Below, in pieces: positions 1 to 64,000 of a DNA stretch of 64,000 bases. The notes beneath the pieces were generated by a model. It did not search any database, was not told where the DNA came from, and saw only the letters and a program-made list of their open reading frames with translations. A program made the translations under genes and the position numbers. Source of the stretch: Sabellastarte sp. h YS-2021. Lineage: Eukaryota; Annelida; Polychaeta; Sabellida; Sabellidae. The stretch is from contig OZ024929.1 of NCBI GenBank assembly GCA_964017235.1, forward strand, positions 164,161,609 through 164,225,608. The letters are read 5' to 3'. How positions within the stretch are numbered: the first letter of the stretch is position 1; each line of letters begins with the position of its first letter.

Positions 1-270
1 AGAAAATTGTGATAAAAAGTTGAAATTTTCACACTTTTGGTGGGGGTACCCCCCTTGTAATGTCTCTAGCAAACAGACGAACAGACAGATTTGCATGCCT
101 TGAACAATTTTTCATCCTCGATAGATAAGGTATCTTTTAAAAAAAACAGCATGTCTCTAGGCCTTGTAGTTTTGGAGAAGAAGTTGTTCACGGGGACGCG
201 TACGCGGACGCGTACGCCCACGCCGCAGAGTGATGACATAATGTCAGCTGACTGACAAGTCAGCTGACAT
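1..270. repeat. Repeat tail with doubled GC-rich word and a perfect hairpin
   Basis: This segment contrasts with the AT-rich flank. It holds a GC-rich doubled word near 198-220 (GGACGCGTACG repeated) and a perfect 12-bp inverted repeat, arms 241-252 and 259-270, separated by six bases. The style resembles the hairpin-led repeats near 54.8 and 59.6 kb, but I see no direct sequence identity. It is probably the end of a dispersed element that begins left of the window. Confidence 0.4.
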
Positions 271-1608
271 AAAAAGGGCTAGAAAATTAGTGATGTCTAT
301 TTTTACCTTGATGTATTGTGGTACAATTAACTGAAATAATATACACACATTTGTTCCAAATGAAGACAGCTGCATCTGGACAAATGTTAACAAAATTAAT
401 GTAAACATCATTTTGAGAGATGCCAATCTTCTTCCAATCTTTCACCAATTTTTCTGAGTCAGGTTTGGTGATCCTTGGTGTTTTGATGCTATTAAAAATG
501 TCTGATTTCTAGAAGTACTTTTACAAATTAATTTCAAACATATCTAATGAATAGAAATTTGTATATATTGCAAAGATACAGAACAGAAATAAATCTTTTA
601 AGTTTTAAATCATATTCTGAAGCCTAAGATATTATGAGAATAATTGACAGATAAAAAAATATTTTCTGTATAGTTGTTGTGTTACATGCTAATAAGTCAA
701 TTTGCAGGTGCTTTATATCTTTCAAAACTATTGCTCATCAAAATGTTATTTATATAAATTAATATACCATCAGAATAGCATGGAGTAAAGTGACAACAGC
801 AAAAATACAATTTTATTATTTAAGTTAAAGCATCCTTTTTCATACAAAATTCAATATGTCATGTCGCATTTCTCTGTGAATTTTTTTCCATGATATTTGT
901 AGTAAAACACCTATTTTCAATAATAAATATATTAATCCAAGCAAAATTTCTGAATATTACAGTATAATTTATATCTAAACCCACGGAAAAAGGGATGCAC
1001 AAATTAAAACACCATTTACACGAAAATAACACACAAAAATAATAATAATAAATGTCTATAATTCTATATACAGTTTCACAAAATAATATACAGTATAACA
1101 CATCAAAAGTACGATTACTGCGATTTATTTCAGTGAAGGCCTTCCCAAGCATGTTTGTCGTTACCAGCTAAAATAATAAACTTGTCAAAATGGCTGTCAA
1201 GGGCGTCCACTCGATAAAAAATTGTTGAAATAAGACCTAATTGGTATTGTTTTGTGTACAAATTCATTTATAAACTTGGATACACTTATTTTATATCACT
1301 TCCTGAAGTTTAGTAAGGTAATATTTAATATTTTCAGTTATATTTGGGCCGCCAGATTTTTGGGCACTACACATGAGCGATATGGCATGATAGTTGTTTA
1401 AACAGAAATAAATACTCATTTTATGTCACATTTATAAGCAGTGTTATAATGAGAAATTGTAGTTTCAATAGTCCTGTCACATACATCCTGAAATACGAGG
1501 AAATATAAGATTTTTGCTGGGTTTTATATTTTCATCAATACTTTTAATACGAAGCGTCAGAACGGGGAGGGGAGCAAATGTGTACCGAGCCGTTCTAAGT
1601 TCAGAACT
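271..1608. other. AT-rich intergenic DNA, no gene seen
   Basis: Short open frames occur here but are low-complexity, rich in Phe/Ile/Tyr/Cys, and have no domain pattern, so I do not call them genes. Nothing structural stands out. Confidence 0.5.
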
Positions 1609-1775
1609 ATACATGGGTTGTCACAATTCCGTGCATGTCATAGTACCATATGTTTTTGTTTAGAAATCTATCCAGCAATATACAGGCTATCAGCATGTGA
1701 CATTTTAATGAATTTTCATTTAATTGATCGTTATTTATGGCCTAGTTCTTTATTTTCTGTCACCTGAATGTATAG

Positions 1776-3484
1776 TCTAATCTAATCTAATCTACTGCTT
1801 TGCAGGCGCAATATCTTCCCCACTAAGGGGAACTCAGTGCGCTAGTTAACAAAAATCATTTTCTTATAAGGAGAGTCGAGGGGCGTTCAAGGTCAGTGTA
1901 CCAGGTTTGTGGGTGAGACCGAGAGGGAAGGAGACTAAGTTGGGAAGCTAGAGTTGAAAAGGTGGGTTTTGAGGTGTTTCCTGAAAGATGCGACAGAGGG
2001 ACTGTTTCTTATTTGGAAGGGGAGAGAGTTCCAAAGAACTGGGGCATAGTGACTAAAAGAATTTGAGAAGTGTTTAATTGATTTCTGAACTCTACGGTCA
2101 AAAGTGGGGTATGAAGGAACTTGAATTTAGGGGTACTTCGTCTAGTATTTCTAAAGGAAGTGTACGGGTGGATTAGTTCTCTTAGGTAAACAGGCTGACC
2201 TTGGTTGAGGATTTTGTATGTAATGAGGCCTATTTTGAATTGTACCCTATACCTAACTGGAAGCCAATGGAGTTTTTTCAGTTGAGGGGTGATGTGAGAA
2301 AATTTTGAGGAACGGGTGACAACCCTGCAGAGTGAGTTTTGCACTAGTTGCAATCTTCTTAGCTCAAAGTCTGTGAGTGATAGAAACAGGGAATTGCAGT
2401 AGTCCAATCTGCTGTTGACCAAGGCATTGGCTAAAAGAACTGATGTTTTAAGGTCTAGAAGAGGGCGTATTCTGTAGAGGTCTCTTGCATGAGCTCTAGT
2501 GGACTTTATGACCTGTGACACATGGTCGGAGAAAGTGAAATTGGAGTCAAACACCACTCCGAGGTTCTTGACACTTTGTGCTGGTGAGACCTGATTACCA
2601 AGAATATTGATTGGAAAGTGAGGAAGGAGTTGTTTACGGTTGTTTTTCGAACCTATCAAAATGAACTCGGTTTTATCAGGGTTGAGTTTTAATTTATTTG
2701 TGAACATGAAGTTTTGGATGTCGTTTAGGCAATTTTTTAGTTTTTGTACAGAGTGAGAAAAATTTGCTGGAGAGAGTGAAATGTATAGCTGAGTGTCATC
2801 GGCGTAGAAATTGTAATTGATGCTACTGTGAGATTGAATGATGGAGCTGATTGGGTTGGTGTATCGGGAGAAAAGAATTGGACCAAGGACGGAGCCCTGG
2901 GGGATCCCATGCTGAAGGGCAACAGGATTTGAGAGTGTGCTGTCTACCTTGACCGAGTATGTCCTTCCCGACAGGTATGATTTGAACCAGCCGAGTGCCA
3001 GTTCACTGATTCCATAGTAACCATAAAGTCTGTCCAGGAAAATAGTGTGATCAATGGTATCGAAAGCGGCGGAGAGATCTAGAAGGGTGAGGGCTGTAAC
3101 AGACCCTTTGGCCATATTGAGAAGAATATCATTATGAATGTTAAGGAGGGCACTTTCAGTAGAATGGTGTTTTCTATAAGCCGACTGGAAGGCAGTCATC
3201 AGGCCGGCTTCATCAAGGTGAGTTTGTAGCTGGGCTGCTACTACCCTTTCAAGTATCTTTGAAATAAAGTTTAGATTGGAAACAGGCCTGTAATTTTTGA
3301 AAACTTTCTTGTCTAAGGATGATTTTTTGAGAATTGGGGTTACATCATTACATGGGCCTGCTTAAAGAAATTAGGACACGTACCTTGTGCTAGATAGGCA
3401 TTGATTATTGAGGTGATGGGGGTAATAAGAATATCCAGGAATTCAAGAACAAGAAAAGTGGGCCAAGGGTCAAGGGAACATGAT
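1776..3484 (-). mobile_element. L2/CR1-group LINE fragment, reverse transcriptase
   Basis: This encodes the reverse-transcriptase half of a non-LTR retrotransposon, the enzyme for target-primed reverse transcription. The open frame 3199-2009 shows the DLSAAFDTIDH block, the GIPQGSVLGP block and the catalytic FYADDTQLY. It continues in frame upstream to about 3361 (NYRPVSNL block) and then, after a frameshift that looks like an 8-bp duplication near 3345-3360, to about 3484 (CSLDP...FKQA block). The 3' end, at the low-coordinate side, is a run of TCTAA units at 1776-1793. The same tail ends the elements at 34834 and 46974, although their 3' UTRs differ. It is 5'-truncated: no endonuclease is visible. 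Confidence 0.88.
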
Positions 3485-3490
3485 TATAGT

Positions 3491-3702
3491 GGTGGTGGAC
3501 CAATTCACGCCCGTGTACCAATTCACGCCCACCCCTGAATTTATCCAAAACAATCACAGTTAAACAATATATTACAAAATATATGATCAATTTGATGATT
3601 ATCTATGATGTGCTAAGCATTTTCTCTATGAAAAATTATAAATCTTCAAGAAAATTGGGGGTGGGCCTGAATTGGTACCCGGGCGTGAATTGGTCCACCA
3701 CC
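3491..3702. mobile_element. MITE with doubled-word terminal inverted repeats (element A)
   Basis: A 212-bp non-coding element. Both ends read inward GGTGGTGG, then ACCAATTCACGCCC twice (18-bp period), with one or two mismatches between arms. Flanking AGT at 3488-3490 and 3703-3705 may be a 3-bp target duplication. It lies at the 5' edge of the LINE fragment. No coding capacity. Confidence 0.8.
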
Positions 3703-3780
3703 AGTAGGTTTCACAAATTAGTTTGCTCAATATTGACGCATGGAATTATGACATGCACGGAATTGTGACAACCCGTGTAC

Positions 3781-4025
3781 ATGGGTGGACACAAAGATAA
3801 ACGGACACAAAGATAAACGGTCTTCAGAGTTTGGCTTATCTTAGTGGATTACTGCAGTAGATACTGTAATTAAATTTCACAAAATAAATAACAAATGTTT
3901 TGATAAGCTTAATTTAAGCATATTCTGTTACTTACTTCATGCAATTTTGTTGCTTAGACCACTTTTATTTAAAAAATTCTGAGGACCGTTTATCTTCGTG
4001 TCCGTTTATCTTTGTGTCCACCCAT
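3781..4025. mobile_element. MITE with doubled-word terminal inverted repeats (element B)
   Basis: A 245-bp non-coding element with about 40-bp nearly perfect inverted ends. Each end contains GGACACAAAGATAAAC twice in tandem (16-bp period). GTAC flanks both sides (3777-3780 and 4026-4029), either as a 4-bp target duplication or as part of the palindrome. Its terminal TACATGGGTGG resembles that of the outer element ending at 3779. Confidence 0.8.
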
Positions 4026-4397
4026 GTACTAGTACTGCACAATGCAAATGGTCGATAATAGAGTATTTTGTCAATATTGACTTTATCCACATACAAAATT
4101 GAAATAAAAAAATGCAAATACCTATGTTATTCTGTTTTTATGAATAATTTTATAATGTTTGACCAGTAAAAGCCATTAATAATGCGCTTTATATAGCAAA
4201 ATTTCATGAAGACTGAAGACTGTAAATTTTTGGTGATTTCTAAATTGCAATTACAGGAAAATTACAGGGCATACAGTTATCCCAGGAGTGGTTCAAGAAT
4301 GTGTTGATCCCCAAAGTGAAGACCCCAAAGTTCGGATAATCGAGGTACATTATCACTCACTAAAGCACTAAAGGGGTGTGAAAAAGTGGCAAGGAGT

Positions 4398-4770
4398 TAA
4401 TTCCTGCCCCCATATATGAGCCAATCAGCATGGATGTGCGGTAAGAGGTGCTATTCCAGAAAGACTTCCAGTATATATTAGTGGATATGATTACAGTATT
4501 TCACCTTTAAAGGAGTGACTTACATTTGAAAGTAGGAATTATTGTAAAAACTTTTTTCATTAATAACATGTATTTGATAATCTGAAAATGAGTTATAATA
4601 ATGTAAAACTCTAAATTTCCAAATTGCACTACCCTAAAATAGGCTGTTATACTCAGGGGTTTTATGGAAGGTTGTAAGACTTAAGCCCCGTCCCCATACT
4701 TTTAAGAGTCAATCAGCATGGAGGTGGGCTAAGAGGTGCTATTCCGGAAAAAATTCCAATTCCGGGTTTT
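4398..4770. repeat. Diverged direct repeat of about 65 bp
   Basis: A block at about 4405-4468 (core CAATCAGCATGGA...AAGAGGTGCTATTCC) recurs in direct orientation at about 4685-4755. About 215 bases of unremarkable sequence lie between. Probably two copies of an old dispersed repeat; no gene. Confidence 0.5.
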
Positions 4771-6880
4771 ATAATGTACCCAAAACACTGTATATTTTAT
4801 CAGCCAAACAGACTATCCTTTCAATAATTCAATAAATTATGAGTGTTTCCAAGCCTGGTACACTATTTTTATGATCAAAGGCCAAGATATAGGCTTTATT
4901 TGCATCAATGCATCTGAATCTATTATAGTTATTTATTAATACTTTCCACTAAGCACTGCCTTTTCAATTACAAATTCACTGGATATTGTCATTTTATTGT
5001 GTGGAGGGGATTAATTATGTAATTGAATGCCTCACTTGGTACCAAGGTGATCACCCAAAAGCAAGGTACCCTAGCCTTGCTCAAACTCTCGGCATTTATA
5101 TCCATCAGTAACCAGAACAGTTAAATTTTAATTGAAAACTTACAGAAGTTCATTATAACACAAGCATTCTGGAGTAACAGGGATAGTCTCTGAAAAAACA
5201 GACTTGTGCCACCCATTTTGCCTCAACTGTAATGAGGGACACATTTATGCAGATTGTATGCACAACAGTAGGGAGAAATCCCCAACATATTTACATACTG
5301 TTATTTATATGGTGGGGGTTTTCCCTCTTGAAAGCATGCTGCCACAGCTGTCTTGCTGGGTTTCTAATTATGGATCTCTGTTATTTTAGAACCCAAATAC
5401 AGTTATATACACCCACACTGTGAAGCCTTTTTTTGTTGAGAGTTTACTTTGAGAACATCTAAGAGAACAGTATATAAATAAACGAAATGGGTGTAATACT
5501 TTCCAAGAGTATTTTGTATGAATATTGCCTTGTTTTTTTTGGTGTTAAGGGTATAAAGTCCCATGGTTTGTCAGGATAATTAACTAGTTTCGAATACAGT
5601 GTAGAAAAGGGTTGTTCAATATTGGTGATCCCATTGTATACCTTATCCCCATTGTGAAAAATTAAAATTAGTCTTAGTCTATGGATTAAGGTGGGTGGAT
5701 TTTGCATTAGCCTCCCTAGTAACATTTTGATTTGTGCTACAGATCTCTTGATTGATTCCCAAATCCTGCAGAATTGCTTACAAACCTTATCAAGGCCTAT
5801 ACCATTGCCAATACTAAATTCGGGTGGAAAACATTGCTCCATAAACTTTACAAAAACAGTTTTAGAATTGTAGATGATCACAGAAAATTTTTTACAAATT
5901 TAAAAAGCATGAATTGATCAGGGATACACACGATTTATCCTGACCGTTCCAGAAGATTAGCTACTGTGTAATTTCCATGCTGTTCCTTAATGCTCTCGAA
6001 CATTATGATCATGGTATATTGACCCCAAAATGAAACGTTTGACTTCCCAAACTCTCCAAAATGGACTACTAAATTGTGAAAATCTATTTAACAGATTATC
6101 AAGAAAATACAATGTTAAGTTTGCTTGATGGAAATAATGTTTTGGGTGTTTGGAAAAATACCTCCTGGAAAAATATCTTCTGAAGAGAATACCTACTGCA
6201 TATTTTATATCCCTGAAAAATGTCTCCTAAGAAATAAATTATAACACTTGGAATTGTTTTGAGGAGGCATTCCTTCTGGGAAACATTTTTCCAGTAGGCA
6301 TTTTCCTTGATTTGATTTTTTTCCCTCACCAACTAGATATGGAAAGTTGATAATACATCTTCAGACCCCAATTGTATTGACTTATACTGGAACAAATTAA
6401 TTTATCAAAAAGACTTCAAATTTGTGACAATTATTGTTTAACTTTAAGGTATCAATGGAGGAAAGTTTTATGAAAATTTTTAAAAAGAGTTTTGAGATGT
6501 TTATCTTGTTGATGGGCTACCAGTCTACTTTAACAATAAAGATACTGGTATCACACACGATAGCCTTTGCTTTCATAAACAATATTTTATTAAAGCAATT
6601 AGGCAAATCCCAAAGCAGATTATATTAAGCCTTCTCGCAAAATCTTTGGTTTCAAATTTGGAAAGACCTCAATCTAATACTTCCAAATACATCCGACACT
6701 TTTCTAAATATTGTCACTTTTTGGATTGGATATAATCAACTAGTAGGATAACTGCATTAATTTGAGGCATTCTGTTTTCCCCAAATTTTCTGTATATATT
6801 TCTTTAAAACTCTAATAAACGCTGTAAATGGAAATATTTCATCATTTTTTTGTTAAAAATCAATCTCAGCAAATAATTGC
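4771..6880. other. Intergenic DNA with unrecognised open frames
   Basis: A minus-strand frame at 5881-5459 (140 codons) and an unlisted plus-strand frame at about 6490-6720 are coherent in composition. I recognise no motif in either. The first could be an old Tx1-type LINE fragment: faint resemblance to the region after the reverse transcriptase. A short hairpin phrase CTTTAACAATAAAG near 6523 recurs near 41912. No function is assigned. Confidence 0.3.
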
Positions 6881-6892
6881 ATAGGAAAATTG

Positions 6893-6900
6893 TATATAAA
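6893..6900 (+). promoter_or_regulatory. TATA box for the BIR gene
   Basis: TATATAAA lies 60 bases before the ATG at 6961 with no intervening ATG. This is the same arrangement as for the other intronless genes in the 6.9-23 kb segment. Confidence 0.5.
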
Positions 6901-6960
6901 TGGCTCCAAAATTGTCAAATATCATTTTGAATGTAAATTTTCTGCAATCAACGTCCAAAA

Positions 6961-7526
6961 ATGTCCAATCAATCTGAATCAAGTGCAGATATCTGTAATG
7001 CTGCTTCCAACCCTACAAATTACTTCAGAATAAATACTGCTAATCCAAATGAATCAAGTGATGCTACTGACAGTAAAGGGATGAGATCAACCTCAGGAGG
7101 TTTTGTTGGAGGTTTTGCTCTAAGTACTAGAACCAAATTAGAAAGAAGTGGGCATGTTACTGGCTTACATCTTTCATCTGAAAGGCGTGACAGAACAGAT
7201 GCAAGACAGCTGACAGATCATCGGATCCTAGAGGACCCAGATCGGATCCAAAATCCAAAGTTCACCCTGCAGATGGATTTTTTAGATATGATGACAGGAT
7301 ATCTAGATTTGTAACATGGCCAAAGTCTCACCCAATTCCTGCTCAGAGATATGTGAAAGCTAGTTTCTATTATTCTGGCGAAGGAGAGGTCATCTGTCCT
7401 TGGTGTAATCTTAACCTAACAGAGTGGGAGACCTATGACATCCCAATGGAAGAGTATCAAAAGCATTCTCCTTACTGTGCCTTTGTTTTAATGTTAAATC
7501 CATTTCTCAATTATCATTTGTTGTAA
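6961..7526 (+). pseudogene. BIR (IAP-type) domain protein, frameshifted
   Basis: From the ATG at 6961 a Ser/Asn/Thr-rich leader of about 95 residues is followed, after a +1 frameshift near 7255, by one BIR domain (about 7265-7500). It shows the ISRFVTWP start, the FYYSGEGEVICPWC core with the CxxC zinc ligands, EWETYDIPMEEY, and the closing HSPYC. BIR proteins bind caspases or mitotic partners; viruses and invertebrates use them to block apoptosis. The position of the usual zinc-binding His (as in DDPxEEH) is Tyr here (codon TAT), while the later HSPYC Cys is kept. No RING follows in this gene; the RING genes lie 2.5 kb downstream. It could be a viral accessory gene or a decayed host IAP retrocopy. 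I favour the former because of the TATA box and neighbours. Confidence 0.75.
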
Positions 7527-8351
7527 AAAATTTAGTAAAAAAATCTTGAAGCTTATATAATGTCTTTTATTCCAATGTACTTCTCAAAGATCTATCTGGT
7601 CACTAAGTGCATATAACTAGACACTGCAATGTATATAACTAGACACTCCAATATGTTTTAAATATCTTAATCGTTCTATATTCAAATGCCTGGATGACTG
7701 AGAAATAATTTTGTGTAGCATTGATCTAGAATACATTACTCAATATGTTACAACACACGTGTATACATAATTTAAATTTTACAATATGTGTTTTTGAGAA
7801 AAATCTTCAACAGGTAACAATGAATTTGAAAATTTCATTATTATATGGATTTGAAAATCAAATCAAGATCTATAGCTCATTACAATACAGATATGTATAC
7901 CATAGACAACAAATTACACCATTTCTTTCTAAAATCCACATGCTATAACTCAGCATAATAATATGTAGCACAACAGCCAACAAGCAAGCTCCATATGCCT
8001 TAATATCTGGGTCAATGAGTATAGTTATTGAAACGTTATTTGAACGTATTAAGTGGAATACATTTCATTTTATGAACAAGTCTGAATCTGCCCATAAACA
8101 GGTCTCTTGAGAAATATTTCACAAGATTGCATCATCTGACAAATCTGTTAATTGTTAGGTCATATTTCGACATCTGTCCTTAAGGAACCTAGGAACAAGG
8201 CTGTACATGCATTTCAACTGAAATTTTTTTGCTTGTATTGCAATTATTAACTGCCTCATTAGCTTTTTATTGCATGTTACAATCCTATTGGTCAAACCTT
8301 TACAATTGCATCTGGCTCTTTCCAATTGGCTAACACCTCACAACCTAAATC
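7527..8351. other. Intergenic AT-rich DNA, no gene seen
   Basis: Only short frames lacking domain patterns. Toward the right end the sequence becomes promoter-like, with CCTATTGG and CCAATTGG near 8285-8330, ahead of the TATA box at 8352. Confidence 0.45.
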
Positions 8352-8359
8352 TATATAAA
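8352..8359 (+). promoter_or_regulatory. TATA box for the PC4-like gene
   Basis: TATATAAA is followed about 25-30 bases later by an initiator-like TCATCG. The ATG is at 8466. Confidence 0.5.
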
Positions 8360-8465
8360 CCCCCAAATAATGCTGATTGTCATCGAATCTACAGTGAAGA
8401 TTTTCACATCTATCTGATAGTTGTAACTTCATAATTGTATCCTCGCTGAACTTCAAATCTGCATA

Positions 8466-9325
8466 ATGGCTGAAGCTGCAGTAGTTAAATCTAATAATGT
8501 ATCCAAGAAAAGGAAAAGTGATGGTCTGGGTGGAAGCTAGAGTAAGAAGTCTTTAGCAAGTACTTCTACTGCCAAGATTTCAGAAACTTTTGAGGACTCG
8601 CTTTCGAGTCTTCTGATAAGTAATGTACCTATACTGATGCGAAAGCAACTGCACCAGATCTGAATGAAGGTGCTCAAGCTGTTATCAAAAGAACATTTCA
8701 TCTTGGGGGGTCCAAGTACGTAATATATCAAGGTTCCCATGGACTTATTGAAAACATATATTTGAAAGAATGGGAAGATGGTGAGGTGAAAAATCAAGGC
8801 ATTAAATTCTCATTGCCTAATTTAGTTGTAATTTTACATTATGTTGAGTTTGTTATGACTGCTATTCCGAAGATTTCAGATGGTAAAAAAGAGGTGGACT
8901 CTAGTTATTACTTAGGGTCTGGCATATATGTTACCTGTGCATTTCCCTATAGAAATGTATCTATAAGACTATGGAAAATGGCTAATGGAAGGAAATATCC
9001 TACACCACAAGGGATCTCATTTAAGCTTAATGAGTGGAATGAATTCATCAAAGTAGCACAAAAAATGTATACAGAATATTCAGAAATATATACTGTGAAC
9101 CCTGTATTCTCGATGAAGATAGATCAGGGCATGATGTCAATACATGTGAGGAGTGCAAAGCAGATATGGAAACCTCAGGCAGGGGTGAGGTTAAAGAGGA
9201 CATTCCAATTTAATTGGAAATGTCCTAATTTCAAAGTTAGTGGAAAAAATGTTTTTGTACATAGATGTAAGATAATATATAACCTAGAAATCTGTAAATT
9301 AGTTATGGTGGCGGCTTTTGTTTAA
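8466..9325 (+). pseudogene. Tandem PC4-like DNA-binding protein with Cys4 tail, broken
   Basis: The ATG at 8466 opens a basic Lys/Ser-rich leader (KKRKSDGLGGS), then a TAG stop at about 8538 and a frameshift near 8640. Two repeats with the pattern of PC4/p15 transcription-cofactor domains follow. Repeat 1, about 8690-8825: FHLGGSKYV, LKEWEDGE, GIKFSL. Repeat 2, about 8895-9060: YYLGSGIYVT, VSIRLW, PTPQGISFKLNEWNEF. PC4 folds bind single-stranded DNA as dimers. In a second frame just after repeat 2, a CEPC...CEEC pair suggests a zinc ribbon, ending at the TAA at 9211-9213. The frame that stays open to 9325 is probably past the real end. A role as the single-stranded DNA-binding or late transcription factor of the virus-like element is inference. 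Confidence 0.6.
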
Positions 9326-9386
9326 TAAAATGACGTAGGGGAACATATAGAAGCCAGACATGAAGGAGAAATAAGACATTTTATTC

Positions 9387-9396
9387 TTTATAAAAT
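9387..9396 (+). promoter_or_regulatory. TATA-like box before the 59-codon ORF
   Basis: TTTATAAAAT lies about 105 bases before the ATG at 9500. Weak evidence on its own; supported by the recurring arrangement in this segment. Confidence 0.3.
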
Positions 9397-9499
9397 GGAA
9401 AGCAATTCAGCACTCACTGCTCAAGCTTGCTAAGCAGAGATCAGTTCTTCATTATTAGACTGTGCTTCATCCTCATTGTGAAAAAAGAAAGAAATTAAT

Positions 9500-9679
9500 A
9501 TGGAGTCTGTTTTGAATGTTTTTTGGGGAAAGAAAAGGGATATATATTATCCACATCTTGTTGTCAGGAAGACAATCACCTTGATGGAGATGGTTTCTAT
9601 GGTGGACAGAAATCATTACAGAGAGGCGTTTGTGATCGTTCTTCTCCTGAACGATTCCATACCAGCCTTTATAGCCTGA
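9500..9679 (+). CDS. Small hypothetical protein, 59 residues
   Basis: An open frame from ATG 9500 to TGA 9677-9679. The product begins MESVLNVFWGKK and is mixed charged/hydrophobic, with no recognised motif, no signal peptide and no clear membrane span. It sits between the PC4-like and RING genes on the same strand and has its own TATA-like box. Function unknown; it could be chance. Confidence 0.35.
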   Translation: MESVLNVFWGKKRDIYYPHLVVRKTITLMEMVSMVDRNHYREAFVIVLLLNDSIPAFIA

Positions 9680-9771
9680 GTTATTAATTTTTATTAAAGC
9701 AAATTAATGCTATATGTATTTTTTTAAAATATTTTTTCTTGTTAGAACTCTTCTTCTGAAAAGTAGCTTAT

Positions 9772-9783
9772 TATTATAAAAGG
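9772..9783 (+). promoter_or_regulatory. TATA box for the RING gene
   Basis: TATTATAAAAGG lies about 150 bases before the first usable ATG (9925). It fits the pattern of the other genes in this segment. Confidence 0.4.
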
Positions 9784-9924
9784 GGTATAAGCCTCTCTAT
9801 GTAGGACTTGTGGTATGTATCATAGTAAAATCAAGGTGGTATATACCATACTCAGTATATAAAATTTATAAAATATATTCATGGTGCTTACTTTTCACCC
9901 AGCTCAAGAGACAACAAAAATTCC

Positions 9925-10774
9925 ATGTCAAAATTAATTCTCAAGTCTATAGTTCTAATGAGGATTTTATTCTCTCTTAACAGACAAAAATATCCAGACT
10001 TTGTGCACTTCGTTTCTGATGAATTAGAAACAATCAGATGCTGCATATGTTCCGAATATTTAGAGAAGGATAGAATCACAATAACCAATCCATGCACCCA
10101 CTCCACATGTCCTGAATGTGCTTGTTAAGTAGGATGTGGAAAAATGATGGGAAGAAGAAGAAGAGGTGCCCTATGTGTAGGGTTAATTTATTAGAAAATT
10201 ATTTTTCCAAAGCATGTGTTTGTAATATGTCCAAGTCAGATACTACATCCGTTTTTGTCTGGGTGCCCACAGGTACTTATATAAATCGAAATTATGAGCA
10301 AGAGCTTATAAATAATCTAACAGAGGGTAACCTTTTTAAGGTCAAAGGTCAAAGTTGGGGTTTTACGTCCCGTTCAACAGCCAGGGTCATATTGGGACAG
10401 GTCCTCAGAATTGCCACTTGTGGGACTCGAACCCACAGAGGTGACAGCCTATGATTAGATGCCAAACTTGCTAACCACTAGGCCACTGAGGACCTGGTAA
10501 CCTTTTTAAGGCATTTGCTGCAGCTTTTATGTTAAATCATCTACCTAACAATCTTAGCAGTTCATTCTCAAACGAATGGGAAGAATATTACTATAGCAGG
10601 GTTCGAAACCTCACTTGTTCAGTATGTAAAGCCAAATTTGACCTAAGTGTTCTGTTCATGAGTACCTGTGGGCACTTTTACTGTTGTATATGGGCAGAAC
10701 CTTTGGAATGTAGTGAATGTATGGCTATCATCGAAAAAGGTGATGTACCTGCGATATTCATGAGACCAGTTTGA
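9925..10774 (+). pseudogene. Protein with two RING fingers, frameshifted and SINE-interrupted
   Basis: RING 1 (about 10035-10190) has CCIC, then CTHSTCPEC, a frameshift or stop at about 10125-10130, and CPMCR in the next frame. RING 2 (about 10600-10735) has CSVC, CGHFYCC and CSEC. RING fingers recruit E2 enzymes for ubiquitin ligation. The open frame between them is interrupted by a SINE (10342-10495) flanked by a perfect 16-bp duplication. The start at 9925 is uncertain; 9961 would also work. Stop at 10772-10774. With the BIR gene upstream this resembles an IAP split over two genes. Two-RING proteins are also common accessory genes of large DNA viruses. Confidence 0.6.
10342..10495 (-). mobile_element. 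tRNA-derived SINE (family 2) with perfect 16-bp target duplication
   Basis: On the minus strand the element starts GGTCCTCAGTGGCCTAGTGG (A-box region), has a B-box-like GGGTTCGAGTCCCAC, and ends AACGGGACGTAAAACCCCAA...GACC. GGTAACCTTTTTAAGG flanks it at 10326-10341 and 10496-10511. Insertion split the RING gene. Closely related to the copy in the capsid gene at 23889-24041. Confidence 0.92.
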
Positions 10775-11946
10775 ATTATTGCTGTATTGCATTGTAACCT
10801 TTACAGCTAGAAAGATTTAAGTACTAAAAGTCATGTTTCCATCTTTTAATGTTGAATCCAAAACTTAGATTAATGCCTAAAGCTATGTTAATAAATCATA
10901 TTTGTAATACATTGATAATGTAATATTGAAAAAATAAGATGTTTTATTGACAATCCATATGGCAAATGTATGGATTATACAAGAGGTAGCAAGATGCATA
11001 GGTGCATCATAATGAACACCAATCTGAAGTTTGTATGTTACAATAAGTTAGATTTGAGATTTAGACAGTGTGCGTTAACCTATGACTAGTGATCTACAAA
11101 TATTGCAATCACTGCTTTATATTACAGTATCCAATATGTTAGGGTATACAAAAACTCACATTGATATCAGTGTCTTTTTTGCACAGAATGGGTTTAGTTC
11201 AGTCCAATCAGATTCATAAAATATAATTACTAATTAGTTGGGAGAGCAGATTAGCCGGGGCAGCAAAAAAATCTCGTGAATGTTGTGCCTTGGTGAGTTT
11301 AAAATGATGAAAGGATACACATCAGATGTGTGTAGTGAAATAGTTTGAGGAATGGAACTACATATTGACCATTTTACTTCTTTCAAATCTGTGTTAGTTT
11401 ACCACAATATTGCATTAAAATAATTATTGAATAAGGAAAGATAAATGCATTTTATCTTCCAAACTGTGTACAAGTATGTATGTTAAGACTAGAAACACGT
11501 TTACTTTGCAAGTGTTGTCACAATGCACACATATAGGTTTAAATTACACATAATTTGTAACTCCAACTATAATGTCATCATTTACATTTAGGTAATAACA
11601 GATTCTAGATAATACTACTATAGTAAAATATCTATGGAAACATTTGTACACATTTATGTGGAAATTACATTAAATATGAAAGTTTATTAACTATCTTGTG
11701 ATAATATTTGTTTATGTAACAGTCATTATGCATGAACTTGTTTTGTTTATGTATATATTGAAATATTACTGTTTACTGAAAATAATGAGCAACATATTCA
11801 AAATTACTATTTATCCAAATTACTGAGTAATGTTACCTAAAAACAGACATATGTAGCATTTCTTGAGGTAGTATTTTGATTATTAGTTCTATTAATAATA
11901 AATTACACATATATGATTACTGACTAATGTTGCTAATGTTTTCTAA
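10775..11946. other. Convergent intergenic region between RING and membrane-protein genes
   Basis: No gene seen. It contains a solo arm (see 11150-11190) of the inverted repeat that also sits between convergent genes at 25.35 kb. Confidence 0.45.
11150..11190 (+). repeat. Solo arm of the 25.35-kb inverted repeat
   Basis: The block AAAACTCACATTG-TATCAGTGTC-TTTTTTGCACAGAAT matches the left arm at 25350-25390 with few differences. The second arm is not found nearby. Confidence 0.7.
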
Positions 11947-12721
11947 TTACTTGTATCTTTTCCCAGAGCTTGTCCTACTCACTTCCTTCATTTCCATTTC
12001 AATCTCACATTCATTTGACTTGTTACTTTGAATTTTTTTGGATTCATCCTCATCAAAATTTTCATCACTAGATTCCGAGATTGAGATGTTGAAGGATGGA
12101 AAATGATCAGGAGTTGGTACGAATCTGTTTTGATAACTACCTGACTTAGACGAAAGTGAACCATTGTTAACATGCAAAGGGGTAGATAAATTCATCTGAC
12201 TGTGCCTCTCCTCGTTTGGATTTTTTTGAAGATCTTGAGGAGCTGTGTATCTGATCTGGAATTTTTGGAAATAATCTCAAATAATCTTCCACATTAACAT
12301 CAATAATTGAGGATGAACTCGAATCATCTTTATTTTCCTCCAATTGATTCACTACATCTTGGGCATTACGTTCAATACTGTAATCCCAAGCCAGTTCATT
12401 ATCAGAATCATAGTCAAGGTTGACAGAGCATCCAGAGTATCTAGCACCTTAACTGGAGTTTGATCCATCTTCATCATCAGTCAAAAGCATATAATTATCA
12501 ACCATTCTGATAATGTTCCTCAAACGAAATAACATAAAATGTCTGATATATCCTACACATAATCCTATAGATAAGACCAGAACTGGGAAAACGAACAGTG
12601 CATACAAAGGTCTTGATGTATCAGTCAATGATGATTCCACATGGTCTTCAGCTCTGGAATCTCCTGAATTCACCTCACTAGAGGGTTGATTCTTGGAATC
12701 CTCGCTCACAGTAGTTTTCAC
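11947..12721 (-). pseudogene. Single-pass membrane protein with long acidic Ser-rich tail, broken
   Basis: The start at 12721 gives a hydrophilic leader of about 38 residues, one strong membrane span (LYALFVFPVLVLSIGLCVGY), a basic stop-transfer stretch, and a Ser/Asp/Glu-rich tail. A TAA stop at about 12449 and a frameshift near 12180-12195 divide the frame into three pieces that continue sensibly to 11947. CTATTTATAG at 12750-12759 may be its TATA box, 30 bases upstream of the start. No family recognised. The layout (short outside, long phosphorylatable tail) suits a viral membrane or signalling accessory protein, which is inference. Confidence 0.45.
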
Positions 12722-12759
12722 TCAGACTCTTTAGTTTGTTAAACAAACCAGTGTTCTAT

Positions 12760-13543
12760 AAATAGCTCTCAGTCCTGCACAGCTTTAGTTGTGTTTACTG
12801 CAGGAAAATTATGTGTGTGTTTTATGCATAAGAAGAGTGCAGTAAAATTTAGTCTTCTTTTTTAAATCTTAAATTAAAAATTCTTAAGATTAATAAATTG
12901 CAAAACAAATAACATGTATTAAAAGAACAATATCTCATGCTTATGATGGTATAATTTTTGTTTAGTTATATACTTTAAAATTGTTTGTTTTTTCATACAT
13001 TCCAATGGTTCCATTAGAATAAACAAACTCAGAAAATGTACTGATATTTTGTAAAACCTTTCAAAGTTTTCTATTTATTTTAAAATGCTTGTGATTTTTT
13101 ATCATAATAATTTTTATATCATGAAAATCTGCAGATTCTGGGCTTTCCAACAGTATAAATCTTGTGTAGATACTCTTTTGTTTACTGACAAATTTTTCCA
13201 AGTGAATTCTGTATATTTTCGTACTTTTGAACATTTATGTGCATACTGACACATGCTCAAGGCACAACTACATTGTACAATCTTTTAAAATTTAACCCTA
13301 TGCATTCAAAACTTCAAGGATTTATATGTTTTTATTAATAATCATTTTTATTTCAACATAATAGAACAGAAAAAAGAAATCTTTAAAAATATTAAAACTT
13401 ATAAATGTACATGAAAAACTATCGAAATGTGACATATTGTCAAAACTGTTCATACACTTTCATTTTAAGCAGTTTGTCTGTTATCTTTCTTTCTTTTTCT
13501 ATTATTTTCAATTTGAAATTTTATATGTAGAATATGTCAGCAA
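12760..13543. other. AT-rich intergenic DNA, no gene seen
   Basis: Very AT-rich with no coherent frame. I see nothing specific. Confidence 0.5.
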
Positions 13544-13551
13544 CTTAATAC

Positions 13552-13951
13552 TAAGGCTGTGACGAGTGGTTAAAATCCATCCCAGTACCCAGATTGCACA
13601 AATTCGTCTCGCAGTTCGGTATTTGAGTGTTTTAGTATACACAAATTTTCCTCTCCATAAACAAAATGGTGGTTTCTCCAAACTATGTCTTAGAATTAAA
13701 ATAATGGTGAAAGTTAATCAAAACTTATTGTATTGTTATAAAATGAGGAGTATTATATAAAATTTCCCAATATACAAAGAATTCTGCCATTTTGCAGTGT
13801 TGTTATTCTTTGTCATCCTAAAAAACGTGATAAAGTGGGCGACAATATAATATATTATAGTACTTAACGACGATCAGGTGGACCAGAAAGCACTCGAGAT
13901 CTTCCGAAATCAACTCCACTCGCGAATACCAACCACCCAGTCGCAGCCTTA
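13552..13951. mobile_element. hAT-type MITE, 400 bp, 8-bp target duplication
   Basis: Inverted ends TAAGGCTGTGACGAGTGGTT and, reversed at the right, TAAGGCTGCGACTGGGTGGTT-like. Flanked by perfect 8-bp CTTAATAC at 13544-13551 and 13952-13959. An 8-bp duplication is diagnostic of hAT. No transposase inside. A source element would need matching ends; the hAT gene at 49.8 kb is one candidate. Confidence 0.88.
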
Positions 13952-14111
13952 CTTAATACTTTTGCTTAGATAATTGTTTGAACACTAAAAGATATCTCAC
14001 CAAAAAGAATTTATCCAAGAGAAAGTTGCCTCTAACAATGCATGTAATGTTTCTTCTGATACAGTTGTAACAGGGAAATATTCCTATACACAATTTAAAG
14101 TTGTAGAGTTA

Positions 14112-17100
14112 CTATTGTTTATCATAATGTTTTCGTTTTCTTGGTGTAGTTAGGAACTTTCTTAACTCTGGCCTGACAAGCGTGTGGTGTTCCTTCATCA
14201 CACAGTACAACTTTTTGCTGGGGTCAGCAATATGGTACATACACCTTGAAATCCTATTAAATTCCCTGTGTATACTCTCACCACCCTGTTCCCCATGCAT
14301 GGCCATTCCGAAGCCCCATCTCCTGATCCATGGGCTGATGTGATCTTCAAGAAAATGCTGCTTTGGTATCACAGAATCTGGAAATTTTCTCCGATAAAAC
14401 TTCAAATATTTATCAATAGCTACTTCAATGTTGTCTCTTTGTACCTCTGGTATGAAATTCATGCCAGCCACTTCTGTATGTATTTTCAAAAACAAAGTGT
14501 TCAGTTTGAAATACTTTGATGTAACTTCTTGTTCTCTCTTATATATTGCAGCATTTGATGATAATTCACAAATTTTCTCAAGAAGACTAGCTTCAAGGTC
14601 ATTTTGCACATTTTGTTGGATATATTTCGAACAGTGGTTACCAACAAAAGAACGAGAATGATAGGCTTGCTGTACAATCTTGTGATATCTCAGGGTAGTT
14701 TGAGCCTGTTGAACCAAGGGTCCATTGTATAGTTCCAAAACTGGTTTACCATTTGAAACTTCTTTCCGTGCTAACTTTACTTTCTGCTCTAGGACCCTCT
14801 TTTCTGTCTCTGTTAATGAGTCATCATCAGATAACTGATATTCTAGAAACCCAAGCTTTGCTAGTAATTTCTGATAGTTTTTTATGTTTTGAATGTATGT
14901 ATACAATGGTGAATTATCTGGGACTAGTGTAGTGACAACAGAAGGGTCATTTGCTAATGCCAAGTCAAGTTCATGTAAATCATTTTCAAATAAGTCATGG
15001 TGTTTTTTCACAATTCCCAAGAGAATGTGCAAGTATGGAGGAGAGACATGAGAAATGTGAATGTCTAACAATGGCTTATGTATGACATTATTGTATGATG
15101 ACGCCAACTTTAGCTGTGATCCTGCAGCTTCAAAGTTTTCATGATCTCTCTTAATTTTTGACAGAGTCCTTCGTGCACACTGGCCCCTATTTTCAAAAGC
15201 CACTTGCAAGTCACTTTTCTTGATGAGACACCAGAGACAAGGGTGGGTACCATTTTGCCCAGACAGACCAAACAAGGAGCACAAAAAGGCATAGTCACCG
15301 AACAGAAATACTTTGATAGTTTTACCATTCCACTGTGTGTTTTGAAGGGTGTTCAGCTGCTCTGTATGAAGATTTGTTAATTGCTCCAAGTTGTGATGGT
15401 AATCCTTTGCAGTGGTGCATGAAAATACAACTGTATTCTCTTTTGCATTGGGACATCCAAATTTCATCTTTGGGCATCCCTTCATGCCAAATCAATTTAT
15501 TACCTTCTTGGTATTCATTAAGAAGTTCACAGGCAAATTTGGTAAGATTTTCAACAAAAACAACTGGTGCCTTGAAATTAGTAAACTTATTTTTTTTTGT
15601 CTTTACTCTCATTTTTTTCAACTGCAGAAATTTTATCTTCTTTTAGATTTCCAGCCAACATTTTGTTTCTTTCTTGTCTTTCTTTAGCTTCACCTTCGAA
15701 AGTAAGCCCCACCTCTTTCCTTAAAATGCGTTTTTGCAGGCGGTGTTGAGTCCAAGAAAGACCAAGTGAGGTCTTTATAGCTAAGGCCACTCTTTTGGTC
15801 ATAAAATTTCTTGATTGAATGCCAGCCTTTCCGCATACATTTACTTTGGCTTTATGTCCAAGAAGCTTTAATTCTGATGATTGTTGAGTGTGGTGTGCTT
15901 CACTTCCCATGCCAGCAATGAAATCCCTAACTCCTGAAAGTTGTTTTGCCCTCTTTCTTTTTAGTGGAGAAGGTGCCAAGTTGCTCTTTTTTCTTGCCTT
16001 TATAACCTTTCGCAAATAAATAGGCTGCCCTCTTGTCTTGCAAGTGATTGTTGATTTATCTTGGGCAAAATGTAACTTTCTCTTAGTCAGATGAGTATGT
16101 ACTTGCTCTTCAGTTTTATTAAGAGGGGAGGACAAGGACCGCTGAAGGGTTGCTGATAAATTTCCATCACTATGTGTTACATTTTGGGCAAGAATTGGAG
16201 AAGTTTGAATTTCCATATCAGTTTTAGATCTTGAAATGGCAGATGTTGATGCTTTTTTTTTGGTGTACTTGTCACAAGGTCCAAACTGCACTGGCTTGGA
16301 AATTCATGTGGCAAATCACTTTGGCAAAAATGGAGTGTGAAAGTACACAAAGGGCCAACCTTTTGGCACTTAATACACTGTACATCGAGGTATGCGAGTT
16401 GTTGCTGAAATCTCTCTTCTGCAACTTTAATGTCAGTAAAATGAATAATGCTTTGACACTCTGGACACATAATATAATCTGTTTGTTCGCATTGGAAAGC
16501 TTGTGAGAGACACTGTGAACAAAAGTAATGATTGCAGAGGGTTCTAACTGACTGTTTTGAGAAAATATCCAAACAAATTTTACAAATGAATGTTTCTTTC
16601 TGTGCTTCAGAGATCCCATAAATTTCAAAATCTGATACATGATGAACTGGTGTGTCACTGAATAGGTGGGAAAAAATATTAACAGCTTCATTATCCCAAG
16701 TATTTTGTTCTTTTTGACAGGGACGGCCAGTCTTTGTAGCGGTTTTTCTTCCAGGCTTTTTTGTTCATTATAAATTTGACAGACCTTACAGCCAATTCTT
16801 CTATGAGGTTGGAATATTTTTGTGACTTTGTCTGCCATTTCCTTTTTACCTTTAAAAACAGATGTATCCATTTTTGGGCTTTCAGATTTCACGTTTGCAT
16901 GTTTCATTGTAATGTAACACTTTGAGCACATTTTCATTGGGAATAAATTTTCATTTTCATTTGCAACATCAATTCCATAAAAGATGTAAATTTCATCCTG
17001 ATTGTTTTTACACATAACTGGGGAAATTTTTTTTCTTATTTGAGCAAATGTTTGAGCCCTTTGTCCACATATTCTACACATGTTACTTAAACAACTATTA

Positions 17101-17186
17101 TGATACTCTAATGAATACATTGTTATTTTTAGATGTTTTATACAGTGGTCCAATCTAAATAATATTCTGATTATCACAACTAACAA
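14112..17186 (-). pseudogene. Transposon protein with RAG1-like N-terminal RING region and transposase-like core
   Basis: Reading 17186 to 14112, a chain of overlapping frames joined by frameshifts. First an N-terminal zinc region (CRICGQRAQ ... MKMCSKCY, about 17080-16905) and GCKVCQIYN (about 16795). Then a full C3HC4 RING (CKICLDIF, CNHYFCSQC, CPEC; about 16590-16455) and a following zinc motif (CIKC). After a basic Lys-rich linker comes a long core (15485-14112, 457 codons open) with GDYAFLCSLFGLSGQNGTH, PCLWC, HILLGI and the C-terminal GEQGGESIHREFN. The zinc/RING order is that of RAG1. The core resembles the DDE-type RAG1/Transib layout (C-x2-C between acidic blocks, Glu near the end). 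Best fit is an N-RAG-TP-like element of the kind described in the sea hare Aplysia. I found no terminal repeats. Confidence 0.7.
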
Positions 17187-18007
17187 TGAAACTACACAGA
17201 TTTGTGTAAAAAACTAGTATCTAGAGTCAAAGTACACTGTTTTAAAACTGTATTTTGTACAAGAAAACAAAAGAGTATTAGAGAATGACTCATATCTATT
17301 TAAAACTTATTATCTGTGGAATATACTGGTACCAATTATAAGGCCCTATAAAATCACACCATGTGTACATCATTCCATGAAAAAGGTGTCTAACACTCCA
17401 AAATAGAAAAAAATAAGAAAACAAAAAAAAACAGCATCAAGGAATGGAATGTTGATAACTGTACTTGCTTCTAAAAAAGTTTTATTGTTGAAATTAAACC
17501 ATTAGAAAGAAGAAAAGACAATCTTTACATACATATAATTTTCATAAAAATATATAGATTTTATATATTTTTAAATTCAAATTTAAAACTGTGATCTTAT
17601 TTTTTTACACACTCCTCTCATGAGAAACAGCACACAGTTCTTTGTGTTTGATAAACACTGTGGTTTGTTTATCCCACACAAGTTCATGCAGTGAAAGTGC
17701 TTCTGCAGCAAATCCCCCACATAAACTAAAAGTGTTAAAATGAGGTATTTAAAACTACTGTACGCTGTGCACTGCAAAAAAATAAAAAAATTGATAATAG
17801 AATACCAATTTCAGTTCAGTCCTGAAAAAAAAACATTCATGAGGATTAGACATGTAGATTTATATGAAATATAAGTAAAGCATTAAGAATCCGTATTCAC
17901 CTGCAATACAGCCACGAACTTCAATTTTCAGATTCTTTGATTCCACATAACACTCTACCCTACACGCTCAATTGACAATTTCCACAGATGGAAATGTTTT
18001 GGTTATT
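17187..18007. other. Intergenic DNA with one doubtful small ORF
   Basis: A 64-codon minus-strand frame at 17777-17583 has a hydrophobic start and six cysteines and could be a secreted peptide. I see no motif and no clear promoter, so it is not called. The rest is AT-rich and featureless. Confidence 0.3.
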
Positions 18008-18223
18008 CTATTCAAACAAATTCACAAAAGGAATAATGCAGGAATAATAGTTCACTATTATACTATCAGTATTATGGTAATAGTCAAAGTCCCGAATTTC
18101 TGATATTCCGTGTACTGATGTCTGAAAGTCTGTATCCCAACATTCTACACACAGTGAATAACTCACAAACGCAATGTAAACAAAAGAAATGACTAGAAGT
18201 ATATTTTTTAACATTTTTATCAT
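18008..18223 (-). CDS. Short protein with signal peptide, 71 residues
   Basis: The frame from 18223 begins with two Met (MIKMLKN) and a clean signal-peptide-like core (ILLVISFVYIAFVSYSL), followed by CVECW and a mixed ectodomain. A TTTTATAGAG box lies about 30 bases upstream of the start. It may be the truncated 5' end of a paralogue of the adjacent LRR-type membrane gene. Not recognised as a known family. Confidence 0.35.
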   Translation of the reverse strand: MIKMLKNILLVISFVYIAFVSYSLCVECWDTDFQTSVHGISEIRDFDYYHNTDSIIVNYYSCIIPFVNLFE

Positions 18224-18702
18224 ATAACAGTCTACTCTATAAAAAAATCAAAATATAAATCGCTGCTATCAATGACACTAAGGAGAAAAACACTAAAAAG
18301 TAGAACTCCTTTGCGACAGTAAAGTTGATGAAATATTATGCGTCATATTCTGACGTATTAATGCAAAATGACGTCACAGTATCTGATATGTGATGTCACA
18401 TTACAAAGGAATGACTATGATGATACAAGGAATACCATAACTGAAAGCTTTGGATAAATTACATCACCCTAAAATTGAATGAAAAAATAAACAAATAACC
18501 ACATGATCACAGTATATAAGATTTACCTATATTAGAGAGGATATGAGAATCTAAATCGTCCATCCTGTGCACAGAGAATTGGTCGTTGATAGATAAGCTG
18601 CAAACCAAGATAATGACATTTTTACATGTATTAAAAAATTACTTGAAAATAATAATCGATTTTCGTATGCGATTAAAATAATATTTTACAAGATATAATA
18701 AC
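18224..18702. other. Intergenic, contains a CRE-like palindrome
   Basis: TGACGTCA at 18369-18376, with related TGACGTATT and TGATGTCAC nearby. No gene seen; whether it works as a promoter element is unknown. Confidence 0.35.
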
Positions 18703-19724
18703 TCATTGTGAAAAATCGACAGAAGATTCCTTCATCCCTAGATTTTCAGATAAAGCCAGCATGGTGTTATCAGAATCTGTTATCTGTCCTCTTCCTCTTT
18801 GTTTCCTTTTACAGATAATGATTGCTATAATTCTAAACAGAATTACTGTGAGGCATACTGCAACACTGATTATAAGGGGCCACGGTGGCAGAGTGGTAAC
18901 ACTCTCGCCTCCCACCTCTGAGGCCGGGGTTCGATCCCCGTCATGGCCGTAAGTGGGAAAGCTGGTAGTTGCTTGCCGTTGGTCGGCAGTTTACAGTGCA
19001 GAACCCTAGCAAACTATATGTACTGGTTTCCTCTGCCCTTCCAACTACCCGTCGTGATATGACCTGTACAGTGTTGAAAGCGACATAAAACCCCAAATAA
19101 ATAAAGCAACACTGATTATCCACAAAAGTTTATGCGACTTGCTTTTTACAAATGCAGATTTTATTTCATTTCTACCAAAATCCCTTCCTGAAGTTGAGAA
19201 TTCAAACCTAGAGGGAGTATTTGAATGCATTTAAATAAAAAATTTCCTTAGAAGAAACAGGAATGAATCTTGAAATCTGAATTGGAAGAACTGTGGTAGA
19301 TTTTTCATACATCTCAGTAGATATTTCTTCATATCTTTCAGTAAGACTCTCAGATGCTATTGAAAATTCCTGAATTTGAAATCTGTTTGTTGTTGAAATC
19401 TTGGAACACATATTAGTCTTGAGATATATATGCTTTGGTAAGTTTTTGACCCATTCGCAATCGAAATATTGCATATTCATCAAAGTAAGATACCTTAAAT
19501 TAGGTAATTTTTTTAATATGTCCACCAGATTTATTATTTGAACATTATCCATGTACAACATTGAAACAGTGGCTCTAAATTTGAAACGTGGAGCTGTAAT
19601 ATCAATACATGTTATCATATCATCAGCACAAGAGCATTCTCCATAATCGCAACTGTATCCTAAAACTTTTTCTGAGTTTAGAAAATATAAAATAAAATAA
19701 GAAGCAAATTCTTATAATCTCCAT
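18703..19724 (-). pseudogene. LRR-type single-pass membrane protein, SINE-interrupted
   Basis: The start at 19724 gives a hydrophobic signal-like leader. After a frameshift a Cys-rich LRR N-cap follows (CDYGECSCADD...TC), then about two leucine-rich repeats (LPNLRYLTLMN at about 19485), a Ser/Thr/Glu-rich stalk, another frameshift near 19215, and a membrane span with a KRKQRGRG stop-transfer and short tail ending at 18703. A SINE inserted inside the membrane-span codons, duplicating 14 bp (18860-18873 and 19106-19119). Surface LRR proteins mediate binding to ligands or cells. As part of the virus-like element it could act in attachment or as a receptor decoy, but that is inference; a host gene copy is possible. 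It diverges from the ATPase gene. Confidence 0.5.
18874..19105 (+). mobile_element. tRNA-derived SINE (family 1), 14-bp target duplication
   Basis: Starts AAGGGGCCACGGTGGCAGAG with A-box TGGCAGAGTGG and B-box GGTTCGATCCCC, has a 150-bp body, and ends ACCCCAAATAAATAAA. GCAACACTGATTAT flanks it on both sides. A second copy lies at 48200-48448. Confidence 0.92.
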
Positions 19725-19796
19725 ATTTATTTCAATTTCAATTCAATAAGACATAAAATAAGTGAGAAAACCTCGAACACCTCACTGGACAAAGAG

Positions 19797-19805
19797 ATAT
19801 AAAAG
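19797..19805 (+). promoter_or_regulatory. TATA box for the packaging ATPase gene
   Basis: ATATAAAAG with a GC-containing downstream stretch. It sits about 60 bases before the first ATG of the ATPase, in the divergent gap with the LRR gene. Confidence 0.5.
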
Positions 19806-19857
19806 AGGCGAGACAATGCAGTGAGGTAGCATATACTGGCTAGGTTTCAAACACTGT

Positions 19858-20595
19858 GTGAATTATCTCTTCTCATTTGACTTATTGCATGTGATTGAAA
19901 ACAGAGGATTCTTGGCTGTTATCTCTGGACTGCAAATGCTTAACACCTTCTACACTGCCAAGTTACAGAGGTTTATGGATCCATTTTTATTGGAAAATCC
20001 ATTCACTTCTATAATGTGTGGTCCAACGGGATCCGGTAAATCTACCTTTGTTTTGAAGCTGTTGAATAATATCATGCGATGTTTTCACAAAATATTAAGA
20101 AAATTTATTATTTTTATAACAACTGGCAGAAAAAGTTTGAGGAAGAGATCACTAATGATATAGAATACAGGCAATGTCTGCCCTACAGAACAGGATTTTA
20201 AGTCTTACCCTAATGAAGACCAGTGCGTAGTAGTGATAGATGATATGCAGGTTTCAGCACTAAACAACATATTTATTGCAAATCTTTTTAATTGAGAATC
20301 GCATCATAGGAACATTAGTGTAATTCTAATTTTGCAAAATTTATTTCATCAGGGAAAATATTGTCGAGATATATCTTTAAATACTCATTATTTCATTTTA
20401 TTTAAAAATCCTAGAGATATTCAACAAATTAAATTACTGGGAAGACAATTAGGTAAAAAATTATTAAATGTTTACTTAGATGCAACTGAGGATCCTTTTG
20501 GTTACCTATTGATCGATTTATCACCTGGGAAAAAAGATAGTTACATGCTGAGAAGTCGCATATTTCCTGCTGAACATACGATTATATATAAATAG
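19858..20595 (+). pseudogene. Polinton packaging ATPase (FtsK/HerA, A32-like), broken
   Basis: P-loop ATPase that pumps DNA into the capsid. Walker A GPTGSGKS is at 20020-20043. Walker B VVVIDDMQ is at about 20227-20250, followed by the block with ILILQNLFHQGK. A TAG at 20161, a frameshift, and a TGA near 20292 break the frame; the last piece is open to 20595. ATG 19975 just upstream of PFLLENPFTSI is the likelier native start; 19858 gives an unusual extension. It is the first gene of the plus-strand core block. Confidence 0.85.
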
Positions 20596-20619
20596 GAAAA
20601 ACATTTTTTGATTTTCTGT

Positions 20620-20628
20620 GTATATAAA
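20620..20628 (+). promoter_or_regulatory. TATA box for the small basic gene
   Basis: GTATATAAA lies about 30 bases before the ATG at 20657, so the 5' leader would be only a few bases long. Confidence 0.45.
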
Positions 20629-20656
20629 GATCTATGAGCTATCTTTATATTTTAAA

Positions 20657-20961
20657 ATGTCTAGGAATCTCAAACACTCTAAACATTTCATTCTACTGTT
20701 ATTGGAGAATAATTTAGTCCTAAATAAACATATACTGATTCATACCATTCCATCTCAGTTGAAAGCAGTGGCGGAAATTTTTTATAATGTATTCAAACTT
20801 CCTTTAACTAAGAAAAAAAAGAAAAATTCTTAAGTTACCTAAAAATATTGAAAAAATATATAAAGTCTGAGGAAAGAGGGAGGAGGAGTATAGCAAGAAA
20901 ACACTTTGAAAGAATAACCAATCTGCTTGTATCAATTAAGTATTACACAAAATTTTTTTAG
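20657..20961 (+). pseudogene. Small basic Polinton protein, frameshifted
   Basis: Begins MSRNLKHSKHFILLLL, continues PSQLKAVAEIFYNVFKLPL and a Lys run, then after a frameshift at the A-rich stretch near 20815-20850 a second basic half (SEERGRRSIARKHFERI) ends at the TAG 20959-20961. Its size, Leu-rich first half and basic second half match a small conserved protein found between ATPase and integrase in many invertebrate Polintons. Its function is not established; DNA condensation or a minor virion role is a guess. One base separates its stop from the integrase ATG (20963). Confidence 0.55.
20858..20865 (+). promoter_or_regulatory. TATA box for the integrase gene
   Basis: TATATAAA lies about 100 bases before the integrase ATG, inside the end of the preceding gene. 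Such overlap is typical of compact viral genomes. Confidence 0.35.
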
Positions 20962-20962
20962 A

Positions 20963-22236
20963 ATGAATAAGTATGTATTTATACCACATGAACAATATGA
21001 ACAAAAATCAGAAAAAATGGAAGAAAAATCCAAAAAGGGAGTGGAGCAAATGAATGGATTCAAAAATGGACCAAAAATTTTTAATCCTGCAGAAGAAATT
21101 GATACATATCTTCATAACCTTTATTATGACATTAGGAGTCCAGTAGCTTACAGCAGTCACACTAAGTTATATCCACATATTAAAAGGGAGGGAAAATACC
21201 ACATAACCCCTAGGTATTTGAAGAAGTGGTTAAGTAAACAGGAAACTTATACAACTTTTTGCCCAGCTCGAAGCACTTTTTGAAGACCTAAAGTCTTAGT
21301 TTTTACAAGAAATTATCAATGGGACAGTGATACTGCTCACATGGTGAAATATAAGTCAGACAACAATGAATACGCTTACTTTGTAGTATTCATAGATATA
21401 TTTACTCGATACTTGTACACAGCACCATTAAAAACTTTAAGAGGTGAGGAAATGGTAATCGTATTTCAAAGAATAATTAGAGAAATAGATGAGAAACATG
21501 AAATTCTAAGAACTGATCAAGGAAGTGAATATAAGAACCGACTTTTTAATAGGTTATTAAGTGAAAATAAAATAAAATATTTGTACACATACTATGAAAC
21601 CAAAGCTAATTATGCTGAAGTTATTATAACTATTAAAAACAAAATAATGAAATATTTAAGTGAAAAAGAGACCTTAAGATGAATTGACATTCTGTCTGAC
21701 TTAACCTATGGTTACAATAATTCTATCCATAGATCAATTAAAATGAGTCCAAAAGATGCAAAATCGAAGAATCAGTATTTGCTTCGGAAATCCCAATATG
21801 ATAATCTGAACTACCCTAAAAGTTTCTTTAGCTTCAAAAAACAATATAAAAATCTGAAACTGTTGCAAACCTTAAATAACAAAAAATTTAAGTTCAATAT
21901 ATCAGACAGGGTTAAGATAAGTCATCTTAAAAGGATGTTCGATGAAGAATATACTGAGAAATTGTCTGGCGAAATGTTTACTATAATTAATCGTAAATTA
22001 AATCCAAATATTCCAATGTATGAGTTAAAAGATTACAATAATGAGGTAATTCAGGGTTACTTTTATGAACCTGAATTGCAATTAGCATACATTGATAGTG
22101 ATATTTTGTATAAATTGAAGAAATTCTTAAAAAAAGAAAGAAAAATGGTGGAGAGGTAGAGATATTAGTGAAATGGAAGGGATGGCCTACAAAGTTCAAT
22201 TCATGGATTCCAGAAAAAGAGGTGGAAAATATATAG
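20963..22236 (+). pseudogene. Polinton integrase (DDE, retrovirus-like) with C-terminal chromodomain, broken
   Basis: Inserts the element into chromosomal DNA. An N-terminal region (about 20963-21280) ends at a stop. The catalytic core follows: the first Asp in SDTAHM (about 21325), the second in RTDQGSEY (about 21515), and Glu in YAEVII (about 21615). Another stop falls at about 21680, then IHRSIKMSPKDA and the SH3-like block (VKISHLKRMF...LSGEMFTI) to 22159. In the next frame a chromodomain (VKWKGWPTKFNSWIPE, about 22165-22230) closes the gene at TAG 22234-22236. All three acidic residues remain. Chromodomain integrases target modified histones. Two stops and one frameshift mark it as inactive. 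Confidence 0.88.
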
Positions 22237-22246
22237 AACATAAAAA

Positions 22247-22256
22247 TATATATAAA
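22247..22256 (+). promoter_or_regulatory. TATA box for the penton-like gene
   Basis: TATATAAAAC lies 40 bases before the ATG at 22294. Confidence 0.5.
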
Positions 22257-22293
22257 ACATTTCATAATTTAAGATTTTTGACTTGAGACAAAA

Positions 22294-22720
22294 ATGGATG
22301 AGGACAGCATTTACTTTTTCTTGTCTTCCATTGGTTCCTTAAACTTTCATCCAAATAACAAGGCTTATAATTTTACAGTCGAGGTTCCTGAGAGGACTAG
22401 TTTAAGTGGAGACTGGGAAGTGGGGATATTCGATTTCTATGCGAGTACTGTAACTAATGAAACCCTGTATTTATTTTCAGATTTTTTTTATTGTAGATTA
22501 CTCTTATGTCAGAGACTCCATGCAAGGTATATTAAGGCTGTTACCTCGAACAAATTCGAATAAATATCAATTATTTAATAAAATTTATTATTTACCTTTT
22601 AAAAACCTAAATTTCAGTCGAATTCAAATATACATAAAGAACAAGAACCTCCAGTTTGCAAGTAGTTTAACAGGAATAGTTGAATTGACTTTACATCTGA
22701 GAAAGAAGAAACTGAAATAA
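22294..22720 (+). pseudogene. Polinton minor capsid (penton-like) protein, internally deleted
   Basis: The N-terminal block (FYLSS-like start, FHPNNKAYNFTVEVP, SLSGDWEVGIFDF) and the C-terminal block (YYLPFKNLNFSRIQIYI, ...VELTLHLRKK) are the conserved ends of the single-jelly-roll or penton-candidate protein of Polintons. Together they span only about 140 codons in two frames. Relatives are several hundred residues, so a large internal deletion plus frameshift near 22480-22500 is likely. It lies between integrase and capsid genes, as expected. That it forms the vertex capsomer is known only by family analogy. Confidence 0.65.
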
Positions 22721-22768
22721 AATAAATTATGATTAGAAATGTGTCTGAAATTTTGGGTGAATTTGAAC

Positions 22769-22778
22769 ATATATAAAG
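22769..22778 (+). promoter_or_regulatory. TATA box for the basic core-like gene
   Basis: ATATATAAAG lies 69 bases before the ATG at 22847. Confidence 0.45.
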
Positions 22779-22846
22779 AAGATAGCCTCATTTTTTCCAA
22801 GTAGTTTGAAGTGAAGTGGTTAATATAAGATTGCAGCTCAGAAAGA

Positions 22847-23203
22847 ATGGAAGGAAAAACAATTATGGATAAATATTTAAATTTTTATAAAAAATGTATG
22901 GAAGGACAAATGGAAATGTCCAAAAATTATTCTGTTTTAGATAGTGATGTGGAGATTGAAAAAAAAATAAAAAAAATAAAAAACATAGACGTTTCCATAG
23001 TCAGTCCTACACAGGCAGCAGTTGAACAGGCCAAAAGCGAGGTCAGAAAGATGATGGATATAAATAGAGGGGGAAAAAGAAAATATACCAAATAGGTGGT
23101 AAAGATAGACGTAAGAGCAAGTCCAGGACATCCTCAGCCAAAAAGAAAAAAATATTAACAGTGACAAGTTACAAGGAAAGGTGGAAAGAAGAAAAATCCT
23201 AAA
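22847..23203 (+). pseudogene. Basic core-like protein, frameshifted near its end
   Basis: The 82-codon frame (22847-23095) starts MEGKTIMDKYLNF, has an acidic/basic middle, and ends GGKRKYTK. The following frame gives GGKDRRKSKSRTSSAKKKK and a short tail to about 23203, so the stop at 23095 is probably secondary. Position directly before the capsid gene and the Lys/Arg-Ser content suit a DNA-condensing core or maturation substrate. A GG-K pair could be a protease site. No firm family match. Confidence 0.45.
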
Positions 23204-23257
23204 GGAAAGAGTTAAAAAAAGATAGATAAAAAATAAAATAGTCAAGTATAGATCCAT

Positions 23258-24725
23258 ATGGATGTAGTTCAAACCTCATTGACGTTATTTACTCCACCTC
23301 CTACTGATAACTCGATAGTTAAAGAATATTGGGTAGATTACAATCCTATTGCGGCAATATCTGAGGGAGGGTTATTGAATTTAGTGTACCAGGAACCTCT
23401 GTAGATTACATCAGTTTAGGAAAGAGTAAGTTACATATAAAATATATTATCACAGACGAGGAGGGAGATAAGATTAAAGATGAAAGAGATATCCATGGAG
23501 TTCCAACTGCTAACAATGATCAAGTAGCTCCTGTTAATTTTAGTTTGCATTCTATTTTTAGACAGATTGATTTATCTTTAAATCAGAAACTTATCTCGCC
23601 AGATGTTGGAGTTAATTATCCTTACAAAGCACTTATTGACCTACTCTTAGGATCTAGTAATGATATGATATTATCTCAGGCAGCCATGTTTTTAAGGATC
23701 AGGCAGGTCATTTAGATAAATTTGAATATATAGGGAGTAATAGCGGATATACAGAAAGGGAAAGACCTACAAAAGATGTTGATGCAGGCAACATGGAGGG
23801 ATGTTTATATCTAGATATCTGTCAAGGTGAAAATAGAGGGATTCTAAATGGAGTCTCTGTAAACTTTAAGTTGTTTCAGTCCTTAAATCAAAGTCAAAGT
23901 TGGGGTTTAACGTCCCGTTCAACAGCCAGGGTCATATTGGGACAGGTCCTCAGCATTGCCACTTGTGGGACTCGAACCCACAGAGGTGACAGCCTATGAT
24001 TAGATGCCAAACTTGCTAACCACTAGGCCACCGAGGACCTCCAGTCCTTAAATGACTTTAGATTAATGAGATTAGGCACTAAAAATTACAAGTTAATAAT
24101 CACTAGTGCTGTATGCAAAGTATGTTATATTTCTTTAAATCCCAATATGATACTTGCACATGATGAAACCTTAAAAATTGGTCCTGCAGTTTATTCTTTT
24201 TGGAGGAGTGACCTTAAGAGTTTTAGTGTGGCTAAAGGTTCCCTAAATTTCATGACAGATATTATATATCACGGTAAAGTTCCAAGTAAATTAGTAATAG
24301 GAATGGTTTCTAATGCAGGATATTCTGGAGAATATGATAAAAACCCCTTTGATTTCAAACACATGAACCTAAACTATCTCCAGGTGACTGTAGACGGTCA
24401 ACCTGTTCCTAATAGAGCATTAACCCCTAATTTTGAAAAAGGAGATTTCGTTTCATCCTACTTATCTTTATTATATAACAATTATGACAAGAAAAATGGA
24501 ATTATTATAAAATTATTGGAATACGAGAAAGGCTATACACTCTTCTTATTTGATATACAAAGTTTCCTTTCAGGATATTTTATTAGTAAACCAATTAAAG
24601 GTCATATAAGATTCACAATGAGATTCACGAAGGCTTTGCCAGAAACTATAAATATTATAGTTTATGGCAAATTTCCTGAGAATTTAAGTATAGATCACAG
24701 TAGAAATGTAACTTTGGGCTCATAA
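23258..24725 (+). pseudogene. Polinton major capsid protein (double jelly roll), SINE-interrupted
   Basis: The ATG at 23258 opens the conserved start (EYWVDYNPIAAIS). After a frameshift at about 23375 the FSVPGTSVDYISL and LHIKYIIT blocks follow, then VNFSLHSIFRQIDLSLN and YPYKALIDLLL (about 23545-23660), characteristic of the hexon-like fold that builds icosahedral capsids. A second frameshift lies at about 23690. A SINE (23889-24041) splits the frame at FQSLN. The C-terminal 219 codons (24066-24725) are open. The stop overlaps the protease start by one base (TAATG, 24723-24727), implying coupled expression on one transcript. Confidence 0.88.
23889..24041 (-). mobile_element. tRNA-derived SINE (family 2) inside the capsid gene
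   Basis: Nearly identical to the copy at 10342-10495, in the same orientation relative to the broken gene. CAGTCCTTAAAT duplicates at 23877-23888 and 24042-24053. Confidence 0.92.
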
Positions 24726-25168
24726 TGAATACAGGGGAAATTTTCGAGCTGATGAAAAGCGACAAAGGAATCAGTAAAATATTCATGGGAGTTTATTCCA
24801 TAGATCTAATACCTCAGGATCTTCCTACACCATCGATTATTGTAGTGAATCTGAACAGTTGTGAGAAGAAAGGAAGTCACTGGATAGTTCTACATTATCA
24901 AAGAAAACATGTGGAGTATTTCGATTCATTAGGAAAACAACCAAAGAAAATGAAACATAATTTATTGACAAGTAAAGGATTTACATACAAGTACAATAAA
25001 AAAAGGTTACAATCACCATATACAGACTCCTGTGGATTGTTTTGCTTCTACTACAGTTATTATAGTTGCAGCAAGATAGACTACAATATAATATTAACAA
25101 ATTTTAGCAGTAATAGGGAATGTAATGAAGAGATTGTTAAAAATCTTTACAATGAGTTCACAAAGTAA
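24725..25168 (+). CDS. Adenain-type maturation protease of the Polinton, open frame
   Basis: A 147-residue cysteine protease of the adenovirus/Ulp1-like fold that processes capsid precursors. The catalytic His is in GSHWIVLHY (about residue 57), the acidic residue in EYFDSLG (about 78), and the nucleophile Cys in DSCGLFCFYY (about 110). Length is short but complete for Polinton relatives, and the start overlaps the capsid stop (TAATG). This is the only core gene without a stop or frameshift, which could be chance given its short length. It ends ahead of the convergent polymerase gene. Confidence 0.88.
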   Translation: MNTGEIFELMKSDKGISKIFMGVYSIDLIPQDLPTPSIIVVNLNSCEKKGSHWIVLHYQRKHVEYFDSLGKQPKKMKHNLLTSKGFTYKYNKKRLQSPYTDSCGLFCFYYSYYSCSKIDYNIILTNFSSNRECNEEIVKNLYNEFTK

Positions 25169-25349
25169 ATTAAACATTAGAAAATAAAAATGTATATATA
25201 TGCATACATTGTAACCAGTCTTGTATATATCCAAGAATTATATATTGTAAAAATAGTAACATAATAAAATATTATTATATTCCTTTATTTCATTTTGTTT
25301 TGAAGCGCTGACTTCATTTAACCACCTTGTTGTAAAACAGGCGTCCAAG

Positions 25350-25540
25350 AAAACTCACATTGGTTTCAGTGTCTTTTTTGCACAGAATATATTGTGATCA
25401 GTTCATTTTTGTATCTCTGAAGATTAGTTGAAGTATCTCTGAAGACTTAGTTTGGTAATAGTTGAAAATTGAAATCGGGAAGTCTCTGCAAGGGACAGGT
25501 ATTCTGTGCACAAAAAGGCACTGAAACCAATGTGGGTTTT
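25350..25540. repeat. Inverted repeat between convergent protease and polymerase genes
   Basis: Arms of about 40 bp (25350-25390 and 25499-25540; core CACATTGGTTTCAGTGTC and GCACAGAAT) with a loop of about 108 bp. Weaker symmetry extends outward (CTTGTTG). It could be a MITE, or a terminator/hairpin where the two transcription units meet. A solo arm sits between another convergent gene pair at 11150. Confidence 0.7.
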
Positions 25541-25556
25541 AGATTTCAGCAACAAG

Positions 25557-26048
25557 TTACTTTATTAACATATTCCCACTAATTTTGGCTACATAATCCA
25601 TTAATATTTGTCCCATTATATTATTACCAGCTAAAGAGGATGGTTTAAGAACAGAAACTAGTCTTGAGGGCGTAGAAACCCCCCAAAAACCAATTTCTTC
25701 ACTGTTAAAAGTTGGTTGCTTATACAGAATATGTTTATTTTTATTCAACAGTAAATCCTCTTTAAATATGGGACACTGAGTAAACTTTTGAAGTACTGCG
25801 AATCTCATAATGCGTTCTCTAAGCTCTGAATCCATGTATACATCTTTATAAGGTTTCATTATTTCAGCTATTTTAAAGCAATCGTTTTCCACAGCTAATT
25901 GTTCACATAATTGATTGTTTTGGTAGTGTTTGGCTAATAAAAAGAAATAACGTTGCTCAAGTGAATAAAAAAGGTAATTCTTATAACTTAATTTTACAAA
26001 AAAAATATTAGACAGAGAGGATTGATATTTTTCAATCAACACCACATC
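25557..26048 (-). other. NADAR domain joined to the C-terminus of polymerase B
   Basis: The open frame 26180-25557 starts with polymerase C-terminal sequence (GFNYFYCKR, DGLSTRPLD) and runs without a break into about 160 residues with the NADAR (YbiA-like, DUF1768) pattern. This has SSLSNIFF at the start, YSLEQRYFFLLAKHY, a basic ER-x2-RF helix, FTQCP...LL, GFWG, and the closing GNNIMGQILM. NADAR proteins act on ADP-ribosyl-guanine and NAD-derived substrates. A role in removing ADP-ribose from the DNA of the element is inference. It is not a separate gene as far as the frame shows. Confidence 0.65.
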
Positions 26049-26689
26049 TTGTTCCCATGGACATAGAATCATATCTAAAGGTCTAGTACTTAGTCCATCG
26101 TTCTCAACAACTCTTTTACAATAGAAGTAATTAAAGCCAATTTTTTCTTGAGAATATGTGTATATTTTACTTCCTCTCAATCAAAATCCAACATTAGTTG
26201 ATGAATTAATTACCTTCTCATTTAATGTTTGCTGAAATTTATTCTTAGGGTCAACCAATTGTTTCTTGGAAATTCCTTTGCAAGATATTTTTGTTTCCCC
26301 TCAGAATCTTGAATAATGTAAGATTTCGAGCACAAATAAATCATCTGGCAGCCTTCAAATTTTTTCTTAAAAATCCCAACCCTACGGTGATCTAATGCCA
26401 AATGATGGGCACAACATCTCCTATGAAACCAAGGAGGAGAAATTTCGTCCGAACAGGAGTTAAAAATTTCATTTTGGTATCTAATCTTATATTTTTCGGA
26501 TACACATTGATCGAGATCTGATTGGTTTATGGCCATGTAAATACTATCTGTGTCTGTTATATGTATAGATAAAGGTTGAGGCAATCATAATAAAATTCCA
26601 ACATTCTTAACTTTGCATATTGTAAAATAAAAAATAAAAATCCAATTTGGATGGGAGTGTCTACAGATATACGAGTTTTGTATGTCTCT

Positions 26690-28337
26690 GTTGGGGCCCA
26701 ACTTAGGAGTCAGCCCATCTTAAGATGGGCTATAGCCCAGATTCTAAGTTGGGTAGCCTATCTTAAGATGGGCTAGAACATATCAGCCCAACTTAGGATA
26801 AGTAACTCAGGAATTATTTTAGAGCTAAAATTCAATATTAACCAGCTAGTTTAATATTAATTTATGTCACACTCCATTGGTGGTTTTAATCATGAAAATG
26901 AAATTTACCGTGCTAGTTTATTTAAATACTTATACTTCAATTATGCAGTATATGTATGTGAAATATTATTAAACATTTGTTGTGGTTATCTTATCTCAAG
27001 ATTTGGTAACAGGTATTAGCCCAGCTTATAATTTGTACACATAATTTTTATTTTTGAAATTAAAATATTATTTACTTATTTTTCTACTGAAATGTAACTT
27101 CATTTCTTTACCTCATTATGCATTGATAGGATTAATTTTAATTCCCTCTCAGTTAATTTGACAATGGGAGGGTCATTAGGTCATAAGGTGTCAATTGTTC
27201 AACCACTGCTTTCAACTTGATTTGTTTCACTTGTGGGAAGTGATTAGGCAACTGGATTAGATTGTGATATATCTATTGTTTCAACATTTCTTTTAAGTTG
27301 ATTTGTTTGACTATGTGTGTGACTTAATAACTGGATTAGTCGCTCAAGTGTTGCAAATATTTTACGTTTTGTTGAAGCATTCTTTTGAACTTGATTTCTT
27401 TCACCTCTGGTTAAATGACTAGCTAACAGGATTAATTAGGCATAGTTGAAAGACTGTATACAAACTGATTAATTTAATCATAATTTTCAAATGTTTAATG
27501 TTAAATTCTTAAATGGATATTTAGCCATATAAGGTAATAGAAAACATCAATGTTATATGCAATGTGTATTTTATCAATTTTTATCAATTTTATGCATCAG
27601 TGTGTTTGACTAAATTCATCAAATTAACTTGTTTGAATTGCATTTTCCAATTAATTAGTGGTACTGAACTCCAAAGATAAAGTGCTTTATAAATCCTGTT
27701 TAAATACTGTCTAATAATATAAAAAAGTAATTTTATAATTCTTCTTTAAACTTAAAATATACAATCAGGCTCACCCATAAAATCACCCACTATATTGGCT
27801 TCCCCCCTCATATGTTTGATTGAATTAAGCCTCATTATATTTAGAGATTACTTGATGTTGATTTGTTTCACTTTATGACTTGGGGTATTCCCTATTGTGT
27901 ACTTCACCCACCCCAAGTGAAACAAATCAACATCAATAGAAAGTTGAAACAATAGGCACAAATCCAATAAAGAAATCTTTCGAATGAAAGACATAGACAC
28001 AGACATCAAAGGAATATTTTAATGCTTTTGAGGCTCAGGAAACACATTTCATTTTAGTTTCTGCAATTAAACACTTTTTGTTGAGGTTAGATAAGTTAAA
28101 CATATTTATATCTGTACAAGGGTCAGTTAAGTATATCAGTGTTATCTTTTTCATGAAAATAATTTCCTTGTAAATGGTTTATATTACCGTATATTCGACA
28201 TAAAAATCATTCTTTAATTTGATTATCTTAAGTTGGGCTGATATGTTCTATCCCATCTTAAGATAGGCTACCCAACTTAGGATCCTAAGTTGGGCTATAG
28301 CCCATCTTAAGATGGGCTGACTCCTAAGTTGGGCTCC
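26690..28337. mobile_element. MULE-like non-autonomous element with palindromic long inverted ends
   Basis: About 1.65 kb without coding capacity, inserted in the polymerase gene. The inverted ends are about 110 bp and are themselves built of nested palindromes (GCCCATCTTAAGATGGGC, GCCCAACTTAG and its reverse). TATGTCTCT at 26681-26689 and TACATCTCT at 28338-28346 match 7 of 9 and look like a 9-bp target duplication, as for Mutator-like elements. The polymerase frame resumes correctly on each side. The interior has about three diverged repeats around CTTGATTTGTTTCAC (27190-27440) and a hairpin of the same word at about 27850-27945. Confidence 0.75.
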
Positions 28338-30092
28338 TACATCTCTACTTCATATAAATTCTGGCCTAATTTATTCATATTTTTAAAGACAAGTGAATTG
28401 ATGAATTTACAGACCTCAGATTTATTCATTAAATATTTGACATTGGTATGCTTGGCCTTATCCATGAGCAGAGATCCGTAGGAGCTATTACTAACCAACT
28501 TATAGGTTTCCCCAATGATTGCTTTATCAGGATCTCGATCACCCTCCAATCGATATTTGGTCACTGTTTCGATAAAGGATCTAAAAGCCATTTTAGGTTG
28601 ATATACTATTATCTGATAAATTTTGGTAATTTCACAATTATTCTTTAGATAACACTGCAAAAGTGGAGTAGACAATAACATCTTTGAGGCTGAGGTTCCA
28701 TTAACTAGAAGTTTCTTGTAATCGAATTTAATGTCATTTTGATTACAATATTGTGTCATATGCTCACCTATGTCTGACATTGACACTTGACAGGTATAAA
28801 AAAGGGAGGAAATTCTGAAAAATAATCTTTAAATTCCTCTTTCACAGATATATCAACTTCAACTATGCCAAACAATTGACCATTAGCAATGTTCGATTTA
28901 ATTTTAGTTTCAGTTAATGAACCCTTATTTTTGGTGTAATATTTAGGTAAATAATGGTCATAAAAATCATTGCAGAGTGATTTTACTGCTTTGTTGAAGT
29001 CACATTGTTGAATAGATACGTATTTATAACCCATAGATATAATGAATTCTTTTTTTCTGATATCTTTGATTTGAGTCTTCTTAATGTTTTTAGCCAATGG
29101 GAAGACTTCATTTTTTTAACGATGGGACAGTCATCCCGACAGTAATGATAATAACAACCCTGAAATTCATAAACAGTTTTAGTACTTGGAGCATAGCCAT
29201 CTACTAGAAAATTTCCAATTCTAATTTCTTTGGAATTATTTAATTTATGCAAAATTTTGATCTTTTCTTTGACCATAATATAATCCATCCAAACGTATGA
29301 ATCCATATATTTCTCCGAAATTTCTGGTCTAAAATTATTATCTGGATTTCTTCTTACGTATACACCTGTAGGCATATTTTGTTTAGTAGCATATGAGTAC
29401 AAACCATTACAATCGTATCCTACTATGGACTGACATTTATTATCTTCTATTTTTTTAATGTTGGAAACCGCTTTTTCATGATAACGAGAAAATATTATAC
29501 TAGGTCCACCCACAATATTCTTTCTATAAGTATAATATTAATTGGCATTTTGTTGGTTAATCAAAGAAAAATTAGATTCTGTAGATGCATATAGTAGCTT
29601 CCTGGCTACTCCTGGTAAGGTTACATAATCTTTAAAAATATCAACTTTCTGCTGTGAGTAAATGTTAAAAAAGGATGAGAGTGCAGTAACAAAAGGGCCT
29701 GTATTGAAATAAACCAGATAATCCTTAAAGGTTTGCATTCCTTGAGTACTCCATATTTCTTTCAATTTAAGGTATTCAGCCTCAGACTTTAAAGGATTGG
29801 TATTGGACAAGGTAGAGTAAAAATCTTGCATATCGGGTAGTGAGGTGTAATTGAGTTTATCAAAAGAATCAAACCATTCATAAGAAAAATACCTTTAGGT
29901 ATATCACAACCATAAGCCTTCACAAATTGACTATAAGAACACCCAGCAGCAAGTTAATTAGAAATGTCCAAAAATTTCAACTGAGGAGTAGAAATTGCTA
30001 GGTAAGAATTTTCCTTTTTTATTGTATGAATATCTTTTTCTGGGAAATTACTGGCTACATATAACATAATATCTTCCTTAATTAAGTTTATA

Positions 30093-30458
30093 CACTGAAA
30101 ACCTCTGACAAATATTAATTTGTCATTTATTTGTCAAAATGGTGCCTAAAACGACAAACTTCCTAATTGACAAATTAAAACTTGTCATTTTCTTGTTTGA
30201 CAAATTAACTGACAAACTTATGACAAGAAAATAAGCCCGGCAGTCCAATTAATTAGTCATTTTAGGCATCTGTTATTGGTGACATTCCTGTGAAATTAAT
30301 TTTAAGGGCACTAATTTTCTTGTCATAAGTTTTCTAATAATTTGACCTATAAGTTATCAACATTTGACTATCATTCAACAAGAAAATCTCATTTGATTTT
30401 GTCATTTAAGAAACTTGTCGTTTTAGGCACCATTTTGACAAATTAATAATTTTCAGTG
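30093..30458. mobile_element. TA-flanked MITE (Tc1/mariner-type) in the polymerase gene
   Basis: A 366-bp element with inverted ends CACTGAAAA...TTTTCAGTG and a longer shared arm (AAAATGGTGCCTAAAACGAC). TA flanks both sides (30091-30092 and 30459-30460), and the polymerase frame resumes on each side. The interior repeats GACAAA/TTTGTC words. No transposase. Confidence 0.85.
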
Positions 30459-30886
30459 TATCATATTTACCCAAATTAAAACCTACAACTGGTATTTGGG
30501 ACAGATATATCTCGAATTTCTTCTGAAGATCGAGAATTTTATTTTAAAAATGAGTTTTCGCATTAGAACTAAAGTGACTTTTCATTAGTGGATACTGTGG
30601 AGGAGGTGTCTGAAAAATCTGAATCACTTTCTGGATCCATGCTGTATTTTGTCAGAAGATCATCCAGATCTTGAAATACATAGTCGTACTTGAGTTTTAG
30701 TCTACTTAAATTGGTGAAACTTATTTCAAAAAGATAGGTCATCATCTTAGAAATAAGATTATTTGAAGATATATCTACAAAACATTTAGGGTCGCAAAAA
30801 CCTTCAACATTTGAGGAAACACTAACACTTACTGGAATATGCTTGGACAAAAAATTCATTTGGTCAGTGCATGAGGCATTTGTCTT

Positions 30887-31157
30887 CATTTATACAGCCT
30901 CCATATCCCACACAATAAAAGTGGGGTAGTATCTATCACTTTCAGATATCACATATTTCGTTATTTCATAACAATTTGCATAAAGTCTTTTAAGATGCCA
31001 ATGTCTATTAAACATTTTGTTACATTTATACAGCCTCCATATCCCACACAATAAAAGTGGGGTAGTATCTATCACTTTCAAATATCACATATTTCGTTAT
31101 TTCATAACAATTTGCATAAGTCTTTTAAGATGCCAATGTCTATTAAACATTTTGTTA
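30887..31157. repeat. Tandem duplication of about 136 bp in the polymerase gene
   Basis: 30887-31022 is repeated at 31023-31157 with one substitution and a 1-bp deletion. It covers the C2H2 finger and the first exonuclease motif, so that region appears twice. High identity implies it arose after the gene decayed. Confidence 0.9.
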
Positions 31158-32408
31158 CATTTTTCACATTGAAATTTGTTGGCAAACTTGGAATAATTTG
31201 TTATTTAACTCAGATGATTTTCATAATTGTTCAAATATATTACATTTTCACTTTCAAAAAAAGAATCATACAGCAAATTTACAGAGGTAGATGATTTCAG
31301 AGACACAATAATTATTTTTACATTAAAACATTGTTCCAGCTTATTCATCTCTTCTATGGTGACACCTTTGAAATTTCCAATGGAATTACTTGAAATTTCT
31401 GAGCAATTGTTATATCTTCTCCATTGATTAGATATTGCAATACTGTATCACTTTGTTTATCTTTAAAATGATCTATCTGATCTAGTGGAAATTCTGTCTT
31501 AAAAACTACATATTGAATATTTGTAATAAATGCTAATGTCCAAGCAGTTGAAGTTCTCACAGCTCTAGCCTGTTCTATAATATCTAAGTTTGCAAGTTTA
31601 AACATAAGAAATCTAATACTGTTCCTGTTAGATATAGTAAATGGAAAATGTAAGATCTTATTATTAAAATATGGAATATAATATCTATATTCACCAGTTT
31701 CTGTATTCTGCATTATCATACCAAATGAAAAATTTTTTCTAAAGTATTTTCTTGATCGTTATATATTTGTGTCAAATGTCCTCTAATCTCGTTGAACCCT
31801 CTGTGCAGATTATTGGATGGGAAGTTGTAGACCTTCTTCAGATCTGTGTCCTCATCTCCTGCCAGAATATGTCATCTATTAAGAGCATACTCAGCCTGAA
31901 GTTCTGGATTATTCAGATCTTCCACATATGGTGGAATTTTGTATACATCATTTCCACCATGTTGAGACATACGATGAGTGTACAGTTCCTTCCTGTTTTG
32001 GCATATGTGTTTACAATGGAACATTTGTAAACTTTATTAACTGCATTCCCCTGGGTCCTATGACAGCGTTGAATATGAGAATTCGGGGCTTTGGTACTAA
32101 TAAATGGATAATCACATTGAAAGCAAATAAACTTCCCACACTTTCTGTAATGTTGAAATAATAGTTGAGATGAGTGGAATTCCTTGTCACATATGTTACA
32201 TTTCTGTAAATTATCCTTGTTCTTATGACTTCTTATGACAGTTCAACAAATATTGGTTAAGCATGCCATATTGACAATATTCACATTGAAATGTCTGTTT
32301 AGAAGTTTTTCTCTGAGATATGAACTTATTGCACAACTTGCACAAATGAATTTTCAACAAATATGCATTAAGCATATCACACTGACAGAATGGACGTTTG
32401 AATTCCAT

Positions 32409-33948
32409 TATAACACTTAAACAAATTTGATAAATTGTGGAGATGATGTGGAAGTAGTAAACTAAGTGCCACACCACTTACACGATCACTGATGGGTATT
32501 TGTAAATCAGCTGTATAAGGACTAAATACATGCAATACCAACTTCACAACTCAAGCATATGATCTCATTAGCCCTATAGCCCCTAAACCTAACCCCAATA
32601 TATGACAACATATATGACCTAACCCCAGGTATGTAATCCTAACCCCAATATCTTCAACAACTCCTAAAGGTATGTAACCCCTAACCCCTCACCAAATATC
32701 CTCATCTCTGGTATTTAAACCTAATAACCCATCTTCAGAAATGACCACTAAATATATATAATAAGGTTATGTTACATTAATCACATCAAGTTGCTATTAT
32801 GTATTTACTGGTCATTTCTGAAGAGGAGTTATTAGGTTTAGGGTTTGCATGCAAACTAATTTAATAAACTTCAAAACCTAATCTAATAATTTATATCACT
32901 CAACTAGGCCCATCTATGTAACTCCAAATACCAATACCTACAATATATGACCTGATATCAGGTATGTTACCCTAATAATCTGTCAGCAGTATATGAGCTT
33001 TGTAAATTCTATAAGGGTCAAATGCTTTGTCAAGTCTACAAGGGTCAAATATCCTATCCAGAAATACTTAAGTATATAATTAAACTCTAATTATTCATAG
33101 TAATAAGTTTAACATACAACCCTATGATCTCAATAACCCTGACTCAACTATTTAATATATTGAAATACCATTGTATACCTATAGTAACAACCTATATAAC
33201 CAAATGCATAATAATAATAATAATAAAAGGAAATAGACTCAGACTGTCTGAATATTTACCATCAAAATAATTATTATATATAATTATATGTAAACCTCTT
33301 AAACCACTGAAGTTACAAGATGATTGCATAATATTTACTACATGGCAAAATAGGAAAACAAATTATAATGTTGAATGAGGTAAATAACATGTGGAGAGGG
33401 ACATTACACCACACTGCACACTCAAGGACTATCTCAATCAATGGAAAAGTGGATTTTCTCACTCGCTATTTATTTGCAATCGTGATGGGATCCAATCACG
33501 AATTGACTCTCCTTGACCTAATTAGGTATTTGACCAATCAAAGAATTTATATGCTTTTCATTTGGATCCCATCACATGACCCAATCAGCTGTTTTTGTTT
33601 ATAAAATATTATTCTTATGTAATCGCTCTCATAAACTGCTCTCTCAATATGTATAACAATAATAACTCCTTATTCTCAGTTGAATCTTACACGCAACGTC
33701 CTACCATATGCAGAAAACATGTTAACTAATTTACAGATGTTGAAACAGATAAATAGGCTTGTTCCACGAGCACACAATCAGAATCCATGTCCAATATTGG
33801 ATGCAATCTTATTTTCTATCCATATAAACACTCCCAGGAGATTTTGGGTTTGTTTTATATATGTTGGATGTTGTTGTTACCACTATCACTGTTAATATTG
33901 TGAAAATTTTTCTTCATCGTCTTATACAATCTTTCAAGAAACATCAAA
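32409..33948. promoter_or_regulatory. Divergent gap between two polymerase B genes, with palindromes
   Basis: No gene seen. It contains CCTAACCCC-rich degenerate tracts (32575-32700). It also holds an inverted repeat with arms at about 32706-32740 and 32800-32840 (CAGAAATGACCA / TGGTCATTTCTG). A second inverted repeat, GTGATGGGATCCAA / TTGGATCCCATCAC, lies at about 33484-33498 and 33563-33577. TTTATAAAAT near 33600 could be the TATA box of the rightward polymerase gene. The gap should contain element ends or a shared promoter, but I could not define terminal repeats. Confidence 0.45.
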
Positions 33949-36196
33949 ATGGAATCAAACATATCACCAAGGCATTATGTTTGTAGGTATTGTGAATGGG
34001 ATATGATTCCTAACTCTAATCTGGACTATCACGAAGGAATATGTCTGTTTTCTGATAAAAGAACTCAGGAAATCTGCAAAATATGTGAAAAGAAGTTCAA
34101 CACCTCAGAGGAACTCAAGTTTCATCTAAAGAAATGTGGCAAGTACCAATGTTATAAATGTTACCTGCTTTTTTGACTGCTGCGGCTTTGGATTCTCATA
34201 TTATTTCTTATCATCATAACAGTGATAATAACAACAACTCCAGGACATTTATCTGCTCCCGATGTAAGAAGAAATGTAGTAGTAGACGAGATTTATATAA
34301 CCATAGAATGAACCAACATGGGGGGAATGATGACAATGATCTGATGATATCCCAGACTATATCCAGAATGAAGAAAATGAAAATATAAAAAATATATAAC
34401 CAATAGAAATCATATAATGGATTATCATCATGAGGGTGAACTGAGGTATGTATATAACTTTTCAACTAACAATCTCAGTGATGGTTATGCAGAGATCAGA
34501 AGACATTTAAATGAAATTTTTGATGATCAAAATGTGACATATAGAATTAACTTTGCTTTTGGTATGATATTATTTAATAATCAAACAGGTGAATATAGGA
34601 TTATATTCCATATTTTAACAGTAGAATTCTGACATATCCATTCACAGTCTCTAATAGTTTACGTTTGTTGATGAACAAAATTTTGAAAGTAGATATTATA
34701 GAGCAAGCTCGAGCTGTAAGACCCTCAACAGCCTGGACACTTGCATTCATAACTAACGTGCATTATAATATATTTTTAACAGATTTTCCACTTGGAGTAG
34801 CAGTAAGTCTACCTAGTTATATCACTACTAATATCTAATCTAATCTAATGTGGACTTTTATAGCGCTTAATCTCCATCACTGATGGACTCTAAGGCGCAT
34901 CTAAACATAAAGCAAGACAGTTATCGTTAATCAAGGGACATAGCCAGGTCGTACCAAGGAGACACAGATGTGACGGGAGAGGCTATGGTGGGTAGGCTTT
35001 TGCAAACAGGTAAGTTTTAAGCTTCTTTCTGAAGGAGGCAACTGATGTTGCACTGCGAACATCTTGAGGGAGGTCATTCCAGATCTTAGGAGCATCAAAG
35101 GCAAAACTATGGCCAAAATGTTTGGCTGACTTAAAGACTGATGAATGGAAAGGAGGAACTGTAAGGTATTGACGATCTGGGTGACTATGTCTAGTACTAT
35201 AGGGACAACTACTAAAAGACAAGAACGGTTCGAAGTAAGAAGGAGAACCACTATGCAAAAATTTATACACAAGTGTTGCGGTTTTGAAAATACAACGATA
35301 CTTAACAGGCAACCAGTGGAGTTTCTGTAGAATGGGTGTAACATGAGCATACTTTCTATGATTTGTAACAATACGAGCAAGGGTGTTCTGAATACTTTGC
35401 AATTTGTGCTGATTGAAACCGGACAAACCTCTGAACAGAGAGTTACAATAGTCCAGACGACTACTAACCAAGGCATTTGCAGCAAGGACTGCCACTTCAG
35501 AAGTGAGATACTTTCTAATTCTACGGAGGTCACGCATCTGAAGGAAGCACGCTTTGCAAGTCCTCTTGATATGCTCAGAGAATGAAAAATCTGCATCAAA
35601 CCACACACCTAGATTTCTGACAGAATCAACCGGATGAAGAAGGCTACCAAGAATGCTGACAGGAAAGTGAGAGGAAATCTTCTGACGTTGAGCCTTGGAA
35701 CCAAAGACAATAAACTCAGTTTTTTCAGGGTTGAGCTTCAATTTACTGAGAGACATCCACTCTTGAACATCACGAAGGCAGGCATTTAGCTTGGCGAGAG
35801 CCGAAGAAGCATTCTTGTGGGAGAGATGGATGTATAACTGAGTGTCATCCGCATAAAAATGGAATTTAATATGCGGGTGGAGGCGAATAATTTTACTGAG
35901 TGGTGTTGTATAGAGTGAAAACAGTAACGGACCCAGATCAGAACCTTGTTACTAATAGATATTTGAAGAATGTCTTTATTAATCATAGAAAAAATCAACC
36001 ATATCAGGATAATTTAATGTTTTTCAGATGTCTCAAGTTACATTTTAACAATAATAAACAAGTTAAAGACTATTTTCGAATGTGGTTAAAATATAATAAT
36101 CGAACAATAGATGAAACCCAATTTCCAGGAATCATAGACATTGAGAAATGTTTTAATATCAAGATTTTGATATATATAATTGTTCAAGATATGTAA
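33949..36196 (+). pseudogene. Second Polinton polymerase B, N-terminal part only, split by a LINE
   Basis: The ATG at 33949 opens C2H2/CxxC fingers (YVCRYCEWD, CKICEKKF, CYKCY), with another finger in the next frame (CSRCKKKCSSRRDLYNH, about 34250-34315). Then TGEYRIIF (about 34590) and EQARAVRPSTAWTLAF (about 34700) follow, matching 31719-31500 on the other strand in order and content. After the LINE (34834-35949) it continues with ITNRYL-like, NQPYQDNLMFFRC and FPGIIDIEKCF, to 36196. It is diverged from the first copy and has one zinc finger fewer. It stops before the exonuclease domain. Confidence 0.8.
34834..35949 (-). mobile_element. L2-like LINE, 5'-truncated, ORF still open
   Basis: Inserted in the second polymerase copy with TACTAATA at 34826-34833 and 35950-35957. 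The frame from about 35944 to 34983 is uninterrupted and has FYADDTQLY (about 35830), LKLNPEKTEF, LDYCNSLF, LHWLPV and the C-terminal end. The 3' UTR ends TCTAATCTAATCTAATG at 34834. It is truncated just before the FYADD block. The same subfamily as 46422-46974. Confidence 0.92.
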
Positions 36197-39100
36197 ATCC
36201 ATATTTTCCAACTAGATATCCATGTTTATGCTATTAATAGGACCGGTATTAAAATTAATATCATTTTTTTTTCTTTGTTTAAAAACAAACAATTGTGACA
36301 TTAATTATATAACTTCAGTATTTTAACCAACCAGTTTCTTAAGTTTCAATCAGTTTTATTAAGTTGGCTATAATTATATTGTAATTATATAGTAATTATG
36401 GTAATGGGTCTAGGGTAGATCATTTTTTTCTTCTCTTTTGAAGTTAATTAGTTCATGACTACAGGAACATATAAAGTTTATCCAAGTTACAGAATAGGTT
36501 TTTCTGGTTATTTTTCACCAAACAGTTTTTAAAATGTTGTCTTATAGCCAGGCAGGGGTACACTTTCCCCACTAAGCTGTATAAATACTTGTGACCCAAA
36601 TAAGGGTCACCACTAAGTAAAGCATTCCTGTAATGCAAGATTTTGAGAGGGGGATATTTTAACTCTGTACTCACTTTATTGATTTTCTAGGCTGAATATG
36701 CTTTCTTTGAATGTGTGTGTGTGTGTGTTCAGTGAATCTCGATCTTTTAGTGGGTTTGTTTCAGTACACACACTTGTGTAGAGTGAGGAATGTGTTCTGG
36801 GGATAGTTTAGTATAAAACTGAATATCCTTATTATGTCTCAAAAGTTATTTATACATGTAAAATTGTACTTACATATTCTTGATATATTGGGACATGTTT
36901 AATAATCTATGGTAATGTAATTTTACTATATTTTGGGGAGAAACTTTGTGCAAATAATTACTCTGAATGTCAGAGTAGAGTCAGAGTATGTCAGAGCTCA
37001 GCCAATCAAATGGCTTCTAGGCATTGTGGGTATCTATGTACTCTGGAAACCAGAGTAAGTCAGAGTAGGCCTTATAAATTGAGAGTAAAATAGGTAATTT
37101 GTGGAGTTTAGCTCAGAACTCCAGTGTGTAAACATCTCTCCTGAGAATTTACCAGCAGATTAGTTCACTCCACTCTGATAATTCCACACTTATCCACTGA
37201 GGTAATCTACAATCTACAACCACAACCATAAACTTATAGTATAACAGATATCTTATCAGAATACTGTTGGAAATCACTGTAAGTGCCTTTATTATTTTAC
37301 CCAGTTACTTAATAGGTGATATTAATTATTTTAGAGGAATAATTTTGGTATACTGATATTTATCAGCATTAATTATAAGGCCAGACAGAGTGCTCATTGA
37401 TAATTATCAAGCACTAAGAGAAACTTGGCACAAGCTAAAATACCCCTTTGAGTAGGTCATTCTAAAGTTTTTCTGGGTGACTCATAAAGTTGGCTGAGTG
37501 TATTAACAGTACCGGAATATCTGTATGAATAACTGAATAGTACAATTTAGTTGGACCATTTAACTCAAGGATTGTTTCTTTTTCTTGTCATTGTCTAAAC
37601 GTTACATTGATTCTGCATGGACCGTTATATATATTACACTGTACATAATATTTTACTGAATACTGTGTATCCTATCTGTACAGATATATAATTTCACCAT
37701 AGCATATGTTGCTGTTTTCTTTTTCACTGACTAAACGTTACATTGGTTCTGTATTACACTGTATATAATATTTTACTGAATACTGTGTAACCTGTCTATA
37801 CAGATATATAATTTCACCATAGCATAGGTTACTGTTTTCTTTTAATAAACTGACTTTGTAGTTATATATTTGGCTCTTTTCATTACTATCTTGACACTTG
37901 CTCATACTTCTATTTAAAACTACTGACCACAGCTGTGGAATCTGCTGAAGAGAAATTACAGTTATATAAGTACTAGGTAGTACCCCTGGCCACATAATAC
38001 CCTTACACTTTGATATTAAGACTTAGACTGTAATCAAGACTAATCAGAATCTGGTTACTGTGATATTGCATTGAGACAACTCCACTTTGTGACACTCAAC
38101 CAGATTAAATTTAACTGGTGGCTTCAGAAGTGAGACCCCAGTACAGAGATAAAAGCTACAGAGATAAGAGATACAACACTTCCACTGGGCCGTTTCATTA
38201 TAAAGAAGCTATGATCATGTAGGAAAGCCACAATTCTCAGTTCAGATGCAGATAGAGAAGTTTTCTGTATAAGCTTGCAAACTGAAAACTAGTTATTTGT
38301 GCATGGAAGCATTTGAGAAACAAATTCAAATTACTAAGTTTTGATGAATAAGCTTGAAGTTATTTAACATAAGTTTGACTTCAAAATGTCTTTTTGTAAT
38401 TATCAGGAATTGCATTAATCAAAATATAATAATAAATTATAAAAATTATATTTGGGTGCATCAGTTTTGTTGATATAATTTAAAATAAGGATAATGGATA
38501 AAAATGTACAAGTACATGCACACATAATGTTTATCATCTTTATAATCTTTAAGAATTAGCCTTTGCTTTACAAATATCTACAAATTCAAAAACTAGTGCA
38601 ATAATAGTTTTTTTTCAAAATGTTAGACTTAATCGCTATATCTCCCTCTAGAAAAATAATTTTCAATCAACGATCACTAGTCATTCATTTCCCAACATTC
38701 AACCTGTTTTCTGTTCAATAAGATGACTAAGATTTCATGTCTGAAAAGCTAACTTGATTTAGTGGTGATTTTTTATGAACTATCACTACTTTTTCCAGTA
38801 AGAAATCCAGCTTTGAAATAGTGTTGTAATTGTGTAAATTTTTCAACCAAAAATCACCATGTTTTCTGGTCAAAATATCACTACTTTTACATGTCAGAAA
38901 ACTAACTTAGCTTTAGTAGTTGATAATGCGGATTTCAACATCAGAACCTGTTTTAAATTCTAAATCAACGACATTTCAAGGCGTGTGCCTGGTCGGTAGT
39001 TTCTGTTGCTTTTTAATTTCAGAAACTTTGGCTGTGTATTTGCTGAAATGTCTTAAGAAATGTTATTTGTACCAACCAGACACTAACAAGTAGTTGTAAA

Positions 39101-41880
39101 ACAAAACTTTCTACATATATTTTGCTATGTCTGTTATTATAGAGTTGTTCTCTGACTATTCAAACTGGCATTATAAAGAACAAAAGACTTACATCTCTTT
39201 TAAAATATTTGGTTTTTAATGTTTCTGAGGCAGTCAAAAAACATATTATGATCTGTGTTGTCGTGCAAAATCACTGTCCAAATACTTTTTCAATGAAATA
39301 TGTTATACATTTGTGGTAAAGCCTGTAAAATATTTTCAAAAGATGAGCACCTCTTCACTCATCCCTACCCTCTTCCCATATTGCTGAATTTCAACCTTTT
39401 TGACCCTTCACTTTAAAAAGTGATTAAAAATGAACAGGTGAGTAAAGTGACCATACAAAATAATAAGAATATTAAAGCTACCACTCAGAAAATGTCTAAG
39501 TCAGATTCTGGTTCCAAGTTTTATAAAATACCTGAAAACCTCATGTTTTGAAGCTGGCACATTTAAGGATATCTGTGTCTAGCTTGTTTTCTTTTCAAAT
39601 CTCTTTCATTCAGCTTTATTAAGTAGCCTTCTTTTATATTTCACATTTAGCTGTACTATTTAACACATTTTTTCCAAAATTTAAAACACCACCAAAAATT
39701 GTGTTAAAGAAATTAAAAGACAAAAAGTTATAGTTCTTGATTTTGAAGTTTTTTTTCAGTTTTCAATATGTCAACCATGCTTTTTACAGCTACTGATACT
39801 TTTATAAGGAGTCTCTAATGGAGGCATTGGTACTTGGAATGTTCAAACTTTAATTCCATTTTATTTTGTGGGTTTTTTTTGGGCTCAGGCATGTTATGTG
39901 GGAGTTCATGAGATTTGCTTTGTAGTCCTTGTCTTCAGATTGTTTGCGAGAGGTTCAAGTGTAGTACCAGGTAATTGTTTTTCACTGTTCTTAAAAGAGA
40001 CAGGAAAAGAAAAATTCTGAAATGAAAAGGAATATACCCCACAACTTGTTTCACAAGCTCTTTGTTGACAAGAGTTCACAGTGCCTTGTATAATTAGGTT
40101 TTTATCTCCACTGCAGAGAATACATGTGTACATATTTCTGTGTGAAATGCCTCTTCAGTTCAACTATGTCTCTCTAGTGGATGATACATTGTGATCCTGT
40201 TTATCTCAGTACACAGTTCTACATCCAGTTCTAAACTTACATAAGTCTCTGTTCTTATGTTTTAATAAACATTAAAGCTTATATGTAAATTTTATGTTTA
40301 AATGTTTATTAAAAGTTTAATAAACTGTTTGGATCAATATAACTTGTTATTTTTATGGATTTAAAATCTAGTCTAATGATATGTGGCTAAAAAGAGATCA
40401 CATAAATCTTCTCATACATTTGATGAAAAATGTTCCAAAAGTATTCAAGATGATAATCCCTTTGTTTTAATTAACCTCACTTTAAATGACCATAACTTTC
40501 TCTTTCTAGTTCAATTTTTATAATCTGTTCACCTTTGTGTTCAATTTAAGTTGAACTCAACCATAATATGGTTGTTTTGTGATCTTTCAACACAGATATA
40601 AACTGTAAGCCCAAATGTATTGAAATTGAAGCGGCTAAAGTTTTGCTAAATTTTTCTACCAAATGTAACATTTTTTTCTGTAATAACATTGAACTTAAAG
40701 TCCACAGTGCATGAAAAAAGTTTCTTTAAAATTTTGTATGTGTATTGCAGTGAGTAAGACAATCCCAACAATGAAAACTAGACATCAATCAGAGCATCCC
40801 CCACTGAGATACAGCCTCTCAAAGTGGCATATAGAATAACATCCCTGAAAACATGTGTGGAGGAGTTGTGACGAAGTTTAACTTTAACTGAGTAAGGATC
40901 ATTTTGTTTGAAAAGTTTTTATAATTTAATATGATAATTAGCATTTATTCTTTAATATGAAAGCTCTCAATCAGACTCCATCTAAAACTGTCAATGATAG
41001 AGTGTTTGAGAGTGAGGATTCTGTAGAGATAACATTTTAAATATTAACCACAAATAATGTAATTCTAAGAGCAGGTTGGGTTACAGTCATACATTTATTA
41101 ATGTGTATCAATCAGTGTTAGTGTTTTTTCTCTTTTGACTTGGGTTGTAAACCTTTCAATGAAGTTTTTGAGTATAGTGTTTAACTTGGTTATTTCTTGC
41201 ATGCAATTCCACCAAAGTACATTAAAATGTTTTATAATCAACAAAGTACACAACTCTTCTCTATGACAAACAAGAAGTTCATCAAAATTCATTCTTTCCT
41301 GTTGGAATAAAATTATAGAATACATTAGATGATTCTTTTAAACGTGTTAATTATCTAGTACAGGTGATCGATATTAGAACTTGATACACTCAAAAATGCG
41401 AATAAACTGTAGTCCTCTTAAAGAACATCTTGCACATACTTACATGTTATAGAAAATTCAACTTGTGACTGTGCCCTTTCAGTAGCAAACAATTCTCAGT
41501 TTCTTTTAGAATGCAGACTACTACTCAACCTAGGCAGTCAATGCTTAACAAGTTACAAGTTTTACCAACAATAACCACTGATTTTCTTTTATATGGAGAT
41601 AACTTGACTTTTGAACAAAAAATGTAGTTTTTGAAGCAGTGCAAGAATTTTTAAAGGAATCAGGGCGGTTTTCATAGTTTTATGTTAGTCACATGTCCAC
41701 AAGTTCATCATCATTATCATCTATTGATATTCTTTTGTAAATAGTTCTTCCTGCGAGAAGGCTTATTATAATCTTTGTTGATTTTGCCTGATTGCTTCAA
41801 TAAAATATTGTTTATGAAAAAAAGAATTTCATACTTTAAAAGTACTAATTTTCAAGTGCAAATTTACATGAACATTGCAA
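36197..41880. other. Gene-poor intergenic DNA
   Basis: No coherent frame over 5.7 kb. Visible items: a (GT)n run at about 36714-36728; repeated CAGAGTA words at 36965-37070; and a tandem duplication of about 136 bp (37595-37730 and 37731-37845, starting CTAAACGTTACATTG). A phrase at about 41905-41935 resembles one near 6520. The rest shows nothing I can name. Confidence 0.5.
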
Positions 41881-42120
41881 GGTTATCCTTATAGACGGGA
41901 ACCAGCCATCCTTTAACAATAAAGGGACTGGTATCGGCCAGGATGGCCTTGAATACATCATTGCCAGCTGTCATTATCGGGATATCTCGATCATTATTTT
42001 AATTACTTATATGCTTTTAGTATGTATTTAAAACATTTTAAACATTTATTATTGAAATTATAACATCAAATATTGTGAATTAAACTTAAAAATATTTTGG
42101 AATGACAATAATCTTTAGAA

Positions 42121-44702
42121 CAGTGGAGGAATTGGGGAAGGTCTTGCTTAACATGAAAAACAATAAAACTCCTGGCATGGATGGCTTCCCTGTAGAATTT
42201 TTTAAAGTTTTTTGGTGTGATATGAAATTTTTTATTTTAAGAGCCATAAATCGATGCTATGAGAAGGGTCTATTATCTATCTCTTTACGTTCAGCCGTTA
42301 TAACTTGTATCCCAAAAGGGGACAAGTCTCGAGAATTGCTGAAGAATTGGAGACCAATTTCTCTTTTAAGTAGTCTTTATAAGCTGGCATCTGCAACGAT
42401 TGCTGGGAGACTTAAAAAGGTTCTAGATAAATTAATATCAGATTCGCAGTGTGGCTTCATTAAAGGAAGATTTATAGGGGAGTCTACACGATTGGTATAC
42501 GATCTAATGCACTACACTGAATCAAAAAATATCAATGGGTTATTGATGTTGATAGACTTTGAAAAAGCCTTTGATTCTATCTCTTGGAAATTTATGTATA
42601 AAACTTTAGAATTTTTAGGTTTTGGAAAAAAATTTGTAAACTGGGTTAAGCTGTTTAACAACAAAATATCTGCCTCTGTTTTACAAGTTGGTATTAAGTC
42701 AGAATCCTTTAATATAGAGCGCGGATGTAAACAAGGCGACCCCATTGCACCATATCTTTTTATTATATGTAGTCAGATTCTAAATTATCTCATAAATGAA
42801 AACTCTGAAATTAAAGAAATAAAAGTACATAACACAGAACTGAAAATGACACAGTTTGCCGATGACACCACACTCTTTTTAGATGGTTCAACCAACTCTC
42901 TTCTTGCAGCCCTAAACACCATTGAAATATTTGGTACATTATCCGGTTTAAAAATTAATACTAGTAAGACTAAAGTGGTTTGGATAGGAAGGAAAAAACA
43001 TTCAAGGGAGAAGATAAACGTACCATATAACTTGGAATGGGGTATTCACCAATTCCGTTTGCTAGGCATTCACTTTTCTACCAACCTCGACGAAATGCCA
43101 ATGCTCAATTATTCAGCAGCACTAAAACAATGTGACAAGCTTTTAATGGGTTGGGAAGAAAAGAAATTTAACACCTTTTGGTAAAATCACCATTATTAAA
43201 ACTTTCATTTTGTCAAAATTCAACCATATCTTCACCTGTTTACCCTCTCCACCTGCTCACTTCTGTAAATCCTTTACGAAAATGCTCTATGATTTTCTAT
43301 GGGACAACAAGCCGGATAAAATTAAAAGACTACAAATCTCGCAAGACTACAAAAATGGTGGTCTTAGAATGGTAAACATAGAAAATTTTATCCATTCCCT
43401 AAAACTGACCTGGATAAAAAGACTATTTGTTGGCAAAAACTCTCCTTGGGTTTTATTGTCTCAAGTATCAATTTCAGATATAAACAATTTAATTGTATAT
43501 GGCTCTGAATGGGGTTGTAATACTATAAAGAAAAACACTGGTATGAACCAATTTTGGAAAGATGTCTTATTGTCATGGGTTAAATACTCTAATAAAGTTA
43601 AGATTGAAAACAATTCCGATATCTTGGCCTCGCCAATATGGTACAATCCAGACATATCTCAAACAACTTTATTTTTTCCACAGTGGTTCAAGCATGGAAT
43701 TACTTATATTGGTGATTTAATAAAAAACGACTGGAGCTTCTTGAGTGAGCTCGAAATAGAAAAGATCTATGGATTTAAACCTACCAATTTTTTGGAACAC
43801 TTCAGATTAAAAACACTCTGTGATTCTCTAGTCAAAAAGCATAAAAATAAGGAGTCGTGTATATTTGAAAAACCGTGTATACCAAAAACTTTATCTATTG
43901 TTTTCAATAAAAGTGGGGCAAAGCCCTTCTACAATATTTTAAACGAGGCTACTTGTGATATGAAATTCAAGACCAAATGGAATGAAGACTTGGGTATTGA
44001 AATCAAAAAATATACATGGGAACATTTTTTTACTGTTTGTTTCAAAACAGTACAGGAAAATGAATTAATTTGGTTTCAATATAGGCTTATTCATAGGATT
44101 TTAGGTACACAGAGGTTACTGTATAAAATGGGAATAGTTCAATCGGAATTATGTTTGTTGTGTCAGTCTGATACTGAAACATTAAAACATCTTTTCTACG
44201 ATTGTTCTATATCTCGCCAAATCTGGAATGATGTGAAGCTGTGGATTGCATCAAAAACTGGTTTCAGTTTGAACCTCTCTCCTCAAGAAATTCTGCTGGG
44301 ATACACAATGAGAGACCAGCATTTCCTTCCTGTCAATACAATAATAATGGTCGTAAAGAGTCATATATTCTCTAATTCAAGACAACAAAAACCATTTGAT
44401 AATGTACATCTTCATCGAAAAATAAAAAAAGTATTTGAGGAACAGAGGTTACTGTCAACTTACAACCAGACTGTAGAAAAATTTAGTAAAAGTTGGGCTG
44501 TATTTAATAAATTGTTTACTTAAAATTTATTTTATGAAAATTTTGTAAAATGTACTCAGCCTTCTGTGGTTTAGTGTAAATTTCTTGTATTTTGATGTGT
44601 AAATATTTAAAAGTTGCTATAACTGGAACACCTCCTTGCCAGGGTGTGTGTACCTCCAGGTCAGTGTAATGGCAAGTTCTAATGGTAGCAATAAAGGAAC
44701 AT

Positions 44703-44736
<34 letters not shown>
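42121..44736 (+). mobile_element. Tx1/L1-like LINE, 5'-truncated, with poly(A) and 14-bp target duplication
   Basis: Encodes the reverse transcriptase part of ORF2: TPGMDGFPVEFF, NWRPISLLSSLYKL, the LIDFEKAFDSISW block and the catalytic FADDTTLF (about 42857). A single-base frameshift in a CTTTT run near 43180 joins the second frame (43210-44523), with the thumb/maturase-like part and a CLLC...HLFYDC zinc knuckle. The 3' UTR ends in about 30 A (44707-44736). AATAATCTTTAGAA flanks it at 42107-42120 and 44735-44748. The Met at 42102 lies in flanking DNA, so it is not a native start. Truncation removed the endonuclease and ORF1. Confidence 0.93.
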
Positions 44737-44738
<2 letters not shown>

Positions 44739-44748
44739 ATCTTTAGAA

Positions 44749-46421
44749 GCAAAACATGTTTTAGGTGATAATAGAAGATCAACAGTACTTAAACTAACTA
44801 AGGAAGCGTTGTACCCAAGATGGTGGGCGATACCTGACCCTACATTGCAGAGTAGGGTCGGCGGAAACCAGACTATTATCCTTACAGCTATTAAAAGTAG
44901 ATATCATGAAAGATACACTGTTGTCAATAAAATGTCGGAATGTGGTTCAGATCTCCAGTGTATTAAACTCTACATCCTGGTACTGAACCAGTGTGGTCAA
45001 TTCAGCCTGCTTACTTTCAATATTGGCAGCAGTGTAGCCCAATATAAAAGAGCCTATTTTGAACACAAGTTGCAGTAAAACTGTAGTGTTAATTATTAAA
45101 AAAGACCATTATTTGTGTGTGACCACACAATATTTCAAGTTCATTTGATAGAAGAATCTTTGCACTAAGTGTAGGGAAAAAAAATTTTTTGGACTGAAGC
45201 TGACCCTTTCAAAGCCAGTTTATAAAACACTAATTTCACTTCATTTTACACTATTTTGTATTGTACACACAGAAATCAGAGTGGGAAATCACCTTGTGTG
45301 ATGTGGCACAGTTTCAGAGAGGGATCTGTTTTGTTTTTCCAACTGTCAGATTTAACTGGCTTTTAATGTACTTTCTAGTGGGAGATGGGACTTGCCAGGT
45401 GTGTTGTTACACACATAATCTGTACAATAATGAAAAAAACAAATTTCATACACTGTGATCTTTAAATACAATTTTAGTATCATAACAATATTTTGAATTT
45501 TGCATTTCAAATTGACTGCTACAACAAAAAGTTACCTTTTTATTGCTAACTAATTTCCTAAATAGTTATAATTTATACATGCTAATTAATGAGAATTGTT
45601 TCATACTGGAATAAAAGTAGTAAACTTGATGCCAAAAAAAACATAAAATACTTTTAACAGGTCCAAACTGAAGATGTCTGACCTGAATATGCCAATTTGC
45701 CCATATCTTTAATAAATATTTTGCTAATTTATAAGCATAAATAATTTGTAAGCATCAGGAATAAAATGGTCATAAGATATCTTGATATATGCTGTACTAG
45801 TTTTTCAATGTCTTTTATTTTCTTTTACATTACAACTTAATATCTGTTTGTTTCTGGAAACAGTGCATCTTTCTTGATGAAACTTAAATTGTTTTTAACA
45901 CATATGTATAAACTAATATTTAGATAGAATGTTTAAAATCTGATTAAAACATTACAGGTTCTTTAATAGGATATGTAGCCTTTCATTGTGAAAGAGATAA
46001 ACTATGTAAATATATTGCCTTAGAACCAAAGTAACAGTGTCATCCATTCACAGCTGTAGTGTGTGACCCTCAAAAAAGTGATGTCATTTTCCCTTTCATG
46101 CTAGTTATGTGTGGAGAGAGGGATTGTTTATTGGAGGAAGATAAACAGCCATACATAACACATAGCAGAGCCGGCTGGTAGATGTTTTGATTTTAAAATA
46201 TATTTACGAATTTTTTGGCCTATCTCCTTTAAGGCATTGGACATTGCTTTCTACATTGGAACATGCCAGATCATACACTCTACTTAATTTATGGTCTTTC
46301 TGTAGCAATCATCCTTTTCGCATTTTTCATACTTTTATATTTATCACTTTGCACTTTCATCCTATTTGCACTTTCATCCTATTTGTTAATTGTCAACATC
46401 CAATTTGTATTTCACTTGAAC
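44749..46421. other. Intergenic DNA, no gene seen
   Basis: A 90-codon frame at 44809-45078 (MYPRWWAIPDPT) has no recognised motif and is probably chance. Otherwise nothing found. Confidence 0.4.
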
Positions 46422-46974
46422 ACCCTGGCTCGTATTGTTACAAATCATGGAAAGTATGCTCATGTTACACCCATTCTACAGAAACTCCACTGGTTGCCTG
46501 TTAGGTACCGTTGCATTTTCAAAACTGTAACACTTGTGTATAAATTTTTGCATAGTGGTTCTCCTTCTTATTTCGAACCGTTCTTGTCTTTTAGTAGTTG
46601 TCCCTATAGTACTAGACATAGTCACCCAGATCGTCAATACGTAACAGTTCCTCCTTTCCATTCATCAGTCTTCAAGTCAGCCAAACATTTCGGCCATAGT
46701 TTTGCCTTTGATGCTCCTAAGATCTGGAATGACCTCCCTCAAGATGTTCGCAGTGCAACATCAGTTGCCTCCTTCAGAAAGAAGCTTAAAACATACCTGT
46801 TTGCAAAAGCCTACCCACCATAGCCTCCCCCGTCACATCTGTGTCTCCTCGGTACGACTTGGCTATGTCCCTTGATTAACGCTAACTGCCTTGCTCTATG
46901 TGTAGATGCGCCTTAGAGTCCATCAGTGATGGAGATTAAGCGCTATAAAAGTCCACATTAGATTAGATTAGATT
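46422..46974 (+). mobile_element. L2-like LINE 3' fragment
   Basis: Matches the C-terminal 130 codons and 3' UTR of the LINE at 34834-35949 almost base for base (VTNHGKYAHVTPILQKLHWLP, stop at 46823) and ends in TTAGATTAGATTAGATT. Severely 5'-truncated. Confidence 0.92.
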
Positions 46975-48187
46975 GATATGTTCAATGACATGCACTTTTA
47001 CAATTTTCTTCTGATTATTTGATGTTTTTTATATCTCTGTTCTCTTTATTATCTGAATACAATTGACCTTTCCACGGTGTCAATCAAAATACCGCAAATC
47101 GGCAATTATCCTGTTTACTACAATAGCAACAACCAATCATTTCCTCCGATTTTCATCAGCGCCATTTTGAATTACAAAAACGTGGGCATTTTAGGGACAT
47201 ATTTGTAAATATTATTGCTTTCTGATAATGGAACAAAATTAAACCAAAGTGTAATTTGATAAAAAATTTATATCATCAATCCTACCTACTTTAAAAGGTC
47301 TGAAATGTATATATATGTCCCCAAGCTGCCATTGTTTACATTTTACTGCAATGCACGAGGATTTGTTTTGATCATTAAATTGTTTATTTATTTATTTTAT
47401 AATTTTTGTCACAATAAAACACATATACTTTATTATATAATTTCTTATTCTATGCTCAATACAATCATTTATAATACGTGTTATTTCTCGTATATCTTGA
47501 AATACTCCATGTTTACGTTTGATTTCCCGCCATTTTCGCCATTTGTTTGTCAGACAAGGCCTGACATGGAGACAACTAAAATACCGTAAACCAGGAAGTG
47601 GGCGTGGCCTATGGAACGGTCCATTATAAACGTGTGTTATTAATATAATAACAGATTTCAATATGTTTTAAATTACTATATCCATGTTTCATCAGCTATG
47701 TAATTATCATCTGTAGATTATATTCTTTTGAATGATAACTACCAAAGCCTGTAAAGGTCACATAATGATAACATAGCTTTTTCTACAAAAGTTGATGTTT
47801 TTTGTGATGTGACTTTATGTTTTAAAATATCATGAAAAATATTTATAAGATCAACACATTTTTTGCAATACCAAGCTACTACTTGTGTCAATATGTACTT
47901 GGGCAAACTGAAAAAGAAAGTATAATACACCGAGAACCCATCCTTCCAAAAGAAATAAAAAATTTACAAAGTCTCTGAGCAGATTTCCATAGGATCTTTA
48001 ACAATGATACTCCAGATAATTTTATTTCAAATGACTCTTTTTGGGAATAAAATCTGCACATTAAAACATCAAAAGAAAAATGATATTGAGGATGTGCTAC
48101 AGAACTATAAAGAATAATTGCATCAAATGGTAGTGTTATATAGAATTCTAGGAACAAATAATTGTGTATATTCAAAATTAAGTGTCG
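46975..48187. other. Intergenic DNA, no gene seen
   Basis: Promoter-like words occur around 47130-47190 (CCAAT, GCGCCATTTTGA) and 47590-47620 (GGGCGTGGCC), but no convincing exon follows. Nothing else is seen. Confidence 0.35.
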
Positions 48188-48199
48188 TACTGATGGTGA

Positions 48200-48448
48200 G
48201 GGGCCATGGTAACAGAGTGGTAACACTCTCGCCTCCCACCTCTGAGGCCGGGGTTCAGTTCCGAGCATGGCCTCAAGTGGGAAAGCTGGTAGTTTCTTGC
48301 CACTGGTCGGCAGTTTACAGTACAGAACTCTGACAAACTGTATGTACTGGTTTCCTCTGCCCTTCCAACTACCTGTCGTGATATGACCTGTACAGTGTTG
48401 AAAGCGACGTAAAACCCCAAATAAATAAATTAAATAAATAAATAAACA
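48200..48448 (+). mobile_element. tRNA-derived SINE (family 1), second copy
   Basis: About 90 percent like 18874-19105 by eye, with a B-box weakened to GGTTCAGTTCCG and a longer AAATA tail. TACTGATGGTGA and TACGGATGGTGA (48188-48199 and 48449-48460) form the target duplication. Confidence 0.88.
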
Positions 48449-48460
48449 TACGGATGGTGA

Positions 48461-49848
48461 ATATTCTGGTAATTAAACCTATGACACAAAGCCCACGAGG
48501 GCAATTCTCCACCCAGCATGCCTACAGGATACAAAATAAACCATTTTTAAGGAAGTTCCAATTGGTATTTGTGCACTGCTGCTGACAAACAGACAGATAA
48601 TCAAAAAAATAGTACCTCCTTGACAGAGGTAATAAAATGCAATTCAGATACCCCAGTACAGTCTCTTGTTATATGCAGGTATATATTAACACAGCTTATA
48701 TATTTACCTCTTGCCATTTTGCAAGGCACCGTAAAATTGGGCATTAATACTTTAGAAATTACACTAAGACACAATAGATTATTCTGTACTAATATTTGTG
48801 ACTTTATAGATTTCTGGACTCAATATATTGAAAAGTTTCAACCAGGAGAATTGACCCTCTCCCAAAGTTAACATGCAGGAATGAAAAGTTTCTGTCACTT
48901 GAACAGTATTTCTGAGTAAAAAAAAAGACTTTTCCCTAAAATCAAACTTGTGACCCCATTACATTAGGCCTACTCCCAACACAGTACACCCCTGGAGACC
49001 CTGGAATAAGTTGCTTGACTAACTATCTCATAAATATTACATAGCGTAAGTCATATTTATGAGATAAGTTATAATTAGGAGATATATTGTCATAATTTTG
49101 ACATATTATATGCTATTTTTATTACTTATGAAATTATTTTACTTCACTCATGTGACCTTATAGGTTTTCATAGATTCTGGACATAACTTTACATGAATAT
49201 ATTGATGTGAAAATAGGTTGTAAATCTGTATACAATCACTCATACTTGTATCACTGCAGAGAAATACCATGCACAATGATTATGACATTATCTTAGGTTA
49301 ACAAATGAAAACAAATGAATATATGATTCCTTTCAATATTCCAACTTGTCATGATATAATTACCCCAAATCAATTCCAAAAAGCAGTTTGTCACACAAAT
49401 AGTAACTGTAACTAGACCAGAAATACATCAGGTTAAACACCTTGTTTTTTTTCAGACAGGTCCTTGCTGGCCTTGTTGGTTAACAAGTGTGGCATCTAAT
49501 ATCGGAAGGTCACCTCTGAATGGGTTTAACTCCAAATTATGAGAACCTGTCCCTGTGTCTCAATATGACCCCAACTTTGACTGTGTTTACTTTAAAAAGG
49601 AATACAACTACACAATAGATGTAGAACTGATTGTTTTATTTCTGTTGTATTTCTGATATACACCTTAACTGCATGTGCACTTCAACCAAATTAGATAAAT
49701 TGTTCTTCAATTTTAACATGCCTTATCATACATAGTATAGTCCATAGTTGTTGAATTAAATTTAAAAAATGAATATTTAAAAAATGAAATTAAAAAATAA
49801 AATTTTTGCCCACTTTTTTCATAACTTTACAGATATGCCCAGAGAAAC
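48461..49848. other. Intergenic DNA with one old SINE
   Basis: No gene seen. A short Leu/Ile-rich frame at 48569-48871 has no motif. Confidence 0.4.
49456..49590 (+). mobile_element. Diverged SINE (family 2)
   Basis: ACAGGTCCTTGCTGGCCTTG through AATATGACCCCAACTTTGAC matches the family 2 consensus with many changes and small gaps. No flanking duplication is evident, so this is an old copy. Confidence 0.75.
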
Positions 49849-51822
49849 TTAACCACAATAGTTTTCACTTTTAATGTCCATTTCACTTTCAGGGTTTTCA
49901 CCCAGATATTCACATGCAGCTGCAAGTGCTGCAATAGTTTCAGATTTCAGGTTTTTGATCACAAATATAATTTGTTCTACTGAATCTGGGTCTAAGGTTG
50001 TTCTTAGGTTAGATACCATCAAACCAGCCACTGAGAAAGTGCATTCAGAAAATTCTGATGATGCCGGCACTGATAAGTATTCTTGGGCAAGTTTGGCTAA
50101 TCTAGGATATTTGGTTTCATGTGACTTCCGCCAAGTTAATGGGTTCGAATCTCTATAACTATATCAGCCATGTAGTCATTTAGCTCCTCTGCTGCAGAAC
50201 AGTCATTATGTTCTAAAGGTTTAACATCACCTTGCATGACTTGAGCCCATGCATGAAATGAAGTGTGAATTTTGGGTTAAATCACATGTGGCTGAAGAAG
50301 CATCTACAATGTTTGAAATAGATGTAGAGAGGTCAATGTTAGGTCCAGGATATGACCTTGAAGCAATCCCATGTCAATCTGATCAAAAAGGTCCCTACCT
50401 AAAATAGATTTATATCTTGGTTCAAGCAGGCAAGCAACAATCAGTGGTGACAAAATACCCTCTGCCCTGGGTTTTCCTTCATCATTCTCATGAAACTGCT
50501 TTTTAAGGCCATCTCTAATTTTCACCTTAAGAGACTTTTCTACCTGGGATTCACATGGAGTTTGTTTCAGAGGACCATTTATAAGGTTATAAAGCTCTAC
50601 AAGAACTGAACTGCCTGTAGGTGTATCTTCCATGCCTAATATCTCGGTTACTGCAGCCAAAGGACCTAGTATTGGTACCATATCCTCCATGACCTTCCAG
50701 TAATTGTCTCGAATATCACATTTGACCCCTGTCACTCGGCTTTGAGATAATTTCATTTAAATCACTGAATATACTGGAATTCTTAATTTAAGTAAGCGCT
50801 CCATCATATAGCAAAACTAGAGTTCCAACGAGTGTAAACATCTTGTACAAGCTTAAGCTTTCTTTCCCCACCTTGCTTTTCTAAAAGCACATTCAACGCA
50901 AGAGAACTGTGGCTAAAATGCCCAAAAAGTTTTCTGGATGCACTTAAGGTTTTTGAAATTTGCTCAGCCTTGAGGCCATCCTCAATAGCCAGCTGCAGGG
51001 TGTGAATGAAACATATGACATGTAGAGCATCACACTCTGCAGCTGTTATGGTCATATTTGAAGCACTATCAGTTACAAATGCAAGTTTTCTACTAACACT
51101 GAATTCCTCACAAATATCAGTCATAATTTTAGTAGCCATTACAATTTTTTTTAATTCCCAATCCTGGATAAAATGACCAGTAACTGTAATAAAACCTTGG
51201 ACAGCAGCGCTGGTCCACATGTCAGATGTTAGTGATACAACCTTTCTCCTCATACAATCAATTATTGCTTCTTTGTGCTCATTATAGATCTTTTCCATAC
51301 TTTGAAACTGTCTTGTGGCAGGATACACAATAACTAGGATTCAAGCTATGAACAAGAAACTTGAAGATAGAGCCCTCGACCATGCTTATAGGTTAAAGAT
51401 CAATCGCGCAGATTAAGGCAATTTTACAAGTAAAACTTTCTTGTTGTGCAGTTGTAAGTGATCTCTGGCCAAAATTCAACTGGGTTTGGAGACTTTTTGG
51501 GCACTTTAGATTTATATCTAGAAGCCAAATGTTTTCTCATACTAGAAGTATTGCCATCTAAAAGAATAGGAAATAATTTTGAGTTTTGAGGTGTAAAGCT
51601 TTAGAAGTCACAATGTCGAAATTTTCACTTAAAATAGAAATAGCATGTTCCAAAGATGTGTCAAATTTCATAAATTGGCGATAGCTAAGTAAAACATAAT
51701 ATTACCTTTGTAAGAGATATAGCCACATGACATAGCTTGATGATTGTTTTGATTTGTCAGTTGCAGATGCATCAAAGTATTTCGACACTACACTTTTACC
51801 TTTTTTGGTCCTCTCCATGGTG
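49849..51822 (-). pseudogene. hAT transposase with BED finger, broken
   Basis: Cut-and-paste transposase. From Met 51822: a BED zinc finger start (SVVSKYFD, about 51790) and its second half (GNTSSMRKHLASRYK, about 51560-51510). Then a catalytic region 51328-50804 with TSDMWTSAAVQGF, AFVTDSASNM, HVICFIHTLQLA and VYTRWNSSF. Then 50756-50304, the helical insertion and EPRYK. The dimerisation domain is split by a frameshift near 50155 (NPLTWRKSH, YLSVPASSEFSECTFS). It ends at 49849. At least three frameshifts make it inactive. Terminal repeats and 8-bp duplication were not located. Confidence 0.88.
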
Positions 51823-52930
51823 CAAATTTAATATCAAAGCTTAATTTTTTAAAAATAAACACCATGTGACATGGGTATGACAAGTCTATGGTAACATCAT
51901 ATTTACCTCATTTTGCTGGATTGACATCACAATGATGTAATACCCACGTCACTATTTGGATGCATTACAGTATCTACCATAAAAATAAAGTAAACAGGAA
52001 GTTGATTCTCAGGGGAGGAATGCAAAGAAAAACAACACAAAATGGTTACAGGTAACATTTTATTTTGATTAATTGGTGAAATCACCTAGAAAAGACATAA
52101 AATGCCATTTGAAGTGATCAAATGGCTGACCAAAATTTATTATCGGACCCGTGCATAAATAAAGACCCAACTGATCTCAGGTACATTGTCTCACCCCTTA
52201 AAGAAACTAACATTAAGATAAACCTACTTCACTACACAGCATAACATCCAATTTACAATCCAAAGCTGTTCTTTCAGCAAATTAACTGTCAAATATTTCT
52301 CAAAGGTTTAATACAAATTAATAATCCATCTACTACAGTAATATTCATATAAAACACATCTTGATTTCACACATTGTATTCATTTCAAATATATAACTTA
52401 CCAGAATATGGACTAAACCCAACAGAACACTTGCCATGACCTTTTTCTTTCAAGTCACAAAGTACAGCTATCAAGCTTAAGCTTCCAACTTTCCCTCCAA
52501 TTACACAAAACATCCAAAAAAATTTCACTGAACCTTTTATAAGTACCAAACAATGCATTAATAAATGTGGTACCTTACCCTCACATGCCAAATGCATGTT
52601 TAGTTTTCTTTTGACCCAACTTAATTAACATATAATAATAACAAACTAGCCATGCCATAGACACCTAAAAATACTTTGTAAAAAATCACTAACATACCAG
52701 GTCACAGTAAGACTCAGGAAAAAAAAAATAACACGACTTATATGTTCTATTTCACCTTAAAAACAAAAACTTTTAATAAAATACATTTTTTATCATTATT
52801 AAATGCAATCTTTTTCTTCGATTGTTTCCATTGTTGGTGCTATTATATTATATTACACAATCTTTGTATTACAATCTTATCTTTTTTCTTTATGTAACAT
52901 TTCATTATTCTATTTTGCTTTACTTTGTGC
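51823..52930. other. Intergenic DNA, no gene seen
   Basis: May include the 5' end of the hAT element. No coherent frame. Confidence 0.4.
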
Positions 52931-52935
52931 CTATA

Positions 52936-52985
52936 TGACGTCATTTGGCGGGAGTTAAAATATATTGCAGTAAACTCGCGGGAAA
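52936..52985 (+). promoter_or_regulatory. CRE plus two E2F-type sites
   Basis: A perfect CRE TGACGTCA (52936-52943) is directly followed by TTTGGCGGGA (52944-52953) and then CGCGGGAAA (52977-52985), both E2F consensus forms. They stand 70-120 bases before an ATG that opens a short frame ending in a splice donor. E2F plus CRE is typical of S-phase genes. Whether it is used here is unproven. Confidence 0.55.
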
Positions 52986-53057
52986 CTTGCTGAATATTTA
53001 ATTTTTGGGTTTGAGGCAAAACTTTATATGCCAATACACTTGTTATAAAAATTAATA

Positions 53058-53125
53058 ATGTCCGAAACAATAAATACCAGTGACAGTATAACAGAACCAG
53101 TTTCGACTGAACAGTTGAAAGAGAG
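53058..53125 (+). CDS. Candidate first coding exon of a host gene
   Basis: The ATG at 53058 opens 22 codons (begins MSETINTSDS, Ser/Thr/Glu-rich) and ends in GAGAG before a consensus donor GTAAGT (53126-53131). The upstream CRE/E2F cluster supports a real transcription start. No later exon is recognisable in the window: the downstream 10 kb is satellite and transposon DNA, so the gene would have a long first intron. The family cannot be named from this exon. Confidence 0.4.
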
Positions 53126-53179
53126 GTAAGTACCGAGGGAATCTGGCCATCTCGGCCCGTTTTAGAGTCGGAAACCAGT

Positions 53180-53215
53180 CAGAACGCCACCAAACCATAA
53201 CGCCACCACTAACCA
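53180..53215. repeat. Doubled-word repeat, inverted partner at 58843-58905
   Basis: AACGCCACCAAACCATAACG continues into a second ACGCCACCA word (16-bp period). The reverse complement recurs at 58843-58905 with the neighbouring AGTC..AAA..CAGTC context. Its style resembles elements A-C at 1.6-4.0 kb. Whether the pair bounds one 5.7-kb element or marks two separate ends is unclear. Confidence 0.5.
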
Positions 53216-53229
53216 ACATGTAGAGGATA

Positions 53230-54560
53230 TTTACCCAACGGCTGTGTACGCTAGATCAGTTTCACTGCTAGCGTACCCAACGGTTGTGTACGCAAGATCT
53301 ATTTGACTGCTAGCGTACCCAACGGCTGGGTACGCAAGATTTATATATCACTGCTAGCGTACCCAACGGTTGGGTACGCTAACAGGGATATCAGTCTATC
53401 GTACCCAACGGCTGTGTACGCAAGATTTATATCAGTGCTAGTTTGCCCAACAGCTGTGTATATACACTACTGGCATACCCAACTACCCTGCACCCAAGGC
53501 ACTGAACCCTATATGTTCCCAATGGCTGTGTACACTAGATCAGTTTCACTGCTAGTGTAGCCAATGGTTGGGTACGCAAGATGTATTACACTGCTAGCGT
53601 TCCTAATGGTTCTGTATGCTAGCAGGGATATCAGTCTCAGTCTAGCGTACCCAATGGTTGTGACGTAAGATCGATTTCACTGCTAGCCTACCCAACGGTT
53701 GTGTACGTTAGCAGTGATATGGGTCTAGCTTACCCAAAGACTGTGTATGGAAGACCCATATCACTGCTAGCATACCCAACAGCTGTGTATGTACACTAAC
53801 GGCATACCCAACTATCCTGCAATCAAAGAAGTGAACCCTTTGTTCCCAATGGTTGTGCACCCTACATCAATAGCATTGTTAGTGTACCCAACTTTTGTGT
53901 ACACAAGATGTATTTCACTGCTAGTACTGGCTGTTGAACGGGACGTAAAACCCCAACTTTGACCTTCACTGCTAGTGTACCCAACGGTTGTGTACTCTAA
54001 CAGTGATATCGGTCTAGCCTACCCAACGGTTGTGTACACAAGATCTATATCACTGCTAGCATACCCAACGGCTGTGTATGTACACTAATGGCATATGCAA
54101 CTCTCCTGCATCCAGTTAAAGCACTAAGTTCTGTTTTCCCAATGGTTATGTACCCTAGATTAACGTCATTGATATTTTCTTTTGTTAGTGTAACCAAAAG
54201 CTGTTTAAGGTACTGGCATACCCAACTACCCTGTACCCAAGGCAGTAAACTCTGTGTTCCCAATGGTTTTGCACCCAAGATCAGTATCATTGCTGGTATA
54301 CCCAGTGGCTGTGTACACAAGATCCATATCACTGCTAGCGTACCCAGCAGTTGTGATATTGGTCTAGTGTACCCAGTGGTTGTGCACACAAGATCTATAT
54401 CGCTGCTAGTGTACCCAACAACTCCAAATTTTTTACAGCCTGCCCAATTTCTCATTACCCAAGGTAGTATGCACTCAATGGTTGTGCACTCAATATCAGT
54501 ACCCTTCATAGCACACTCAACAGGTCTGTATCCAAGGCATTGTGAAGTAATTAGTTTTTA
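53230..54560 (+). repeat. 43-bp minisatellite array
   Basis: About 25-30 diverged units of roughly 43 bp built on GTACCCAACGGCTGTGTACG and TATCACTGCTAGC. Starts of early units at 53232, 53275, 53318 and 53361 show the period. Open frames on both strands here encode YPTAVYTRSISLLA-like repeats and are artefacts of the array. Confidence 0.88.
53926..53964 (+). mobile_element. 39-bp SINE tail (family 2) inside the minisatellite
   Basis: The piece from ACTGGCTGTTGAACGGGACG to CTTTGACC is the 3' end of the family 2 SINE. TTCACTGCTAGT flanks it (53914-53925 and 53965-53976). Because that word is part of the array unit, the duplication is only suggestive. Confidence 0.7.
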
Positions 54561-54679
54561 AGGAATTTTTTTGAGTAGTCAGAAATGGGCCAAGGACCAC
54601 TCCCTGAATTAAACTTATTCAGCTTATTGTTACATTTTAACAAAGTTAATTTAAGGAAGAAGTGATTAAAATATGGGTA

Positions 54680-54800
54680 CACTAGCACTGATCTTGTGTA
54701 CATAGCCGTTGGGTACGCTAGCGATGATATAAATCTTGTATACACAGCCGTTGGGTACGCTAGACCAATATCACAACTAGCGTACACAGCGGTTGGGTAA
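54680..54800 (-). repeat. Inverted units of the 43-bp minisatellite
   Basis: Three units (AGCCGTTGGGTACGCTAG) in opposite orientation to the main array, separated from it by about 120 bases of other sequence. Confidence 0.8.
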
Positions 54801-54821
54801 ATAACCACTCCGTAATGTGTT

Positions 54822-56860
54822 TATTATATCCCCAGACGAAAGTCGGGGATATATTGGATTCAGGTCCGTCGCGCCGCCGCCGCCGCCGCCGTAGAAATTT
54901 CCTTGTGGACGCGATAACTCAAAAACAAATTAATATTTTTTTTTCAAACTTGGTACACATGTTAAGGGTGCCCAAAGGAAGATCCCTATTTTAAGGTGAC
55001 CTTAAACTCCCAGTAAAAAAGAACTTATGGCCACCTTAAGGTCAGAAATTGCACTTTTGGCCACTTAGAGCCCTGTAGGTCACAAACTATGATGCTCAGC
55101 TGGCTGAAATTTTACCTGACAACACATTAATATGTTCTTAGTACATGTGCCGAAAATCATGACTTTAAGTTGAGGAGAAAATTGTGTTTGAGGCCCATAA
55201 ATACCCCCACTTAGGGATTTTTTGCTATACTTTACACATATTTTGCCCTATAATTTGGAAGTGATAATTCTGATGAGTCTCAAACTGCGCTAGGTATAAC
55301 TTTGATATGTAATCGTTGTCTGTAGAAAATTTTAGGGCTGTAGGTTTACCCAAAGGGGTCGACTTAAGGTCTCAAAAGTGCCCACAGAGACCCAATTTAT
55401 GCACTTTTTGCCACTTTCAAGCACTGTAGCTTTCAAACTATGTCTCTCATCTAAGTTAAATATCATCTGGGAATATATCTATGTGTTTTCTTATATGTGC
55501 CCCAACATTTAGGCCTTTAATAGACAGTTAACCTGTGTATCAGGACCATAAACACCCACCCGAGTGACCCTTATAAGACATTTTTCACATCTTTTTCCCT
55601 GTAACTTGGAAATGGTAAGTCTGAGAAGTTTCAAACTGTATTAGATATATATTCTGTGTGTAATCTTAGTATGTAACAGATTTTAAGTCTGAAGCTTTAA
55701 TTTTGAAGGTCAAATTGAGGTCTCTAAAAGGCTCCCAAAGACCCAATATTTGGACTTTTTGCTACTTTTAAGCCCTGTGACTGTCAAACTATGTGACTGA
55801 TAGAGCTCAAATCCTATCTGAGAAGATATTAGTATGTTATTTTTATATGTGCCAAAAATTAAGGCTTTAAGAAGACATTTAACCTGTGTATGAGGACCAT
55901 AAATCCCCACCCGAGTGACCATTTTTAGACATTTTTCACATATTTTTCCCTGTAACTTGGAAATGGTAAGTCTAAGAAGTTTCAAACTGTATTAGATGCA
56001 TATTCTATGTGTAATCTTAGTATGTGACAAATTTTAAGTCTGAAGCTTTAATTTGAAGGCCACATTTAGGTCTCTAGAAGGCCCCATAAAGACCCAGTAT
56101 TTGGACTTTTTGCCAATTTTAAGGCCTGTGACTGTTAAACTATGTGACTGATAGAGCTGAAATCTCATCTGGGAATACATTATTATGTTCTTTTTACATG
56201 TGCCAAAAATCAAGGCTTCAAGTAGACATTTAACCTGTGTATGAGGACCTTTAACACCCACCTGAGTGACCCTTTTAAGACATTTTTCACATATTTTGCT
56301 CTGTAACTTGGAAATGGTAAGTCTGAGAAGTTTCAAACTTTATTAGATACATATTCTATGTGTAATCTTAGTATGTAACAAATTTTAAGTCTGAAGCTTT
56401 AATTTGAAAGCCACATCGAGATCTCTAAAAGGCCCACAATGACCCAATATTTGGACTTTTTACCACCTTTAAGCCCTGTAACTGTTAAACTATGTGATTG
56501 ATGGAGCTGAAATCCCATCTGGGAATGCATTATTATGTCCTTTTTACATATGCCGAAAATCAAGGTTTTTAGTAGACATTTAACCTGTGTATGAGGGCCA
56601 TAGACACTCGCCCAAGTGCCTTTTTTGACATTTTTTCCGTATTTTGCCCTGTTATTTGGAAATGCTTAGTGTGACAAGTCTTAAACTGTATTATATATGA
56701 TTTTTGTTTGTTATGTATGTCCCCCCAAAAAGTTTCAGATCTGTAGTTTAATTGCTAAGGTCTCTTTAACAATTGTAAAATGCTCACAGAAACCCAATTT
56801 ATGGATATTATGCCACTTTAAAGCCCAGTAACTGTCAAACTATGTGGGTTATAGAGCTGA
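54822..56860 (+). repeat. Hairpin-led repeat with about 350-bp tandem units
   Basis: Opens with the hairpin ATCCCCAGACGAAAGTCGGGGAT, a GCC microsatellite and a conserved leader (CTTGTGGACGCGATAACTC). Then come five to six diverged units of about 350 bp. A marker GACCCAATATTTGGACTTTT recurs at about 55388, 55739, 56091, 56441 and 56789. The two open minus-strand frames near 55710-56336 are products of the repeat. The start is repeated at 63820. Confidence 0.85.
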
Positions 56861-57514
56861 AATCTTTGAATTTTTAAAAGGAAATGCTTGTCTATTTAAA
56901 TTTTGAATATTAATAATGTTATGGCTATCTTAGTCTTTTAAGAACTTATTTTTGTGTGTTATACCTCTGCTTGCTGAGTTTTTCACTTTTTAAAATGAAA
57001 CTGGTGAAACATATTGAAGTAGACAAAATGGACACTTTAAGTGAGCTTTAAGTCCCAATATTAATGAAATTATATCCTTATGTAGTAAAACTAGGGGATT
57101 TTTAACCCTCAACTAGCCCAGTTTTATTCAACTTGCCTCAGTTAATTTTGGCACAGCTCCTACAGTTATGAACTCATTTCAGTTGATAATCACATACTTA
57201 AAATTCTCAATTCTTTTTGTATTTGAGTACCCCTTTTATATAGATTGTTTGTTTACCATTTATGCTCAACCCACATCCCCCCACCCGGATTCCCCCCACC
57301 CACCTCTGGGACCTCCAGCTATATTGAGTGACACTAAATAAACAAAGGTATTTAATGATATCAGATGAGAAACAAAGAACTCAATGGGGTTGCAGATCTT
57401 GTGTAATAGTGAGAGAGGTGTGGAGAAGGGGAGAGGGGTGGGGGTGGGAGGTGGTGGGCTTCATTACATATAACACAAAGGGGAGTCAGAACTGAGATTG
57501 TGTCACATATTTAG
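56861..57514. other. Intergenic DNA, no gene seen
   Basis: A C-rich tract at about 57265-57310 and a G-rich purine tract at about 57410-57455 are the only notable features. Confidence 0.4.
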
Positions 57515-57522
57515 GTTGCATA

Positions 57523-57963
57523 TAGTGCTGTAACGAGTTGACCGAAACTCGAGTCGTAACTCGGTGGGCGATATTTGGGACCACATCGATTTACGTAATT
57601 TAAACTCGAGTTTTTAAGAAATAAATTATGATATACCAGTCTTGTTATAAAACCAGCACTTTTACAATTTATCTAACCATAAAGACAATAAATTCAATGA
57701 GCAATGGCCGTTTTTTTATTTCCTTATTTACGTGGATGTTCCATAATGTGCTCATACATACCTGTACAATTTAACCGGCAACAGAATATATTTCCTTGCA
57801 ATAGAATGGTACTAAATACGTCAATGGCGGATCCCTTGATGACAATATTTGGACATTATTATTTTATTTATATTTGTGTCATTTACTCGAGTTCAACTCG
57901 AGTTCAACTCGCATCTAACAAGCGAGCGTCGATCTACAGAAATCACTGTTGATTACAGCTCTA
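57523..57963. mobile_element. hAT-type MITE, 441 bp, 8-bp target duplication
   Basis: Ends TAGTGCTGTAACG and, inverted, TAGAGCTGTAATC. GTTGCATA duplicates at 57515-57522 and 57964-57971. Internally rich in ACTCGAGT words near both ends. No transposase. Confidence 0.88.
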
Positions 57964-58074
57964 GTTGCATATATATGGACCACATATATAGGTATAGAGG
58001 AAATGAATAACTGAAAACAATTTGCAAATTCTAAAAATAATATAATAAAATAATAATATAAATAATTTTTTTTT

Positions 58075-58320
58075 AAATAATATTTTATTTGTGAACAAAT
58101 ATAGAAACAGATATGCGCTTTTGGGATTATGAATTTTAGAATGGACATTGAATCATCAATCATTTAAATACTTTGAAGGAAGATTGAAAAATATGATGAG
58201 TTGAGTTAAAAATAATATTTTATTTGTCAACAAATATAGAAACAGATATGCTCTTTTGGGATTATTATTTTAGAATGGACATTCAATCATCAATCATTTA
58301 AATACTTTGAAAATAGGTTT
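58075..58320. repeat. Tandem duplication of about 135 bp
   Basis: AATAATATTTTATTTGTGAA through TCAATCATTTAAATACTTTG occurs at 58075-58209 and again at 58210-58320 with few changes. Confidence 0.8.
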
Positions 58321-59604
58321 AGAGTTATCATTGCAGGAAGATTGAAAATATAATTTGAGTTATGTATTCGGCGTCTGGGGATACACCATCTTCCTTGGGG
58401 AGATATAAACAGAGCAGATTGATGTGCTGAAGTTCATATAATAATGGGTAATTATGTTTTAAAAAATTCCCGATCAAAACCTGTGGCGTGAGTGATGACC
58501 TGTCTGGGGATATGTTGGCGCCGAGTTGGCCCAATCTAGTTATATTTATTTTCTAAACAGAGTTACAACTTGTAAAAGAAACAAATTAAATAAAATTCCT
58601 ATTGGCAGAGTTAAAAACCCAATGCAACATATGACTTTGTTTTAACACATTTTCTTTGTGCATACACACAGCATTTCATGAGCCTTGGTTCTGAATTTTT
58701 CCATTACAGTATATAAAATGGGAAAAATCTTTTCCGTTAAGTTTAAACCTTGTTTATTGATATTTTCTGATTTATCTCCTGCTTAACCACAGTGAACTCC
58801 ACCATAGCAGAGCAAGGTGGGCTCAAATATGTGACAACATATGGTGGCATTATGGAGTGGTGTTATGGTTTGGTGGCATTTTGACTGTATTTCCTAGTCG
58901 GCCCCAAACTCATTTAAGGTAGTTGGGTTTTAAAAAGTTTCAAGTAAATATTTGATCTTCAGGATGATGGATATTTATTTCCACAGAGTATTTATATTGT
59001 ACAGTTATATGTAAACAATACATCAAACAATATCAATCGTCGTCTTATGTAACTTCGCATATATAACTTCAACGTAATACATATATCATCGTTTTTGAAA
59101 TGTTTCCAATGGTTTTAAAGATCAGTTGCAGATATAGTTGGACAATAATTGCATATTTTGCTTGTTTATTATTCGTTTAAAATCCAGATATTTTAACTTT
59201 TTCAAACTCCCTCCCCACGGACATTTTGTTCCTGTTGATGGATCCAAAAAACCAGTACCGAGTGCAAAAATGCCATACTAAACCCCAGATAAGAAGTAGG
59301 TCTTGGCCAATTGTGTGAATTCATTTGGTTCATTTAAAAAATGTAAATTTGGCATGACATATTGGTGAAAATATGTTTTAGGTTATGTCATAGTGTTGTG
59401 GTAAACCTATGTTCTCTCATTTTGTATGTTTAAAAGTTTGAAATGTTTCACCAATGTCTTTGTTTAGTTTTAGCTAAGACAAAATTTGTGCAAAAAGTCT
59501 TGCCTACTTTGAATTCAAATTAACAAATTTTAGTAAAACAAAAACATTTTTCATCGATACATACATCAAACATGCCCTTCAAAATTATAAAACAGATTTG
59601 TTAA
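58321..59604. other. Intergenic DNA, no gene seen
   Basis: Includes the inverted partner (58843-58905) of the doubled-word repeat at 53180. Otherwise unremarkable. Confidence 0.4.
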
Positions 59605-62600
59605 TTGTATCCCCGACGCGAAGCGGGGATACTATGGATTCATCATCGTCGTCGTCCGCGCCCTCGTCCGCAGAGATTTCTTGTTAGCGACCTACAGTCC
59701 ACATTTCTTTCCGGATTTCTTTCATATTTGGCAGGTGGCTTGATATGGTAGAGGACTCGCCACCCTATCTTTTTGGTAGGCTTTATGTCTAAATTAGGCC
59801 TGTGGTAGACAAAAATGTCTAAAATGTGGAATATTGCTGGTTAGCGACCTACAGTCCACATTTCTTTCCAGATTTCTTTCATATTTGGCAGGTGGCTTGG
59901 TATGCTAGAGGACTCGCCACCCTATCTTTTTGGTAGGCTTTATGTCTAAATTAGGCCTCTGGTAGATAAAAATGTCTAAAATGCATTAAAATTCATGAAA
60001 TCATGCACTAAATCGCTTTTAACTTGAAAAGTGTTGCATTTAGAGCATTTTGTTAAAATATGTTATTCAGATACTTTTTTCATAGCTACAACATGGTGAG
60101 TAACTTGGGTGTCTGTCTCAATAGCTAAGTGAGTAATAGCTACTTTTGGGCTTTTCAGTAACTTCCATCGTGAGTAAAATCACTTGTAACTTGAAAACTA
60201 TTGCATTTAGAGTATTTTGTTTCAATATGTTATTCAGCTATTTTTGGGTCAGCTATAACATAGTAAAATTTCAGACCTGTAGCTCATGGCATAGCTGAGT
60301 AATAGCTACTTTTAGGTTATCACTGTTGAGTAAATTGCTTATAACTTCAAAAGTATTACATTTAGAGTATTTTGTTTCAATATGTTATTCACCTATTTCG
60401 GAGTCAGCTATAACATAGTGAAGTTCCAGACCTGTGGCTCATTGCATAGCTGAGTAATAGCTACTTTGAAGTTCACACTGTTGAGTAAATCAGTTGTAAT
60501 TGGAAAACTATTGCATTTACAGAAATTTGTGTAAATATGTTATTCAGCTACTTTTGGGTCAGCTATAACATAGTGAAATTACAGACCTGTAGCTCATGGC
60601 ACAACTGAGCAATAGCTATTTTCAGGTACTGACTGTTGAGTAAATGACTTGTAACTTGAAAAATATTGCATTTGGAGTATTTTGTTTAAATATGTTGTTC
60701 ACCTACTTTTGGGTCAGCTATAACGTCGTGAAATTACAGACTTATAACTCATGGCATAGCTGAGCAATAGCTATTTTCAGGTTCTCACTATTGAGCAAAT
60801 CAGTTGTAACTTGAAAACTATTGCATTTACAGTATTTTGCTTAAATATGTTGTTCACCTAATTTTGGGTCAGCTATAACATAGAAAAAATTCAGACATGT
60901 AGCTCATTGCATAGCTGAGTAATAGCTTCTTTGAGGTTATCACTGTTGAGTAAATCAGTTATAACGTCAGTTATAAATGGCACAACTGAGCAATAGCTAT
61001 TTTCAGGTACTGACTGTTGAGTAAATGACTTGTAACTTGAAAAATATTGCATTTGGAGTATTTTGTTTAAATATGTTGTTCACCTACTTTTGGGTCAGCT
61101 ATAACGTCGTGAAATTACAGACTTATAACTCATGGCATAGCTGAGCAATAGCTATTTTCAGGTTCTCACTATTGAGCAAATCAGTTGTAACTTGAAAACT
61201 ATTGCATTTACAGTATTTTGCTTAAATATGTTGTTCACCTAATTTTGGGTCAGCTATAACATAGAAAAAATTCAGACATGTAGCTCATTGCATAGCTGAG
61301 TAATAGCTTCTTTGAGGTTATCACTGTTGAGTAAATCAGTTATAACGTGAAAACTATTACATTTACAGTATTTTGTTTAAATATGTTATTCACATAATTT
61401 TTGGTCAGCTATAACAGAGTGAAATTGCAGACCTCTATGTCATGGCATAGCTTACCAATATCTACTTTCAGGTTCTCACTGTTGAGTAAATCATTGTATC
61501 CACTGGATAGCCGCAGTGTGTAGAGAGATTTCACCATTACCGCTCTAACGAAAAAAATATTATAGCTAGTCTTCTCAAGTTTGCAAGGTATATTAGAAGG
61601 TGCACCACAGTATTCTATTGGTAGGCTTTATGTCTAAATTAGGCCTGTGGCTAAATTACTTGCCTACTAAAAATGAGTAATTCTGCATTTTCTCTAAAAG
61701 TATTGCAGATAGCAAATTTTTCTTAAATAACTCATTCACCTACTTTTGGGAGAGCTTTCACATGCTGAAGTTCCAGACCTGTAGCTAATTACTCACCTAC
61801 TCAAAATGAGTAAATGCGAATTATCTCTAAAAGTATTGCAGATAGCCAATTTTTCTCAAATAACTCATTCACCTACTTTTGGGAGAGCTTTCACTTGGTG
61901 AAGTTTCAGACCAGTAGCTAATTATTCACCTACTCAAAATGAGTAAATACTAATTATCTCTAAAAGTATTGCAGATATCCAATTTTTATCAAATAACTCA
62001 TTCATCTACTTTTGGGACAGCTTTCACATGGTGAAGTTCCACACCCGTAGGTAATTACTCGCCTACTGAAAATGAGTAAATTCGAATTATCTCTAAAAGT
62101 ATTGTAGGTAGCCAATTTTTCTCAAATAACTCATTCGCCTACTTTTGAGAGAGCTTTCACTTGGTGAAGTTTCAGACCCGTAGCTAATTATTCACTTACT
62201 CAAAATGAGTAAGTGCGAATTATCTCTACAAGTATTGCAGATAGCTAGTATTTCTCAAATAACTCATTAATATGAAAACAACTTATAGGAAGTCATGGGC
62301 TGCAAATCTTTTCATGTGGTCAGATTTGACCTTGGGCCCCTCCTGCTTATTATTGGTCCTAGAGGTTTGCAATGTGAAAACGACTTATAGGAAATCATGG
62401 GCTGCGAATCTTTTGATGTGGTCAGACTTCACCTTGGGCCCCTGGTACAGGGTCAAATAAGGGTAGCCAAACTTAAAAGTGCTTTCAGCTTGCTTATTAA
62501 CGAAAAATGCTTTTTATCTTCTAAACTATGTTAGTTGGCCTTTGTCGGTGGATACATCCAGCATCTGGCCACAGATGCGTCCTTTTTCTAGTTTTTTTTT
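59605..62600 (+). repeat. Hairpin-led repeat with successive 150-bp and 102-bp tandem arrays
   Basis: Opens with hairpin ATCCCCGACGCGAAGCGGGGAT. Two near-identical units (59684-59840 and 59841-59985) contain GACCTACAGTCCACATTTC. About ten units of about 150 bp follow (60000-61490; GGTCAGCTATAACATAGTG), including a recent 380-bp duplication of several units (60599-60978 and 60979-61358). Then four to five units of about 147 bp (61650-62270; CTCTAAAAGTATTGCAG) and two units of 102 bp (62272-62373 and 62374-62475). A 62-codon frame in the last pair is a repeat artefact. Confidence 0.85.
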
Positions 62601-63497
62601 GTAAATTATGTAAAATAGTAGTCTTTGTGGTTTACAGTGAGTCAGCCATTTTTATGACAATGTTTTTACCACAAGAAGGTAAAATGTCGAAATTTATAGG
62701 TAATTAAATGATGTAAATTTCTATTACAATCCACAGAAATTACTTTTATAGGAAGTATAGATCTCCATAGTATATTTTTGTTGGCATAACAAAGGGTAAA
62801 ATGTAAACACATGCAAAGGAATATTTAAAAATGACTAAGTCTGCCCTGCAGTAGTCTTAAAGTTATGACAAAATCTAAGACAAATTTTTATCTAAGACCT
62901 TTTGTGAATCCCGACCCTGACCATTTCTTTCATCTTTAATATGTATGTGTAACATATTGTAAATATTGTGTAAATTGTAAATATATTTGGCTCATTATAA
63001 ATTCTCCACCACTCAACAGCTCCCCTCTTAATGTTAGAACTACCTTGAGGTGACTTTTGCACCCAGTACTAAACTTTTGAAACAAAGCTTCTGATACGTC
63101 GAAGTTATAAAGTTCCTGTTTACAACATGGCTGGTGGACATATGATCAGAAATGCTCAAAATTTTCTGAAAATTTGCATTTCTTCGCTGCCACATTGCAA
63201 ATAATGGTGGAAGAGACAGAGGTATTTACTGCTGATTTTTATACATATTTTATATAAACTTTCTGTGATATGCTTCGTTTTATCACTATAACGTCGAAGT
63301 TACATCGGAACACACAATATTAATAATAAGGAACTTAAGGAAGTAATAGTAACACGCACTTAGTTGTACAACTAATAACTGTAGAAAAGGGATTAAAAGA
63401 AAGATTACTAATTGTAAAATTTTAGGCTGAACTGCATATAATCCGCCTGGCGGAAGTGAAAATATGCTAATTATACTTCATAACTGAATATATTTAT
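62601..63497. other. Intergenic DNA, no gene seen
   Basis: No coherent frame and no clear repeat. Confidence 0.4.
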
Positions 63498-63620
63498 TAG
63501 TGCTGCGCCGATTAGTGGTCCATTCGATGCATTGATCGATGACAGCATCACTTTCGATGCATCGATAAAAAAAACGAAATTCGGAAAGCCGAAAAAGGGT
63601 TGAGGTCTAGTATGTTTCCA
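63498..63620 (+). mobile_element. hAT-like element end
   Basis: TAGTGCTGCGCCGATTAGTGG followed by ATCGATGCAT-type palindromes has the look of a hAT terminus (compare TAGTGCTG at 57523). The matching right end was not found, so this may be a fragment. Confidence 0.4.
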
Positions 63621-63819
63621 GTCGAATCAAATGAAAGAGGAAGTGATTTTCCGTAAAATAAATATGGAGCAATTTTTGTCCCAAAATATCGCCTTAGAAT
63701 TGTTGAAATATACTAAAATATTATATGAAAGTGTGGATAAGTTATTTACTGCCTGGCTTCGTATCTTGACACACGCCTCAAATTGGCACAATACGGAAGA
63801 CAGAATATTTCCTAATTTT

Positions 63820-64000
63820 TATTATATCCCCAGACGAAAGTTGGGGATATATTGGATTCAGGTCCGTCGCGCCGCCGCCGTAGAAATTTCCTTGTGGACG
63901 CGATAACTCAAAAACAAATTAATATTTTTTTTTCAAACTTGGTACACATGTTAAGGGTGTCCAAAGGAAGATCCCTATTTTAAGGTGACCTTAAACTCCC
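63820..64000 (+). repeat. Second copy of the 54.8-kb hairpin-led repeat, running off the window
   Basis: From TTATTATATCCCCAGACGAA onward it is nearly identical to 54821-55010, with a shorter GCC run and single-base changes. Confidence 0.92.

Follow-up and report, generated by a model that had tools for sequence, protein, structure and literature searches.

The window, a stretch of 64,000 nucleotides from the annelid Sabellastarte sp., harbours the remnants of a Polinton-type element that is dead (Table 1). On its minus strand, a short open reading frame (ORF) joins the C-terminal block of a type B DNA polymerase to a domain of the NADAR/YbiA superfamily. The initial annotation had read a single open frame over 25557-26584, but none exists: the next polymerase piece lies in another frame beyond a stop codon, and a break in the copy falls between 26181 and 26300. 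The alignment of the intact relative L021 to the window falls into 13 pieces on the minus strand that run from about 32408 down to 25581, and a Pfam match to PF03175 at 28337-28786 (E 8.7e-5) falls below its cut-off. The setting resembles that of Polinton/Maverick (adintovirus-like) elements, with a predicted Phi29-type polymerase fold and with integrase and protease as neighbours. The ORF next to the protease, which we take to be capsid-like, has no match in Pfam and further profile searches; in L014, an intact copy, ORFs judged by eye to resemble this ORF and the protease adjoin the polymerase. The copy is decayed, and no flanking long terminal inverted repeats were found in 14000-44000 among repeats of at least 40 bases. 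On the opposite strand, 33964-36172 (+) holds pieces of another, diverged polymerase of this type, which are 36-66% identical to L021.

Table 1. Features of the Polinton-type element, in window positions.
Feature	Position	Strand	Basis
ATPase P-loop fragment (weak)	19858..20163	+	phrog_6891, E 0.00037
Retroviral-type integrase fragment (rve)	21341..21682	+	PF00665, E 2e-10, above cut-off
Capsid-like ORF (presumed) adjoining protease	24066..24725	+	database match absent
Adenovirus-type / Ulp1-type cysteine protease	24725..25168	+	PF00770 and PF02902 above cut-off
Polymerase C-terminal block and NADAR-type tail ORF, 207 aa plus stop	25557..26180	-	ORF reading
NADAR-type domain, ORF residues 57-195	25596..26012	-	Pfam PF08719 match; fold match (model)
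Polymerase B C-terminal block, in frame with NADAR tail	26046..26180	-	alignment with intact relatives
In-frame stop codon directly upstream of ORF (decay of window copy)	26181..26183	-	
Polymerase piece, frame other than that of the NADAR ORF	26222..26584	-	
Insertion interrupting the polymerase gene, its terminal inverted repeats at 26689-26801 / 28223-28341	26689..28341	.	polymerase pieces abut both sides
Rest of polymerase B, from the N-terminal zinc-finger part to the palm, in pieces spread over several frames	28313..32408	-	L021 mapping

A polymerase fused to a NADAR-type tail

The proposal that a Polinton-type DNA polymerase B is joined here to a NADAR-fold domain is borne out by intact single frames on many contigs and in the database proteins P0023, P0024, P0027 and P0032-P0036. 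The break in the window copy could be taken as a sign of two genes, or of an artefact of assembly or reading frame, but the intact frames refute this reading, including the variant in which the polymerase ends before the domain, and it retains practically no credence. The polymerase is of the protein-primed type, and adintovirus PolB takes ranks 2 and 8 among the viral models that it matches. As anticipated, the window ORF matches PF08719 at a significant E-value (5.3e-8), but its 33.7 bits fall just under the cut-off of 35.1. Intact relatives exceed this gathering cut-off with 38.3, 44.8, 49.5 and 36.4 bits; the three full database tails scanned, P0032, P0033 and P0034, reach 50.9, 61.7 and 32.4 bits, the last under the cut-off. 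Profile-profile alignment of polymerase-fused with canonical NADAR domains gives a probability of 98.5 (E 1.5e-15), and the modelled tail, compared with YbiA, agrees with the suggested NADAR fold. A plain sequence search of the PDB with the window ORF did not find a NADAR, and no relative was found among the IMG/VR viral contigs scanned.

Two protein searches yielded 77 proteins (P0022-P0098; 9 and 69, one shared), whose tails were classed by what follows the DGxxT block, eight of them (P0026 and seven missed by the pattern script) by eye. A full or cut-off NADAR tail is present in 13 of the 77 and a shrunken tail of about 120-140 amino acids in 14; P0078 alone carries a DUF4326 tail (residues 1489-1569, 70.6 bits) and no NADAR, and P0029 and P0030 end too early to tell. 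The other 47 differ in ending within 70 amino acids of the block, with nothing NADAR-like by eye. All six species-named sources (Tegillarca, Amphiura, two Haliotis, Bolinopsis and Holothuria) are without such a tail.

Trees built from the polymerase only place the tail-bearing rows on one side of one branch. This holds for 25 of 73 rows (68 of the 77 proteins, those with a pattern-found boundary, plus five own-genome rows), the NADAR rows having a support of 85. It holds also for 27 of 49 rows (89/91) and for all 30 tail-bearing rows of a 52-row tree (90/92), both of which comprise 21 of the 47 tailless proteins, P0078, 12 of the 13 NADAR and 10 of the 14 shrunken tails, plus five and eight own-genome rows, respectively. 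The trees are consistent with a single acquisition of the tail; as their root was not inferred, one gain is the simplest reading, short of proof.

The shrunken tails illustrate how far the domain may be reduced. Profiles of seven of the 14 match canonical NADARs in the C-terminal 37 columns and nowhere else, with a probability of 86; their scores against polymerase-fused profiles are higher, but these include the shared polymerase block. Among the shrunken tails, P0037 and P0048 give no NADAR hit in Pfam at an E of up to 10. The window's own genome contains another lineage of Polinton polymerases (L043-L048) whose tail is likewise shortened; it was read in L043, L044, L045 and L048, while in L046 and L047 the shortened-tail polymerase is broken. 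L043 sits inside the NADAR clade of the polymerase tree, having apparently lost most of the core: it matches the polymerase-fused profile with a probability of 99.4 over 126 columns, block included, and canonical NADARs directly with a probability of 34. In two lineages most of the NADAR core seems to be gone while its end is kept, and a NADAR origin of the shrunken tails is moderately supported by these profile matches.

Loss of catalytic residues and purifying selection

Residues were numbered after PnNADAR 8bau (E43, K50, E125; PMC11543638), to which the genome's own canonical NADARs were aligned, so that the mapping rests on alignment, in two modes, rather than on superposed coordinates. 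Tabulated were 26 polymerase-fused rows, near-copies included; P0009, P0013, P0022, P0026, shorter fragments and P0016, which is without YKQ and has a disrupted-looking end, were left out. The window has E43, as do 19 of the 26 rows. The position of K50 holds Lys in four rows and Arg in none, and no row combines E43 with K50. None has E, D or H, the residues reported for known NADAR subfamilies (PMC11125620, PMC11543638), at the position of E125, which is Tyr in 21, Phe in one and a gap or not reached in four. In the window's clade the K50 position is Leu (as in the window) or Ile, and that of E125 is the Tyr of a YKQ motif, found and invariant in 18 of the 26 rows; the eight rows that lack YKQ are all outside this clade. 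K75 and W89 are likewise not kept there. The pocket survives in part: 17 of the 26 rows have Lys at the R79 position, and 21 retain W133. The window retains E43, W133 and GNN, and the motifs E43, YKQ, WG and GNN are conserved across its clade save in P0016 and P0025, the latter without W133 and stopping early.

Displacement of the catalytic lysine was considered and rejected: the segment from E43 to a conserved D at +25 aligns gap-free, and conservation of the Lys at +9 breaks down in P0023, P0025 and P0026. HMMER pairs the tail with YbiA through a three-residue gap in a helix, setting the YbiA Lys against a His at +10; this pairing was set aside because a similar gap and mis-paired Lys arise for canonical NADARs too.

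The initial annotation had the tail removing ADP-ribose from guanine and protecting the element. The residue table speaks against this, as E125 and the E43-K50 pair are absent from all 26 rows, whereas canonical NADARs of the same genome keep all three residues in six of six rows (from the best-scoring Pfam hits). Such enzymes are reported to hydrolyse guanine-ADP-ribose, and in the E. coli C7 enzyme K95 and D171, equivalent to K50 and E125, are needed for efficient hydrolysis (both PMC11543638). According to PMC11125620, NADARs with other residues at position 125 can be active, the phage type having H. Given the loss of catalytic residues seen in the alignment and the shrunken tails, a role as guanine-ADP-ribose hydrolase is unlikely for the tails sampled here.

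The tail is nevertheless under purifying selection in the window's clade. Omega (dN/dS) is 0.13 for L021-L023 (dS 1.2, near saturation), 0.23 for both L025-L029 and L026-L029, 0.26 for L025-L026 and 0.22 for L025-L030; binomial tests on these five pairs, which share rows and are hence non-independent, give p from 1e-13 to 2e-4. A sixth, close pair, L029-L030, is uninformative (0.43, p 0.1), as are three pairs with five or fewer differences, such as L025-L028 (0.80 on four differences). The polymerase body of the same five pairs has an omega of 0.11-0.19: the tail evolves faster than the body.

In the window's genome a first look gave 2,705 PF08719 candidates, 150 of which were scored. The top 38 rows have the ORF size (167-179 amino acids) of a stand-alone canonical NADAR, L037:3933-4433 (169 bits); a dUTPase ORF (L037:9488-9901) is found some 5 kb away from the latter, the intervening ORFs being without Pfam match. 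LINE-type ORF1-like proteins carry canonical NADARs at L038:4043-5416, L039:4942-6165, L040:4369-5229, L041:4281-5279 and L042:4746-6125, all with E, K and E intact; the two scanned, in L038 and L039, score 148-149 bits. An endonuclease or reverse-transcriptase ORF adjoins L038 and L041.

A probable accessory role for the tail

The history best fitting these observations would begin in an ancestor of one Polinton-type clade, whose DNA polymerase B, of the protein-primed type, acquired a NADAR domain at its C-terminus. Selection would then have kept the tail while the ADP-ribose-hydrolase active site was lost, and the present tail would be a folded C-terminal module after the thumb which stabilises the polymerase or makes contact with DNA, with a nucleotide ligand or with a partner protein. 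As the tail is without key NADAR active-site residues, it probably has another job. We infer, with a probability of about 0.63, that it has been repurposed as an accessory, non-catalytic domain of the polymerase: the domain appears folded and is selected, its catalytic set is gone from the alignment, and sister lineages seem largely to have lost the core while keeping the end. Loss of activity is likewise a reading of the sequences. The residues that survive in the window weigh against an accessory role, as do the Lys at the R79 position in most rows and the invariant YKQ, which could be a rewired active site.

This last idea underlies the strongest rival, in which the tail is still an enzyme or reader whose pocket of E43 and YKQ binds or cleaves ADP-ribose or a similar nucleotide, which might sit on damaged template DNA as this is replicated. 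It owes that standing to the retention of YKQ in the window's clade and to the gain by the NADAR-less P0078 of DUF4326, for which a part in ADP-ribose metabolism has been proposed (PMC9503650); the motifs conserved in the clade and the selection on the tail also fit it. The absence of YKQ from rows outside the clade, the loss of K75 and W89 and the apparent disappearance of core helices from sister tails tell against it, and we regard it as a distinctly minor possibility. Slightly more doubtful still is its more specific form, in which the polymerase of an animal virus-like element would itself read or erase DNA ADP-ribosylation, this pocket binding or processing ADP-ribosylated template bases or an ADP-ribose-type ligand during replication. 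That an active hydrolase strips ADP-ribose from guanine in the element's DNA, protecting it from a DarT-like host defence, is improbable: the modelled NADAR fold and the known activity of canonical members are in its favour, as is the guanine-N2 ADP-ribosylating activity reported from clams (PMC11209040), but the equivalents of the residues on which the C7 enzyme depends are missing in the window and its clade. Nor did a six-frame search of the host genome find DarT (PF14487), a control having been detected in one genome. The corresponding search for a Scabin-like protein (PF22596) gave no match either; its positive control was without signal, and split exons could hide a gene. A tolerated, functionless passenger, slowly decaying, would account for the way in which several lineages have lost active-site residues and core step by step, but an omega well below 1 in five of six pairs and the persistence of a tail across deep branches make it very hard to credit. 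Original acquisition as a defence against DNA ADP-ribosylation is possible, and by analogy guanine ADP-ribosylation of the clam type could have been the reason for it, although the DarT and Scabin-like searches found nothing.

The supposition that the fusion was undescribed has held: no publication combining NADAR, polymerase and Polinton was found, the pairing of Polinton with ADP-ribosyl returning matches off-topic by title and that of adintovirus with ADP-ribos none. Within the literature searched the fusion is new, and NADARs in other mobile elements are already known. PMC12477816 reports them in the Gypsy Pol of Ectocarpus and the Tx1 LINE ORF1 of oyster; these too sit on a mobile-element protein, but on a different one and in retrotransposons, and the LINE-type copies examined in the window's genome keep their catalytic residues. 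PMC9503650, alone among the matches listed by a broader search in dealing with viral NADARs, describes NADAR domains in RNA-virus polyproteins, likewise in one polypeptide with a viral polymerase; these are plus-strand RNA viruses with RNA polymerases, and Polinton, Maverick, polB and polymerase B do not occur in the main text of that article as accessed. Compared with the superfamily at large (PF08719; 2b3w, 8bau), the tail stands apart in its fusion to a polymerase and in the residues lost or exchanged.

The LINE ORF1-like proteins of the same genome, with their canonical NADARs, allow active-looking domains to be compared directly with worn-out ones. To match the NADAR profile is not in itself a sign of activity against DNA ADP-ribosylation. 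A polymerase clade of virus-like elements keeps, across several lineages, a tail from an ADP-ribose-removing family after apparent loss of the active site, and the natural series from NADAR-like to apparently shrunken tails would represent an enzyme domain turned into part of a polymerase.
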